NCBI GenBank assembly: GCA_016858145.1
Contig: JAEHOE010000043.1
Coordinates: 434,001-498,000 of the forward strand
DNA from: Edaphochlamys debaryana
Lineage: Eukaryota > Chlorophyta > Chlorophyceae > Chlamydomonadales
DNA length: 64,000 nucleotides
Direction: 5' to 3'
Shown here: in pieces, positions 1 to 64,000 of the stretch
How the letters are laid out: the number at the start of each line of letters is the position of its first letter
Numbering within the stretch: position 1 is the stretch's first letter
The notes under the pieces: model-generated
What the model was told of the DNA's origin: nothing
The model's database searches: none
What the model saw: only the letters and a program-made list of their open reading frames with translations
Translations under genes and position numbers: made by a program

Positions 1-3000
1 GCGTGTTGGGCAGGCCGGCGGGTGCCGTACCGCGATCCATCTCCACAGCGGTCATGATCTCGGGCATGCCGCCCTGACAGGGGGGAGGTGGTAAGAGGGG
101 GGAGGAGGCATAAGGGGAAGGAGTGAGAGGGTTGTCGGTGTTGAGCCCTATGGGAGAGGCCCGAAGGCCTTCCCTAGGGGACAGGCGGGGTCGGGCGGCG
201 AACGCGGCATGGAGGGACAGACGACCCCGGCCCAGCACAATGGGCAGAGCCCTGCCGCGCTATATAAATCCAACCTACCCTCCGCAACCAGCCCCGCTCC
301 TCCCATTCTCCCCACACATCCCCTCCCCCCCTCCCTCACACACCTTGTAGTGGCAGCTGGCGATGACCCGCGCCGCCTCGTCCAGCTCCGCCTCCAGCTG
401 CTCGTGCCGGGCCCGCTGCCGCGCCAGCTCCTCCGCCTCCAGCTGCTCAAAGGACTTGAAGGCGTCGGGCTGGGGGGGGGGGGAGGTGGAGGGTGTGTGT
501 GTGTATGGGAGTGGGGTAGGGCTGGGGGTGCGGCCCTGCAACCCACAGCTGCGCTCGGCAGCACGTGCCCCCGCTGCCTGCCGTGCATGCTTTAGTCATG
601 CATGCGCCGTACGCACGTACCTTGGCCGCCGCCAGGATGTCCTTGACGGACTTGCCGGTGAGGGGGGACGTGAGCAGGTCGTACGCCAGGAGCAGTACGT
701 ACAGCAGCAGGTAGCCTTTGGGGGTTGGGGGTAGAGGGGGCAGCGGAAGCGATGAGAGGTGAGGGAGTGAGAGCGGGGTGGCGGAGAGGAGGTGGGAGCA
801 AGCCTGCATTAGCCATGCTTGCAGCAGCAATGAGTCATCCACTTGGCGCCGCCCTGACTCACTGCAGATGCCGGCGATGATGCCGTACGCAATGGAGTAG
901 GTGAAGGGGATCACGGCAATGGTGACGAAGGCTGGGGGGAGGCACAAGACGGGGCAAGCAAGGACGTGAGGGGCGGTGCCTCTGGGCGTGTTGCCAACTC
1001 GCTCTCAGGACTACCGGTAGGGGACACACGCGTCCGATACACACACACACACACACGCCCTGCCCACCCCCCTCCGCCCCCTCACCCGGCAGCGCCTGCG
1101 TGGTGTCCTTCCAGTCGATGTCCAGCAGGTTCTCAATCATGAGCGCCCCCACCAGGATGAGCGCGGGGCCGGTGGCGTAGGGCGGGATGGAGGAGATGAT
1201 GGGCGTGAAGAACATGGCGATCTGGGTCGGGGGGCGGGGGGCGGGTGAGAGCGAGGGCGAGCGGGGAGAGGGAACGTTGTGAGGTCATGAGGCCGCGAGG
1301 TGCAAGGAGCTGAGCGACCAGCACGTGTGTCTGGGCAGGCACTCACGAAGAAGTAGAAGCCGATCATGATGGCGGTGAGGCCCGTGCGGCCGCCCTCGCG
1401 GATGCCCGTGGCGCTCTCAATGTAGGTGGTGAGGGGGGGGATGCCCAGCAGGGCACCCACCTGCGGCGGGGGGGACACGCAGCAGGGCGAGGAGGCAGAA
1501 CAATTGAGCGACGCGCCCTGGTGAATCAACCCACCCCAATGCTGGTGTCCACGCAGACCTGTCAGGGCCCCCCTCCCTCCCTCCCTGCTTGTGTCTGACC
1601 CCTGTCAGGGCCCCCCTACCCCACCCACCCAGATGGCCGTGGCGTCCACGCAGAAGGCCCAGGTCATGCGGGGGAAGGTCTTGGTGATGGGGTCGATAAA
1701 GCCTGGGGGAAGGGGGGTGCACAGGGACGGGTGGGGGGGGAATAAGACGGTCTGCACGAGTGCGTGTGTGTGTGTTTCTCGCGGATATAATCCGTCCAAG
1801 ACCGCCGTGCGGGCCGTCCAGTGCTGGGCTCGGTTGGGCAGCGCCCCACAGCCCCACATGCGTCAAAATTCGGTGTCGTACTACAGGCCGCACACGTGCC
1901 GGCACGTGTACGTGCCGTACGGTACGGTACGGCGTTTCTCACGGACCGGGCAGCTGCTTGTTGATGTAGTTGGCCATGGAGAAGAAGGTGCCGGTGCAGT
2001 CGAGCAGGTCCAGGTAGAGGAAGGTGAAGAGCGCGGCCCACAGCTGCGAGGTGCCGAATGCGTCCCACTCGAGCTCCAGGTCGGTGGCGGAGGTGTCGGG
2101 GACCTGGGGGGGGGGGGCATGGGGGGAGGGCAGGGAGCAATCAATACCACTGTGCCCCTGCGTCACCCGCACGCACTCCGCGCTGTACCCTGTGTGGCTG
2201 CACGCACATCCCAGCCAGCCGCTCCTGTCCGGCCTGCGCACCTGCGTGACTCTCTTGAACCCCCCTGCCTACCCCGCCCGCCCACGCACACACACACTTT
2301 ACCCCTCCCTCCCCCTCCCCCCCCGCCTGCACACCTGCACGACCTTCTTGAAATAGTCGAGCCGCTCCTGCCCCCCGGGGATCTGGGAGGTGTTGCCCAG
2401 GTACGAGGCCGAGTGGCCGGGGATCCAGGAGACGCTGCAGAGGGGGCACGGGAGCGGGCTGATGGGGAGGAGGGCCGGCCGCTGGGAGTGAATGAGTCCC
2501 GCCACCTGTCCCGCCGTTCAACTGCCGCTCCCCCCCCCCTGTCCCCCCCCTCACAAGGTCACGAACAGGATGGCGGTCATGATGGCGCCACGGAAGCCGC
2601 GGGCCATGAGCATCACCATCATCACGCCTGTGTGGGGAGGGGGGGGAAGAGGAGAGGGAGGGTGCGTGAAGCGAAGGCAAGGCTGGGACCTTAGATCCCT
2701 ACAGAGGCTCTTCACTCTCCTCCCTTGCCTCCCTGCCTAGCTCCCGTTCCCTCGCCTCCCCCCCTTGCCTGTCCCCTTTGCCCTCCCCCCTCCCCCATGA
2801 CCCACCCCCCATGATGCCCAGCCACAGCGAGCCGCTGCGCATCTTCATCTTGGTGATGCAGGCGTAGTTGGGGGAGGCGGGGCCCACGTTGGGGGGGTTG
2901 AGCTGGCCGTTGGCGCCGATGGAGCACACCTGGGGGGGGGGAGAGGGGAGGAAGCGGCGTGGGTGGGGTGGAAGAGGGGGGCGTGGAGGCGCGTGTGTGT

Positions 3001-5784
3001 GTGTGTTGGGTATCGAGGATGTGTGTGTGTGTGTGTGTGTGTGTGCTGATGTGGGCGTGTGGCTGGGCCGATCGGGGGCGGGGGCCGAGCCCGTACCTTG
3101 GATGTGTCCTGGATGATGTACATGGGCGCGCGGTCCTGCACCGGGCAGCCCGCCAGCGTGACCAGGGTGGCGGGCTCGAACGCCACCAGGCCGATACTGG
3201 GGGGGGGGCGTGAAGGGTGTGGTGTGGGGGAAGGGAACAGGGCCGGTGGGGCGGCGGACAGCCGGAGAAGCAGGACGGGCAACGCAAGCAGGGTAGGAAG
3301 CCAGGCCGTCTTTGGGTCCCCTGCCACTCGCGCACCACAGGTGCCCGCCCCCCCCCCTAGCCCCCCCCCTCCCCACCCGTTCTCGGTCTGCAGGCCGATG
3401 AAGGCCAGGAAGAGGCCGATGCCGCCAGAGGTGGCCAGCATGATGCACTTAGGAACCACCTGCGGTTGGTAGTTGGCGGTTGGCAAGTTGAGCAGTCGTA
3501 CGCATCTTGTCATGCCTTAGCCCCGCCCCTCCCGAATTCGCATGACCCGCACAATCACGCATCAGAGCACGCACGCACGCACGCACGCGCTCACCTGGTT
3601 GATGCGGCCCCGCAGGCCCGACACGGAGATGACCACGAAGATCCAGCCCTCGACGAAGGCCGCGGCCAGGGCCTGGGGGCGGGATGGGCGAGGAGTGGTG
3701 AAGAGAGGCGGGCTGGTCCCGCTGCAGTCCGGTCCTCCCCGGCCTACCTTCACAGCGCTGAGTGACCTCTTGCACTCCTTCTTTTCTGCCACCCGCTAGT
3801 GCGGCAGCATGTCGCCCAGCCTACGGCCTCCCCTCGGCTGCCCCGCCCCCCTGCCCCTGCAGCCCCTGGGCGGCTCCTGCACAGCACGCAGTCCAGTCCC
3901 TGGCCCTCCCTTGGCCCCGAGCCTACTTCGACAAACGGATTGCCTTCCCTCCCCCTCCTTTCCCTCCTCCCACCTGGCCGTACGTGAGCATGCCGCCGGA
4001 GCCGAAGAAGCCAACTACCGTGTAGGTGCTGGGGGGGAAGGGGGGGTGGAGGGGGGTGGAGGAGGGGGCTCAGGGCGATGTGGGTCGGGGGCTGCTGACG
4101 TGCAGGCGGCCACACGATGAGGCTCGCTGCCCTTGGCACCCCGTCTCATTGTCACCATCACGCATCACAGGCCCCTGCTCACGTACAAGGTCAAGGCGCC
4201 CATGCTCGGGCCTGTCCCTATCGGCGTGCAAGCTTGCACCCTCCTCCTTCACAAACGTGCCCGGCTCAGCAGCCTCCCGCCCCCGGCCCTCCTCTCAGGC
4301 CTCCCCTCCCGCCCCCCCGTGTGCACTCACAAGAATGCGTTGATGCCCATGCCCGGGGCCACACCGAAGGGCAGGTTCCCCATGACGCCCTGGAGGTGGG
4401 GGGGCAAGGGGGGATAGGCAAGGACCAAGGAGGGTTGGCCAAGACGGCGGGACGCAGTGGAGGCAAAGGCATAGGTGTTGGGAATGTCCAAGAAGGAAAA
4501 AAGAAAATCCCCCCCGCACGCTCACCGCCCCTCAGGCCTTCGCAACCACCCACCATGAGCGTGCAGGCCACGAAGCCCGCAACGGCGGTGGCCGTCACCA
4601 TGGAGTGCTTGGCCGTGGTCTGGGGGGGGAGGCGGGGGGAGGGGCGACGAGTCGGCATTGGGGCGGGGGGAGATGGGGGACTCAAGGGGCACGGCTCGAC
4701 GGGGCCTAGTAAAGAGCTTCGGGGACCAAAGCTTGGGCCTCTGCCCTGGCGTCAGGAAGCAGTGCCACGGCACGGCACCGCACGGAAGCGCTGCTCCCGC
4801 CGTGCTGGCGGCACTCACCACGCAGGCCATGTAGCCCGGGTCGAAGCCCTGGCCGGTGCCGAACATGCAGCCCGGCTCGCCTGCATTTGGCGTTCGGGAG
4901 GTGGGGATAGAGATGGATGGGTGAGCGCCCACTAGATGCCCGGGCGATCACGACCCGCTATTAGGCGGACATACCTGTGTTGTACTGACAGTCGTTGACG
5001 GTGCAGGGGCCGCCCGAGTCGGCCACGATCTGACCGTTCACCGCCAGGATGTAGGCCCTGGGTGGGGGGCGGAAGTCAGGAAAACCGCGACTCGCGACCG
5101 GAGGCGCGACCCCTCGGCAAGGCCTTCCAGCATGTCGCTGCTGCCAATTCCTATGCAGTAACTTCAATGGCCCCCAGGACCGCGACCAGCCAGCGGGCAG
5201 CCGCCGTCACACAATCCGTCATTACTCGCGGCGCACTGGCTCACGCACATCGTGAGGAACGTGACGGTCCCCGCGCGCATCTCTTGCGTCAGCTTGCTGT
5301 TCCTCTCCTTGAGGCAGAAGAAGCGCCCGACCTGCGGGGTGCGTCATGAGCATGCCGCAAGTCAACCTCTAAGGCGCACAAGCGGGGGGCTTTCGTGATT
5401 GGGTCCATTTGCCTGGGGACCCTGCGTTATACCCTGAGGCTCGGCGGCGGCTCCAGTGCCGCAGCTTTCTGCTTCCGTAAGCCCGCGACGGCCCCATTCC
5501 CGCCCCCTAACGCCGCCTGAGCGGCCCCCGTCCGCCTCCAGGCCTGTGACAGCATCTAGCACACGCGGAAACGCCAGCCCTCGAGGTTTTAAGCGGAGCC
5601 ACGTTGTCGCACGTGAAGCCCGGCCCAAACCCGGCCAGAAATCGCTGGCACTCACCGCGCTGTTCTCGACAGTCTGGTTCAGGCGGTCAAGCGGGCCACC
5701 AATGTATCTGTGCGTCCAGGTGGGAGCACGGTCGATCGCTCCCATCGCTGCTGCGCCTGCTGCCTGCTTTGGGTCGTCGCCCAT
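1..5784 (-). CDS. AzgA/AZG-type purine (adenine/guanine) permease, 3' end beyond window
   Basis: Integral membrane nucleobase transporter of the NCS2/AzgA family, which imports adenine, guanine or hypoxanthine by cation symport in other organisms. About 21 short exons run from Met at 5784 to the window edge (5784-5656, 5331-5249, ~5059-4976, then on to ~470-345 and ~76-1). Splicing exons 2 and 3 restores the family signature TVTFLTMAYILAVN followed by DSGG; later exons carry [59 protein letters not shown] and [19 protein letters not shown], all in family order. The last exons seen code an Arg/Glu-rich probable coiled-coil tail ([20 protein letters not shown]) outside the transport core. Met14 of the first exon is an alternative start. 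The stop codon lies outside the window. Family assignment is firm; substrate is inferred from the family. Confidence 0.93.
1039..1056. repeat. (AC)n microsatellite in a permease intron
   Basis: Nine uninterrupted AC dinucleotides inside an intron of the purine permease gene. Confidence 0.8.
3021..3045. repeat. (GT)n microsatellite in a permease intron
   Basis: About twelve GT dinucleotides in a permease intron. A shorter GT run lies just upstream (~2994-3006), and another of similar type lies at ~39372-39387 in a VPS53 intron. Confidence 0.8.
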
Positions 5785-7420
5785 GCTTGCCGGTTGGACC
5801 AGCGAGGCTTGATGCCTTTGAGCACTGGCACAAGTATGTGTATCAACGGCTGCGCGTGTGGCAGCGTTGCACGTCTGTGTCGAGGGGTAAGGCGGGGCGC
5901 CCAGAGGCTATTTCTAGGGTTCGACCTGATGGCACTGTACCGCACCAATCAGTGCCGACCGCCCGACGCGCGCCGCAAACGCCATCAATATGCCAGGTGA
6001 CGAACGCGCTCTCTCTCGCGACAGTCGCAAGCAAGCGTGCATGGAGCGTGCACTTAAGCGCTCGCGCATTCGCTTGCGCATACACGGCACGCCCGCCCGG
6101 GCTATCGCGCGACCAGGTGCAGAGCTTACGCCTCGTGAGGTCACAGAAGGCGCGGGCGGCTTAGCTTCTACGCTGCCCCGGACGGTCCTGCAGCGAAGTT
6201 AACCGTTCGCGCTCCCGTAATGGATTTGAGTCGCCACTCAGACGTAAAGCCAAAAGCCGTGCAGCAGTCGAAGGCAAAGACATATATCGTTTCACCAAGC
6301 GACGGCTAGGGCAGGGGTTAGGGTTGTGTGACTCGCATTGCGGCGAGCACTCGCGTCATCGCATTCGCAAGAAAGAGCGCCCAGGAGCGTACGTTCAGGC
6401 TTGGAGCTCCACTGGCTTATGTCAGGTGTGTCAGCCCGGCGTGTCAACCAGGGCGTGCGGAGCGCAAGTTGACCACCCGAATGCGCGACTCAGCGAAGAC
6501 ACGCTGCGCTGCAGTGCACGCGGCTATCTCGCACAGACAATGCGTGATATGAGTTCTAGGTTGCTGACAGTGCGGCAACCCCGGACTCTCCGCACGACTG
6601 TCCGCATGACTCTTCGCAAAGCCTGCCGAGCCGGCCGCCCACCCCCCTTCTGTTCAACCCCGACTCTCCGCATGAACAGTCCGTCCTTTCAGCCTGCCAC
6701 TCCTCCTTGCGTCAAAACGAGTGTTGACATCAAAGGATATTGTTAACGAAACTCGGTGGACCGCTGGCCCAGAAGGTAGGTACAGACGCATCGCTGCACG
6801 TACCCCATACTCATAAAGCAACTCCAATCTGATCAGCACGTTATTATGCCTCAGCCCTGAGGCTATGACCGTGAACTTGGAATACCCGCGGATTATTAGG
6901 TGAAAGGACACGGCGCCCCGCTGCCCGCTCCTCCCGTGCGGGTCCCACCCCGACTCACCGACCCCACCAGAACGCGGCTCCACGCCATGCTGTCCATTTC
7001 CCTTGAAGCCCCCGAGCCCCCCCGTTCCGGTCACGTTCTGGATCACGACAGCTGCATCGACCGCCCACGGCTACTACGACTTACTAGCAAGGTCTGATAA
7101 CGGCAAGGAACCCCTAAGCACAAACATCCACTCGGGCCACTCGCCACGTCACCATGGGGTATCCACCATACATACGCCTCAGCCAGACCCACACATCAAT
7201 GATTTGCTGTGGCCCTTCACCAGCCATCCGCCCAGCCGTGCTATTCAAGATGAACTTGTCATTGTAACAGCTATTCCGGTTGAGGGGTCGGGCACACAGG
7301 GGCGCGATGGCCGTAGCCTGCCGTAGCTGGGTCCGCCCAAGGCTCACCGACCCCTCAACGCCCGGTGAGCGAGGGCCCATGCGGGGCCCACGGCAGGAGG
7401 AGGGTCCGCCCGCTGGCTGC
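5785..7420. other. Intergenic: permease 5' flank and cyclase 3' flank
   Basis: No convincing gene is seen. The open frames here are short, lack family motifs and do not splice into anything recognisable. Base composition is visibly less GC-rich than the genes on either side. It must hold the permease promoter (at its low-coordinate end) and the 3' UTR of the cyclase (at its high-coordinate end). A direct repeat of CGACTCTCCGCA-type sequence occurs at about 6590-6610 and 6660-6675. Confidence 0.6.
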
Positions 7421-10400
7421 TCACAGGTACACCCCCATGACCCGCTGCAGCTGCTCGCCGTCGCCGTAGGGCGCGTCGCCGTCGCCCGCCCACTCGAACG
7501 TGCGCATGCCGCCCTTGCCCTTGACCTCGGTCATGCCCAGGTCCGTCCAGGCCTCCGAGGGCAGGCGCTGACGTGTCGCCTCCGACACGTGGATGCAGCC
7601 GGGGCGGCACGTGGACTCCATCCTGCGGGGATGGGGCACGAGTTGGGGGTCAGGGCAAGGCCGTTGGCCCAACTGGACAAGGGCTGGTGCCCCCCTCAAA
7701 GCTGTGGAGATTAGTAACTCCTCACACAAAGGTCTCCCCCAACTTGAGCCGGCGAGCACCGCACGCAAGGGCACACCTGGACGCCGTGTTGACCGTGTCA
7801 CCGAAGAGGCAGAAGCGGGGCATGGAGGCGCCCTGCATGACGTAAGCACGGCGGCGGCAGGCGGAGAGGCGCATGAGTAATGGACGAGTGAAACTTCTCA
7901 CGATGAGTCAGCCAAGATGAGTCAAGTGCGGTTTCAGCTGAGCCACCTATCTGTCGGTAGGGTGCATGCCATTCTGGGGAGGCTGACGAGCTATGCAGCC
8001 ATGGGGCTGGGTGTGCTTGCGGCGGCAGTTTAGGCCCAGCCGGGCTGCATGCCGCCCGCTGACGCTCGCTCGCTCCCGCCCTCGCCCGCTCACCACTACG
8101 CCGCTGGTGACGGGCCCCGAGTGCAGCCCGATGCGCAGCTGCACGGGCTCGCCCGTGTGGGGCATGCGCACGCCGCGGGAGGCGCGGAGCATGGCCTGGG
8201 GGGGGAGCGGAGGGCCACGGAGGGGAGGGTGAGCGGAGGAGGGGAGCGGGGGAGATGGGTGTCTAACTCCAAGCAATGTCACCCTCGGCACGCGCGGCGC
8301 CCTCAGCTCGCACTCAGTCAGCCGTGTTCCCCAGCCATCATCACATGCCGGCCTGGCGCACGGCAGCCTCGCCCGCCTCTATGCTCGAAACCCCCCTCCC
8401 GCCCCGCTCCCCCGGCCCCCTCCCCCGCACCTTGGCGAACTCCATGGCCCGCACCGCGTGCAGCGCGTCCTCGCTGCCGCTGATGACGGACTTGTAGCCG
8501 TCGTCGTCGTACGCCACCAGCCCCCCCGCCACCATGTAGCAGTCTGGGGGCAGGGGCAGGGGGGGGAGAGGGAGGGGAGAGGGAGGGGACCAGCGTGAAA
8601 GCTCCTCGACTTGCGCTCACTGGCCCCCATCCCCACCGCCCACAGCCCCCCTGGAACCTGGACCCCACCCGGTGAGCCCCTCCGCCTCTCTGCCCACGCA
8701 CCGCCGATGGTCTCGACCTTGTAGACCTTGTAGATGTCGATCATGGCGTCGAAGCGCGAGTAGAGCTGGTTGAGGAAGGCCATGACGGTGAGGGGCGTGG
8801 CGGCGTGGCACATGGAGGTGAAGCCCACGATGTCTGGGGGCCGGGGGGCGGGAGCGAGTTGGGGAACGAGTGCGTGCGTGGGCGGTGGCGATGCTGCACG
8901 CAAAGCACGCACCGCACGCACCCGCGAACAGGATGGTCACGCCCGGGTGCCACGTGGCCAGGTCGGCAAAGGCCTCGGCGCTGCCGCCGGGGCGGAAGGC
9001 CGCCAGCAGGCTGCCACTGTCGCCGCCGTCGCCGCCGTCGCCGTCGCCGCCGCTGACCCCGCGGCCTCCCGCGCCGTCGGCCGTTGCGTCGCCGCCCTCT
9101 GCCCCCAGCGCCGCCGCCGCCGCCCTCAGCTGGTGCAGGGTGAGGTGTTCGATGACGTGGCGGGGGAAGATGGCCTCCAGCACCTGGCAGGGGGGGGGCG
9201 ATGGATGGCAGGGGCATGTGGGCGCACGGGGCGCACGTTACGGTCGTGCCATCCTCCACGTTGCCCCTCCATCCTCCCTTCTCAACACCGTGGACTGGAT
9301 GTCTGGATCGCTCGGCGATCGAGAGCGGGCCCACGGCCCTTGCGTCCTGCTAGAGTTGAGCACCCCCTCGCCCCCCCCCCACCACCACCACCCCACCACC
9401 GCCCAACCTTGTGCTCCTGCTCCAGCAGCCGCGTCAGCCGCGCCTGCGCCTCCACCTGCTCCGTCACGTCGATCTGGGTCACCGTCAGCGTCAGCACCTG
9501 CACGTGCACATGGCGCATGCATGCGGGGTGGGGTGGGGTGCAGGTGAGGCGGGACCAGGCGCATGCAGGAAACGCGGTTGACTGTGCAGGGTTGCACAGG
9601 GAAGGGAAGGCACCTCGAGCCCGCTCGCTCAAGCTCACCTGTGGGTGGGACACGGAGGACCAGCCCTCCCGCTCCACGCCGGCGCCGTCGGTGCCGGTGG
9701 CACTCCGTACGACATGGATCTGCGGCGGATCACGGCCCGGGCAAGGATCAAAGCCCACGGACCAGGGGCACTCGCATGGGCCACGGGGTACGTGCCTCTC
9801 CTCACGCGTACGGTGTTTGCACCCAAGCCTCCCCACGCCGAGCCCATGGCCAAAGCCAGAGTACCGTACAGTGGAGCCCCCGCCACCCGCTCGCCTCCTC
9901 ACCTTGTGCCACCGGCGCCGGAGAGCCGGCGGCGGCGGGGTTTGCAGCGGCGCCCCGGGAGGCGATGCCGGCGGCTGCGGCTCCAGCTGGGTACTGTCAG
10001 CCGTGTTGCCAGGGGTGGGGCCGCGGCCGCGGGCCGACGCGCCGCCTCCACCCCCCTCCCCCAGGCCCAGAAAGCTCGACCGCCCATGGCACAGCCCCTG
10101 CCCCTCGCCCCGCCCGCCCCCTTCGCTGAGGCCCGGCACAGGCCCCGTGCCGGCCGTGGAGAGAAGCGCCGACTCCAGTATGGAGTTTGGATCGAGCATA
10201 GAACCTGGATCCAACACAGATCCTGGATCTGGGCGGTCCGCGGCATTGGGGCTCGCGCCGCTGGGGGCGCTGGGGGTAGGGGGGTCCCCGCCGCAGTCCC
10301 ACCGGACCGTGACGGCGCTCGCGGCCCGTGTGCTGATGACGCGCGGCGTGACCTGGCCACCGTGCTGCGAAGAGCGCGTGCTGCCGTGCTGTGGCAGCGT

Positions 10401-13400
10401 GTGCTGCGCCTGCTGCGTTTGGATCTGACTAAGGCTGCTGACGAGCAGCCGTAGACGGTCGCTCGTGTTTACCAGGCGCCGGCGGGAGGTGCTGGGTCGG
10501 GCAGAGCGCGGCGGCGGCGGGAGCGCTGTTGTGACTGGAGAGGCCCGGTACGGCACCGGGCCGGTTGCCCCGGAGGCGCTGCAGGACGGGCTGTACGACA
10601 TGTGGAGGTACGAGCCTGTAGACGTGTGAGGCCGTACGTAGATCGCCGCAGAGGATGAGCAGGCAGCGCCACCGCCGGCGGGGGATGCGTCGTCCACATT
10701 GCTGTTGGGGGGTGGCGGTACGGCAAGGTCCATGCAGCTGCCGTACAACTGCTTACTGTGTGCGGCTCCGTACGGAAGCTGGGATGCGGTCTCACTCCGG
10801 TCCTGCGGCGCCCCGCGAAGGGGGCTGAGCAGCCCTCCTGAACCCGCCGGGGTCGGCTGGGCAGCCGCGCTGGTCGACACGTCAGGCACCAGGCTCCGCA
10901 CGTGCTGGTGGCCGAATCCATTTGTCATACTTGCGATGCTCGTCCGCAGGCCGTAGGGGTCAGCATCTGGATCCGGCTCGTGGCTGGCGTGTGTACGACT
11001 GGCGCCGTCGTGGTGAGACGAGCCCGTCAGAGCCAGACCAGACATAAGGATGTCCTCGTCCGCCTCCTCCTCCTCGACCCTAGCGCCCGCCCTCGACGTC
11101 ATGGGATGCCGGCACGCGGCGGTGGCACCAGCTGTGGCCACGTCCATTGAAGGCCGTCGTGCCTGCGAGCCACATTGTGTGCCGCCCCCGGAGCTCGCCG
11201 CCGCCGCCAATGGCACCGCCGCCGCCAAGGGCCCGGCGGGAGCTGGCGGCAGGTGCGCAGATGCGCAGCGCTGCGGCCCGGTGGCTGCCGCAATGACCTC
11301 ACTCAGGCGGTTGCGGGGCAGGCCCCTCAGGCGGCCGCCGCCGCTGTTGCTGCCCAGAAGGCCGCCGCTGGGTGACCCGGCGGCGCCGCTGCTGCAGGCA
11401 CCGCCGCCGATCAGCACCACGCCCGACGGCGGCGCTGGGCCCCCGGTCTCTTGCGCCGCCGCCAGCGCTGACGGTACAATGACCGATGCCAAGGCTGAGG
11501 CTGAGGCTGGGCCTGAGGTGGCGTCGGGGGTCGCCGTTGTCCGGCCGTTGGCGAACGGCGAGCCGACGGCGGCGGGGGCCGGCGGGTGGAGGGTCTGGGA
11601 GTGGCGGACGTGGCCGTGGCTCGAGAGCGACGGAAGGGGCCCGAACAGCAGGTGCGCGGACAGCTCGGCCGGGGAGCCGGAGATGACTGTAGATCCGAAT
11701 CCAGCCGCGCCGCCAGATCCGGACCCGCCGCCTGCCAGCGCTGCCGCCGCAGCCGCCACCGGTCCCGCTGGCTCAAGACCTCCGCTGGCAGCTGGCAGCG
11801 ACGGCGGTGGGGCCCGACGGGTATCCCCGGAGCCGTGGGGCCCGGCAACGGCGGCGGCGGCAACGGCAGCGAAGGCGGTGGCGGTGAGTCCGGTGACGTC
11901 GACGGCGGCGTCGGTGGCGTCGGGGTCTGGCAGGGGCAGGTTTGCCGACCGCTGCTCGTCGTCCAGAATGGTCCCCAGCGCCGGAGCCCGTGCGCAGCCG
12001 CCGGATCGCTGGCCGCCATACGGGCCCCAGCAGGCCCACATGGGACCACCCGGACCCAGGGACGGCTGCGGCGATGCCGGCAGCGGCAGCGACGCGGCCG
12101 TTGACAGCACCGACGGCGCCGACGCTCCGGATGCGGTGCACGCGGCGGAGGTGGCGGCTGAGGTCAGGGCATCCCACGTGCCACCGCTGTTGCTGCTCCG
12201 TTCACCGGCGCCGTCGGCGGCTCCGCCAGCGGCGGTCCCGCCACCGACGCTGGCAGCGCAGCGGACTGGCGCGTCTCGCGGTCGGCGGTCGGTAACGGAC
12301 AGGGAGCGGGCGGGGGAGCGGGAGCGCGCCAGCCCAGGCCCCGTGGCCCCATTCAGGTGAGGCGGCACCGGAAGGCTCATGCACGGCTCACCGCTGGCTT
12401 GGGCGGCTGCCGGCGCCTGGCTGGTCCACCGCAGCGACCGAGCCACAGGCGGCAGCGGCGGCAGCGGCAGCGGCGGTGCGGGCAGCTCCAGCGGTAGCAT
12501 GGGCAGGTCCGGCCCCTGTGGCGGCGGCGGCGGCGGCGAGGAGCTTATGGGCGGCGGAGAGGCACCCGATGGCGGCGGGCCGCTGGCGGTGCGGCCAAGG
12601 TCGAGCGAGCGGGAGCCCTGACGCGCGCCTCCGCCCCGACACGGCGACGGAGCTGGCGGCGTGGGGCCGCGGCTGTCCCCCCAAGACCCCGCCAACCCCG
12701 AGCGCCCGAGACCGGAGCCGCTGCCGCCAGGCCCCGATATCGCCGCCACTGCCACCGCCGCCGCCGCTGCCCCCGCCGCCGTGTCGCTGACGGCGTCCTG
12801 CCGGGCCGCGCCGCCAGGACCCGCAGCGACGCCGAGGGGCGTGCAGGGGGCCGTGTCCCACACGGTCTGCCCCCGCGCCGCCGCTGCCACCGCCGCCGCC
12901 GCCAGGCCGCCGTCAGTGCGGGGCATGGCGGCGGCGCCGGAGCCTGGGCGGCTGCTGGGCGGTAGGGAGGTCTGGCTGTTGCTCCGCCGCAGCGCCGCCA
13001 CCCGGCGCTGTGTGGACGCGGCCAGGGCGTTCGACATGAGCTTCTGGAGGGACTCGCTGGCGCCGCCGCGGCAGCTGCCGGGGGTCGGCGGCGGTGGCGG
13101 CGGCGGTGGCGGCAGCGACGGCGGCGGAGGGGCCACGGACTTTGGCAACGCTGGCGGCGGCACCCCGGCGGAGGCGGTCCACGGCATCGGCGGCGGCAGC
13201 ATCCCCGACGGCTGCGGCATGCTCCGCCGCGCAAAGGCACCATCACTGCCACCACCGTCGGTGGAGTCACGGCCCGAGCCGCCGCTACTCACAAATCCGT
13301 ACGCCAGGAGCTGCAGCGGCGGCGGCCGCGGCGGCAAGTCCGCGGCGCCCAGCGCCGCCGGCAGCGCCGCCGCCGCCTCCTCCTCCGTCGGCGGCTCGGG

Positions 13401-16116
13401 CGTGCCGCCGGCCGTCACCCGCCGCACCAGCGCACCCCGCAGCACCACCGGCGGCGTCGGTAGCACTCCGCTGCCTCCGTCGGAGCCCTGGGTGATGGAC
13501 GACAGCTCTATGAGCCCCAGGCCGCAGGGTATGGGCAGACCGCTGCCGCCGCTGGCCAGCAGGCCGCCGCCGCCGCCGGCGCTGCCCACGGCGGCGGAGC
13601 TGCCCACGAGAGCGCTGCACGCCAGCGCGCCGCCGCTGCCTTTGAACCCGCCGCCGAGGCCTCCGCTGCCACCAGCTCCGCCCGGAACGCCCCTTGGCCC
13701 TGACACTAGGGAGGCGCCGGTGCCGCCGGCACCGCTGCCCTCGGGTACCTCGGGGGCCTGGGCCGACGGCGGAATGGGATGTATCGGCACCGCCCCGTCG
13801 CAGAACGGACTGCTGCTGTGAGACAGGCGGGCACGCACCCGCGCCGGCTCCGCCTCCTCCTCGTGCGGCGGCTGGCGGGAGGGGTGGTGGTGTGGCGGCA
13901 CCGGCGGCGGGAGAAGGGGAGAGTCCTCCTCCTCCGCGGCCGGCGCAGGAGGGCACCGCAGGAAGGGGAGGGGTATGGAGGTGCTGTGGCTACGGTACGC
14001 CGCTGCCCGATGGACCGCGGCCTCACCGCCGCCGCCGCCGCCGCCGCCGCCCCGCCGGCACCACCGGTTCCGGACGGCACCCTGCTGGCCGCCGCCCTCG
14101 CTCAGCAGGGCTTCCAGCAGGGCCCGATCCGTGGAATCAGGCCTGGATCTAGATCGAGTGTTGGATCTAAACCGCCCCCTGACGTCGCCGGCGTAACCAG
14201 AGTGGGCAGCGCCTGCGGTGCTGTGGTGGCGGCGGCGGAGGCCGCTGCCGTCACCACCGCCGCCGCCGCCGCTCTGCGCCTGAGAGGCATTCGCCACAGC
14301 CGCAGAGGGCGGCGGCGCAGCCAGGTACGTCATGGAGGCCGGTACGGCAACGACGATCTCGTACTGCTCACCCCGGTGCAGCGCCGCCAGCATCTCGACC
14401 AGCCGCGCCTCCGCCACATCGTCGTACGAGCCTGGCACCCCCGTGCGGCAGTCGAGGTCACCGCAGCCGCCGTCTCCGCCCGGCACCGCGGACGCGGCAG
14501 CCACTGCGGCGGCGGTGGCGAAGGGGCTGGCGGCGTCTGGGGCCCCGCTCAGCAGTCGCCTCTGCCCGCCCTTGCTGTCCCCCAGGAGGCTGCGGCTGCG
14601 GCTGGTGTCGGCGCCGCCGAGGCCGCTGACGCCGCCGCCCCGGCCGCCGGCCCTGCTGCTGGCGGCGCCGCCGCCCTGCGCCCTGCCGCCAAGCAGCGCC
14701 GCCAGCAGCGCGGGGCCCAGGGGGCGGCCGGTGAGGTCCGAGTAGAACGCCACGGAGCAGGGGTTCTGGGGGCGGGGGAAGTGGAGGGAGGTGGTGGGTG
14801 CGTGTGCGTGATTGCCGAGTGAGCACGTAATAACCGGCGTCCCAAAAGCCTGATGATGAGAGCAGAAGGCAGCGTGTGGGGCACAGGAGGTCAGCGCCAC
14901 TGCGCCCCGGCGCATCCCTAGCATGCTACGCCCCGTTCTATCTCACCTGGTACAGCACTCTTCCCTCCAGCCCCGGTGCCAGAGGGAACTCGCATGCCGT
15001 CACACAGCACTGCGCGCCGCCCACCGCCAGCACAGCCGCCGCCGGGGAGCCAGCGGGCGGCGGGCAGGCAGCGGCGGCCGCGGCGGCGGCGGGGCTGCGA
15101 CGGTCCGCAGACGTGCGGCAGCGCATGCTGGAGGGTGAGGGGGAGTGGCGGAGGCCCGCCTGCATCAGTTCGGGGGCCGCAGCGGCGGCGGTGCGGTCGG
15201 CGCGGGCGGTGGCATCAGGGGGGAGGAGCGTGCGCTGAAGGGGTGAAGGAGGACGTGGCGGCGGGGCCGGGCGCGTGGGGCTGTGGCAGAGGACGGCGGC
15301 CGGGCGGGGCTTGGCGTCCGGGGCCTCCTGGTACAGGCCGCCGCACACCTGCGTGGGGCGTGGGGGCGTGGGGCATGGGGTCAAGGGGGCCTCTTGTTGG
15401 AAAAAGGTGCAAGGGATTCAGGTGCGGAGGTGGCGTCCAGCAGCGGTCCAGCGTGCCAAGAGCCCCCCCGCGCAACCACCGGGTAGCGACCCCGAGGGAG
15501 GCGGGAGCCCTCCACCCTGACATGCAGTGTCATGGGGCCGGGCACCCGGGGCCCAGGGCTGCCCACCCGCACAGACGCGAAGCTGCGGCCGCCCACGCAG
15601 AGCTGCAGCCCCAGCGCTTGCGTCGCTAAGGGCTGCCCGCGCGAGGCCAGGGCGGCGGCCGCGTCCAGCAGCGCCCGCAGGCCCGACGCCTCGTCCGCCA
15701 GAGCGGAGCACAGGGCCGCCTTGTAGGCCGACTGCGGAGCAGCAAGAGGGGGGGGGTGGAAGTCAACATCGGCCAGCAGGTCGGGCGGATACGGGCGACC
15801 AGGCGGGAATCACGTAGCAACCGACGTTCTGCGTCGGGCCTGTGCTGGAAGAGTATGCAATACTTCGCGTTTCTGTCGCAGCAAAGACGTCAGCGTGGCG
15901 GATGGCTTGAGACGCGCTCGTTACGACTTTACTAGTGCACCACCGACGAAACCTAGCGTCGCACCGCACCTGGATGTCAGCATGTTTGTCACCGAGGTCG
16001 ACGGTGAGACGGTACGCCGCGGGCACCGTGCGCGACGGCCGAAAACAGCTCAACAGGCTGGGCCCGTCGCGACGGCCTCTTCGGGGCGCTGCTTCTATTA
16101 CGAGCACCGCCGCCAT
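7421..16116 (-). CDS. PAS-domain class III guanylate cyclase with giant disordered insert
   Basis: Predicted to make cGMP from GTP. Twelve exons: 16116-15970, 15731-15480, ~15350-14949, ~14766-9904, ~9720-9642, ~9498-9411, ~9183-8921, ~8834-8702, ~8543-8434, ~8196-8094, ~7837-7776, ~7622-7421; about 2,200 residues. The C-terminal cyclase domain is complete: DIVGFTSM (first metal Asp), ETIGDCYMVAGG (second metal Asp, restored by splicing), LRIGLHSGPVTSGVVG, CLFGDTVNTASRM (transition-state Asn and Arg). Glu in KVETIGD and Cys in FCLFGD are the guanine-selecting residues. Upstream lies a PAS end plus linker (LTLTVTQIDVTEQVEAQARL, then LEAIFPRHVIEHL). No membrane segment was found, so it is probably soluble. 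Exons 1, 2 and 3 join in phase 0, which supports Met at 16116; an in-frame Met at 16215 is an alternative start. Confidence 0.9.
9904..14766 (-). other. Single 4.86 kb exon coding the disordered insert of the cyclase
   Basis: About 1,620 codons without a stop or a needed intron, in a window where other exons are 50-300 bp. The protein is Gly/Ala/Ser/Pro-rich with long Gly and Pro runs, DPGS-type repeats near 10200, and many RRxS-like sites. Only its two ends look folded: the start (PCSVAFYSDLTGRPLG, then LVEMLAALHRGEQYEIVVAV) resembles the first half of a PAS domain, and the end (LRRRWHK) leads into its second half. Open frames on the opposite strand are by-products of the GC-rich codons. Confidence 0.8.
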
Positions 16117-17710
16117 ACTAGGCCCTTCTCCAGCGGCATCGCTCGTCGCTTCCTCAGCGCGCAGGAAGGCGCCCAATCCTCCTCCGTGCCTCAGCAACGG
16201 CACCGTTCTGGCCATACCTCAGGCCCCTAGCGTTATCTATCCTCTACACAGCCCGGTGCTCATGCTGAGGCCTGGCGAGAGGGCGCCAGTGCACACTTTC
16301 CAGGAACCGTTGCGACAACTTCAACAGCCGTGTTACCATGGCCAGACTCTCAGAGTACTATGAGCAGAGTATGGCAGTTTGGGGGCGTATGAGGGACGGC
16401 GGAAATGGCAACGGGACCGCTTCTTAAGCAACCGGACCTCCTGCCGCGCTCAGCCGGGCACCCTAAACCCTGAAGACGACATTGGCGTGTCAAGCGTACT
16501 GTTATTAGTCCGTGGGTGATTTTTTAGTCGCGTACAAGCACGGTCCGCGATGCAAAACCGGCGAAAACAGCGGGTAGCGCCAATCCGGCTATCACCGTGC
16601 TTCCGCGTGCCAATAACTTTGTTTCCGTTGACGCTGGTCATTAGGGACTAAGAAACTCAGGGTACGGTGCCCGAAAATGCGCAACAGTCATCCGCGTGTG
16701 TGGCACGCCGGTGGCCTCCCCACAGCCTCCCCACGCTCGTCCCCTCTCGCCCGCGGAGGCCCGTTGGCGCCCTTTGGCGGCGGCTGGCAGGTATGCCGGG
16801 AAGCGTAGCCGCGCATCAACCAGCAATAGCAAGTCCACAAGCAAGGCATGGAGGCGGAGATGGCAGTGGGTGGCTGTGGGGTAGAGGTCCAGGGATTCGG
16901 GGTGTGCTGCTGCCTAGTTTACTCGGGCTGGGCAGCTCCATTGCTTTGACCTACACACCGGTACGGGACTCCATGTCGCGTACATGTTCACTTTCTAATT
17001 TGGGAAGAAGGCAAGCCCCAACGCGGGAGGCGCGGCCATGCACAACGACAGGGTGCGACACATTGCCTAATAAACACGACAAGGGGCCTTTGTCACGACA
17101 CAGTAATAGACCTGCACGTGTCCCTGCCGGCTACCTCCCTCTGAACGCAGAGCAGCGCAGGAGCTGGGCGTTTATCTTGAAGAGGCCTGGCGGGGCTGCA
17201 GTTGGCGCAAGCCGGGAGCCGGGAACCCGTGAGGCCGATACGGTATCGCCATACTCATGGTATTACTCACACGCCTGCATGCAGTGTTGGCCGGTAGGGC
17301 ACCAGAGCGAGCAGTCCTAGCGCGGCCCAGGCCGCAGAGTCTGGACATGCCGTCACTGCTGGGCTCAGCGCCCGGGGGTTCTGCCGCACACCATGCTCAC
17401 GTCGAAGCCAGTCGAAGCAGTCGATCAAAGAACCCAGCCACTTATAAAGCCTCAAAAGATACCAACTCTGCCTCCATCCGTCCGTCGACTTCGGCCTGTA
17501 GCCGCCGCCCCCATTCCGCTCCACTCCCATCACCCCCCAACCCCTTCGACAGGCAACCAAGTACTCTCTCGGCTCCGCCCTCCGTGACAGCCACATGGGG
17601 GAGGGGCAATCGCTCCACCCCGATACTCCCACAGCCAACTAAGGGGAACAGGTGCACTCAGCCTGGCTCCGCAGGCCTGCCCTGCTCTGCCCCACCCGCG
17701 TGCGCGCCCC
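16117..17710. other. Intergenic: cyclase 5' flank / 3' flank of the next gene
   Basis: No recognisable coding or RNA feature. It should contain the cyclase promoter next to 16116 and the 3' UTR of the minus-strand gene ending at 17711. I saw no TGTAA signal on the minus strand here. Confidence 0.5.
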
Positions 17711-18984
17711 TCACGCCTCCGCCCTCCGCGCCTCCACGCGGCCGTCTGCCAGGCGCCACAGCTCCAGGGAGGCCCCGGCCTCCGCGCCCAGCGCCCGCAT
17801 GAGGTCGGCCACGCTGGGGGGTAGGGGCGGGGGGGTTGAGGGGGTGTCAGAGATGGGGGCGGGGGGGGGGCAGGCGGGGGGCAGCAGGGTGGGCCTCGTG
17901 AGGGTTGTGCAGCCATGCTTAAACGGGTGCAAGGACCCCGTATTCATGCTAAGACACGCACCTGGACACGTGGCCCCTGGTCAGCAGGGTGGCATCGCAC
18001 TCGAGCAGCGGCCCGGGGCCGCCCGGTGCGGGGCCGCCCGGGGCCGCGGCGCTGCGCGCCAGCAGCACCACAACCTGCTTGACGCCCTGGGCTGGCGGTG
18101 CGGCATTAGCTGCACGGCTCCTCGGGCCCTTGGGCTGGGGCGGCCGGGCGGCGGCCCAGGCGGTCGGGTAGGCGGCCTTCAGCGTGTCCGCGCGGCTCAG
18201 GAAGCACCCTTTGCCCTCCCTCCACGTCAGCGTCACGCGTCCAAGCAGCTCCTCATCGCCCCCGGGCTCCGGCTCCGCGGCAGGCCGGAGAGAGTTGATG
18301 AAGCGAGACGTGGGCACGCGCGCACCTGCGGGTGCTCCTCCCGCCTGCGGCGCCGCCGGTGCCGCCAGGCGCAGCAGCACCCGGCCCCCTGGCAGCACCC
18401 ACACCTCCAGCTCGTCTTGGTCTTGAAGGCCCAGTGCCTCAAGCAATGCCCCCATCCGGTTGAGCCGCCACTCAGCCTTGGCCTTGCGGTTGTAGTACAG
18501 CGCCGCGGGAAACTCCCGGGCGTCGCCGCCCTCAGGTGGGACCGCCAGCACGGTGACCGGCTGTGCCTATCTGCTGTTCCCTGGCCCGGGCCGCCAGCTT
18601 GGGAAAGGCGGCGGCTATGTCGGAGCCGGAGCAGTACTTCACGCGCTTGATGATGCGGACGCGGAGCCGGCCTTCCAGACAGGCATCGGGTGGCAGGCTG
18701 GGCGGCAGGCTGGGCGGCTCGACGGGGCCGGTGCGGGGCGGGGCTGGAGCTGGGGCGGGGCTGGAGTCCACACTGGGTGGTGTGGGCGCCCGCCGCGACG
18801 CCTGGGGCTCGGGGCGTTGTCGCGGGCGCAGGCGGCGTGCAGGGTCCGGGCCTGGGGTCTCCGCCACAGAGCCCAGAGCTGCAACCGACACGCGGAGCCC
18901 GCGCCTCGCCGAGGCCGCCGGGAGCAGAGCCGCCCGGACCGCGAGGCGCGCGGAGCCTTCCCGATGTGCAGTACAAAGTATCAT
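17711..18984 (-). CDS. Unnamed protein with two copies of a ~110-residue domain; apparent frameshift
   Basis: I do not recognise this protein. The model starts at Met 18984, has one intron (~17960-17817, joining in frame at GHVS/SVADLMRALG) and stops at 17713. After a Pro/Ser-rich N-terminal part come two related blocks: RVRIIKRVKYCSGSDIAAAF ... VTVLAVP ... RMGALLEALG ... LEVWVLPGGRVLLRLA, and GRVTLTWREGKGCFLSRAD ... VVVLLA ... LMRALGAEAG ... LELWRLADGRVEARRA. In the first block the frame changes near 18567-18570: the upstream frame continues through REQQIG, but the VTVLAVP part lies in the next frame, whose reading starts just after a TAG at 18567-18569. Splicing out the break with a GTGAAG donor (~18651) would delete the conserved half of the block, so a one-base indel or assembly error is the better explanation. 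Confidence 0.6.
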
Positions 18985-19824
18985 TGGGCTGCGAGGTGCC
19001 CAGGCTCAGAGTTAGCGGGTAGGAGATGACCGGTCGCGTCCGGCATTTCGGCCATTACCCTCGCGACTTGTAGAGAAACAACGCGCGCATAGTGCGCACA
19101 GCCTAGGTATCCGTCCACTTGCCTTCAAGGGCTCGGCGGTGCAGGAAGAAGAGCAAGTGGGGAGGGCGAAAATTCTGCCCTCGAGGCCGCAGATGTCCAG
19201 CGAGGCGAGTCAGAGGTCCGAGTGGTTGTAGCGGTGAGCACTTTGAAGTGGATGTTTGGGTTTGTGCTCCGCTTGCGAGGAGCCCCGACTCAACCGGCGC
19301 CTTTCATGTCGCCATAACTGCCAGCCCCTCCACCCCACCTGCGAGCACAGAACCCCACCTGCAAGGCCAAGAACAGCATGACTCCAACCACACTCCACAC
19401 CGGCTACACTGAAACACGAAACAGCCTCCCTAGGAAGGCTGGCGCCACATACAAATACCTCACCCCCTAGCCATGACAGGGGACCCACAAAGCAACCCCG
19501 TTGGCCAAGATGCAACCCCTCGCCTCACCGGCCAAGTTATCCGCGGCCGGGGCCAACGAGCGCCCAGCGCCCTCACCGCCCATGCGCTATGGATCAATGC
19601 GGGGCTCACAGACTTTGCCGAGGAATCGGGCCAGACTCACTGGCCTCGCTTCCTGCCGCCTCCCCTGCCAAAGCTCCTCCTCCTCAGCTCATGGGCTCCG
19701 AGCCTCCAGAGCTCCAGGCCACCCCACCCTCACCCCCCGGGCCCCCGCTCAGAGGGCCATGGCGCGCAGGGTCACGGCCCCCGGATGGGGAGCTCAAGGC
19801 CCATCGCCCCGCCCCGGCCCCCGC
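18985..19824. other. Intergenic, nothing recognised
   Basis: Lies between two minus-strand genes, so it should hold the 3' UTR of ARPC4 and the promoter of the duplicated-domain gene. No coding motif, RNA gene or repeat was seen. Confidence 0.5.
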
Positions 19825-21592
19825 TCAGAAGGCCATGGCGCGGAGGAACTCGGTGGCCACCGCCCGGCCCCGGGAGTTGACCGCCTGCGCGGGGGTGGCG
19901 GCGGGAGGGAGGCGCAAGGGAGTCGAGGCGTGGAGGAGCAAGGCCAAGGGCAGGTGCGTGATGTGCCGGGGGCGTGCCACGACCTGGCGTCTGCCAGGTA
20001 CCGCACCGGCCCTGCTTAGAGCCTCTCACTGGGTTCGGATTCCCAGGTCCCTGCGCCTTGAGCCCGGCCCCACGCCCACCAGCTTCATGGAGCTGATCTC
20101 CTGATCCAGCTCCTCGATGAATGCCACCTGGGGGGGGTTGAAGGGGTGGAGGGGTGGGTGGAGGGGTGGGTGGAGAGGTAGAGGGTAGAGGGTGAGCGTG
20201 CGTGCAGGAGAGCTCGCGCCTCAGGCCTTGTTCTCAGGTGAGGGCTGCTCCTCCCAAGTACTGATCACGGTACGGCAGACGAAACAAGGGTCCCGGAGAG
20301 GCCTCTGGGCTTTCCCAGCAAAGGCTCGCCTTGCTAGCCCTCTTTGAGGCGCTCCCCCTGTGCCCCAAGCCCCTCCGTAACCCCTAAACCCTTTGCACGC
20401 GCGCGCATACGCCGTGCGGGTATGCTCGCCAACCTAACCCGTTCCACGTGCCGTGAAGTACGGTCACGTGTCGTACGGCTCACCACGAAGTCCAGCAGCC
20501 GCTGCCTGCCGTACTTGAGCAGGTGCTGGTCGGTGATGAGGAAGGACACGTCGTATCCCTCCACCGGCACGCGCCGGAGCACCTCGAGCACCTCGGCGCG
20601 CTGGCGGGTGAGGGGGAGAGGGGCAGGACGAGGGGAAGGGTGAGATGAGACTTGCCTCCCAAAGGTTGCAACGGGACGGGACGGCACGGCAAGCAGCCAT
20701 GCCAACCGCCACCACCAGGCTTCGCTCTGCGCCCAGCTGAGACAGCCCGCGGTTGCAGGTCTGTCATCAGGACCCAGGCCGCTGCGCCTGGCAAGCAGCT
20801 GACTCCCGGGCCCTTTCCGTTGACGCACCCTGCGCTGACACCCCAACCCCGCTTCCTGCCCTCGTCGCCAGGGCGCTCGCCAGCCCCATGGCCCACAGCT
20901 AACACGCCTGGCCAGGCCGCCCCCGCCCCCCGCCCCCCGCATGAGTAAGGGCTGGGCCGTGGCGAGGCTTCGCCCTGCGCCCCGCCCCCCAGGCTGTCCC
21001 GGCAGTCCCGCGGGTCAAGTACCCTGCGGCTCCCTTGCAGCCTTCCCGCACCATCCCCCTCGCCCCTCGCTAGCTGCCGCCATTCCTCTCGGACTCTCCA
21101 GTCTCTGAAATTGTCAAAGATCACCCCCTCGGCTCCCCTTCACACCTGCATGAGGAAGCGCAGGTACATCTTGACCAGCTCCTCCTCGAGCATGTCCATC
21201 TGCCCCACGCGCAGGCTCACGCGCACCGAGTTGACCGAGGGCTCGATCAGGCAGCCCTCGCGCTCCGAGCGCTTCACGGTCACGGCCGGCAGCAGCAGCT
21301 CGGGGTTGTCGCGGACCTCCACCTCGGGCTTGGTGTGGCGCTCAATGTGCTGGGAGGGACGCGGGGAGCGGGGGTGAAGGGGGGCCCGGGCAACCGGAAG
21401 TGGGCTCGCAGCGTCCGCGTGTCTGAGCCCCCGCTCCTCTCCCCTTGAAGGCATTTTGTCTGGGACCCGGTGGTGCTAACAAGTTGTGTGGGCAGAACCA
21501 GAACGCACTTGGCAAGGGAATGGCTGGATGCAGAGGGACTTGTCCAGCTCCGCGCGGATTTGGCTGGTGTAAGGTCGTAGTGAGAGCGCCAT
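19825..21592 (-). CDS. ARPC4: Actin-related protein 2/3 complex subunit 4 (ARPC4)
   Basis: Core subunit of the Arp2/3 complex, which nucleates branched actin. ARPC4 pairs with ARPC2 to form the scaffold of the complex. Five exons, all in phase 0: 21592-21509 (MALSLRPYTSQIRAELDKSL...), 21349-21146 (ERHTKPEVEV, SVNSVRVSLRV), 20600-20484 (VPVEGYDVSFLIT, LDFV), 20127-20080 (FIEELDQEISSMKL), 19884-19825 (VNSRGRAVATEFLRAMAF, stop). The total is 170 residues, against 168 in human. The 28-residue first exon was found by searching for the conserved LRPY start, and its donor joins exon 2 exactly. All segments conserved in the family are present. It is divergent from NOP14, 287 bp away. Confidence 0.96.
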
Positions 21593-21879
21593 TGTGCGTG
21601 TTTGGTAGGCTAGCCGAGCGATCCACGCCCCCGCTCACATTCCCGCGCAAGTGCACATGTGCAGCGTCGGGGCCTAGCGAGCAATGAGATGCGGTAGTGT
21701 GTGGTCGCCAGGAGTGTTGGTCGCAAACTGCCCAGCAGCGGCCTCGCTCGAACGCATGGGCCCGGATGGGGTTTCCGCGACAAGAAGGCTCGCGGGGGAC
21801 CCCTAGCGATACCTATCTTTTAACCCGCTCTCCCGCAGCGCCGCCGCGTGCTATTGCTACTTCAGACAACCGCCCAGCC
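21593..21879. promoter_or_regulatory. Divergent promoter region shared by ARPC4 and NOP14
   Basis: Only 287 bp separate the two start codons, which point away from each other, so both promoters and 5' UTRs must share this stretch or overlap. It is less GC-rich than the genes. No TATA box stands out. Confidence 0.6.
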
Positions 21880-24800
21880 ATGGCGAAGGCCAAGCCCAAG
21901 GCCGCCGCCAAGGCTCGGGCGGCGCTGGCTGCGCAGCTGAAGGCACAGCCAAAGAAGGTCAACCCTTTCGAGCTTAAGACCACCAAGGGTCACTTCGACA
22001 CGATAGGGAAACGCGTTAGCGGCAAGAAACAGAACGTCATTACGGCCCGCCAGGATGCCGTCAACCGGGTACGCATGGCAGCCGGCGCTGCAGCATGCAT
22101 GGCATGGCGGGTCTTGGCGCGCCTGAGGGCGTAGCCGGTCCCGCACGCGCTGTGGCTGCCGACAAGCACTCCGCATGTGCACATCCCCACAGCCTTCCGT
22201 GAGGTGCCTTGCGACCGCGCCCCAACAGGGTCCCTGCGTGCCCATTCTGTCCCGCAGAGGAAGAAGACTCTGCTGGTGGAGTACCGGCAGCTCCGCAAGG
22301 CCAACACCTTCGTGGACCGCCGCTTTGGAGGTGAGGAGACGGCGGCGGCGCCAGCAACCGCCACGCCCCCCCCCCCGCCGGCCGCCTCTAGCAATCCCTT
22401 CTGCCCCGCAACTCGTATCTCACCTCCCCTTACTCTCCCCCCTGCCCGCAGAGTCGGACCCCAACCTGACCGAGTCGGACAAGGGCCTGGCCCGCCTGCA
22501 GGCGCAGCGCCTGAGGCAGGCGGAGCGGGCGGCCAAGAAGAAGCGTGAGCGTGGGGGTGGGGCGTGGGGGTGGGGGAGGGGTGGGAGAGGTGAGGGGCGT
22601 GGAAGGCGGAGGTGTCGACTTTTGGGCCCCCCTTGGCATACCCTGACAATCGCCCCCCGGTTCATCCCTGCAGGCGGCTCCAAATTCACCCTGGCTGACG
22701 GCGGCGGCGATGGCGGCGAGGGCGAGGAGGAGGCGCTGACCCACATGGGCCGATCCCTGGCGGACGACATACGCAACCTCATGGACGTGAGCCTGGGGTG
22801 GGGGGTGGGGGGAGGCGGGGACGGGTGGAGAGGCTGACGTGGCAGGCATGGTCTTGGGCCTGCTGTCCTGATCATCTTGCCTGGGCGCTTGTCTGAGCTT
22901 GTTCCCCCCCTCGTACCGGTACCCCCCAGCGCCCCGAGTTCGACGACCTGGACCAGGAGGTGGTGGAGGAGCTGGTGGCGTCGTACCACTTCGGGGGGGG
23001 AGAGGGCGGCGAGGGGGCGGAGGGGCAGGCGGGCGGCGAGGCCAAGGGCACGGACGGCAAGCCCAAGACGCGCAAGCAGGTGGGCACGAACGGACGGCCG
23101 GGGGCTGGGAAGTGGAATTGTACGGTGCTGGGGGGCTGAGCGCGCGCACTATCTCCGTGCGCTTCATGTACCGTAACCCGTCTGCCGTACCACGTGTGCG
23201 TGCCGTGCCGTACAGATCATGGAGGAGATCATCGCCAAGAGCCGCATGTACCGCGCGCTCAAGGCCAAGCAGCGCGAGGAGGACGAGGCGGCTCTGGAGG
23301 CGGCGGACGCTGCCTTCAAGGACCTGGTGCGCAGCAGCGGCCTGGCCTCGCTCAAGCTGCCGCCGGGGGCGCGCAAGTGAGGCAGAGCGGGGGGCCGGAG
23401 GGGGTGTGAGGCCTTGTGTGTGTGTATGGGCGGACGCGGCCTAATAGGAGCTGGTGCGCTCCTGCCGGAGGCGCGCAAGCGAGGCTGGAGGGATGCACCA
23501 AGCCACCCTTCCACAACCCATTTGACGAGCCATACCCCCGCCCACACCCCACCTCGCACACCGGCAACCTTTGACGCCCTCTCTTATCTCCGCCCTCCCT
23601 TCCTCTCCTCCCACTTGCTCCTCCTCACAGGCTCGAGAATGTCAAGGCCGAGACCGCCGAGGACCGCGCCTACGACGTGGCGGCGCGGGAGCTGGCGTTC
23701 GAGGGCAAGGGCGCGGCGGGGGACCGCACGCTGACGGCCGAGGAGCTGGTCGAGCGGGAGCGGCAGGTGCGGGGCGGGGGAGCTGCGCGTGTGGAGGCGC
23801 TTGAGATGGGCGTTGTGGAGGGGGATTGATACGGGGAGCCCGGGCGGGCAGGTGGCCTTCGCCATACGTCGAGGCGAGGCGACGTGATCCTGCTCAACTT
23901 GGGCGCGCTCTCACTAAACCCTGCCCGCTTGCCTCATACCCTCCTGTCCCGCAGCGGCTTGAAAAGCTGGAGAAGGAGCGGCTCAAGCGCATGCAGGGCG
24001 GCGCGGACAGCGAGGAGGAGGGCGAGGGGGAGAGCGACGACGACGAGGAGGACGGCGGGCGGCGCAAGCGGCGGCGGGAGATGCAGTCCGGTGGGTCCCG
24101 GGGCGTGGATGGGCGTGTTTGTTGGGGCTCGAAGGAGGGCACGGTTGGAGTGGTTAGGTGCTGTCTGGGTGCGCTCCGCACCGCCTGTCTGACCCGCTGC
24201 GTCTCCCCCTCTCCCCCGACCAGGCGACGCCCTGGGCGATGACTATGACTCTGAGGGCGGCGAGGATGAGGACGAGGAGGGCGAGGGCGAGGAGGACGAC
24301 GATGAGGAGGGGGCCCCGGGCGGCAAGGGCATGTCGGAGCTGGACAAGCGGCGCATGCGGGCGGCGGCGGGGGACCACCCCCTGCAGGTGCGGAGCCGGG
24401 AGCGGGGAGGCGGAGGGGAGGGAGAGGGCAGGGGTCGGGACGGGGGCCAGCGTTGGGCTCCCCGCATCAGATGTATCCACCTGGGTATCCACCTCTCTGT
24501 CCAGCTCTAGGTATGGAGTGTTAGTGCTGGCCATCCTAGTCTATGATCTCAGCAACTGAACTTCTTCGCCATCCCTTTGCCCCATCCCTCCCGCTCTGCT
24601 CCCGCAGGAGAAGCTCCGCGAGGTGGCTGCGGCTCTGGCGGCCAAGCATGGCGTGGCGGTGCCCCGCAACCCCTTTCTGGAGGAGGGGGAGGAGGGGGAC
24701 AGCGAGGAGGGGGAGGAGGACGAGGACGAGGAGGGGGAGGAGGGGGAGAGCGGCGACGAGGGCGAGGAGGAGGAGGGCGAGAGCGGCGACGGCGAGGGCT

Positions 24801-27800
24801 CGAGCGGGGAAGGGGAAGAGGAGGACGAAGGTGAGTCTGAGACGGGGCGGAGCGGGGAGAGGCAAGGGATGCACTGGGGACCTCTCATGAGGCGAGGGCG
24901 CTCCTTCATGTGGAGCCATCCGCTTCAGCTGGGAAGCCCATGCTGATGGAGGACGGGACGGTCCCTGTCATGTAGCGCGCCCCATCCGCCCTCTCACCCG
25001 CTCAGCTCCTCCTGCCCTTCCCTCGCCCCCCCCAGAGGACCACGACGACTGCCGGCGCCCGCAGCACCCCGCCTCCACCTCGGAACCCTCCAAGCCCGGC
25101 AAGGCTGCCGCCGCCAAGGCCGAGCCGGAGGGTAAGCCTGGCAGGAAGCCGGCGGCGCCGCTGGACGGCCCGCTGGATCTGCCGTACACGATCCCGCTGC
25201 CCAAGACGTACGGCGAGTTCGCGTCGCTGGTCAACGGCCGCCCGGCGGAGGACCTGCACACCGCCATTGCCCGCATCCGCGCCTTCAACGCCACCGCCCT
25301 CGCCACCGACAACAAGCGCAAGATGCAGGCAAGTGGCTTCACAAGTTGCGATTTTGCTTCCATATTCGGGGTTTGCAGCGTTGAGCGTCAGGCAGCTTCT
25401 GTGAGGTAGACTTTTGTGTGCATGGAGGGGGTCACGGGGGTGAGACACACGCCATGACTGCATGGGGCCTGCACACACGCGCGGCGGCGGCGCAATCACC
25501 GGAGTGATGAATACAGTTTATCTGTTGCCTTCCTGTTGAGCCCTTCGGGCCTTGATGTTTTTTCTACACGAGATTACTGACCGGACGCTACGCACGCCAT
25601 GTGCACATTTGCACGCGCACCCACCCCCGGAGTGACGAACAGTTACCATACTGTTGCCTTCCTAGTGAGCCCTCGGGCACTGATGCTTAACACACAGGAT
25701 TTCTGACCGGACGGAGCCTCTACACGCCCGCACTACGCACCTCTCTCCGCCGCCGGTCTTGAGTGATGATAGACTTTTTCCCTTTCGTATGAGCGCAAAC
25801 ACGCTTTGCGCGTTGATACTTCACAGGATCTGACAAGCCGGCCCCGCGAGCACTCCACCACCGCCCATCACAGTCATTCGCTGTGACGGCACTCGTTGAA
25901 GTCCACGACGGAACACTGCCCTCCGGTGCCCTCCCACACCACCCTCAGCCCGGCCAACCAACAAGCCCTCAACCCAACGAAACAGCTCAACCTCTCCTCA
26001 CCCTCCCCTCCCCCCACCCGTCCGCCCGCAGGAGTTCCTGGGCTTCCTGGTGCAGCACTTTGCGCTGGTGGCGGGCGCGACCCCGCTGCCCCCGCGGGCG
26101 CCCTCCCTGGACGTGCTGACACGGCACCTGCTCTCCATCGCGCCAGAGGTGGGGCGGGGACGGGGCGGGGCGGGATGGGGCGGGAGGAGAAGCGCCCGAG
26201 AGGGGAAGAGCGGGCGTGGCTTCCTCAGCAACGTCGTGTCGTGCGTCTACTGCAACTAAGTCCGCACGCCATCAACACACCTCCCGTCCCAAATCCCCAG
26301 GTGCCGTACTACGCCGCCACCGTCGCCCGCGCCCGCCTGGGCCGCATGGCAGACCAGCAGGCGACGGTCCTGGGGGACACCAAGGGGCCGCAGCAGGCAG
26401 CCGAGGCAGCCGCGGGTGCGGGCGCCGGCGCGCCCTGGCCGTCGGCGCGAGTGGTGCTGCAGCTCAAGCTCTTCGCGGAGCTGTTCCCCACCTCAGACCG
26501 GCGGCACCCCGTGCTGACTCCCGCGGCCCTGATCATCGGTGAGCGGACCGGGCTGTGGGGATGCTGGGCCGGAGGGCGGTGGGCACGGTTGGATAAGCTG
26601 GGCGGCAGCGGTTTGGGGATGCAGGGGCACACAACGCACGGAAGCGTGATCGAGTACGCCGGAGTGATGAATACAGTTTATCTGTTGCCTTCCTGTTGAG
26701 CCCTTCGGGCCTTGATGTTTTGTTCTACACGAGATTACTGACCGGACGCTACGCACGCCTCCCTGCATACACGTGCACGCATGCAACCCCGGAGTGACGA
26801 ACAGTTACCATACTGTTGCCTTCCTAGTGAGCCCTATCGGGCACTGATCCTTAACACACAGGATTTCTGACCGGACGAAGCCCCTACACGCCCGCACTAC
26901 GCACTGCACTCCGCCGCCGGTTTTGAATGATGATAGACTTTTTCCCTTTCGTATGAGCGCAAACACGCTTTGCGCGTTGATAGTTCACAGGATCTGACAA
27001 GCCGGCCCCGCACACACCACCTACGCCCATCATTCCCCGACTGCCCACACAACAGGCATGCCCATGACCTGCCCCACCCCTGCCCCAACCCACCCCTCTG
27101 ATCGCCTCCCTGCCCCTGGCCCCCCATGCCCCCCCCCAGGCAAGTACCTCAACCAGTCGGTGGTGTCCAACCCCCACGAGGCGGCCGTGGGGCTGTGCCT
27201 GTGCTCCCTGCTGACCCACATGGCGGCACCCGGGCGCCGCACCACCCCCGAGGTGCTGGTCTTCCTCCGGGACTGCCTCGCAGCGTTCATGCCGCCGGGC
27301 GTAACGCCTGCGGCGGCGGCGGCAGCAGCAGTGGCGGCGGGCGCCGCAGGCGGAGGCGGCGCAGGCGGGAAGGGCAAGGCGGGCAAGGGCAAGCGGAAGG
27401 CAGCGGAGGCGGCGGGAACGGAAGGCGGAGGCGCGCAGGCATCTGGGCAAGCGCCGGCGCCGGCGGCACCGCCAGCCGAACCCGACCCAGATCGCTTTAT
27501 CCGCTTCCCGGCGGGGTTACTGGCGCTCAGCGGTACTGTTTCCACACCGCCGCCGCCGCTCGACCTGTACGGCACGCTAGGCATGACGTCATCTGATCCG
27601 GCGGTTTCAACCGACGGTTTCAAGGTCTCGCTGCTGCGGGCCGCGCTGCTGTGCGTGCGGCGGCAGGCGGCGCTGGCGGCGGCGGCGGGCCCCGACGGCG
27701 GCGTGGTGGCGTTCTTCGACCAGCTGTTTGCGCCGGTGCTGGCGGCGGTGGGGGCGCTGCAGCACTGCGCCAAGCAGCTGCCGGCCGAGGTGGAGGAGCT

Positions 27801-29229
27801 CAGGTGGGTCGGTCCCGCGCGAAGCTGGGCGTGGGGTGCGCTCATCTCGGGTGGGTAGTCTGTGTCGCTTGATGCAAGGGGTTGGTCAGTGAGACCAGAG
27901 CGGGGGACAACTTTGAGGCGGATGATGGACCGGGTGGGGAAAGGGTGGGAGGGCCTGCGCTGTTGAGGGTCACGCCGTACTGCATTCAACACGCACGCGC
28001 GGCGGCGCACCCACCGGAGTGATGAATACAGATTTATCTGTTGCCTTCCTGTTGAGCCCTTCGGGCCTTGATGTTTTTTCTACACGAGATTACTGACCGG
28101 ACGCTACGCACGCCATGTGCACATTTGCACGCGCACCCACCCCCGGAGTGACGAACAGTTACCATACTGTTGCCTTCCTAGTGAGCCCTATTGGGCACTG
28201 ATCCTTAACACACAGGATTTCTGACCGGACAAAGCCCTTGCATGCCCGCACTACGCACTGCACTCCGCCGCCGGCCTTGAATGATGATAGACTTTTTCCC
28301 TTTCGTATGAGCGCAAACACGCTTTGCGCGTTGATACTTCACAGGATCTGACAAGCCGGCCCCGTACGCAACCTGACACTGCTCACGCATGCACCCTCAC
28401 TGCCGCCCTTCCCAGCCGTCAACACCTCTCAGCACGCCCCTTCCCTTCACTCTCTCTCCCCCTCCCCAGGGTGTCGGTGTACTGCCAGCTGGAGGAGGCC
28501 GCCGCCCGCTGTGTGGCGCAGCGGCGGCCGCTGTTCCACGCGGGCCGCGCGCGGGCGGGGGCGGCGGCGGCGGGCAGCGTGCCCGCGTCGCAGGTAGGTC
28601 TTTGGGACTGGAGCCGGATGGGGAGGCAGCGAGGGTGCGGGCGACGGGTTGGGGCAGCTGCTTGTAGGCTTGGGCCCACTGAGGCAGGCACCCTTTCGCC
28701 TGCCAGCCGCCTTCCTCATCACCCTCCTGCCCCCCCTCCCAACAGGTCCGCGAGTACAACCCCCGCTTCGAGGACGAGTACCGCACGGGGCGGGACTACG
28801 ACCCCGACCGCACCCGCGCCGAGGACCGCCGCCTCAAGCGCCAGCTGGCCAAGGAGCGGAGGGGTGAGCCGGGGCCGCCATCCAAGGGGGGGCTGGGGGG
28901 GCCGTCATCACATCAGAGCTCGGGTCTGCAATGGTGTCCTGCCCAGCGCGGCTTTCCGCCGTGCCCTCGTTCCACGGCTAACACGAGCAGCCCCCTAACA
29001 CGCAACCCACCTCAACCCCCTCAACCCCCTCCCAGGCGCCATCCGCGAGCTGCGCCGCGACGCCGTGTTCATGGCGGGGGAGCGGGACGCGGAGCGGCAG
29101 GTGGTGGACGCGGAGCGGCTGGCGTCGGAGCGGTCCTTCTACAGCGAGCTGCAGCGGCAGGAGGCGGACATGCGCAGCGGCGGGCAGGGGGGCATGAACC
29201 CGCACCTGCGGGGCAAGAAGCGCAAGTAG
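21880..29229 (+). CDS. NOP14: NOP14, small-subunit processome protein; snoRNA host gene
   Basis: Nucleolar protein needed for 18S rRNA maturation and 40S assembly. About 17 exons: 21880-22068, 22259-22330, 22452-22543, 22674-22788, 22930-23079, 23217-23379, 23631-23766, 23955-24090, 24224-24388, 24608-24830, 25036-25328, 26032-26147, 26301-26538, 27140-27804, 28470-28593, 28746-28862, 29034-29229. Family blocks seen: NPFELKTTKGHFDTIGKRV, RKKTLLVEYRQLRKANTFVD then RRFGE, TESDKGLARLQAQRL, acidic Glu/Asp tracts, PLPKTYGEFASLV, KMQEFLGFLVQHFALVAG, KYLNQSVVSNPHEAAVGL, and the C-terminal YNPRFEDEY, DYDPDRTRAEDRRLKRQLAK, AIRELRRDAVFMA. A lineage-specific Ala/Gly/Lys insert lies at ~27300-27480. The basic C-terminus (RGKKRK) fits nucleolar targeting. 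The intron starting at 25329 has a GC donor. TGTAA follows at 29341. Confidence 0.96.
25499..25584 (+). ncRNA. Box C/D snoRNA, array A unit 1
   Basis: Lies in the NOP14 intron 25329-26031. It has C box GTGATGA (25504-25510), D box CTGA (25577-25580), a CCGG/CCGG terminal stem, an internal GCCC-TTC-GGGC hairpin and a C'-like TTGATG. The guide before the presumed D' (CTGTTGCCTTCC) can pair with conserved 18S sequence. Copies of this unit recur at 26659 and 28014. Confidence 0.85.
25627..25710 (+). ncRNA. Box C/D snoRNA, array A unit 2
   Basis: C box variant GTGACGA (25632-25638), D box CTGA (25703-25706), CCGG/CCGG stem, C'-like CTGATG. It shares CTGTTGCCTTCCT plus the GCCC/GGGC hairpin with unit 1, so the two are paralogues, but it has a different sequence before box D (CACACAGGATTT). 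Confidence 0.85.
25753..25841 (+). ncRNA. Box C/D snoRNA, array A unit 3
   Basis: C box GTGATGA (25763-25769), D box CTGA (25830-25833), terminal stem CCGGTCTTG with CAAGCCGG. The internal region GCGCAAACACGCTTTGCGC forms a hairpin. The guide before box D is ACTTCACAGGAT, sharing CACAGGAT with unit 2. Target not identified. Confidence 0.85.
26659..26745 (+). ncRNA. Box C/D snoRNA, array B unit 1
   Basis: Second copy of unit 1, in the NOP14 intron 26539-27139. Boxes, guide and CCGG stem match array A; the main difference is the spacer after C' (TTTTGTTC instead of TTTTTTC). Confidence 0.85.
26789..26874 (+). ncRNA. Box C/D snoRNA, array B unit 2
   Basis: Second copy of unit 2: same boxes and guides. 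The hairpin loop is TAT-C type where array A has a shorter loop; the stem is kept. Confidence 0.85.
26917..27005 (+). ncRNA. Box C/D snoRNA, array B unit 3
   Basis: Second copy of unit 3, with ATGATGA as C box and CTGA as D box. One change near the 3' guide (GATAGTTCACAGG against GATACTTCACAGG). Confidence 0.85.
28014..28100 (+). ncRNA. Box C/D snoRNA, array C unit 1
   Basis: Third copy of unit 1, in the NOP14 intron 27805-28469. One extra A in the first spacer (CAGATTTATC); boxes and guide unchanged. Confidence 0.85.
28143..28228 (+). ncRNA. Box C/D snoRNA, array C unit 2
   Basis: Third copy of unit 2. The loop of the internal hairpin reads TATT; boxes and both guide stretches are unchanged. 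Confidence 0.85.
28271..28359 (+). ncRNA. Box C/D snoRNA, array C unit 3
   Basis: Third copy of unit 3, C box ATGATGA, D box CTGA. The terminal stem CCGGCCTTG with CAAGCCGG is slightly different from arrays A and B but still pairs. Confidence 0.85.
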
Positions 29230-29967
29230 AGGCGGGCTGCTGGTGGGGGTGGAGGAGGAGGTGGAGGGGGTGGGGCAGGAGGAGGAGGGGGCCAGAGCGG
29301 TGCAAGGCGTGGTGGAGGGCCTCAAGAGTTGGAGTTGGAGTGTAAAGGGTCGTCCGCTTTCGGGGCGCTCGTGCAAGACCGATTGGTTGTGCCCTCGTGC
29401 CTGTCGCCATACAGCCCTCAGCAGTAGCGGAGTCCAAAGCCGCATGCCCAGACTTCCCCCACAGCTCATGGCCTGGGAGGGTTCACCCCTCGGGTCGGAA
29501 GACAGAGGAGCGGTCTCCTGGCGGCTAGGGGTCTCTCATATATAGATATCGCTTCCGAACAGCGGACTCAGGTCTCTATCGCCCAGCCGTGCCTTGAATC
29601 AGAGGGTAAAAGTGCACGGCAGACCAGGCGAAAGTGCACGAGGGCGGCAACCCTGCCCCTGCTGCATCACCTTCTTAACCCTCGGGAGGGTCCCACGTTC
29701 AGAAAGGCGGCTACGCTTCACCGGCAGTTGGCATCGGCCGATTCGGCCCTACGAAATGTGATGCCACGACTCCGCGGCACGGCCCCATTGCCGAAAGTAA
29801 TCCTGCCCCTATGACCCCTGCTCTCGTAGCCAAGCGCTTCGTTGATGCTCTTCTACCCCTGCTCTCGTAGCCCACAACCCCTGCTTACCCTGCTGAACTG
29901 CCGCCTCCTCACTGCGCCCGGTTCCCACATCCCTCAGCGTTCAACCGTAAGCTTGTTGTGTGGGGCT
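29230..29967. other. NOP14 3' flank
   Basis: Holds the NOP14 3' UTR (signal at 29341). No gene is seen beyond it. A near-direct repeat of CTACCCCTGCTCTCGTAGCC type occurs at about 29820-29870. Confidence 0.5.
29341..29345 (+). terminator. TGTAA polyadenylation signal of NOP14
   Basis: TGTAA, the standard volvocine polyadenylation signal, 111 bp after the NOP14 stop. Confidence 0.6.
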
Positions 29968-30262
29968 AGCAAGGGGGGCTTGCAGGGGGTGTTGTGTGGG
30001 GGCTTGCAGGGGGTGTTGCGTGGGGGCTTGCTAAGGGGCTTGCAGGGGGTGTTGCGTGGGGGCTTGCAGAGGGTGTTGCGTGGGGGCTTGCTGAGGGGCT
30101 TGCAGGGGGTGTTGCGTGGGGGCTTGCAGAGGGGCTTGCAGAGGGTGTTGCGTGGGGGCTTGCATGGGCGCTAGCAAGGGGGGCTTGCATGGGGTGCTGC
30201 AGGGGCTGTTGCAAGGCGGCCTTGCGTGGGGGCTTGCACCTCGCAGGGGGTGTTGCAGGGGC
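29968..30262. repeat. G-rich minisatellite, 12/24/36-bp units
   Basis: Tandem array built from GGGGGCTTGCA and GGGGGTGTTGCGT segments, spaced in multiples of about 12 bp. The units are imperfect (TTGCTAAG, TTGCTGAG and TTGCAGAG variants). Because units are multiples of three, frames stay open on both strands, but the resulting peptides are pure repeat and not taken as genes. G runs all lie on the plus strand. Confidence 0.9.
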
Positions 30263-30287
30263 GTGAAAATGACACAACAGTTGCGCT

Positions 30288-30292
30288 TTACA
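30288..30292 (-). terminator. TGTAA polyadenylation signal of VPS53
   Basis: TGTAA on the minus strand (TTACA on plus), about 370 bp after the VPS53 stop. Confidence 0.5.
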
Positions 30293-30659
30293 TGCCGCAT
30301 GGTCCCATAAGTCCCACTATCCGGCCCGTCCGTCAGCGCGCCTTGTCTGCATCATGCAAAGCGCGGTGCGGAGCACTCCCTGCCCCTCTCCTGCCGTACC
30401 GTATCCGCCGCCCTCCTACCTCCGCCCCTGCCTCTTGTCGGCTACGCCCACGCAACACCGCCTCCATTCCTCCTGTGCTTTGCTTGCAGACTGTGCCGAC
30501 CTCCCTGGACGCTGCGGGCGAAGCGTCTCCCGCCCCGGCCCCGCCCCATCCCAAGCCCCCTCACCTACCCCCGTCCCCGCCCCTCTCCCCACAATCCCGA
30601 ATGCAACGTGGCTGCGGCCCCACCCCCACCCATCCCACGCCTGAACACCCCGCACCCCT

Positions 30660-33600
30660 TCAGTGGTGCGACCCCTCGCCCTCGCCCCGGTGCGTCTCGC
30701 CCGCCGCGCCCAGCGCGTTGGCCGCCCGAATCAGGTTCCCCAGCTTGGCGAACCCCTCCTTGGCGCGCCCCGCCGTGTCCTTGAAGAAGGCCCCCGCGGC
30801 GGCGCCCGAGGAAGTCGAGTCGGCGGAGGGGCCGCGCGCGTGGCCGGGGCCGGCCTTGGAGAAGAGCGAGTTCTGGATGTGGGGGGTGGAGGGCGTTGGT
30901 GGAGGGGGAAGGTGGGGGTTGGGTTTAGGGTATGGAAATGAATGAGGGGGACAGGGCGGGGCGACGTGAGGGATGGTGGCCTAGGTAATGGGTTTGAATG
31001 CACGAGCGGCTACCGGTACGGCCCCGGGGGCTCCCAGCAGGCGCTAGCCGGCCGTTCCTCCCACCTTGCTGAGGCTGGGCCCCGCCGGGGACCCCGGGAT
31101 CCCGCCCTCCGCCGCCTTCTTGCCCGCAAAGGGGATGGACGCAGCCAGCTCCCTGGGGGCGGGGGTTGAGCGGGAGGCGTGTGGGATCGGGTGGAGCGTG
31201 CGTGCGGGGGCGTGTGGCGGCCATGAGTTTGGAAGGTCGGGCAGCAGGCGCAACCCTCGGGCGACGAACGAGCCCGGCCGTCGAGGGTGAGTTCGGCCCC
31301 GTTCCCCTGCCTGGGCATCCACTCCGCAACCCTCGCACCCGCCCATACACTGTGCGCGATTTGCCCCCACCCCACCCATTACCAAAACACAATCCCGGGC
31401 TCTCACCGCGTGAAGTTGTTCATCGAGAGCTTGAACGTCCCCAGATTGGACGCCGCAGCGGAGGCCAGGCCCCCGCCGTCGCCGCCGCCTCCGCCCGCCC
31501 CGGCGCCGCCCACACCGCCGCCGCCCGCCCGCGCCGCGCCGCTGGCCCCCGCCCCCGCGCCCGCTGCCCGGGCCTGGTATGCGGCCAGGAGGTCGCCCTG
31601 CTGCTTGCGGGGCAGGTTCTGGGGTTGGAGGTGGGGTTGAGGGGGTAGGGGGTAGGGAGAGGGGGAGGGTTTGAGCTAATCAAGCTGGGATGCACTGGTA
31701 GAGGGGTGGCAGAGGGATGGCAGGGGCAGAGGCGGGGAGTGCAGGCGGCGAGGGGCGGAGCACCAGGCGGGCGCCTAGGGATACTCGGGGAGAGAACCCT
31801 ATCCCCCCCTCCCCCCACCTTGAGCTCCAGCAGTCGCTGGAACTCGGCCGCCGACTGCGCCGCGGGGGGCATGAGCAGCAGGTAGGTGTCCACCAGCTGC
31901 TCGGGCTTGGACTGGGGGGGGGGGGGGAGGGAGGGGCGGGGGGGAGGGTGTGCTTGAGCAGGTCGTGAAGAGACCGCCTGCCCGGGCCCCCTGGCAGGCT
32001 GCCTCAGGCCCTCTGACCAGCCCCGCCCCGCCCTGCCCCTATCCCTCCCTCTCCCCCATCTGCAGGACCTTGACCAGCCCCACCCCGCCCCGCCGCACAT
32101 GCCCTCACACATTCCCCAACACGCTCCACACACCCTGCCCCCCCCCACCTGCAGGACCTTGACCAGCCCCGCCACGGCCCCCATCTCCCGCTCCACGTAG
32201 GCAGCGTAGGCGGGCAGCTCCTGGGGGGGGGCAGCGGTAGGGATGAGCGAGGGCCGGTGCGTGGGCGGCCGGGGCTTGCAGCTATCGCTCCCTCCTGTTA
32301 TGCCCCCGACCCCATCGCCCCCACCTGCTGGTCGTCCCCGCCGGGGGGTCGGGCCACCCGAGGCAGCTCCAGCAGGGCCCGGCGGACCTGGGGTGGGGAG
32401 GGGGAGCGGTAGGAGGTGAGCTCTGGAGGCAAGGACTCCGACAGGCAGCGCTCGGCCGCGCCCCCCCAAACACACACGCTTCCTCCCCTCCCCTCCCCCC
32501 CCCCCCCCCCCCCACCGCGTCCACGTCGATGGCCAGCTGCAGCAGCCCCTTGTCGCTCAGGCGCCGCAGCCGGAACAGCGCCTCGTGCAGGCGCGGGATG
32601 AACCCCCGGGCCGCCTTGTCGCAGAGGAAGCCCATGTTGGCGGCGTCCAGGCCCTGGCCCAGGCGGGGGGCGGCGTCCAGGAGCACCTGGCAGGGGGGGG
32701 AGGGGGGAAGGTAAGGGGGGCAGGTGTGCGGTTGACCTAGCGCCGCAGAGGGCGTCAGGGGAGGGGCACGGGACGCATGCCGGCTGCGCAGTCCGGGCCG
32801 CGGACTCCCCAGGTGGCCCGCATCGGCATCGGTCTGCGCTGCTCCCCCTCAGGGCCGGGCAGGGTCCGCCGCTGCGCCCCCACCTTGCGCAGGCTGCCCA
32901 CGAAGGGCGAGTCGTCCCCGGGCGCCTCGATGGCGTCCCAGCGCATTCGCAGCATCTCCAGCAGCCCCGCGTCGAGGCGCGTGTTGAGCCCCAGCACCAG
33001 CACCGACATGCAGGCGCTGGGGGGGGAGCGAGGAGGGGGAGGGAGGTGACGGGGGAGGAGTGGAAACTGGAGGGAAAAGGTGTGGCGGTAGCCAGGGATG
33101 AGAGAACCACCAACCGCCTTTCCGTATGCACATTCCGGCATGCCGGCACACGTCTCGACGCTCTTTTCTCTACTCCCATCGGGTTATCTACAGCCACTCC
33201 CCCCCTCCCCCACCTGGCCACGTTGACGAACGCGCTCTCCTCGTCCTGGAAGTCCACTCGGTCCGCGAACTGCGGCTTCACGTCCTTGGCCAGAGCGCCG
33301 GCCAGGCCCTCCACCTGCGGGGGGACGGGGAGGAGAGGGAGGTGGAAGGTAGAGGGAAGGGTGAGATCAGGGTTGGCGTGGGGGAAGGGGAGCAGGTCAG
33401 CCCAGCCCTGACCGCCCTCAGCTCGATCACGACCGGCCCGGCAAGCCCAGGCAAGCCCCGGAGACGCCTCACACTCCGCCCCCCCCCCTCCCCCTCCCTC
33501 ACCGTCTCCCTGCAGAACTCCGCGGTGGCCAGCAGGCAGCACACCACCCGCTCGTCCTCGTCGGAAAGCCGCACGTACCTGGGGGGGGAGGCGTGGGGTT

Positions 33601-36600
33601 TGTGGGTTTAGTGGGGGTTGCGGGAGTGATAGCTGGCGGACAGTCCATCCAGTCCTCAGCCCTCCCCTCCCAAGTGTTCATCGCCTCTCATGCCTTCCTC
33701 TCCTCTCCCCTCCCTCCCCCCCTCCCCTCACCAGTCCGTGGACCCCCCCACGGGCGCCGCCTGCGCCGTGGTGGTCCCCGCCGCGGTCTTGGGCAGCCGC
33801 CGCATGAGGTCTGCCGCGTAGCCCGACAGCACGCGGCGGAAGAGCTGCGCCAGCGCCACCAGGGTGGGGCCGCGGGAGACGTTCTTGGCGCAGCGGGTGA
33901 GGGAGGCGCGGATCTTGAAGAAGATCTTGTTGGCGGACTGGGGGGGCGGGAAAGGGGAAGGGAGGGGACATTGGCATTATGAGTGAGCGCGCGGCCTTTC
34001 CTTGGGATTGAGGCGGCAGGCGCATCCGCGTCTTCTTCCCTCGCCCACATCTCCATGACCCAGGCCTCTTCCGAGCCATCAGGCCCTCCCTTCCCCATTC
34101 CCGCCCCCCCCCTCACCTGCAGCACCCTCAGCCCGCTGCCGCTCACGTCCCCCTCCTCCGTGTCCGGCAGCCAGCGCTCCTCCCGCACCGCCACGTCCAG
34201 GTGCTCCAGGTGCTCCCGCTCCTCCTGACCGATGTAGTACTGGACGAGCACGGGCTCGAACGCCTCGGACACCTGCGGTTGGCGGTTGCGGGTGGTTGGT
34301 GGTTGCGGGTGGTTGGCGGTTGCGAGCGGGGCCCACCTGAAAGCCGGGGTGTTGCCCCGGAACCCCCGGGAGACCCCTGCCCTGCATGGCCCTCCTGCGC
34401 CCTCCCCTCGCCCGGTTGCAGGTCTCCCCCTCCATCTCCCCGTCCCCTCCCCTCCCTCCCCCCACCCGGCACCCACCGCTCCCTCGAAGGCCACCTTGAT
34501 GGCCTCCTCCTGAGCCTCGCGGGCGCGGTCCCCGGCCTGCAGAGGGGAGGGGAGGGGGGGGCGGCAGACAGAGAGGAGTCTTCACAACAGGGGCCAGGAG
34601 GGCCTCCCCTCGCCCGGCAGCAACGAAGCCCCCAGGCAACCCCTCCTGACTCCCCTACCCCTCAGAAGCACAACCCCGCCCCCGCCCACCCCCACCCCCC
34701 CAGACCTTTCAGCCCACACACCCCACCTTGGCCATCGCCTCCTTGGCAGCAACCGCCGCCGCAGCCTCCGCCTTGACGCGCGCCCGGAACTTCTCCAGCC
34801 TCTTGCGCGCCTCGGAGGCAGACATGGAGTCGCCGCCGGACTCGGACTCGTCGTCCTGTGGTTGGGGGCGGTTATGGCGGTTGGTCGGCGGCGGTTGGCG
34901 CGTCTTGACAGGCTGCTTGCCAACAGGTCCACTGGCTGGCGCGCGGAGCACCTGACACAAGTGTTCCCACTCCCCTCTCAACCCGCGCTCACGCGCCGCC
35001 CCTCTCCAACCCCCTCCCCCAACCCACCCCCCCGCACCCACCTCCTCGCCTCCCCTTCCGTCCCCCTTGGCGCCTCCCCCCCCGAAGGCCGCCGCCATGT
35101 CCCGCTCGAAGCGGTTGGTGGCCACCACCGCCTTGACCAGGGGGCCCACGTCGGTCCTGACAGGGGGAGGGGGGAGGGAGGGAGGGGGAGGGAGGCAGGT
35201 GAGGGCGGGAGGTGAGGGAAGGGCCCAACCGCACCAGTACTGGGAAGGACAAACTGCCACAACGTGGCGACGGCCCTTTACCCCGACCGCCGCCTGACCC
35301 CGACCTCTTCCTTCCCCAACTGCCCCCGCAAACACCCTCGCAAACACCCCCCTCCCGCCCACACCTGAGCCCCGCCAGCGCCTCGTCGTCCGACAGGATG
35401 CGCTTGAGGTGCGCCTTGGTGATCTTGCAGAAGGTCAGGCACAGGACCTGACAGGAGTGGGGGGGGGCAAGGGGGGGGGGTGATGACGAGCAGGATCATG
35501 GCTTGCCCCTGCCTTCTTTCGCACAAATGCCAAGTTCGGCCGCCACATACTGGTACCCTGCTGCGGCACCTTGCAGCCTGGCCCTCTCCCAGCTCCCTCT
35601 GCCCCCTGACCCCTCCGCCCCTCCCTCACCTGCGGCACCCGCCAGTGCTCCGGGAACACGCCCCACACCTCCCGCTTCTCCTCCAGCCGCGAGCGGAACC
35701 AGGCGAAGCGCCGCTCGAACTTGTCCAGGCGCGTGGCGTGGGCGGCCACCTGGGGGGGAGGGGGAGGGGGAAGAGAGGGGAGGAGAGCGTGGAGGGGAGG
35801 AGGGTATGCTGAGAGGGCGTTTGTGCTGACCCTGACAGCTGAGTTGCTGGTGCGGGAGGAGAGAGGCCCTTCTCACGTCTCTTCTTCCCTTGACCCCCAC
35901 CATCCTCCCTCTCCCCGCCCAGCCACTCTCCTCTCCCCCTTCCTCCCCACCGCACCTCGGCCGCCCCCCGGTCGTCCGCCGCCGCCGCGCTGAGCGTGCC
36001 GCTGCCCGCCGCCCCCCCGAAGGCCCCCTGGTAGATGGACATCTCCCGGTCGCACAGCCAGTCCATGACCTGGTCCTGGACCTGACAGGGGGGGGAGGGG
36101 GACAGGGGGGGCGTTTCGGACGGGACCAAGAGCTACGGAAGGGGGAAGTATGGGTATGGGGATAGGGAGCTTCCGTATTGGTACACTACCCTTGCAGGGT
36201 CAGCACACACGCTCCCCCTCGGCACCCCCCTCCGCTCCCCACCTTCTTCCCCAGTGCGTCCACCACCAGGCAGGCGGTGGCCAGGCGCTCCAGGTTCTCG
36301 GGGGGCATCTTGAGGCCGTCGGCCTGGGGGGGAGGGGGGGGAGCGTGTCTAGAGGGGGTGGAGAGGGCTACCCCCCGGGGCTACGCCGGAGCCGAGGGCA
36401 GCCCTCGAGGGCCTGTAGGGCGCTGCGCGCAGGGGCTATGCGCTGTCCCTGCTGGGCGTGCCCCCGCCGCCCCCCGCCCCACCCCGACATCCCCGTCCCC
36501 CTCCCCACCTGCGGCCCCCCGATGAGGATCTTGAAGTCATCCAGCACCGAGGCCTGAGGGGGGGGGGAAGATACCGAGGAGTGACCTCGCCACAGGGGTG

Positions 36601-39600
36601 CATGAGCCCAGCAGGCTCGTCAGGGGCATCGTCAGGCATCCTCATCCCCCTCGGACCCCCACCTCCTACCCCCCACCTGCAGCTTGGACTCCACCGCCGC
36701 CAGCCGCCGCGCCAGGGAGCGGACCTGGGAGGGGGGGTATGGGATAAGGTGAACCGTCGCGGCGGGAAGGTGGACCGTCGCGCACGCACGGGAGCCCCTG
36801 CCGTTGTGGGGTACTGTGGGCGGAGAGGTTAGCCGTGGCGGACGCGGCCGAGGCAGTGTCGCGGCTACGGTGCGACCCCCGGTTGCTGCCGTGCGGTGCG
36901 GCACGGAGGCTGCCGTACCTTGGGGATGGCCTCGTACTGCTGGAAGTACTCCATCAGCTGGTGTACGGCCTCCACTAGGTTGGCGGCCTTGCGGTACTGG
37001 TCGCGCCGGTCGCACACCGCCTCCAGGTCTGACATACGGGGGGCGCGTGTCGGCAGGTGAAGCGGTCGAGTTTAGATACACTCCGAACAGGAGGGCCGCG
37101 GGGGCGGAGACGCGCGGGGGCAAGGGCGGCGTGGAGGTGGCCCCCCCCATCCTCCTAACGCCCCCACGTGCAGGCAGGAAGCCCCGCACACCCGGCCCCA
37201 CCCGTGACTGCCGCCGTGAGCATGGCCAGTCGGCGCAGTGCGGTGATGGAGTTGGTCAGATGCTTCTTGGCGTAGTCGAGCTTCTTGATGTCCCTGGGTG
37301 TGTGTGGGGGAAATGTAAGGGGTATGGAGAGGGAGGGGAGGTAAGGGGGAGAGGGGTGAGGGCTCCTGCGTACGCACCACTGCAACTCTGCACAAGACAG
37401 GCACGTCGCCATGAGCACCGCCTCAACGCTTGAGGCCCCCCCAGGCCCCCACACCACAGCCCCCACACCGCAGCCCCCTGCCCACCCCCCAGCCCCACCT
37501 GCAGATCTCCTGCACCATGGCCTCGCTCTCCTGGCTCTTGCGCTGGATGTCTTGGATCTTGCCGAACAGCTCCTGGATCTGGCCGTGAGCCACGGACAGG
37601 TCCTCCCTGTCAGGATGGGGAGGTGGGGAAGGGAGTGGGGGAGGATGGGTTGTGATCGAGGGAGAGGCGAGAAGCGAGGATGGCGAGAGTGGTCCCCGCA
37701 GGAGGGGCAGCGCGCCGGAAGGCTCGTATTCGTCGCTTGGAGGCTGTAAGCACGTCCAGGGCTGGTCCGAGCCCCTCAGCATCCCCGGCCATCCTCATGT
37801 CCAGCCTGCGAGCGCCAGAGGGCCTGGCCGTATGCCTCATGGCGCCTGGCAGGCCCCTGCCCCGCGGACAATGCTCCCCCGGGGCACGGGCCGCAGGCGG
37901 CACCCCTGGGGTGCTCTGTGCTGCCGCCCCCAGGCTCGGGCTGCATTCGCCTCCACGGGGCACGGGGCCCGGCCTCGGCTCCGGCCCCTGAGCAGGTGTG
38001 GAGCCACCCATCCGCTGGGGCCGGCGGTGGTGCGCTCTAGGCCGGGGCCTGCTGAGACCCCGCCGGCGAGCTGCGGGGCCATGCAGCCAGCCGGTGCACC
38101 CCTCGCAGCTCGCAGGGGCCAGGCGTTGGTGCTCGACCCTCGCCAGCCCGGGCGGCCCCGGGGTGCGCAAAGGCCGCCGGGCTGAGGTGTGCCGTGCAGC
38201 GGCCCGCGCTGCGTCACACCCCAAAGACCTCCAGCCGCTGACCACCAGCGGGGCCTGCAGCGGCGAGTCCGCCTGAAGCGAAGCCCTCCGGGACAGCGCC
38301 CCAGGCCCCTGCCCCGGGCGGAACCCGGGCCCTGGCACAAGCGCCGGACCACATGGGCGCCGGTCCCCGCAGGCACCCTGTGCCTCGCAGCCGCCCTGCC
38401 CAGCGCCCGGGCCGGGGTGGTGCCACTGACACCAGGGGCGCCTCCGACTTGCGCCTCCCATCGGCGGCGGGAGGCACGGCGGGCGAAGGGTGCCGTACAG
38501 GTACCCGCGGCTGCGCTGTTGGCGGTCCTGGCACCGCATGCCGGCCATCGGCCAGGGCTCCGTGGCGGCGGCTGGCGGCCAAGGGGGCAGCACCCGGGCA
38601 TAGCCGGCAGGCGGCAGGGCACTGGCCTCCCCTGCCCAGCCATGCTCGGCAAGGCAGGGCGGTCCAGCGAGTGTTGGGGCCGGGGGATGTGGGCAGCTGC
38701 GCGCGCCTGCGCCCTCCGCCAGTGTGGGGTGTGTGGAGCACTGAGGTGCCTCCAGAGGGCCGCGGGCGACGGCGGAGAGCTGCCCCGCTGCCTAGCGGAG
38801 TGTGCCGCTGTGCTCCGGTTGGCCGACATGCGGCACCACACCATGACCGTCCCACCCAGTCAGCCCTGGCTGAGAGCCCGGTGCTGGAAGCCCGATGCTG
38901 GAGGGCGGGTGGGCAGCGGGCTGCAGGTCCACCTAGTCCACCCGCATGCAGGGCGTCGGCGCTGCGGGCGGTGCCCTGCACGTCCGGGGCACTGCGCCCG
39001 ATAGGGATGGCCCCGGCTTGCTTGCCAGGGTCATCCGCAGGGAATGATCACGCCGCAGCGCACAGCGCCGCGACGTCCCTGCCGCTCCGGGCACTAAGCC
39101 CCCGCTTAAGCCTCCGCCTCTCCGCCCCGAACCCAGCGGTGCCACCAGGGGCGGCCGCACGGCTCAGCTCCAGGCGCCAGAGCGCACCCGCAGGCCGCGG
39201 GCCAGAGCTGCGAGGGGGCCCTTGCGGCAGGCCCTGGCCACGGCCGGGGCTCTTTCCCGGTCCTCGCTGGCATCCCCCCCATCGGAGCCTTCCTGCCCCG
39301 CACCTGGCACGCGCGTGGGCTCCTCCCTGGGAGCGAACCGCGTTGAAGATTTCCTGGTCCACCTGCTGGATCTGTGTGTGTGTGTGGGGGGGGGGGGGGT
39401 GCAGGGGCGCAGTAGCAAGGGGGGAAGGCAGGTAAGCTCAAGGCAGGCTTCAGCTCGAGGCAGCACGGCCCGAGCGCCCCACCGAGCCCCACCAACGCGA
39501 GCTGTCGCCCCTGTGCACCGCACCTGCTTCTTCAGGACGATGATGAACTTGTCTAGGTCCGTCAGGCTCGCCTCTGCGCACACGCGAGCTCAGCTCAGCA

Positions 39601-39891
39601 AGCCCAGCAGCGAGCTCGCCAGAGTGATCGAATCGACCATGCCCACGCACCGTCCGGGTAGAGCGTGTTGACCAGCTTGATGGGGTCGAAATCCTCCGCA
39701 TCGAACAAGTCTGCACGTTTCTTTTCAGGCACGCGGAGAATCGTGGGCTGCCTCTGCATACTCGCTTGAAGCTCCAAGCTCGGACCACGCTCCACGCTCC
39801 TCCGCCGCTGCTCCGCGCTGCCTGGGGGTGCTGGGCTGCCCCCGAGGGAGCCTCTCCCCGCCCCGCCATAAGACGGTGGTGGAGAGGACAT
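30660..39891 (-). CDS. VPS53: VPS53, GARP/EARP tethering complex subunit
   Basis: Subunit of the Golgi-associated retrograde protein complex, which tethers endosome-derived vesicles at the trans-Golgi. About 25 exons from Met 39891 to the stop at 30660-30662. Family blocks in order: FDPIKLVNTLYPDG, LTDLDKFIIVLKKQIQQVDQ, GKIQDIQRKSQESEAMVQEI, RDIKKLDYAKKHLTNSITAL then RRLAML, MEYFQQYEAIPKVRSL, NLERLATACLVVDALG, DKFERRFAWFRSRL, WGVFPEHWRVPQ, TFCKITKAHLKRIL, VLVQYYIGQEEREHLEHL, SANKIFFKIRASLTRCAKNV, VKPQFADRVDFQDEESAFVN, LVDTYLLLMPP. The heptad-rich N-terminus fits the helical assembly region. The pattern is closer to plant VPS53 than to animal. The C-terminus has Gly/Ala-rich extensions (~31622-31412). 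One intron (39303-37607) is unusually long. Confidence 0.95.
34270..34330. repeat. GGTTGGCGGTTGCGGGT tandem repeat in a VPS53 intron
   Basis: About three and a half imperfect units of ~17 bp in the intron at ~34276-34477. Related GGTTGGCGG sequence is seen at ~34856-34900 and ~3461-3485, so it is a dispersed simple-repeat type. Confidence 0.7.
37607..39303 (-). other. 1.7 kb VPS53 intron
   Basis: Flanking exons end at GGAHARA and resume at REDLSVAHGQ, in frame. The intron is about ten times longer than its neighbours. It is evenly GC-rich and has frames open by composition on both strands, but none has family motifs or splices into a recognisable protein. I found neither target duplications nor terminal repeats. 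Confidence 0.6.
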
Positions 39892-40925
39892 CGTTATGCT
39901 CTGTCAAGCATCAACCTCCGGGTGTTCCAGGTGGTGGCATTCCAGCAAGTTAAGTCGGCTAGAGTGCACGGGGGGAGTCGCTAGGCTGAGGGAAGGCTGA
40001 AGGGGGAGTGCGCATTGTGCGCGAGGCCAAAGGGCGGAATGCGGATGCTCATGCAGGCACACGCTTCCCGCATACCCCGTCACTACTGCACTCGTGTTGC
40101 GAAACCATACGTCGATATTGTCATATCCGCAGGGTTAGTGTTGACCGAAACGCTGCCATCCTCGTGCTCCTCTTGCACAACGCCTCCTGCGCAATACCGC
40201 TGAGCACTGCTAGTCCTTGAGCACAAGGAGCTTCCGAAATGTGAGTCGCCCGTCAGTGCGGTAGCTAGCGGTCCGGCTCCTGCACCTGCTTGTGACATCG
40301 CGAGCCCAGCAGTAGCTCCGCGCCCTGCGGCTGCCCTGCCCAATCGCCTGCTGCTGGGCAATGGAGCGACCGCGCCAGGCCGCGACCGTTGCGCTGAGGG
40401 TTTCGTGCCACCGCTGCCTCCACTCCCGCCCATCGATGCCACGTGCAGCTGACACGCCCGACTGGCTGCACGGGCAGCTCCGTGGATTGGAGCGGCGCCT
40501 TCCCCTGCCTGGGCCGCCCGCTCCCGCTGCTCGAGCGGAGCGGCCTGTGAGCACCCAGCGCCAGGAGGCTAGGCTTCCCTAGGAGCCAGGGTGAGTGCCT
40601 ACCCGGGCCTGGGGCCCCGTTGGGCGGGGCCTCAGCGCAGGGAGCCTGGCTGTGTGCCGTGCGGTACAAGGGTGTTGACGCCAAGTGAGACCTAATGGAC
40701 GGAAAGAGAGGAAAGGGCGAATGCACACAGACGGCAGCCCTGCACACACAGCACCGCCCGGGGCATCGGCGTCCACACCCCTACCCACCCTGCCTTCACC
40801 CTCTCGCACCCCTTCCGCGCAACCCGCTCCCCCCCCCAGGGCGCTCCAGGCCTGTCTTCGGCCCCTCTGCTGCCTCTGCGGCTCACTCCCGCCTCTCCCC
40901 CCTGCGCTGCCCCCTCCTCGGCGCC
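39892..40925. promoter_or_regulatory. Divergent region between VPS53 and the acid phosphatase
   Basis: 1,034 bp between two start codons pointing away from each other. It must hold both promoters. No gene, RNA or repeat was recognised. Confidence 0.5.
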
Positions 40926-43900
40926 ATGGCCCCCGAGCCCGCCTTCCGGGAGCTGGAGGAGGACCTGGAGGACCGCTTCTTCATATCGGGTGGGGGCGGG
41001 GGGGACTTGAGGGGGTATGTGGGGTTGGGAACGTGTGCTGACCCTATGTCACTGGCGATCAAAGCAAGCCAATGGGGTGAGGGAACGTGTGCGTTTTGCA
41101 CGTCGGAGCTTGGTGCGAGGAACCCACCCCGCTCCACCGCAGCCCACCCCACACGCCCTGCTCCCCCCCCCCCAGGCGTTGAGAAGGCGGGGCGGCTGCG
41201 CAACACGTACGAGCACCAGCTGCGCAAGCGGCGCATCGTGGTGGGCGTGGTGGTGGCGGTGGCGGTGGCGGGGCTAATCGGTGAGGGGGGGGGGCTGGGG
41301 AGGGGGAGGGGGGAGCGGCCGAAGAGGGATGGGGCGGGGGAGGGCGCGGGCGGGACCGGTGTGGCGGGGGCGGTGATGCCGGCAGCGGGGGACGTGGCTT
41401 GGGCTGGGGGGCTGCCGGCCGGGGGGGCCTCAGAGAGACCTGGGTGGACGGCGGGGGACGTGGCTCGGGCCCACTGTGCACACACCAATATACAAACACT
41501 CCGCTGACCGCCTCCCAACCGCGAAGAGACAGACCGCCGCCGCAACGCCGTCCAAACGCTTCTCTAACCGTCAGCCTCCAACCGCCCCCCACCCACCCAC
41601 CTGCAGCCCTCATCGTGGGCCTGGCCTACGGCCTGAGCCACCGCAAGCTGCGCTACGCCTGCCCCCGCGGCTACGAGGCGGAGCGGGGGGAGCTGGTCTT
41701 CTTCGTGGTGGGGGGGGAGGGGAGGGGGAAGGGCAGGGAGGGCAGGGAGAGGGTTGGGGTGGGGAGGCGTAGTGGAGAGCAGGGGGCTGGTGAGGCAGGA
41801 ACCAGGTGCGGGCGGCCGCGGTCGTTCACCCCCCCCCTTCCCGACCCCCCCTCGCCACCCCCTCCCCCCAGGTCGGCGACTGGGGCCGCCAGGGCAGTGA
41901 CACCCAGATGAAGACCGCCCGGCTCATGGCGGACGTGTCCGGGTGCATGCCGCCCAAGGTGGGGCCGGAGGAAGGGCGGAGGAAGCCGGGCGGGCACTTT
42001 CGGTCCTTTCGCCCAACACCACCGGGAAGGGGTGTCAGGCGGGTCCAGGGGACTGCAACTGGGGGACATAGCGAGTCTGGAGGGGCTGTGGCGTAGATGA
42101 GGGCCCGGGGCCGTGTGCGGGGCTGTGGCTGCGCTGGATGCGGTGTGGGGCCTGGCTTGCCGCAATTTCGGTCCAGCCATGTCCTAGTGCTCAATCCTCA
42201 CCGCGTTTCCCCGGCCTCCCCCCACCTCTCCCGCCACCACAGTTTGTGATCTCGACGGGGGACAACTTCTACCCGAGTGAGTGATAGCCAACGGGAGGGG
42301 AGAGGCTGCCCCTGCTGTGGGCAGGAGCAGGGACGGGGCGGCTGTGCCGTGACGCCCCCACCCCCTCGGCCCCTCTCATCACCACCATGGCCACACCACT
42401 TCCCACGGCCACCGCCACGACACCTCCTGACAGCCCGTATCCCGCGTCACCCGCTGTACCCCCTCCCCAGGCGGCCTGACCTCGGTCACCGACGACCAGT
42501 TCGCGGCCTCCTTCACCCGCGTGTACACCGCCCCGGGGTTGCAGGTGGGGAGGGGAGGAGGGGCGGAGAGGGGCGGTGAGAGCAGGCGGAGGGGATAGGG
42601 GAGGCCTGGTTCGTCCCCATCTCCCTCACCGGTAAACCCGTCCCCATCTTGACCCCCTTTCTGCCCCCTCCTCCCCCCCCAGGTGCCCTGGTACGCAGTC
42701 ATGGGGAACCACGGTGCGAGGGCAATCGGGGGTCGGGAGTCGTTGGCATGGGCCAGCCTGCTGGGGCCCGGGTGCAGCGTGGGCCTTGGGCCCATCGCTT
42801 CCTTCCTCAATGTGCTTCGCCTGCCCTCCCCAACGCCCCCCCTCCCCTCCCCCCCCAGACTACGGCGACAACGTGGACCGCTCGCTGCTGGCCTCGGGGC
42901 AGTGCCTGGCCGCCCCCACGGCCCCGGAGCAGTGCGCGGGCAAGTGCTGCTTCAGCCCCTGGTGGCAGGTGGGGGGGGAGCGTGGAGAGGGAGGGGGGGC
43001 GGGGCGGGAGAGAATACGGAAATGGAAGGGATGAGGGCTGGCGGGGGCGCGGGGGAAGGCGTTTGGTTGCTGCCACAGGAGCGCTCACCTGCCTCAACCC
43101 CACCCTACTCCTGCCCCACACCACACCACACCTCCGACGCGCAGGTGCAGTCCCAGCTGACCGCCCGCGACCCCCGCTGGTCCGCCAGCCTGGGGGAGGT
43201 GGTGACGCGGTCCTTCCCGCTGGGGGGGGCCGCGGGGGCCAACAGCAGCGTGGACATCGTGTTCATGGTGGGGAGGGGGGGGGGGGCAAATGATGAACGG
43301 AAGGGGGAGGAGGGCGACGTGTGTAAATGCGGCATGGAAACTGAGCGGGTGCAGCGAGGGGCTCTTGTGTGAAGGGCTGCTCGCATAGGCTGTTGTATGT
43401 GTGAGGGGGGGGCGGCAGAGCAGCAGCATCGGTGGCTGGGGAGGTCATGCCGCGACCCCAGAACCCTCAATCGCGTTCCCGCCAGGACACCAACCCGTAC
43501 ATCACCGAGTACGGCACCCGGGAGTGGGCCAACTTCCTGTACGGCATGAACTACCAGGCGGCCAACACGGATGCACTGACGGTGGGGCGGGTTGTGCTGG
43601 GGCGGAGAGGCAGGGGCGTCGGCTGCGCTCGGGTTACTCTCGGGGGTGCGCGCTGGTGAGGAGCTAGCCGTTGCGACCACGAGCGCCATCACCAAGGCTC
43701 CCTGCCCCGCGTCCACCGCACCGCTGGGCGACGCCAGCACCCACGGCACCAGAGCCCTGCCCTCGGGACACACCAGCACCCACCTTATACGGAGAGAACC
43801 CACCGATGCCCCCCTTCTCTCCGCACCCCTGACCCCCCTGCCTGTCCTCCTTTCCCTCACCCCCGAACTACCCCCCAGGCCTCCCTGCACCAGCAGCTCA

Positions 43901-44872
43901 ACGCCTCGTGCGGCCGCGGCTCGCGCTGGCGCCTGGTGGTGGGGCACCACCCCGTACGGTCGTACGGCAACCACTGCACACAGGTGCGCGCGCGTGTGCG
44001 TGCATGCGCGAGCCGCGCGGATCACACGCCCCTCCACTCTCCACTCCTCCCTTTCCGGCCGATGGCCCCGACGGCACCGGACCGTCCTGGCTACTCTCGC
44101 CCTCAGTACACACCAACCCCCCAACCCCTCCCACCCCTGCTCCCCCCTCTCCCCCCCCAGGGCGACATCAACGACTGCGCCGACATGTTCTGGCTGCGGC
44201 CGCTGCTGCAGCGCTACCGGGTGGCGGCGTACATCAACGGCCACGACCACGACCAGCAGCTCATCAAGGTGGGGCGGGGGGGGGCAGGGAAGGGGAGACG
44301 CATGCGGGACATCCGCCACCACGCCCCGTATGTGCCCCTCGCACTCCGCTCTCCGGCTAGAGCCCGAACGCCCAGCGAGGGATACCCTTGAAACCCCTCC
44401 CCTCTTCCCCCCTTCCCCTCCCTCACCCCCCCAGGCCCCCGACGACCCCGTGCACTACATCGTGTCGGGTGCGGGCAGCGACGTGCGCGAGGGCGAGTTC
44501 AGCGACGAGTCGGCCGTGCGCAGTAGGGACGCACCCTTCCTGTCGGACAACCAGGCGAGCAGCGGGGAGGGGCGGGGCGGGGAGGTGAGGGGAGGGGGTT
44601 CCGCGTCCCGCATGGGAAGGAGGGGAAGCTGAAGGGCGCTGGTATGCCTTCTTGCGCCTGACGCTCTGTACGCCTGCCGTACACGCCGTACGTTCCTGCC
44701 GGACGCGCACGTGCAGGGCTTCGTGGCCATCGCGCTGTCCGAGGGCTCCATGACGGTGCACTACTACACGGTGGAGCAGTCGGAGCCCGCCTACACACGC
44801 GTCATCCCGCTGCCCGCGGCGGCGCCGGGCACCTGCGGGGCGGCCTCCTCGGCAGCGGCGGGGGGGCGGTAG
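40926..44872 (+). CDS. Purple acid phosphatase (ACP5-like metallophosphoesterase), membrane-anchored
   Basis: Binuclear-metal phosphatase that hydrolyses phosphate esters outside the cytosol. Fourteen exons (40926-40989, ~41176-41279, ~41606-41709, ~41873-41957, ~42242-42279, ~42471-42545, ~42683-42713, ~42859-42967, ~43145-43266, ~43487-43580, ~43879-43981, ~44160-44268, ~44434-44554, 44717-44872). All metal ligands are present: GDWG, GDNFYP, GNHD (Asp restored by splicing), VGHHP and NGHDHD. After an acidic cytosolic start (FRELEEDLEDRFF) and a basic RKRR, a hydrophobic stretch (VVGVVVAVAVAG, then LIALIVGLAYGL) predicts a single-pass signal anchor with the catalytic domain lumenal or outside. 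Length and motif order fit the small tartrate-resistant type. The last intron has a GC donor. TGTAA lies at 45184. Confidence 0.94.
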
Positions 44873-46621
44873 CGAGGGCAGGAGGCCATGTTTGGCCCTT
44901 GCTTGCAGAGAGTAAAGCGTTATGCCTCGGGTGAGGAGTTCCCGCTGGCGGGAGGCGTTTCCTGACGTGAGGGGGGAGCGGGGGTGGCCTTGCGGCGGCA
45001 CAGCGCTTGCCGTTTGCCACGGGTGGAGGTGAGAGAGCAGCAAGGGGTGCCGCTGATGGCAGTCTCAAGGGCAGGTGGCTGCGTGTGCTTTGTGCATTGC
45101 CTCAGGGACGGGCCCCGGGGGGGCGCCTCCGGTGAAGCTGCGAGCTTGTCTACATGAGACGGCGGGGAAGGCAGGGGTCGAGATGTAAAGAGGATGGTTG
45201 TGGGGGCGAAGGCATGTGCCAGGCGTATGACGCTGACAATCAAGCGCGCTCATGAGAGAGAGCTGCGATGGCGAATGAGAGGGAACCTATCTATCGGCCT
45301 CGTGCAGGCATCGTCTATCCCCTCCTTATAACGCACCTCATCCCGACAGGCACTGCAGGTGCAGCCGCGCAGGAGTCTGAGAGCCCATGATGCGTCAACA
45401 ACACGCAGGGGGGACCGGTACCGATGGGAGGACCGAGGAGCAGCCACGGGCCACAGACCGAGGAGGGCGAGGACCCACGACCGCAAGGTTCCCTCACCCT
45501 CGTCCTTTGGACCCTCGCTTGCGTTACCACAGTGTGGCCGATGGCGGGGCGGGGCGGTCTGGGGGCCCTCAGCTCCTGGCCGCATTGGGACCGGAAGACT
45601 GGTCCAGGACCAGGCGGCGGGGCAAGAAGCGAGCCCATATGCTTAGACGGGGGCCACTCGAACGGCGTGAACAGCACGCACTGATGCACACCATCCTCAC
45701 GGCAGTTGAGCTGACGCCCGCGGCCTCAGGGGCAGAGGGGCTGCCACTGTCAGGTTGTGTTGCGAGTGTGGGGCCGATGGCCGGGGCAGAAGGTCTGGCA
45801 TGGGGGTCTGGGGGCGCTAAGCTCCTGGTGGCCCTCTGCGGAGCGTGCCTACCGAGATGAAGGCGGGTCCAGGCACAGAAGGCGCGAGGCGGACATGAAG
45901 CGGGGGGCACTTGATCGACATCGACATCGACGAAATTAGAGACGTACGCCTTCCTCACTGCAAATGCGTCAACGCGCTCGGCCTCAAGAGCCTCGCTTGG
46001 CCTCGACCACACCAGCAGCCCGGGGGCCAGCGGGGACAGGAGTATAGAGCGGACGTGTCACGCAAGCATAGGGGACGGCACTCCTGAGGACTCTAGTCGC
46101 CTGCTGCCCTCTGCTGCCAACGGCATGGTAGGAGCAAGTGTCTAGGGTCTAAGAGCGGTACTGAAAGGGGTGCAGGTGACCAGTCCAGGGGGGCTTGCGG
46201 AGCCCGCTGGCAAGAGCTACTGGAGCCGGAGCCGCCGGAGCGCCAAACCAGGCCGCTGCCGCTCGTCCCGAAACCGTGTCTGCGAGCAGTTGGGGTCGAC
46301 GCGGCCCCGAGAGGCATCGTCCGCCGCCACGATCGCAAATCGATGCCATCAGCTCGCCTGGCCCGGACTAGCCTGCAGCGCGCTTGCGCTTGCGCTGGCA
46401 TTGCGTGAGGCGCCATCCCAGTCGGCGGGGCAGCCAAGGCCGCACAAGTAAACGCACAATAAGGCGTGCGAGCACAGAACTGCAGGCGTTGCGGGCGCTG
46501 CGCTGTTTCGCTGTTTTGCGGCCCTTGGGATCGTGCACCTCCCATGCCCCACCTGGCCCGACGGGAACACGCGCCGGAACTCCGACACTCGCACCATACT
46601 TGCAGCGCGCCTGCTCACATG
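44873..46621. other. Acid phosphatase 3' flank, no gene recognised
   Basis: Contains the phosphatase 3' UTR and then about 1.4 kb without a convincing gene. An imperfect direct repeat is present: ~45531-45607 and ~45765-45851 share GTGTGG..GCCGATGGC, GGTCTGGGGGC and AAGCTCCTGG-like stretches. Confidence 0.5.
45184..45188 (+). terminator. TGTAA polyadenylation signal of the acid phosphatase
   Basis: TGTAA, 311 bp after the stop codon. Confidence 0.5.
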
Positions 46622-46979
46622 TAGACTACGCTACACGGACACCCTAGACCTACACCACTTGACTTTGACCCGCGCCATGACCTCAACGTGGACCTCCCTC
46701 GCTCACCCGCCGACACCAGCAACGCCTACGCCCGCTTTGCGGGAAGTGGGCCCGGATGATGACGTCCCTGCCCGGCCGGGCGCTCGCGAGCAACGCGAGC
46801 CTGGCTGGGCGCGCAGCGAACGCTGCGCTCGCTGCTCGCAGCAAGACGCCTTGCCAGCAGCGAGATGTCTATTTGGCAAGCCCACGAGAGAAGAGGTGGA
46901 AGACTACTTCGCTCGCGTCTTCGCAGAGCGGCCAAAGCAAGCAGCTTCCGAAGGAAACGAGCACTCTCGCAGCGCCTGA
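46622..46979 (+). pseudogene. Possible gene fragment or uncharacterised two-exon gene end
   Basis: Two coding-like stretches lie in different frames: DFDPRHDLNVDLPRSPADTS continuing to NAYARFAG, then CLFGKPTREEVEDYFARVFA continuing to a stop at 46977-46979. A GTGGGC donor after GCGGGAA (~46743) and the acceptor CCAGCAG (~46860) would join them in frame (FAG/TRCLFGKP). No in-frame ATG precedes the first part, so upstream exons are missing or it is a relic. The protein is not recognised. Confidence 0.3.
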
Positions 46980-48478
46980 GGCCATCATCTATTCTTTGGC
47001 TCAGCGACGTATGCGACGGATTGGCAACTCGGGCGGGGAGCGCGGGCTGGCTCGCGAGGGCGAGTGTGGTCAAGACGCGTTGACCAGGACGCGCAGCTAG
47101 TACAGAGACAGCAGGAGGGCTAAGGACTCGGCTTACGAAGGGGTCTTGACTGCTGAGCGGTCCCTGGCTCGGGAATGGTCGAGGGCCATGGCCGAACACA
47201 ATGAATGTTTGTGTGTTTGAGAAGTAAGTTTTGTTGGTGGGACGCGAGCTCGGGGCTCGATTGCTAACGGCATGACAGACACATGTGCAACGGCGCATGC
47301 AGAGCGGAGTGGGTGGAGCGCGGGTATCGGCGGAGGCGGGGCCACCGGGTTGCGCGGCAGACACGGCCAAACGCCGGCGGGGCGAAGCGGGGCAAGGTGT
47401 ACTAGGTACCCGCGCTGCATACCGCATGAGCAGGCCAATTGGCGCAATTTAGTAGTGTATCGGTGCATTCTTGGTTGCAGTTTTGTGACGTCCCTAGTAG
47501 CCGCTCATCACCTTGAGCTACCGGGGCTTGGACGTGTGGGGCTTGGACGTATTCGTTGTACGGCGACAGAGACGACTGAGGAAGGAGTTGCTTGGGTTGG
47601 TTTATGCCGGTGAGGAGGGGACTGCGACGGCAGCGTGCGAAGGACAATTCAGCGCTACCCCATCCGACCCAGCCAAGGCCGCGTGGGCGCAAGGGCTCTT
47701 GGTTGGAGTATCGGCATAGCAATAACAGGCGTTCATTGATGTCTTATTGTTTTTTCGGGGCAGGGCGGGTATCGTATCGCCGTACGGGTGATGCAAGAGC
47801 GCACCACGTGCGGCGTTGGAAGAGTGATGGGGGCAAGAAGAGCGAGGGGCCTGAAGAGCAGGGCAATTAACTTGGGATGCCAGGCGGGGCTCCTGTTTTG
47901 GTGGTGGTCCCGCTGGGAAGAGAGCACTGGGCTTGCACGAATGCCAACCCTATTCGTGCTGTGGGCGGTGGGGGGCCGGAGCATGCAGCTGCGAAGGACG
48001 GAGGAGTCACTCATGAGCAGTCCCGTGTAACGCAGTTTGCTGAGCGTCGCCTTGGCCCCAGCATCGCCTTCAGAGGCGGTGGGTGTGGGCTCACGTTGTA
48101 CAGGCTGAGCAGGCTTCGCATGGGGTCGGACAAGCGGGCGCCCCCACGGGGGCGGGAAAAGAGGGCTGAGCGTCGCATGGGGTCGGAAGATTGCCGAGCG
48201 GTCCAGCCACTTGAGCACAGCAGTTCAGGACCTGAACTTTAGTTTCCAGTTTGATTGAATGAGGTTGCCGGCGCGGTTACGTCTCATCGCCCAGCTAGCC
48301 GAGGTATGCTGGGACCGGCGATGGCGTTCTGTCCCGGGGCGATGGATGGTCGGAAATGAGGAGGGCACGCGGGAGGCGGACGGCCTCCAACCTGACTGCG
48401 GCACTCGCTGGCCGCTTGACAATGGCGTGCTCGGTTATGCCGCCTCAGGTGCAGCAGTTCAGCATTTATGTCGGCGAC
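46980..48478. other. Unassigned region before the tandem array
   Basis: No gene recognised. It contains the direct repeat TCGCATGGGGTCGGA (48116-48130 and 48173-48187). From ~48311 to 48415 it resembles DNA upstream of copy 3 (~57671-57775). Confidence 0.5.
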
Positions 48479-48911
48479 CGGCCGACTGCTCTCGAGTGGC
48501 CCTTCGTTCCCAGCCCGCCGTACGCGGATGCGGAATTCCTTCTCCTCGCGACGCCCCAGCTGCTGAGCCCTATCCTGACTTGTGCTTGCGGACTCCCACA
48601 CTCGTAACAGCCTGTGAGGAGTGGCGAGAACACGGCGACGGCTTGCTACTCGACTCGGCATCGGCCGGGCATCGGCAGGGTTCCTCGCGCTTCTGGCCTC
48701 GAGTTCGAGGCTCTGTGGTGCGTCGTTACCTGGGGGTACTCGGGGCATCCGGTCTCGCGGCCGATTCCATTTATCGGTAGGTCCTTGCGCGGGCCTCGAG
48801 GCAGCGCCCGCAGCGGCCCGCACGCTGGGCCCTGGGCCTCAGGCGGACAGCCCCAAACCTAACGGAGCACTTTCGCATCCATACTGCCCTTACAGCTTAG
48901 CTAAACTGTTG
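48479..48911 (+). promoter_or_regulatory. Duplicated upstream region of M48-like copy 1
   Basis: Nearly identical over most of its length to 54016-54445 upstream of copy 2, including the ~150 bp immediately before the start codon. Shared blocks include GTGCGTCGTTACCTGGGGGT and GATTCCATTTATCGGTAGG. It probably contains the promoter and 5' UTR. Only a short part (~57834-57870) is kept upstream of copy 3. Confidence 0.7.
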
Positions 48912-51900
48912 ATGGCGGCCAACGGGGCCGTGAGTCGGCTGGCGTCCAGGCTGTTCGGGGGAGCCTTGGCCTCTCGCGCTGCGGCTGGCGCCGTTGGCGG
49001 TAGCGGGGCGGGGGCCTTGGCGGCTGCGGCGGGCCGGCTGCCGACTGCAGCGGCGGGGACGGGGGCGTCCTTCAGGGGCGCGAGCCGCTCCGCATGGCGC
49101 TCGATTGCCAGTGAGGGGGTGGGGGTGCAGCCGCTGCTGCCGCGGAGGGCCCTGTCCTCCATCACGGCCTTCGGGACGGGGGCGGCGGCAGCGACAGCGG
49201 GGGCCCCCGTGCGGAGACTGCTGGGCGGAGCGCTGAACACAGCGGCGTCGGCAGCACTAAACGGCAGCAGCGGCGGTGCCCTTGTGGCGGCACGGCGGAT
49301 GGCAACAGATGCGGCGGCGGCAGGGACGGGGGGCCTGGTCCTGGTGACGCAGCCGGCCGCGCAGTACAGGTGGGCCCGGCGGGCGGATACAGGCACTGGC
49401 GGCTGCTGGTACCAGTAACTCAGAAGGGGACGTAGAAGCGAGTCATGCCGATTGGCTAAATGACTGACCTGGATGTTTTGAAACCCCCCCAATCAGCCCA
49501 ACGGTCACCTGGCTTGCGGCAAGACTGCTGTCCGAGTTCTTTACCTTCCTATGCACCGGGGCGATACTACACGGGATGTTGTTCCTGTACTACATGGACA
49601 CGGTACGGCAATGGCGGCACGCAACGCTTGGTGCTCTGCAGCTCTGATGAGTCCCCTGGCTCTGCTTCGGTTGTGTACCGGCAGGTGCCATACACGGGCC
49701 GGCGACGAGCCCTCCAGGAGACCGCTCTGGAGAACCTCGACGTAAGTGCTGAACCCTGGCTGATGCGCAAAGCGGCTCGCTGGCTCTTCCCCTCTACCAG
49801 CACAAGGCCTAACCTCTTGTCAACAAACTGAGCATGTCCGCCTCGACTTGATGTTCCCCTGAGCAGTGGTGGGGGCAACCCGAGGGCCATCTCGTGCCCG
49901 AGGCCCACCCCTCGTCACAGCTCGTCCGGCGGGTGGGGACGGCCGTTGCGGCGGCGGCCTGTAACGGCGACGGCGGAGAGCACGCCAAGAGGCTGGAGTG
50001 GGAGTTCGTGGTCGTCGAGGATGCAGGGCTCCAGACGTGGGCGTGCCCCAGAGGCAAGGTTAGTGCAGTATCGTTCAGGCGAGCGATATCCACCGGCCCA
50101 CACCGATGGCGCAGCCCCCTCGGCCATTGTACGCATTCCGTGGCAGCCCTTAATCAGCCCTCTGCTCCCCGCCTCCTCCCTCCCAACAGGTGACGGTCAC
50201 CACGGGCATGCTCGACTTCCTGGGCGTGGACCGCAACCCGGAGGACGGCGAGGCGGCGCTGGCGTGGGTGCTGGCACGGGAGGCGGCACACCTGCTGGCG
50301 AGGCACCCGGTGGGGGCGGTGGGGGGCTGGGGGCGGGCATACGGGAGGGTACCGCAGATGTGGTTGGTCAACGCGCACGACCGTCTTCCGCCAGTGCGCC
50401 ACAGCGCCAGGGCTTGGCCTGGCGGCGCGCAAGGGTACCACGGGGCTTACCTGCCACCTTCCGCGTGCCCTCCGCGCTCACGTCCCCTCAGGAGGAAACG
50501 CGGACCTGGGTCATCTCCCCCGCCACCTTCTGTGCCTCGCTTCCCGGGATCTGGTGGATGGCACGCACCAAGACGTTCACTGGGAACATGGCGGCCTTGC
50601 TTCTGACCTGTTTCGCGTTGAGTGCAAGGGGCGCAGGGGTTAGTATAGACAACGGGGCGTAGTGCCGCGGTGTTGGGCGTCGCATCAAGGGGCGCAGGGG
50701 TGCCATCATGCTACTGCTATCGAGTCTATCTGAACAGTTCCGTATCCCTGCAGGGTCCCAATGATGATGATGATGTACCACAAACGGTAAGGCGGTCCCT
50801 TGCAATGCCATTTAGGAATGACGCGTTACAGGGTTGCGGCCAGCGGGCAGACGAGCTGCCGGCCCCGCATAAGGGGGAGAGAGTCAACTTCCCCCGACCC
50901 CAGGCGTTCCCTAAGGGATCGTCCACTACCGAGTCTCCACCTACTCCAACCAAGCCAAAGAATTGAGACACCCGGCCCACGCGGGGCACGGGGAAAGAAT
51001 CAGCAGGCCGAAGCCGAGTCCAGGGCCAGAGCCCCGCCATGTCCACAGCACGTCCGCACCACCTAATCCAAGCTCCAAAGTTCCACTACCGCCAGACAGA
51101 CCACCTACTCGCAGCACAGGACCGGGGGGCGCACAGCCAGGCGCAAACCCCCACGAGAAGCGGGCAGCCGAAGCTCCCGAAAGAGGCGGGCCGGGGAGAG
51201 CACAGCTCCCACGGCCAAGAGTCGGGCCCCATGGGCCAAGCCAGAACCGTCTGTAATGCGCCAATCCTAAACTGCCCCCGGAGAGCGCGGCCTCTGCTGC
51301 GAGCGCCGCGCACCCGCGACGGGCCATCAGCACCACCCACGCAGCGCCGTGCCACTCCCGCCGAAGAAGCGCCACGAACGAAGAACACCAGCGAACGCTC
51401 CAGGCAGCCGACCGACCAGAGCCACCTGGGGAGCACTCAGCCAAAATCGGGGCGACCAGAAGCGCCGGCCAAGCGCGCCCCCAAACGCCGGCCGACGCGC
51501 GGACCCGGCGCCCCAAGAATCACCAAGGTTCAGCATACCGGCCGCCCAGCCCGCTCCCCGCATGCCCGGGCGCTTCCCCAGACACAAGCGTCCAGGCGAG
51601 CGATGACCAGAAGATTCCACCAGCGAGCTCCACACGCAGCGCCGCCCAGACAGCGCGGCAGAGACACTGAAGGCGAGACGAACAGCCGGCCGCGAGGCCG
51701 GCGGACGAAGGAGAAGGCCCCGCAAAGGGGCCGCAAAAATCGGGCAACGTAGCACGCTGGGGCGCAGAGGCCCCAGCAGCACGGCCAGAGGCCGAGCTAT
51801 TGAGCTATTGTGCTATTGTGCTATTATTATGCCATTTAGGCGAGTTTGGTGGGGATCGAGGCGTCGGACCTACCTCAGCAAGCCCTCACCCTTGCTTCCA

Positions 51901-52427
51901 CCCCCCAGGCAGCGGGAGTACGAGGCAGACGTCATCGGGATGCACCTGGCGGCGCGGGCCGGGTTCAACCCGGCAGGGGCCGTCTACGGCCTCCAAAAGG
52001 GCATGTTGTTGCAAGGCCGGATGAAGCAGGCAAGCGCTGTGGGACACACAGGGCGGTGCGTGTAGGATGCCCCTGTGCCCCTTATTAGGTGGCCCCTGAC
52101 CGCCACCCCTCCCCCCTGTGTGTCCCTCAACAAACAGAGCGGCTACGTGGACAAGATGCCGGCGTTCTTCCACTCCCACCCTCCGTATGCGGACCGCATG
52201 GGGCTGTTGGTCAAGCATCAGCCCCGCGCCCTGGCGGAATTCTACCAGCAGCAACAGGCGGCAGGTGCGTGGGGAAAGCTAGCTGCCGGGCTGCTTCATC
52301 AGCAGTGAAGAGTCTGTGCTCCTGCCGGTCGGCCATCCGCTTACCACCCCCTGTGCATGTCTGGGCGCCGCCCTGTCTTGCTGACGGGACAGGCGGTGCG
52401 GCGGCACCGGCCCTCGCGGAGGGCTAG
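48912..52427 (+). CDS. OMA1-like M48 peptidase family protein, copy 1, altered zinc site
   Basis: Related to mitochondrial inner-membrane OMA1/M48 metallopeptidases. Exons: 48912-49369, 49497-49602, ~49685-49741, 49867-50058, 50190-50309, ~50492-50640, 50754-50786, 51909-52029, 52138-52264, 52393-52427. The Arg/Ala/Ser-rich start (LASRLFGGALASRAAAGAV) looks like a mitochondrial presequence. A membrane segment (FTFLCTGAILHGMLFLYYM) comes next, then VPYTGRRRAL, SSQLVRRVGTAV, VTTGMLDFLGVDRN, LAREAAHLLARH, and YEADVIGMHLAARAGFNPAG. The HExxH site reads REAAH: the first His is Arg, while Glu, the second His and the EAD ligand remain. The junction between exons 6 and 7 could not be put in frame: phase 2 is needed, but only phase 0 or 1 donors are visible. 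A 1.0 kb insertion sits in intron 7. Confidence 0.75.
50817..51828. mobile_element. Retroposon-like insertion in copy-1 intron
   Basis: The 12 bp ATGCCATTTAGG occurs at 50805-50816 and again at 51829-51840, immediately bounding 1,012 bp that copies 2 and 3 lack in the same intron. The right end is a short tandem tail of CTATTG/CTATT units (~51796-51828). A target duplication of this length with a simple-repeat 3' tail is typical of non-LTR (LINE/SINE) retroposition in the plus orientation. No reverse transcriptase is encoded; the long open frame at ~51039-51752 is Arg/Pro/Ala-rich and has no motif. A tRNA-like promoter was not found. Confidence 0.7.
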
Positions 52428-54015
52428 AGCCCTGGCGAGAGCGGCAGCAGCCAGGCGGAGGGCCTACTGCGGCTGTGGATTTGGCCCGATGAGGAGGCTG
52501 CGGAAGTCGGCCCCGTGCAGCTGCGACCTGCAGCTCCGCATGGCTAGCCAGCGCACTTGAGCGGAGGCCACCGGCTGATGAGCTTGGCCAGCAGGCGGCA
52601 TAGGCAGCGGTAACCAGTTGCGGGGGCTGCGAGGCTTGGGATGTAAGGCTGAGATGGCCCGGAGGGAGGTATGAACTGGCCCCCATTTCCGGCTGTGAGA
52701 CACCTCATGAATAATTCGAGAAATCCGGGTTGAAGCCAGCTCTTCTCTGAGGGAGGCATGCACAGCCAAGACGACTCCATGCATGGCAACCAGGGCAGGG
52801 AATGCACGGCAGGGCAGGACAAGCAGGAGCAGAAGCAAGACCACCAGCCAAATAATAGTGAAGTCAAAGAAAGCAGCAGCCGCACAACAGCGGAAAACAG
52901 CAATAAAAATACACATGATCTAGGACAGCTCAGACTTGAAATGTGACAGGCAGACAGGAAAAGGGGCCACCTGGAAGCAGCCGATGGTGAACCCAGCAGC
53001 TGCTACCAGAGAGATACAAGCAAGGCAGGAGCAGCAGCAGCAGGCAGGTACAGAAGGCAGGAGTCATGCTGTGGTCGTGGCGGCGGGGGGAAGCCTGACG
53101 GCGGAAGGTGTGCGGGTGCGGGTCGCTTCGGGCCACCCGCGGGTCGCGATGCAGGCCCTTGCACGTGTCCGCTGGGTGTTGCGACAGACCCTATACATGA
53201 GTTACGATTCGGCTGGGGCGATGGCGCACTTGGGAGAGGGTGCGGCCCTAGATGCATAGACGCCCGACCTCCAGACGGTGCTTTCCCACGCTGTAACGAG
53301 CTACATTAACAAGCAGTCAGTGGGTTGGCTCTGACCCTGGAAAAGGGGCGACTCCCTTACTGGCGGAGGGGCCGGGGTAGGTGCGAGGTAGAAGCAAGAG
53401 TGCAAGGCAAGCGAGTGCGTGCGCGAGGGCACGGTCCGAGGAACCAGCCGGGTAAGGCTGAGGGATGGCTTGTGTGGTCACGCACGCTACGCACGCGCAG
53501 CTAAGGCAAGTGAGCGAGGTGGTGTGTGGATATTTTGGGGCGTGGCATGGACTGGGGGGGGAGGCCGGCATAGCCCTTGCGCAGAGGATGAAGTCGGTGA
53601 TGCGGCTGATAGCGGCTATGCTAGAGTAATGCTGTTGCTGTCGACGACGTAGAGCTGCGCCGGTTACCCCTGGGCTGGGGCGTGGCATGGACCGGGGGGG
53701 GCGCACCCCAGTGGCGGGCACACTGTGGGAGCTAGTATATGGCTGGTGTAAAGCGGTCCTGCATTCACCTCGCAGCCATTTACCGTCGCGACGTGGGCAT
53801 CGAGCCCGATGCTGACCGACATGCAAACGCTTTAGCTCAGCACCGCAAGCCAGCATTTCATACCGCGATGCACACTGTGAACATACATGCTCCGAGCACG
53901 AGCGCCTTGACGCTGGTCCCACGCATGTGACGCAACAGGCAGCTAGGCAACATACCGATGTCCGTTGCTGAAAGGCATACAATGCTTCTTTGCATCCTGT
54001 CACCTGGGGCGTGTC
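52428..54015. other. Spacer between M48-like copies 1 and 2
   Basis: Holds the copy-1 3' UTR. A 20-bp direct repeat, GGGGCGTGGCATGGAC followed by G runs, is seen at ~53535 and ~53677. No gene is supported. A minus-strand frame at 52464-52916 has a hydrophobic start but no recognisable family. Confidence 0.5.
52642..52646 (+). terminator. TGTAA polyadenylation signal of copy 1
   Basis: TGTAA, 215 bp after the copy-1 stop. Confidence 0.5.
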
Positions 54016-54445
54016 CGGCCGACTTCCCGCGAGTGGCTCTTCGTTCCCAGCCCGCCGTACGCCGATGCGGAGTTCTCTATTCCCGCGACGCCCCAGTTGC
54101 TCAGCCATATCCTGACTTGTTAAGGTATCTCTACAATTATACCAAGCGTGTGAAGAGTGTCGAGAACACGGCGACCGCTCCCGACGCGGCTCGGCATCGG
54201 CAGGGCATCGGCAGGGATCCTCGCGCTTCTGGCACTCGAGGCTCTGTGGTGCGTCGTTACCTGGGGGTACTCGGGGCATCCAGTCTCGCGGCCGATTCCA
54301 TTTATCGGTAGGTCCTTGCGCGGGCCTCGAGGCAGCGCCCGCAGCGGCCCGCACGCTGGGCCCTGCTGGGCCTCAGGCGGACAGCCCCAAACCTAACGCA
54401 GCACCTTCGCATCCATACTGCCCTTACAGCTTAGCTAAACTGTTG
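54016..54445 (+). promoter_or_regulatory. Duplicated upstream region of M48-like copy 2
   Basis: Counterpart of 48479-48911. It differs mainly by small indels in the distal half, including a TTAAGGTATCTCTACAATTA stretch that replaces GC-rich sequence; the proximal half is almost unchanged. Confidence 0.7.
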
Positions 54446-56975
54446 ATGGCGGCCAACGGGGCTGCAAGCAGCCTGAGTCGGCTGGCGTCCAGGCTGTTCG
54501 GGGGAGCCTTGGCCTCTCGCGCTGCGGCTGGCGCCGTTGGCGGTAGCGGGGCGGGGGCCTTGGCGGCTGCGGCAGGCCGGCTGCCGACTGCAGCGGCGGG
54601 GACGGGGGCGTCCTTCTGGGGTGCAAGCCACGCTGCCTGGCGCTCGCTTGCGAGTGAGGGGGTGGGCGTGCAGCCGCTGCTGCCGCGGAGGGCCCTGTCC
54701 TCCATCACGGCCTTCGGGACGGGGGCGGCGGCAGCGACAGCGACAGCGACAGGGGGGGGCCCCGTGCGGAGACTGCTGGGCGGAGCGCTGAAGACAGCGG
54801 CGGCGGGACCCACGGGCGGCTTCGACGGTGCCCTTGTGGCGGCACGGCGGATGGCAACAGATGCGGCGGCGGGGCTCGGCGGCGCGACGGTCGTGGTAAC
54901 GCGGCCGGTGGCGCAGGTCCGCAGCAGGGGCGCGGGGCGGCGGGGAACGAGTGCAGTCAGCACTCAGCGGCCTCTGTGCCAGGCACTGACTTCGATGCAT
55001 GCAACCATCATACAACAGGACACACATGTGGAAGGCAAAGCTAATTTTTGTAGGTTTCACCACAGCCTTGTACGGAGCGTTCTTCCTGTACTACATGGAC
55101 ACGGTACGGCAGTTGTCTGTATGCGCCCGGCGCCCGCGCTTGCTTGATTGCCGTGATGTCCTATTTGATGCGTACTCACCCTTCAGGTGCCGTACACCGG
55201 CCGGCGACGAGCCTTAAGCCTCAAAGCCCGGGCACAGGAGGAGCTCGACCGCCTGAAGGTGAGGCCGACGTGGATAGGGTCTCACACTCGGGTAGGGCCG
55301 CCGCCGCCGTCCTACCTCCAGCTCCGACCCTTCCCTCTGGCCCTACGCAGTCTGAAGGGCGGGAGAGTGTCGATGATGGGCGCCTGCCCAAGGCCCACCC
55401 CTCGGCGCAGCTCGTGCGGCGGGTGGGGGCGGCCGTTGCGGCGGCGGCGTGTGACGGCGCCGGGGGCGGCAGCTGGGAGCACGCCAAGGAGCTGACGTGG
55501 GAGTCCGTGGTGGTGGACGATGCGGAGCCCCGGGCGTGGGCGCGCCCCAGCGGCAAGGTCAGTGCATTGTGTCAGTCTTTAGCTCACTATGATGTTGCTT
55601 GCTAGAATGTTGCGGGTTGGTGACACCTATCTGAGCCATCCCGCCCTTGCTTCGACACGCCTCTCCTTCCCCTCCTCCTCCTCCCCTCCCCCTCCGCAGG
55701 TGGTGGTCACCACGGGCATGCTCGACTTCCTGGGCGTGGACCGCAACCCGGAGAACGGCGAGGCGGCGCTGGCGTGGGTGCTGGCACGGGAGGCGGCACA
55801 CCTGCTGGCGAGGCACCCGGTGGGGCGGTGGGGGCAGGCGGTTGAGAAGTAATCGTAATCGCTGGCGTTATGTTGGCCAAGGCGTGCATATGCTGGCCAT
55901 CCCCCGCCGCGCGCAGCAGGCCACGCAACCACGCCCTTCCCCCCCCTCCTTGCCCGCAGGAAGAGGAGCGATCCGTGATCTACCCACCCACCACGTTCTG
56001 TGCCATGATGCCGCTCGTCTGGTGGGTGTCCGCCTACACACCATCGCGCGTGCCCACGACACTACCCATGCGAATCGCCAAGGAGATCGCCGTCGCCGCC
56101 GTCGCCACTATGGGCACGTTGGTGGGCATTATAGTGTAAGACAGTTGTTTGGAGGCAGTTAGGGGCGCAGTCTGCGTTCCTATGGCCTGATTTCCGAGTC
56201 CCTGATTTCCGAGTCCCTGATTTCCCACCATTTTGGTCCCAACAGGGTCGTGACTTGGATGAAGGGCCACGAGCAAAGGTGCGAGGGCACGAACGGACAA
56301 TTGCTAAACCACTGGCATGGCAAACCCCCACCCCTCCATCCCACTCACTTCCCGCTTACTGTACCTTGCCCCTCAGGCAGCTGGAGCACGAGGCGGACGT
56401 CATTGCGCTGCAGCTGGTGGCGCAGGCCGGCTTCAACCCAACAGGCGCCCTCTACTCCCTCCAGAAGAGCATGGCCTCTGAGGCCCCGGCGGAGCAGGCA
56501 AGTCGGCGGTATCTCGCAGCAGGGGTAGCCCCTCGTTAAGTTGCTCCCTCTGGCCATGCGGGTCCATGCTGCCTCTTACCGACGCCCTTGGCGGTGATCA
56601 AGACCTCCTGCCTTGAGCCCTGTCCGTCCGGCCCTCTCCGCCCCTCGGTCCACGTGCAGAGCGGCTTCATCACCGACAGGGTGCGGACCTTCCTGCAGCC
56701 CGACCCTTCCGCCGTGGACCGCGTGGGGCGGGTGGCCGAGCACCTGCCCCGGGCCCTGGCGGAGTACCACAAGCAACAGCAGGGAGCAGGTGCGTGCAGG
56801 GACGGGGACCGGTCTCCCTCTACCAGGTCCGTCAGAAGTAGGGATAGTTCCTCTTTACAAGCAAGCATTCCACCACCACCTGCAACACCTGTGCGCCCGG
56901 TGGCCCCCCACCACCCCCCCAGGCAACGGTGCGGGGCCCCAGGCGGACGGGGGCGGCAGCCAGCGGGTGGCCTGA
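54446..56975 (+). CDS. OMA1-like M48 peptidase family protein, copy 2, altered zinc site
   Basis: The most intact copy: ten exons whose phases all agree (54446-54916, 55041-55103, 55187-55258, 55351-55557, 55700-55819, 55960-56135, 56246-56278, 56377-56497, 56660-56789, 56923-56975), giving 481 residues. Order: presequence-like N-terminus (LASRLFGGALASRAAAGAV), membrane segment (FTTALYGAFFLYYM), VPYTGRRRAL, AQLVRRVGAAVAAAACDGAG, VVVDDAEPRAWARPSGK, VVVTTGMLDFLGVDRNPENG, LAREAAHLLARH, a second hydrophobic segment near IAVAAVATMGTLVGIIV, LEHEADVIALQLVAQAGFNP, and VDRVGRVAEHLPRALAEYH. As in copy 1, HExxH is REAAH (Arg codon 55787-55789), so normal zinc binding is doubtful. Intron 8 (56498-56659) has a GC donor. 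TGTAA at 57484 may end it. Confidence 0.85.
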
Positions 56976-58203
56976 GGAAAACAGAGGTGGTGCCTAGACT
57001 GCTTGGGCTAGCTTGGCGGCATGTGGTACCCCAAGCAAGGCACGAGGGTCGAGGGGCACGTTCGCACACCACCTACGGTCGGCTATGAGGCATAATGCAG
57101 GGGGGAAGTGCTATATATGGGAGGAGTCTTGAGGCAGGGCGTGAGGCTGGGGGCTGCGAGGCTGGGGGCTGCGGCGCTGGGGCTGCGAGGCGGGGGCAGG
57201 AGGGGGAGTGAGGGGAGGAGGGGGAGTGCAGGTGGCGAGCTGAGTGGGGGGCTGAGGGCTGGGACACACTTGCTTGCGGGAGGGCAAAGGTGCTAGGGGT
57301 GGCAAAGGTGCTAGGCATGGCGCCGGTGACGATCTCATAGCGGCGTGGGGTCTGTATGACCTGGTGGGGAGTGGCTTTTGGTGGCGACTTGAAGATGACG
57401 TGTTTGAAGAAGGCTGCTTGACAGACACGCGGCGGTTGGGAACAGGGCATGGCCCCGGCGAGTGGGAATGGAGAAGGCCAGGATGTAAGCGGGTCCGGCT
57501 CTGCGCTCAAGGGGCTATGGGTCGCTATGCGGGATGTGGTAGATGTGGTCCGGGCGGGTCCCGTGTCCAGCCATGAAGGTCCGAACAGCGCGGGCTCGCG
57601 GCTCAGATCTGAGCTTTCCGTCGTCTACGTTCATGCCCAGCAAGCACTCAAGTATAGAGTTAACAGTTTTGCTGGGACGGCGATGGCGTCCGGTCCGGGG
57701 CGATGGATGGTCGGGGAAACGCGAGGGCACACAGGAGGCGGACGGCCTCCGACCCGGCTACGGCACTCGCTGGGCTGCTATTGTTATTCGCGTACTAGAT
57801 GTTATCACTTCAGTTGCAGCAGTTCATCGGTTTGGCGACCGGCCGACTGCTCGCGAGTGGCTCTTCGTCGGCCGCCTGTACAAATCCGAGGCGGAGTTGT
57901 CCCTTTAGACGGCGCCCCAGTCCAGCAGCAATAGCCACATTACATACGCAGTGGTTTGGACACAGTCTGGACACGCGACTCGTGACTCGCTCGACTTACG
58001 ACTCAGACATTGAACCTCCATCCAAGCGCTTGTAGCGTGTTGCGAGCTCAGCGGTGACCTTTCAAGCGAGGAAGTGCGTCACGGGCTCAAATCAGCTCGC
58101 GACAGCCCGCGCTGGGCCCTGGGCCTCTTTATCTGAGCGGCCAGCCCCCTACGTACCCTACGCAGCACTTCCTTGGCCATCCGGCCCATCGGGCACAAGC
58201 GGG
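56976..58203. other. Spacer between M48-like copies 2 and 3
   Basis: Holds the copy-2 3' UTR. Short tandem repeats GAGGCTGGGGGCTGC (~57130-57180) and GGAGGGGGAGTG (~57190-57225) are present. From ~57671 it matches DNA upstream of copy 1. No gene recognised. Confidence 0.5.
57484..57488 (+). terminator. TGTAA signal downstream of copy 2
   Basis: TGTAA about 510 bp after the copy-2 stop; rather distant, so the assignment is tentative. Confidence 0.3.
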
Positions 58204-60840
58204 ATGACGGCCAACAGCAGGGCCGCAAGCAGGGTGGCGTCCAGGCTGATGGGGGGGGCCCTGGACTCTTGCGCTGCGGGTGGCATTGGCGGCAGCGGCG
58301 CCGGGACCTTGCGCTTGGCGGCAGCGGTTAGCCGGGGGCCACCGGCAGCGGCGGGGACGCGTGTGTCCATCTGGGGTGCAAGCCGCTCTGTATGGCGCTC
58401 GTTTGCAAGTGAGGGGGTGGCGACACCGCCGACGCTGCAGCGGAGGGCCCTTTCCGCGGGTATGGTATTGGGGGCAGGAGCGGCGGCGGCGGCAGGGGGG
58501 CCGCTGCGGAACCTGGGCGGAGCCCTCGTGAGCGCGGCGGCGGCACCTTCCGCCGGCAGCAGCGCTACTCTTGCGGCGTCACGGCGGATGGCGACTGGGG
58601 CGGCGGCGGGGCTCGGCGGCGGGATGGGCCTGGTGACGACGCGGCCGGTGGCACAGCCCCGCAACAGCAGGTGGCATGGGAGGCTGGGAGCACGTACAGT
58701 CACCGGCCATAGGGGGGCGGTTTCAGTGATGACGCGCCCTGGGGGGCCTTCACGCCTACGGACTCACAGGCCGCTAACCTCGGAACGGTCATTTCAAAAC
58801 CCCTGCAGCTCTTCAGCCGCCTGGTTTGACGCAGTCCTGGGCGAACTTTGCGCCCTGGGGCTCATTGCTGTGATGTACGGGGCGTGCTTCCTGTACAACA
58901 AGGACACGGTATGTAATGGGTGCACGGAAACCAAGCTTCAGCTAAGCTTCAACTCAAGTCGTGCTGTCTGCCTCTGCCTTTGCCCGACTTGTGCAGGTGC
59001 CTTACACTGGCCGGCTACGTGCCCTGCCCAGCGACTCAGATGTGGGGTGGCTCGACGTAAGCGGGCGTTTACTTTAGGCGCGCTTGCTCTGTCCGCTCGG
59101 GCGTGTTGGATCACCATTAGCACTTCCTTACCCTTGCCGAGCAGTGGCTGCTGTGGCAGAGCTCCTTTGAGGAAAGCCCCCTGCCCGAGGGCCACCCCTC
59201 GGCGCAGCTCGTGCGGCGGGTGGGGGCGGCCGTTGCGGCGGCGGCGTGTGACGGCGCCGGGGGCGGCAGCTGGGAGCACGCCAAGGAGCTGACGTGGGAG
59301 TCCGTGGTGGTGGACAATGCGGAGCCCCGGGCGTGGGCGCGCCCCAGCGGCAAGGTCAGTGCGTGGGCGCATGCATTGCCCTCCAGACCATGCATGCGGA
59401 GCACTTTCTGCTGCGGGACCCTCCGCCCGAGTGTGGGCATTCCTCGGGGTTTGATGCGATCTCCTTCCGTCTCCTCCCCTCCCCCTCCGCAGGTGGTGGT
59501 CACCACCGGCATGCTCGACTTCCTGGGCGTGTATCGCAACCCGGAGAACGGCGAGGCGGCGCTGGCGTGGGTGCTGGCACGGCAGGCGGCACACCTGCTG
59601 GCGAGGCACCCGGTGGGGGCGGTGGGGTCGGGCGGTTGAGAGATTACCGTAGATGTGGTGGGTCAACACACACGACCGTCTACCGCCAGTGCGCCACAGC
59701 GCCAGGGCTTGGCCTTGCGGCGCGCAAGGGTACCAGTGGGCTTACCTGCCACCTTCCGCGTGCCCTCCTCCCTCTTCTCTGGAAGAAGTGTTGACCTGGG
59801 TTCCGTCACCGACGACCTTCTGTGCCGCACTTCCCGGGTGCTGGTGCTTCCTCCGCTCGAACACGGTCGCTGGCTCCGTTGCAGCCTGCCTGGGGATGCT
59901 CATGTGAGGTGCTTGACGAGCTCCGGAGCTTGAGTGCGTGGACCGGCAAGCGACCGCTTGTTGCTAACTGTGTCTTGTGCTGACGGTATCTGACAGGGCC
60001 CCAGTCGCCGTGATGTGGTGGCACCGCAGACGGTGAGGCGGTTACGGGGGCCTCCAGGGACGGCAGCATCATGTAAGCCGCCCCCCCCTTCAGGAGGTTG
60101 GATGCCTGTTATGTCAACCTTTGAAGCTCCCGTCGCCCCCCACCCCCCCACCCCCGCCCCCCCCAGGCAGCTGCAGCTCGAGGCGGACGTCATCGGGCTT
60201 GCACCTGGCGGCACGCGCCGGCTTCAACCCGGCAGGGGCCTTCTACGTTCTGCAAGAGAGCATGGTCGCTGACCGCCTCGAGGAGCTGGTACGCGCTGCC
60301 GGGCGAGGCTTGGCGGGCGGTTGGTTGCATGCTAGTTTTCCCCGCGATCCCTGGTCCATGCTTTCGAGCATCCGGGGCCCCTCGCCCCAGCCGGCGTCGA
60401 GGCCAATGTCTTGTCTGGAGGGCATGCGGCCGACCTCCTGCCTCACAAGCTCCTGCCCGTCCGTTCCGTATTTCTTGCCCCAATCCCAGAGCGGCCGCAT
60501 TGACGAGGTACGGGGCCCCCTAGCCCTGCGGACCCTCTGCCCAAACGCGGACCGCGTGGCGCTCCTGGCCAAGCACATGCCCCAGGTCCTGGCGGACCGC
60601 CACAAGCCGCCGTCGGCAGGTGCGTGGGTGGCGGGTAGGCACGCCCTGGGGTCGGGTTCTCCGTTTCAACTGCGGTGCTCCGTCCGTACTTTTTGGTGTG
60701 CTCGCTTCGCTCGTACCCCCTGTGCATGTGACGGTCCCGCCCCATCTGTCCTGCCGCCTTCCGCCCAGCAGGCAGCAGTGCGGCACTCCAGGAGGACGGG
60801 AGCCGGTGGGCGTACTTCAACGGTGGAATCTCGGAGTTAG
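58204..60840 (+). pseudogene. OMA1-like M48 copy 3, degraded
   Basis: The first five exons are well formed: 58204-58670, 58809-58908, 58997-59056, 59145-59354, 59493-59612, coding the presequence, membrane segment (LIAVMYGACFLYN), VPYTGRLRAL, AQLVRRVGAAV and the zinc-site region. Three defects follow. The zinc motif reads RQAAH, so the catalytic Glu is also lost (Gln). The acceptor before exon 6 (59782-59903) is TG instead of AG at 59780-59781. An extra T at 60199-60200 shifts the frame just after LEADVIG; the downstream HLAARAGFNPAGAFYVLQ is in the other frame. Later exons (~60490-60619 and ~60773 on) still resemble copies 1 and 2. The 3' end is uncertain. Confidence 0.8.
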
Positions 60841-62458
60841 ACAGTGATGGACGTCGGTCCCTGGTTCCGCTGGCTGGGCGGTCCCCGATGGCTACTTTCA
60901 GAAGGCTGGAAGGGCGGCTTTCCTTCGGGGTGGGATTCCAAGGGGCAAGGGAACAAGACGACGTTGCGGGCGGACAGGTTGGTGCTGGGTCCGCCGCTCC
61001 GCCCGGAGTGGCCATAGGAGCAAGCAGAGCAGTGACCACAGAGTTCAGAGCCTACGGGGGTACGGCGGTGCTCGGCGTCTGGGCCCGACATGCCGTGACG
61101 ATGACTGTTGACGGGGACCAGCAGCTGAACATGACCCTGACGACTGCTGCTCAAGGTCCACGTTATGGCAGAGGCTGCGCTGCAGCGCTGGAAAGAGATG
61201 TACCGGAGGGAAACGCACTGTGGAGAGCGAGAGGGGCTGCGCAGGGCTGCAGTGGGAGGGGATGTTCATGCCCATGCCGGGCTGGCCGGCCCGGCACCGT
61301 TGCGGTGATAGTCCTGGTGGGCACAAATGGAAACCAGCAGACTTGATATTCCCGTTGAACGCCGGCCCGCCGCTTCCGACGAGCAGGGCGGGCCCACCCT
61401 CCACCGCCGCTGCGGCCACACGCACCCCGCACGACCCCTCGAGCCTGCTGCATCCACCCCCGCCACCCGCCACATGCCAGCGCCTGTAATCCGCCGCCAT
61501 CCCTGCCCTCCTGCCAAACCAGCCGCGATGCTGCAATACGCCCTGCGCTCCCACCAATGGACCCACTGCATCCCGACCCGCACCCCCACCCGCACGCCCA
61601 TGCCCACACCCCATGCACCCAACCAGGCTTCTGCCAGCCACCGTCATCTGCGCCTCAGTCGCAGGGCCGATGCTTGGGGCCCACCCCGCCCTGCGACCAA
61701 ATGGGCAAGCACACACCCATAAGCAAACCAGCCCATCCGCGTAGCTGCACCGTGCGTGCAAAAGAAAAAAGAAAGTCCACACGCCGTATCAAGTTTGCGA
61801 TTCGGAGTCCACACACCCGCTGTCAATGCTTAGTGGTGGCCCCCCGCCAGGCGTCACGCGTCACTAGTGGGGCGTGTCCAGTCCAGCCCACACCCACACC
61901 CACGTCAGCGGCCAAAGGCGTCCTGCGTGCAAGCGGTCGGAGGGCGCTCTGGCGTCCCTTCCCCCCTCCCCCCTGCCTGTGTCCAGTGTGCCCCCACCAA
62001 CCCCACCCCAGAAGCTCCACACGCGACCACCATAACCCAGCCGCCATCCGTCACAGCCCACAGCAGTCCCCATCACGTCACGGTCACGTCATGCACAGCA
62101 CGCGGGCTGCTCAGCCGCACACGTGGTCAGCAGATTGACAGGTCGCCGATGCGCATAATCGCTTTATCTGTACGGCGTGGTTACCGTGCTCTGCAGAGAC
62201 GCCCAATGCCTCAGCCAATGCCCCTCCTTACCCCCACGTTTGCAGGACGTTGGATAACCTATGCCCCTCTGCATCGGTGCTCGAGTGTACAGGGCCCCGG
62301 AGGGGCGCGCGCCAAGCCTGGCACCCCTGGTCCGCCCCCGCCCCGGCCCACGGCCTGAGGCATTACCCCCGCAATCCACCCACCACCCCCCAGTGCCCCC
62401 CAGCCCACCCTGCACTCTCCAGTCCTCCACACCCAGCGCCTCCCAACGGCTCCCAAGC
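60841..62458. other. Intergenic between the tandem array and the last gene
   Basis: No gene recognised. The high-coordinate side must hold the 3' UTR of the minus-strand gene ending at 62459. A C/A-rich simple stretch of CCCGCACCCCCACC type lies at ~61565-61625. Confidence 0.5.
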
Positions 62459-64000
62459 TCAGAAGCCGTCCGCTATGGACACCCGCCGCACCGCCCGCAC
62501 CACCCCCGTGCCGGGCCTCGACCCCGGCCCGGAGCTCGGACCCGAACCCACGCCCGCCGGCGGGGAGGGCCCCGCAGTGCCCGGCGGCGATGGTGACGGC
62601 CCCGCCCCTGGCGGCGGCGACGGCCCCGGCCGCGGCGAGCTGCCCACGGAGCCTGTCGTCGGCAGCAGTGCTCCGCCGCCGCCGCCGCCGCCACTGGCCC
62701 CGCCTGCACTGCCGCCGCCACCGCCACTAGTGCTGCAGGCCCGAGGTGGCACGCAGCCGGGTCCTTCCAAGGGCGGCCCCGAGCCGCCTCCCACAATCCC
62801 CGCCGACTGCGGCCCGTCACCCGTGGCTGACCTCAGGCGGTGTGGGGCCACTACGGAAGGTGGGGGCACGATGGGTAGTACCGGGGTGGCCCCGGGCGTG
62901 TGGGCATGGGCGTGCGTGTGCATGTACGGCGGTGCAGCTGCAGACGAGGAGGTGGAGGCGGATGCTCCACCGGAGGAGGGGGAGTGGGGGCGGAGAGGGG
63001 AGCTGGGGTCGGCGCCCGAGAGCATGTGGCCCCGGGGCGCTGCGGAGGAGGGCGGAGAGGCGTGGGAGGAGACGCGGGGCGACAGGGGCGTGTGTTGCAG
63101 CAGCGGACCCGTCGGCGGCGTGGGCGTGGGCATGGAGGTTGCTGACGGCGCTGACGCCGACGTCGGCAGCAGCGGCGACGTCGGCTGCCACGCAACGCCC
63201 GCCGCCGCCAGCCCCGCCGACAGGTCCACGCTGGTACGATGCATGGACGCCCGAGCCGCCGCTGCCGCCGCCATCGCGGCGGCGGACCCCGGGCTGACGG
63301 CGCCGCCGCCGCCGCCGGGTGACGTCTGCCCGTCCCGCCCGCGGCCGCCCCCCGTGCTCGGCGAGGCCAGCGCTTCCCCTGCGTCGCCGGCAGAGATGGA
63401 GGCCAGGCTGATTCCAGATCCGGAACTGCTGCGCAGGCCCTGCGGTGAGTCACACTCGGACCCGCCTGGGCCCGTGTTTGGGCCCGAGCCGCTGGGGCTA
63501 CCGCCGCCGGCCGCCATCCGGCTGTGCAGGAAGGCCTGCATGTGGGCTGTCACCTGCAGCTCCGACGCCGCCCCCGCCGCATGCGCGCCAGCGACCGAGC
63601 TATGCCGCCGCCGCTGCGAAGGAGACCCGAGCCCGCCGCCGCCGCCGCCGCTGCCGCCGCCGCCGAGCCAGCCAGAGGCTGGCGTGCTGCCCAGCGGCGG
63701 GCTCACGTGCATCGGGCTCCCCGGCCCGCCGCCGCCGCCGCTACCACCGGGGCTGGCGGCTTGCGGCGTCACGTAGCGGCGGGCGAGTGGGCCCGGGCTG
63801 GGCCCCGCGCCTTCCGGCGGTTCCGGAACGGAGCATGCGTCCGGCTCCATTGCTCCGGGCCCCCCTGGGCCCAGGGGGTAGTCATGATTGGCCGAGGCGA
63901 CCGGCGAGATGAGGGCCGTGGCTCCTGCCCCAGGGCCCAAGCCGTCGTTCGACCGGGGCGCCCTCCGCGGCCGGATGAGGCCGGCCGGGATGGCTGGGCC
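62459..64000 (-). CDS. C-terminal part of a large disordered protein, 5' end beyond window
   Basis: One open frame of more than 510 codons runs from the window edge to a stop at 62459-62461 with no internal stop. The protein is Gly/Pro/Ser/Ala-rich with long Gly and Pro runs. The only helix-like segment is SELQVTAHMQAFLHSRMAAG; other less repetitive spots are ARASMHRTSVDLSAGLAAAG and the C-terminus RAVRRVSIADGF, which contains an RRxS basophilic kinase-type site. Codon use and length without introns resemble the disordered exon of the cyclase gene. No domain is identified, so no function is proposed. Opposite-strand frames here are compositional. Confidence 0.65.
   Translation of the reverse strand, partial: GPAIPAGLIRPRRAPRSNDGLGPGAGATALISPVASANHDYPLGPGGPGAMEPDACSVPEPPEGAGPSPGPLARRYVTPQAASPGGSGGGGGPGSPMHVSPPLGSTPASGWLGGGGSGGGGGGLGSPSQRRRHSSVAGAHAAGAASELQVTAHMQAFLHSRMAAGGGSPSGSGPNTGPGGSECDSPQGLRSSSGSGISLASISAGDAGEALASPSTGGGRGRDGQTSPGGGGGAVSPGSAAAMAAAAAARASMHRTSVDLSAGLAAAGVAWQPTSPLLPTSASAPSATSMPTPTPPTGPLLQHTPLSPRVSSHASPPSSAAPRGHMLSGADPSSPLRPHSPSSGGASASTSSSAAAPPYMHTHAHAHTPGATPVLPIVPPPSVVAPHRLRSATGDGPQSAGIVGGGSGPPLEGPGCVPPRACSTSGGGGGSAGGASGGGGGGGALLPTTGSVGSSPRPGPSPPPGAGPSPSPPGTAGPSPPAGVGSGPSSGPGSRPGTGVVRAVRRVSIADGF

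Follow-up and report, generated by a model that had tools for sequence, protein, structure and literature searches.

The NOP14 gene of this alga carries, in each of three introns, the same cassette of about 345 nt with three box C/D units on the sense strand. We put the probability at about 0.9 that these nine units are box C/D snoRNA genes encoded in introns, one cassette of three genes being present three times. An intronic cluster of box C/D snoRNAs is the best reading of the arrays, given their boxes, stems and internal boxes, variation that is biased towards linkers, low G+C and a guide match to 18S rRNA.

Arrays and host introns

The host was identified from the spliced product of its gene model, which matches Pfam PF04147 (NOP14) with E = 2.9e-121. 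Coordinates refer to the window, the 64-kb stretch of DNA that was analysed.

23631..29229, + strand: NOP14, modelled part; 11 exons to the stop codon; the model starts at 23631 and 5′ exons lie before it
25329..26031, + strand: NOP14 intron with array 1; 703 nt, GC-AG (gene model)
26539..27139, + strand: NOP14 intron with array 2; 601 nt, GT-AG (gene model)
27804..28469, + strand: NOP14 intron with array 3; 666 nt, GT-AG (gene model)
25499-25842, + strand: array 1; 344 nt (sequence, alignment, anatomy)
26659-27006, + strand: array 2; 348 nt (sequence, alignment, anatomy)
28014-28360, + strand: array 3; 347 nt (sequence, alignment, anatomy)
25499..25586, + strand: unit 1 copy 1; C 25504-25510, D′ TTGA 25536-25539, C′ from 25552, D 25577-25580
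26659..26747, + strand: unit 1 copy 2; C 26664-26670, D′ 26696-26699, D 26738-26741
28014..28102, + strand: unit 1 copy 3; C 28019-28025, D′ 28052-28055, D 28093-28096
25626..25712, + strand: unit 2 copy 1; C GTGACGA 25632-25638, D′ GTGA 25665-25668, C′ from 25680, D 25703-25706
26788..26876, + strand: unit 2 copy 2; C 26794-26800, D′ 26827-26830, D 26867-26870
28142..28230, + strand: unit 2 copy 3; C 28148-28154, D′ 28181-28184, D 28221-28224
25752..25842, + strand: unit 3 copy 1; C 25763-25769, D′ ATGA 25789-25792, C′ from 25813, D 25830-25833
26916..27006, + strand: unit 3 copy 2; C 26927-26933, D′ 26953-26956, D 26994-26997
28270..28360, + strand: unit 3 copy 3; C 28281-28287, D′ 28307-28310, D 28348-28351
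25522..25534, + strand: D′ guide CTGTTGCCTTCCT of unit 1 copy 1; 13-bp duplex, one G-U, with 18S AGGAAGGCAGCAG; predicted +5 site A420, yeast numbering

A sequence-only reading had described one three-unit set of about 345 bp repeated in three introns, which agrees with the array lengths; the span that it gave began correctly at 25499 and ended at 28359, while the last unit stops at 28360.

Introns with arrays are 601-703 nt long (n=3), as against 133-220 nt for the seven other modelled NOP14 introns, and the units have a G+C of 0.47-0.54 as against 0.64-0.69 in those seven introns. In the gene model the array 1 intron has a GC donor (CAG/GCAAGT) that keeps the frame (KMQ/EFLGF); the other nine modelled introns all have GT. 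This single GC donor might be taken to mean that the array acts on NOP14 itself, with alternative splicing of the GC-AG intron, or its retention, coupling NOP14 level to snoRNA demand. Most genomes, however, contain a small share of GC-AG introns, and we regard such host regulation as very unlikely.

Box C/D anatomy

Box C conforms exactly to RUGAUGA in six of the nine units (GTGATGA in unit 1, RTGATGA in unit 3) and differs by one change in the three copies of unit 2 (GTGACGA). Box D is CTGA near the 3′ end in 9/9 units, and each unit can close a terminal stem of at least 4 bp, with G-U allowed. This stem is CCGG/CCGG in units 1 and 2 and GCCGG-n-CTTG/CAAGCCGGC in unit 3, where copy 2 has TTTG and hence a G-U pair. 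The boxes and the short GC stem were thus found in 9/9 units as first described, and so were features absent from that description: an internal D′ box (TTGA, GTGA, ATGA), a GC hairpin and a C′ box (TTGATG, CTGAT, TTGATA).

The chance occurrence of such structures was gauged by a scan for box C, box D and stem, run against dinucleotide shuffles. On the + strand of 25329-28469 the scan returned nine matches, which are three families in three copies rather than nine independent matches, against a shuffle mean of 0.16 and a maximum of 2 (200 shuffles). Together with sequence, alignment, anatomy and the Pfam assignment of the host, this upholds the proposal of nine box C/D units in three intronic NOP14 arrays. 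Over the whole window and both strands there were 21 matches, against a mean of 6.9 and a maximum of 14 (40 shuffles); the 12 matches outside the arrays are within the shuffle range. A covariance or box search of the introns had been proposed as a check: the box-and-stem scan recovered all nine units, and Rfam returned no family at gathering score for the 64-kb window. On the array stretch Rfam gave one snoRNA match, TtnuCD16, at noise level (17.5 bits, gathering 75, E 2.8). Folding energies lie little below those of shuffles (z -0.04 to -1.93 across the nine units, two of which were folded with an incomplete 5′ stem).

Variation among the copies

Among the three copies 10/270 unit columns vary, compared with 24/81 linker columns (Fisher p = 5.4e-10, with columns that are not strictly independent), supporting the pattern of selection on functional RNA that the sequence-only reading had suggested. 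All ten variable unit columns lie outside box D, box D′ and the 13-nt guide at D′. In unit 1 they are an inserted G in the C′-to-D spacer and one column in the C-to-D′ spacer; in unit 2, one in C′ and three in the D′-C′ hairpin loop; in unit 3, the R of box C, one just after C′ and two in the terminal stem region. The suggestion that boxes and guides are constant is therefore almost correct: it holds for D, D′ and the 13-nt guide and fails for the R of box C in unit 3 and for C′ in unit 2. The other differences do lie in linkers, spacers and a loop, apart from the two in the unit 3 terminal stem region.

The copies are also mosaic. In linker 1-2, copies 1 and 3 differ in 0/42 columns and copies 2 and 3 in 15/42, while in linker 2-3 the corresponding values are 9/39 and 4/39; copies 1 and 3 have an identical stretch of 157 nt in common. 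Near-identity of the copies, the linker mosaic and this identical stretch are what would be seen if the units were real C/D snoRNAs of which some copies are redundant, one functional array being enough and the repeats a by-product of local duplication and gene conversion with no dosage role. In all three copies, however, changes spare D, D′ and the 13-nt guide and concentrate in linkers, so that no copy looks freed from selection, and we consider redundancy of this kind the less likely case.

Similarity among the array introns covers the cassette plus at most about 28 nt outside it. Three dispersed copies of about 345 nt, in different introns whose ends are not common, could also suggest a repeat family or mobile element with chance C/D-like motifs. 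The cassette, unit 2 alone and unit 3 alone each occur at these three places only in 141.9 Mb (3/3 candidates scored), and we disfavour a mobile element for the cassette on this count. Divergence that lies mostly in linkers, and an 18S guide in units 1 and 2, also speak against an element of this kind, which we hold to be extremely improbable.

A shared guide to 18S rRNA

A new point is that units 1 and 2 are paralogues with a common internal guide to 18S rRNA. They are 74-76% identical and lie in one intron, and their 13-nt D′ guide has the same letters in 6/6 copies. This guide forms 13 contiguous pairs with 18S, including one G-U. For pairing we used the 18S of five of ten fetched contigs rather than the alga's own 18S and 25S, and the +5 index and the shuffle and control tests refer to the 18S of contig L020 alone; the target stretch is present in the ten 18S contigs by construction, since the fetch motif contained it. 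Under a strict rule, 13 pairs were reached by 0/300 shuffles of the unit 1 guide, 2/300 shuffles of the unit 2 guide and 0/704 control 25-mers drawn from NOP14 intron sequence outside the arrays. On a looser duplex score, 4/600 shuffles and 8/704 control 25-mers equalled the unit 1 D′ guide.

With D′ read as TTGA or GTGA, the +5 rule leads to index 420 in the L020 18S, which is A420 of yeast 18S. Yeast numbering is apt here because across 400 nt the LSU adjoining this 18S shows 100% identity with yeast 25S. The D′ boxes are degenerate, and taking CTGT as D′ instead would move the site to a G three bases on. We think it probable that the guide shared by units 1 and 2 targets the 18S adenosine equivalent to yeast A420, and all six copies would then guide the same 18S methylation. 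The equivalent site is not in the Arabidopsis list of sites. In the genome assembly the guide complement CAAGGAAGGCARCAG occurs at two places, neither of which is 18S by context, so that an 18S with that motif was not found there; an LSU motif led to one 25S-like fragment and not to full rDNA.

For the D guides of all three units and the D′ guide of unit 3, targets were sought in the fetched 18S, yeast 25S and the U2, U5 and U6 of the genome, and these four of the six guides tested fail to beat their own shuffles. Under the strict rule their longest duplexes with 18S and 25S are 9-10 bp (10 bp at best for the unit 3 guides, inside the shuffle range), with 29, 74, 22 and 53 of 300 shuffles as good for unit 1 D, unit 2 D, unit 3 D and unit 3 D′, respectively; on the looser score the values are 18, 25, 30 and 8 of 100. 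At AGATCATGTGTAG of U2 snRNA the unit 1 and unit 2 D guides each pair apart from a mismatch, and 15 and 23 of 300 shuffles do as well; nothing convincing emerged for the four guides in U2, U5 or U6.

Comparison with known systems

Clusters in Chlamydomonas reinhardtii reportedly consist of several snoRNAs, often isoforms, in introns of protein genes. NOP14 resembles them in having homologous snoRNAs (units 1 and 2) within one intron of a protein gene, and differs in that a three-gene cassette recurs in three introns of one gene. The arrays plainly exemplify an organisation familiar from these algae, tidy more than surprising, and we judge them to be real, functional-looking and ordinary in kind. 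Intronic snoRNA gene clusters are already published for C. reinhardtii, according to other papers that cite them (Chen et al. 2008, Genetics 179:21-30). Among papers linking snoRNA, NOP14, intron and host gene none concerned algae by title, and we do not present NOP14-hosted snoRNAs as new to the literature. For Ostreococcus tauri the accessible portion of one paper gives ribosome-biogenesis genes as 33% of hosts (PMC7671301), so a host of this sort is common. C/D snoRNAs are intronic and clustered there too, but with 72 intronic genes only 2/12 clusters are intronic, unlike the NOP14 arrays (PMC7671301, same portion).

Units 1 and 2 have their predicted 18S site in common with yeast snR52, which guides 18S-A420 and 25S-U2921 according to the part of the source at hand (PMC9418376), but unlike it they are intronic and multi-copy. 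A second guide of the snR52 type to 25S U2921 was not found: against 2896-2945 of yeast 25S, the D guides of all three units and the D′ guide of unit 3 gave runs of 6 pairs at most. With U14/SNORD14 (RF00016) units 1 and 2 share a CCTTCCT guide core against the same 18S stretch, but the core sits before D′ rather than before D as in U14, and domain A (CATTCGCAG) is absent, for which reason we rejected a U14 identity. SNORD14 had no match in the 64-kb window or the array stretch. Elsewhere the genome has two U14-like genes (E = 2.6e-10 and 6.2e-9; 56.3 and 51.3 bits, both under the Rfam gathering score of 64). Both lie amid further C/D-like candidate matches, counted without a shuffle control, and one is inside a NOG2-like gene.

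Discussion

On the snoRNA reading, NOP14 pre-mRNA would be spliced and each excised array intron would yield three RNAs of about 87-91 nt protected by C/D core proteins, as in the family at large. Units 1 and 2 are tandem paralogues that would use the same D′ guide for 2′-O-methylation of the A420 equivalent, their D guides having diverged, and unit 3 would have two guides of its own. The cassette may then have been copied to other introns of NOP14 without the intron ends, and the mosaic suggests that gene conversion re-homogenised parts of the copies. A likely effect would be a raised dosage of the 18S guide, in step with an 18S assembly factor. It is plausible that splicing would deliver the guides alongside the assembly protein; a real coupling of guide dosage to NOP14 is rather less likely than not. 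Rather doubtful is the fullest version, in which six intronic guide copies for one 18S methylation, at a site outside the Arabidopsis list, are kept in the gene of an 18S factor by cassette copying, with snoRNA dosage locked to NOP14 output and possibly tuned by the GC-AG intron.

Homology searches that start from land-plant snoRNAs reportedly fail in green algae, a few cases aside, in the available part of the source (PMC5122169), and the arrays may be of use in annotating volvocine genomes, Rfam having given nothing at gathering score in this window. They would offer a clean natural example of snoRNA amplification, in which paralogues share one guide while the other has diverged, and of a cassette copied among introns within a single host, where the mosaic points to gene conversion. 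They also lead to a prediction: a methylated 18S adenosine common to this alga and yeast and not listed for Arabidopsis.

Three NOP14 introns carry the same trio of predicted box C/D snoRNAs

NOP14 is encoded on the plus strand of the window at 23631-29229 (gene model, 11 exons up to the stop codon), and a Pfam search identifies its modelled protein as Nop14 (E = 2.9e-121), which bears out the host named in the sequence-only reading. Three of the ten modelled introns (703, 601 and 666 nt) bear the arrays, and the seven array-less introns are 133-220 nt each. A GC donor, CAG/GCAAGT, opens the first array intron at window 25329; this is the sole non-GT donor among the ten, and its use preserves the NOP14 reading frame. 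Just 3′ of the gene, at window 29950-30240, lies a G-rich tandem array of the GGGGCTTGCA type, in 12-nt steps.

Each array consists of three units of 87-91 nt separated by 39-40-nt linkers, and every unit contains regularly spaced boxes C, D′, C′ and D together with a terminal stem. A GC hairpin is located between D′ and C′; in the unit 2 copies its loop is variable and its stem invariant. A box scan (requiring CTGA, a terminal stem of at least 4 bp and a box C altered at no more than one position) of the plus strand across 25329-28469 returned nine matches, corresponding to three families in three copies each, as compared to a mean of 0.16 and a maximum of 2 in 200 shuffles, and the earlier claim of nine box C/D snoRNAs in three NOP14 introns is upheld. 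For the whole window, both strands, 21 matches were obtained (shuffle mean 6.9, maximum 14, 40 shuffles), and the 12 outside the arrays fall within the shuffle range. The folding energy of the units was uninformative by itself (z -0.04 to -1.93). Judged from the sequence, the nine are a real set of intronic box C/D snoRNA genes, members of an already known kind, which we infer to be expressed.

The cassette has moved and its copies diverge mainly in the linkers

When the copies were aligned, 10 of 270 unit columns varied versus 24 of 81 linker columns (Fisher p = 5.4e-10, although gene conversion would make columns interdependent). The ten variable unit columns all lie outside D, D′ and the shared 13-nt guide, and they include the R of the unit 3 box C and one position in the unit 2 C′; the proposed constancy of boxes and guides is nearly correct. 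Similarity between the introns is confined to the cassette plus at most ~28 nt, and therefore what moved was the cassette rather than the intron. Copies 1 and 3 differ at 0/42 positions of linker 1-2 and 9/39 of linker 2-3, and copies 2 and 3 at 15/42 and 4/39, respectively, a mosaic that suggests gene conversion. Units 1 and 2 are paralogues and share 74-76% identity. Among the candidates scored in the 141.9-Mb assembly (502 contigs), queries with the whole cassette, with unit 2 or with unit 3 found no location other than these three.

A shared D′ guide is predicted to target 18S rRNA

The D′ guide CTGTTGCCTTCCT, located just upstream of box D′, has the same letters in 6/6 copies of units 1 and 2. 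It forms a 13-bp duplex, including one G-U, with 18S AGGAAGGCAGCAG, the 18S sequences being eukaryotic contaminants in bacterial-filed records that were picked by a motif containing the target. Under a strict rule (no mismatch, at most one G-U) 13 bp was reached by 0/300 and 2/300 shuffles of the two guides and by 0/704 control 25-mers; with a looser score the unit 1 guide was equalled by 4/600 shuffles and 8/704 controls. No 18S carrying the complement of the guide turned up in a motif search of the algal assembly (141.9 Mb). In public records of bacterial genomes, ten contigs (L012-L021) bear eukaryotic 18S rRNA, an instance of contamination.

The guided site is set by a fifth-position rule (PMC8053127), and yeast snR52 guides 18S-A420 (PMC9418376). 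Counted from D′, the fifth nucleotide is index 420 of the 18S of L020, one of the contigs used for pairing, and units 1 and 2 are predicted to guide methylation of 18S A420. L020 resembles yeast rDNA, and its LSU start is identical over 400 nt to yeast 25S. The yeast number of the U14 site is 414, and the offset of 4 there would make A424 the Arabidopsis counterpart of A420. In the Arabidopsis table (PMC8053127), C418 (U14) is followed by A440, and A424 is absent.

The three D guides and the unit 3 D′ guide gave nothing above shuffles in 18S, in yeast 25S or in the genome's own U2, U5 and U6. Nor does any of the four pair with 25S around the second snR52 site.

Candidate snoRNA loci elsewhere in the genome

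A fragment in the same genome (L022:1482-1570; G000:C23:754620) shares 83% identity over 89 nt with yeast 25S 2433-2521. A long inverted repeat lies near it, its surroundings gave no Rfam match at gathering score, and it is possibly an rDNA-derived insertion or mobile element.

Two U14-like genes (SNORD14) were identified in the genome, with E values of 2.6e-10 and 6.2e-9, both below the gathering score.

U14-like loci
L023 (G000:C48), match 154679-154699, minus strand: U14-like gene 1, SNORD14, 56.3 bits (gathering 64)
L024 (G000:C44), 123-700: tandem repeat, 124-nt, 4.7 copies
L024, 725-1146: C/D-like matches
L024, 1400-1525: U14-like gene 2, SNORD14, 51.3 bits

The first sits between reading frames of a NOG2-like nucleolar GTPase gene, with further candidate C/D-like matches alongside; on its downstream side, a 148-aa stretch yields a match to Nucleolar GTP-binding protein 2 (E = 6.8e-64), and a 37-aa stretch on its upstream side has no Pfam match. 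The second, with D box CCGA, is preceded by four candidate C/D-like matches of one sequence type, and the locus is probably a larger snoRNA array. Together, the two U14-like loci suggest that clustered snoRNAs are usual in this genome.
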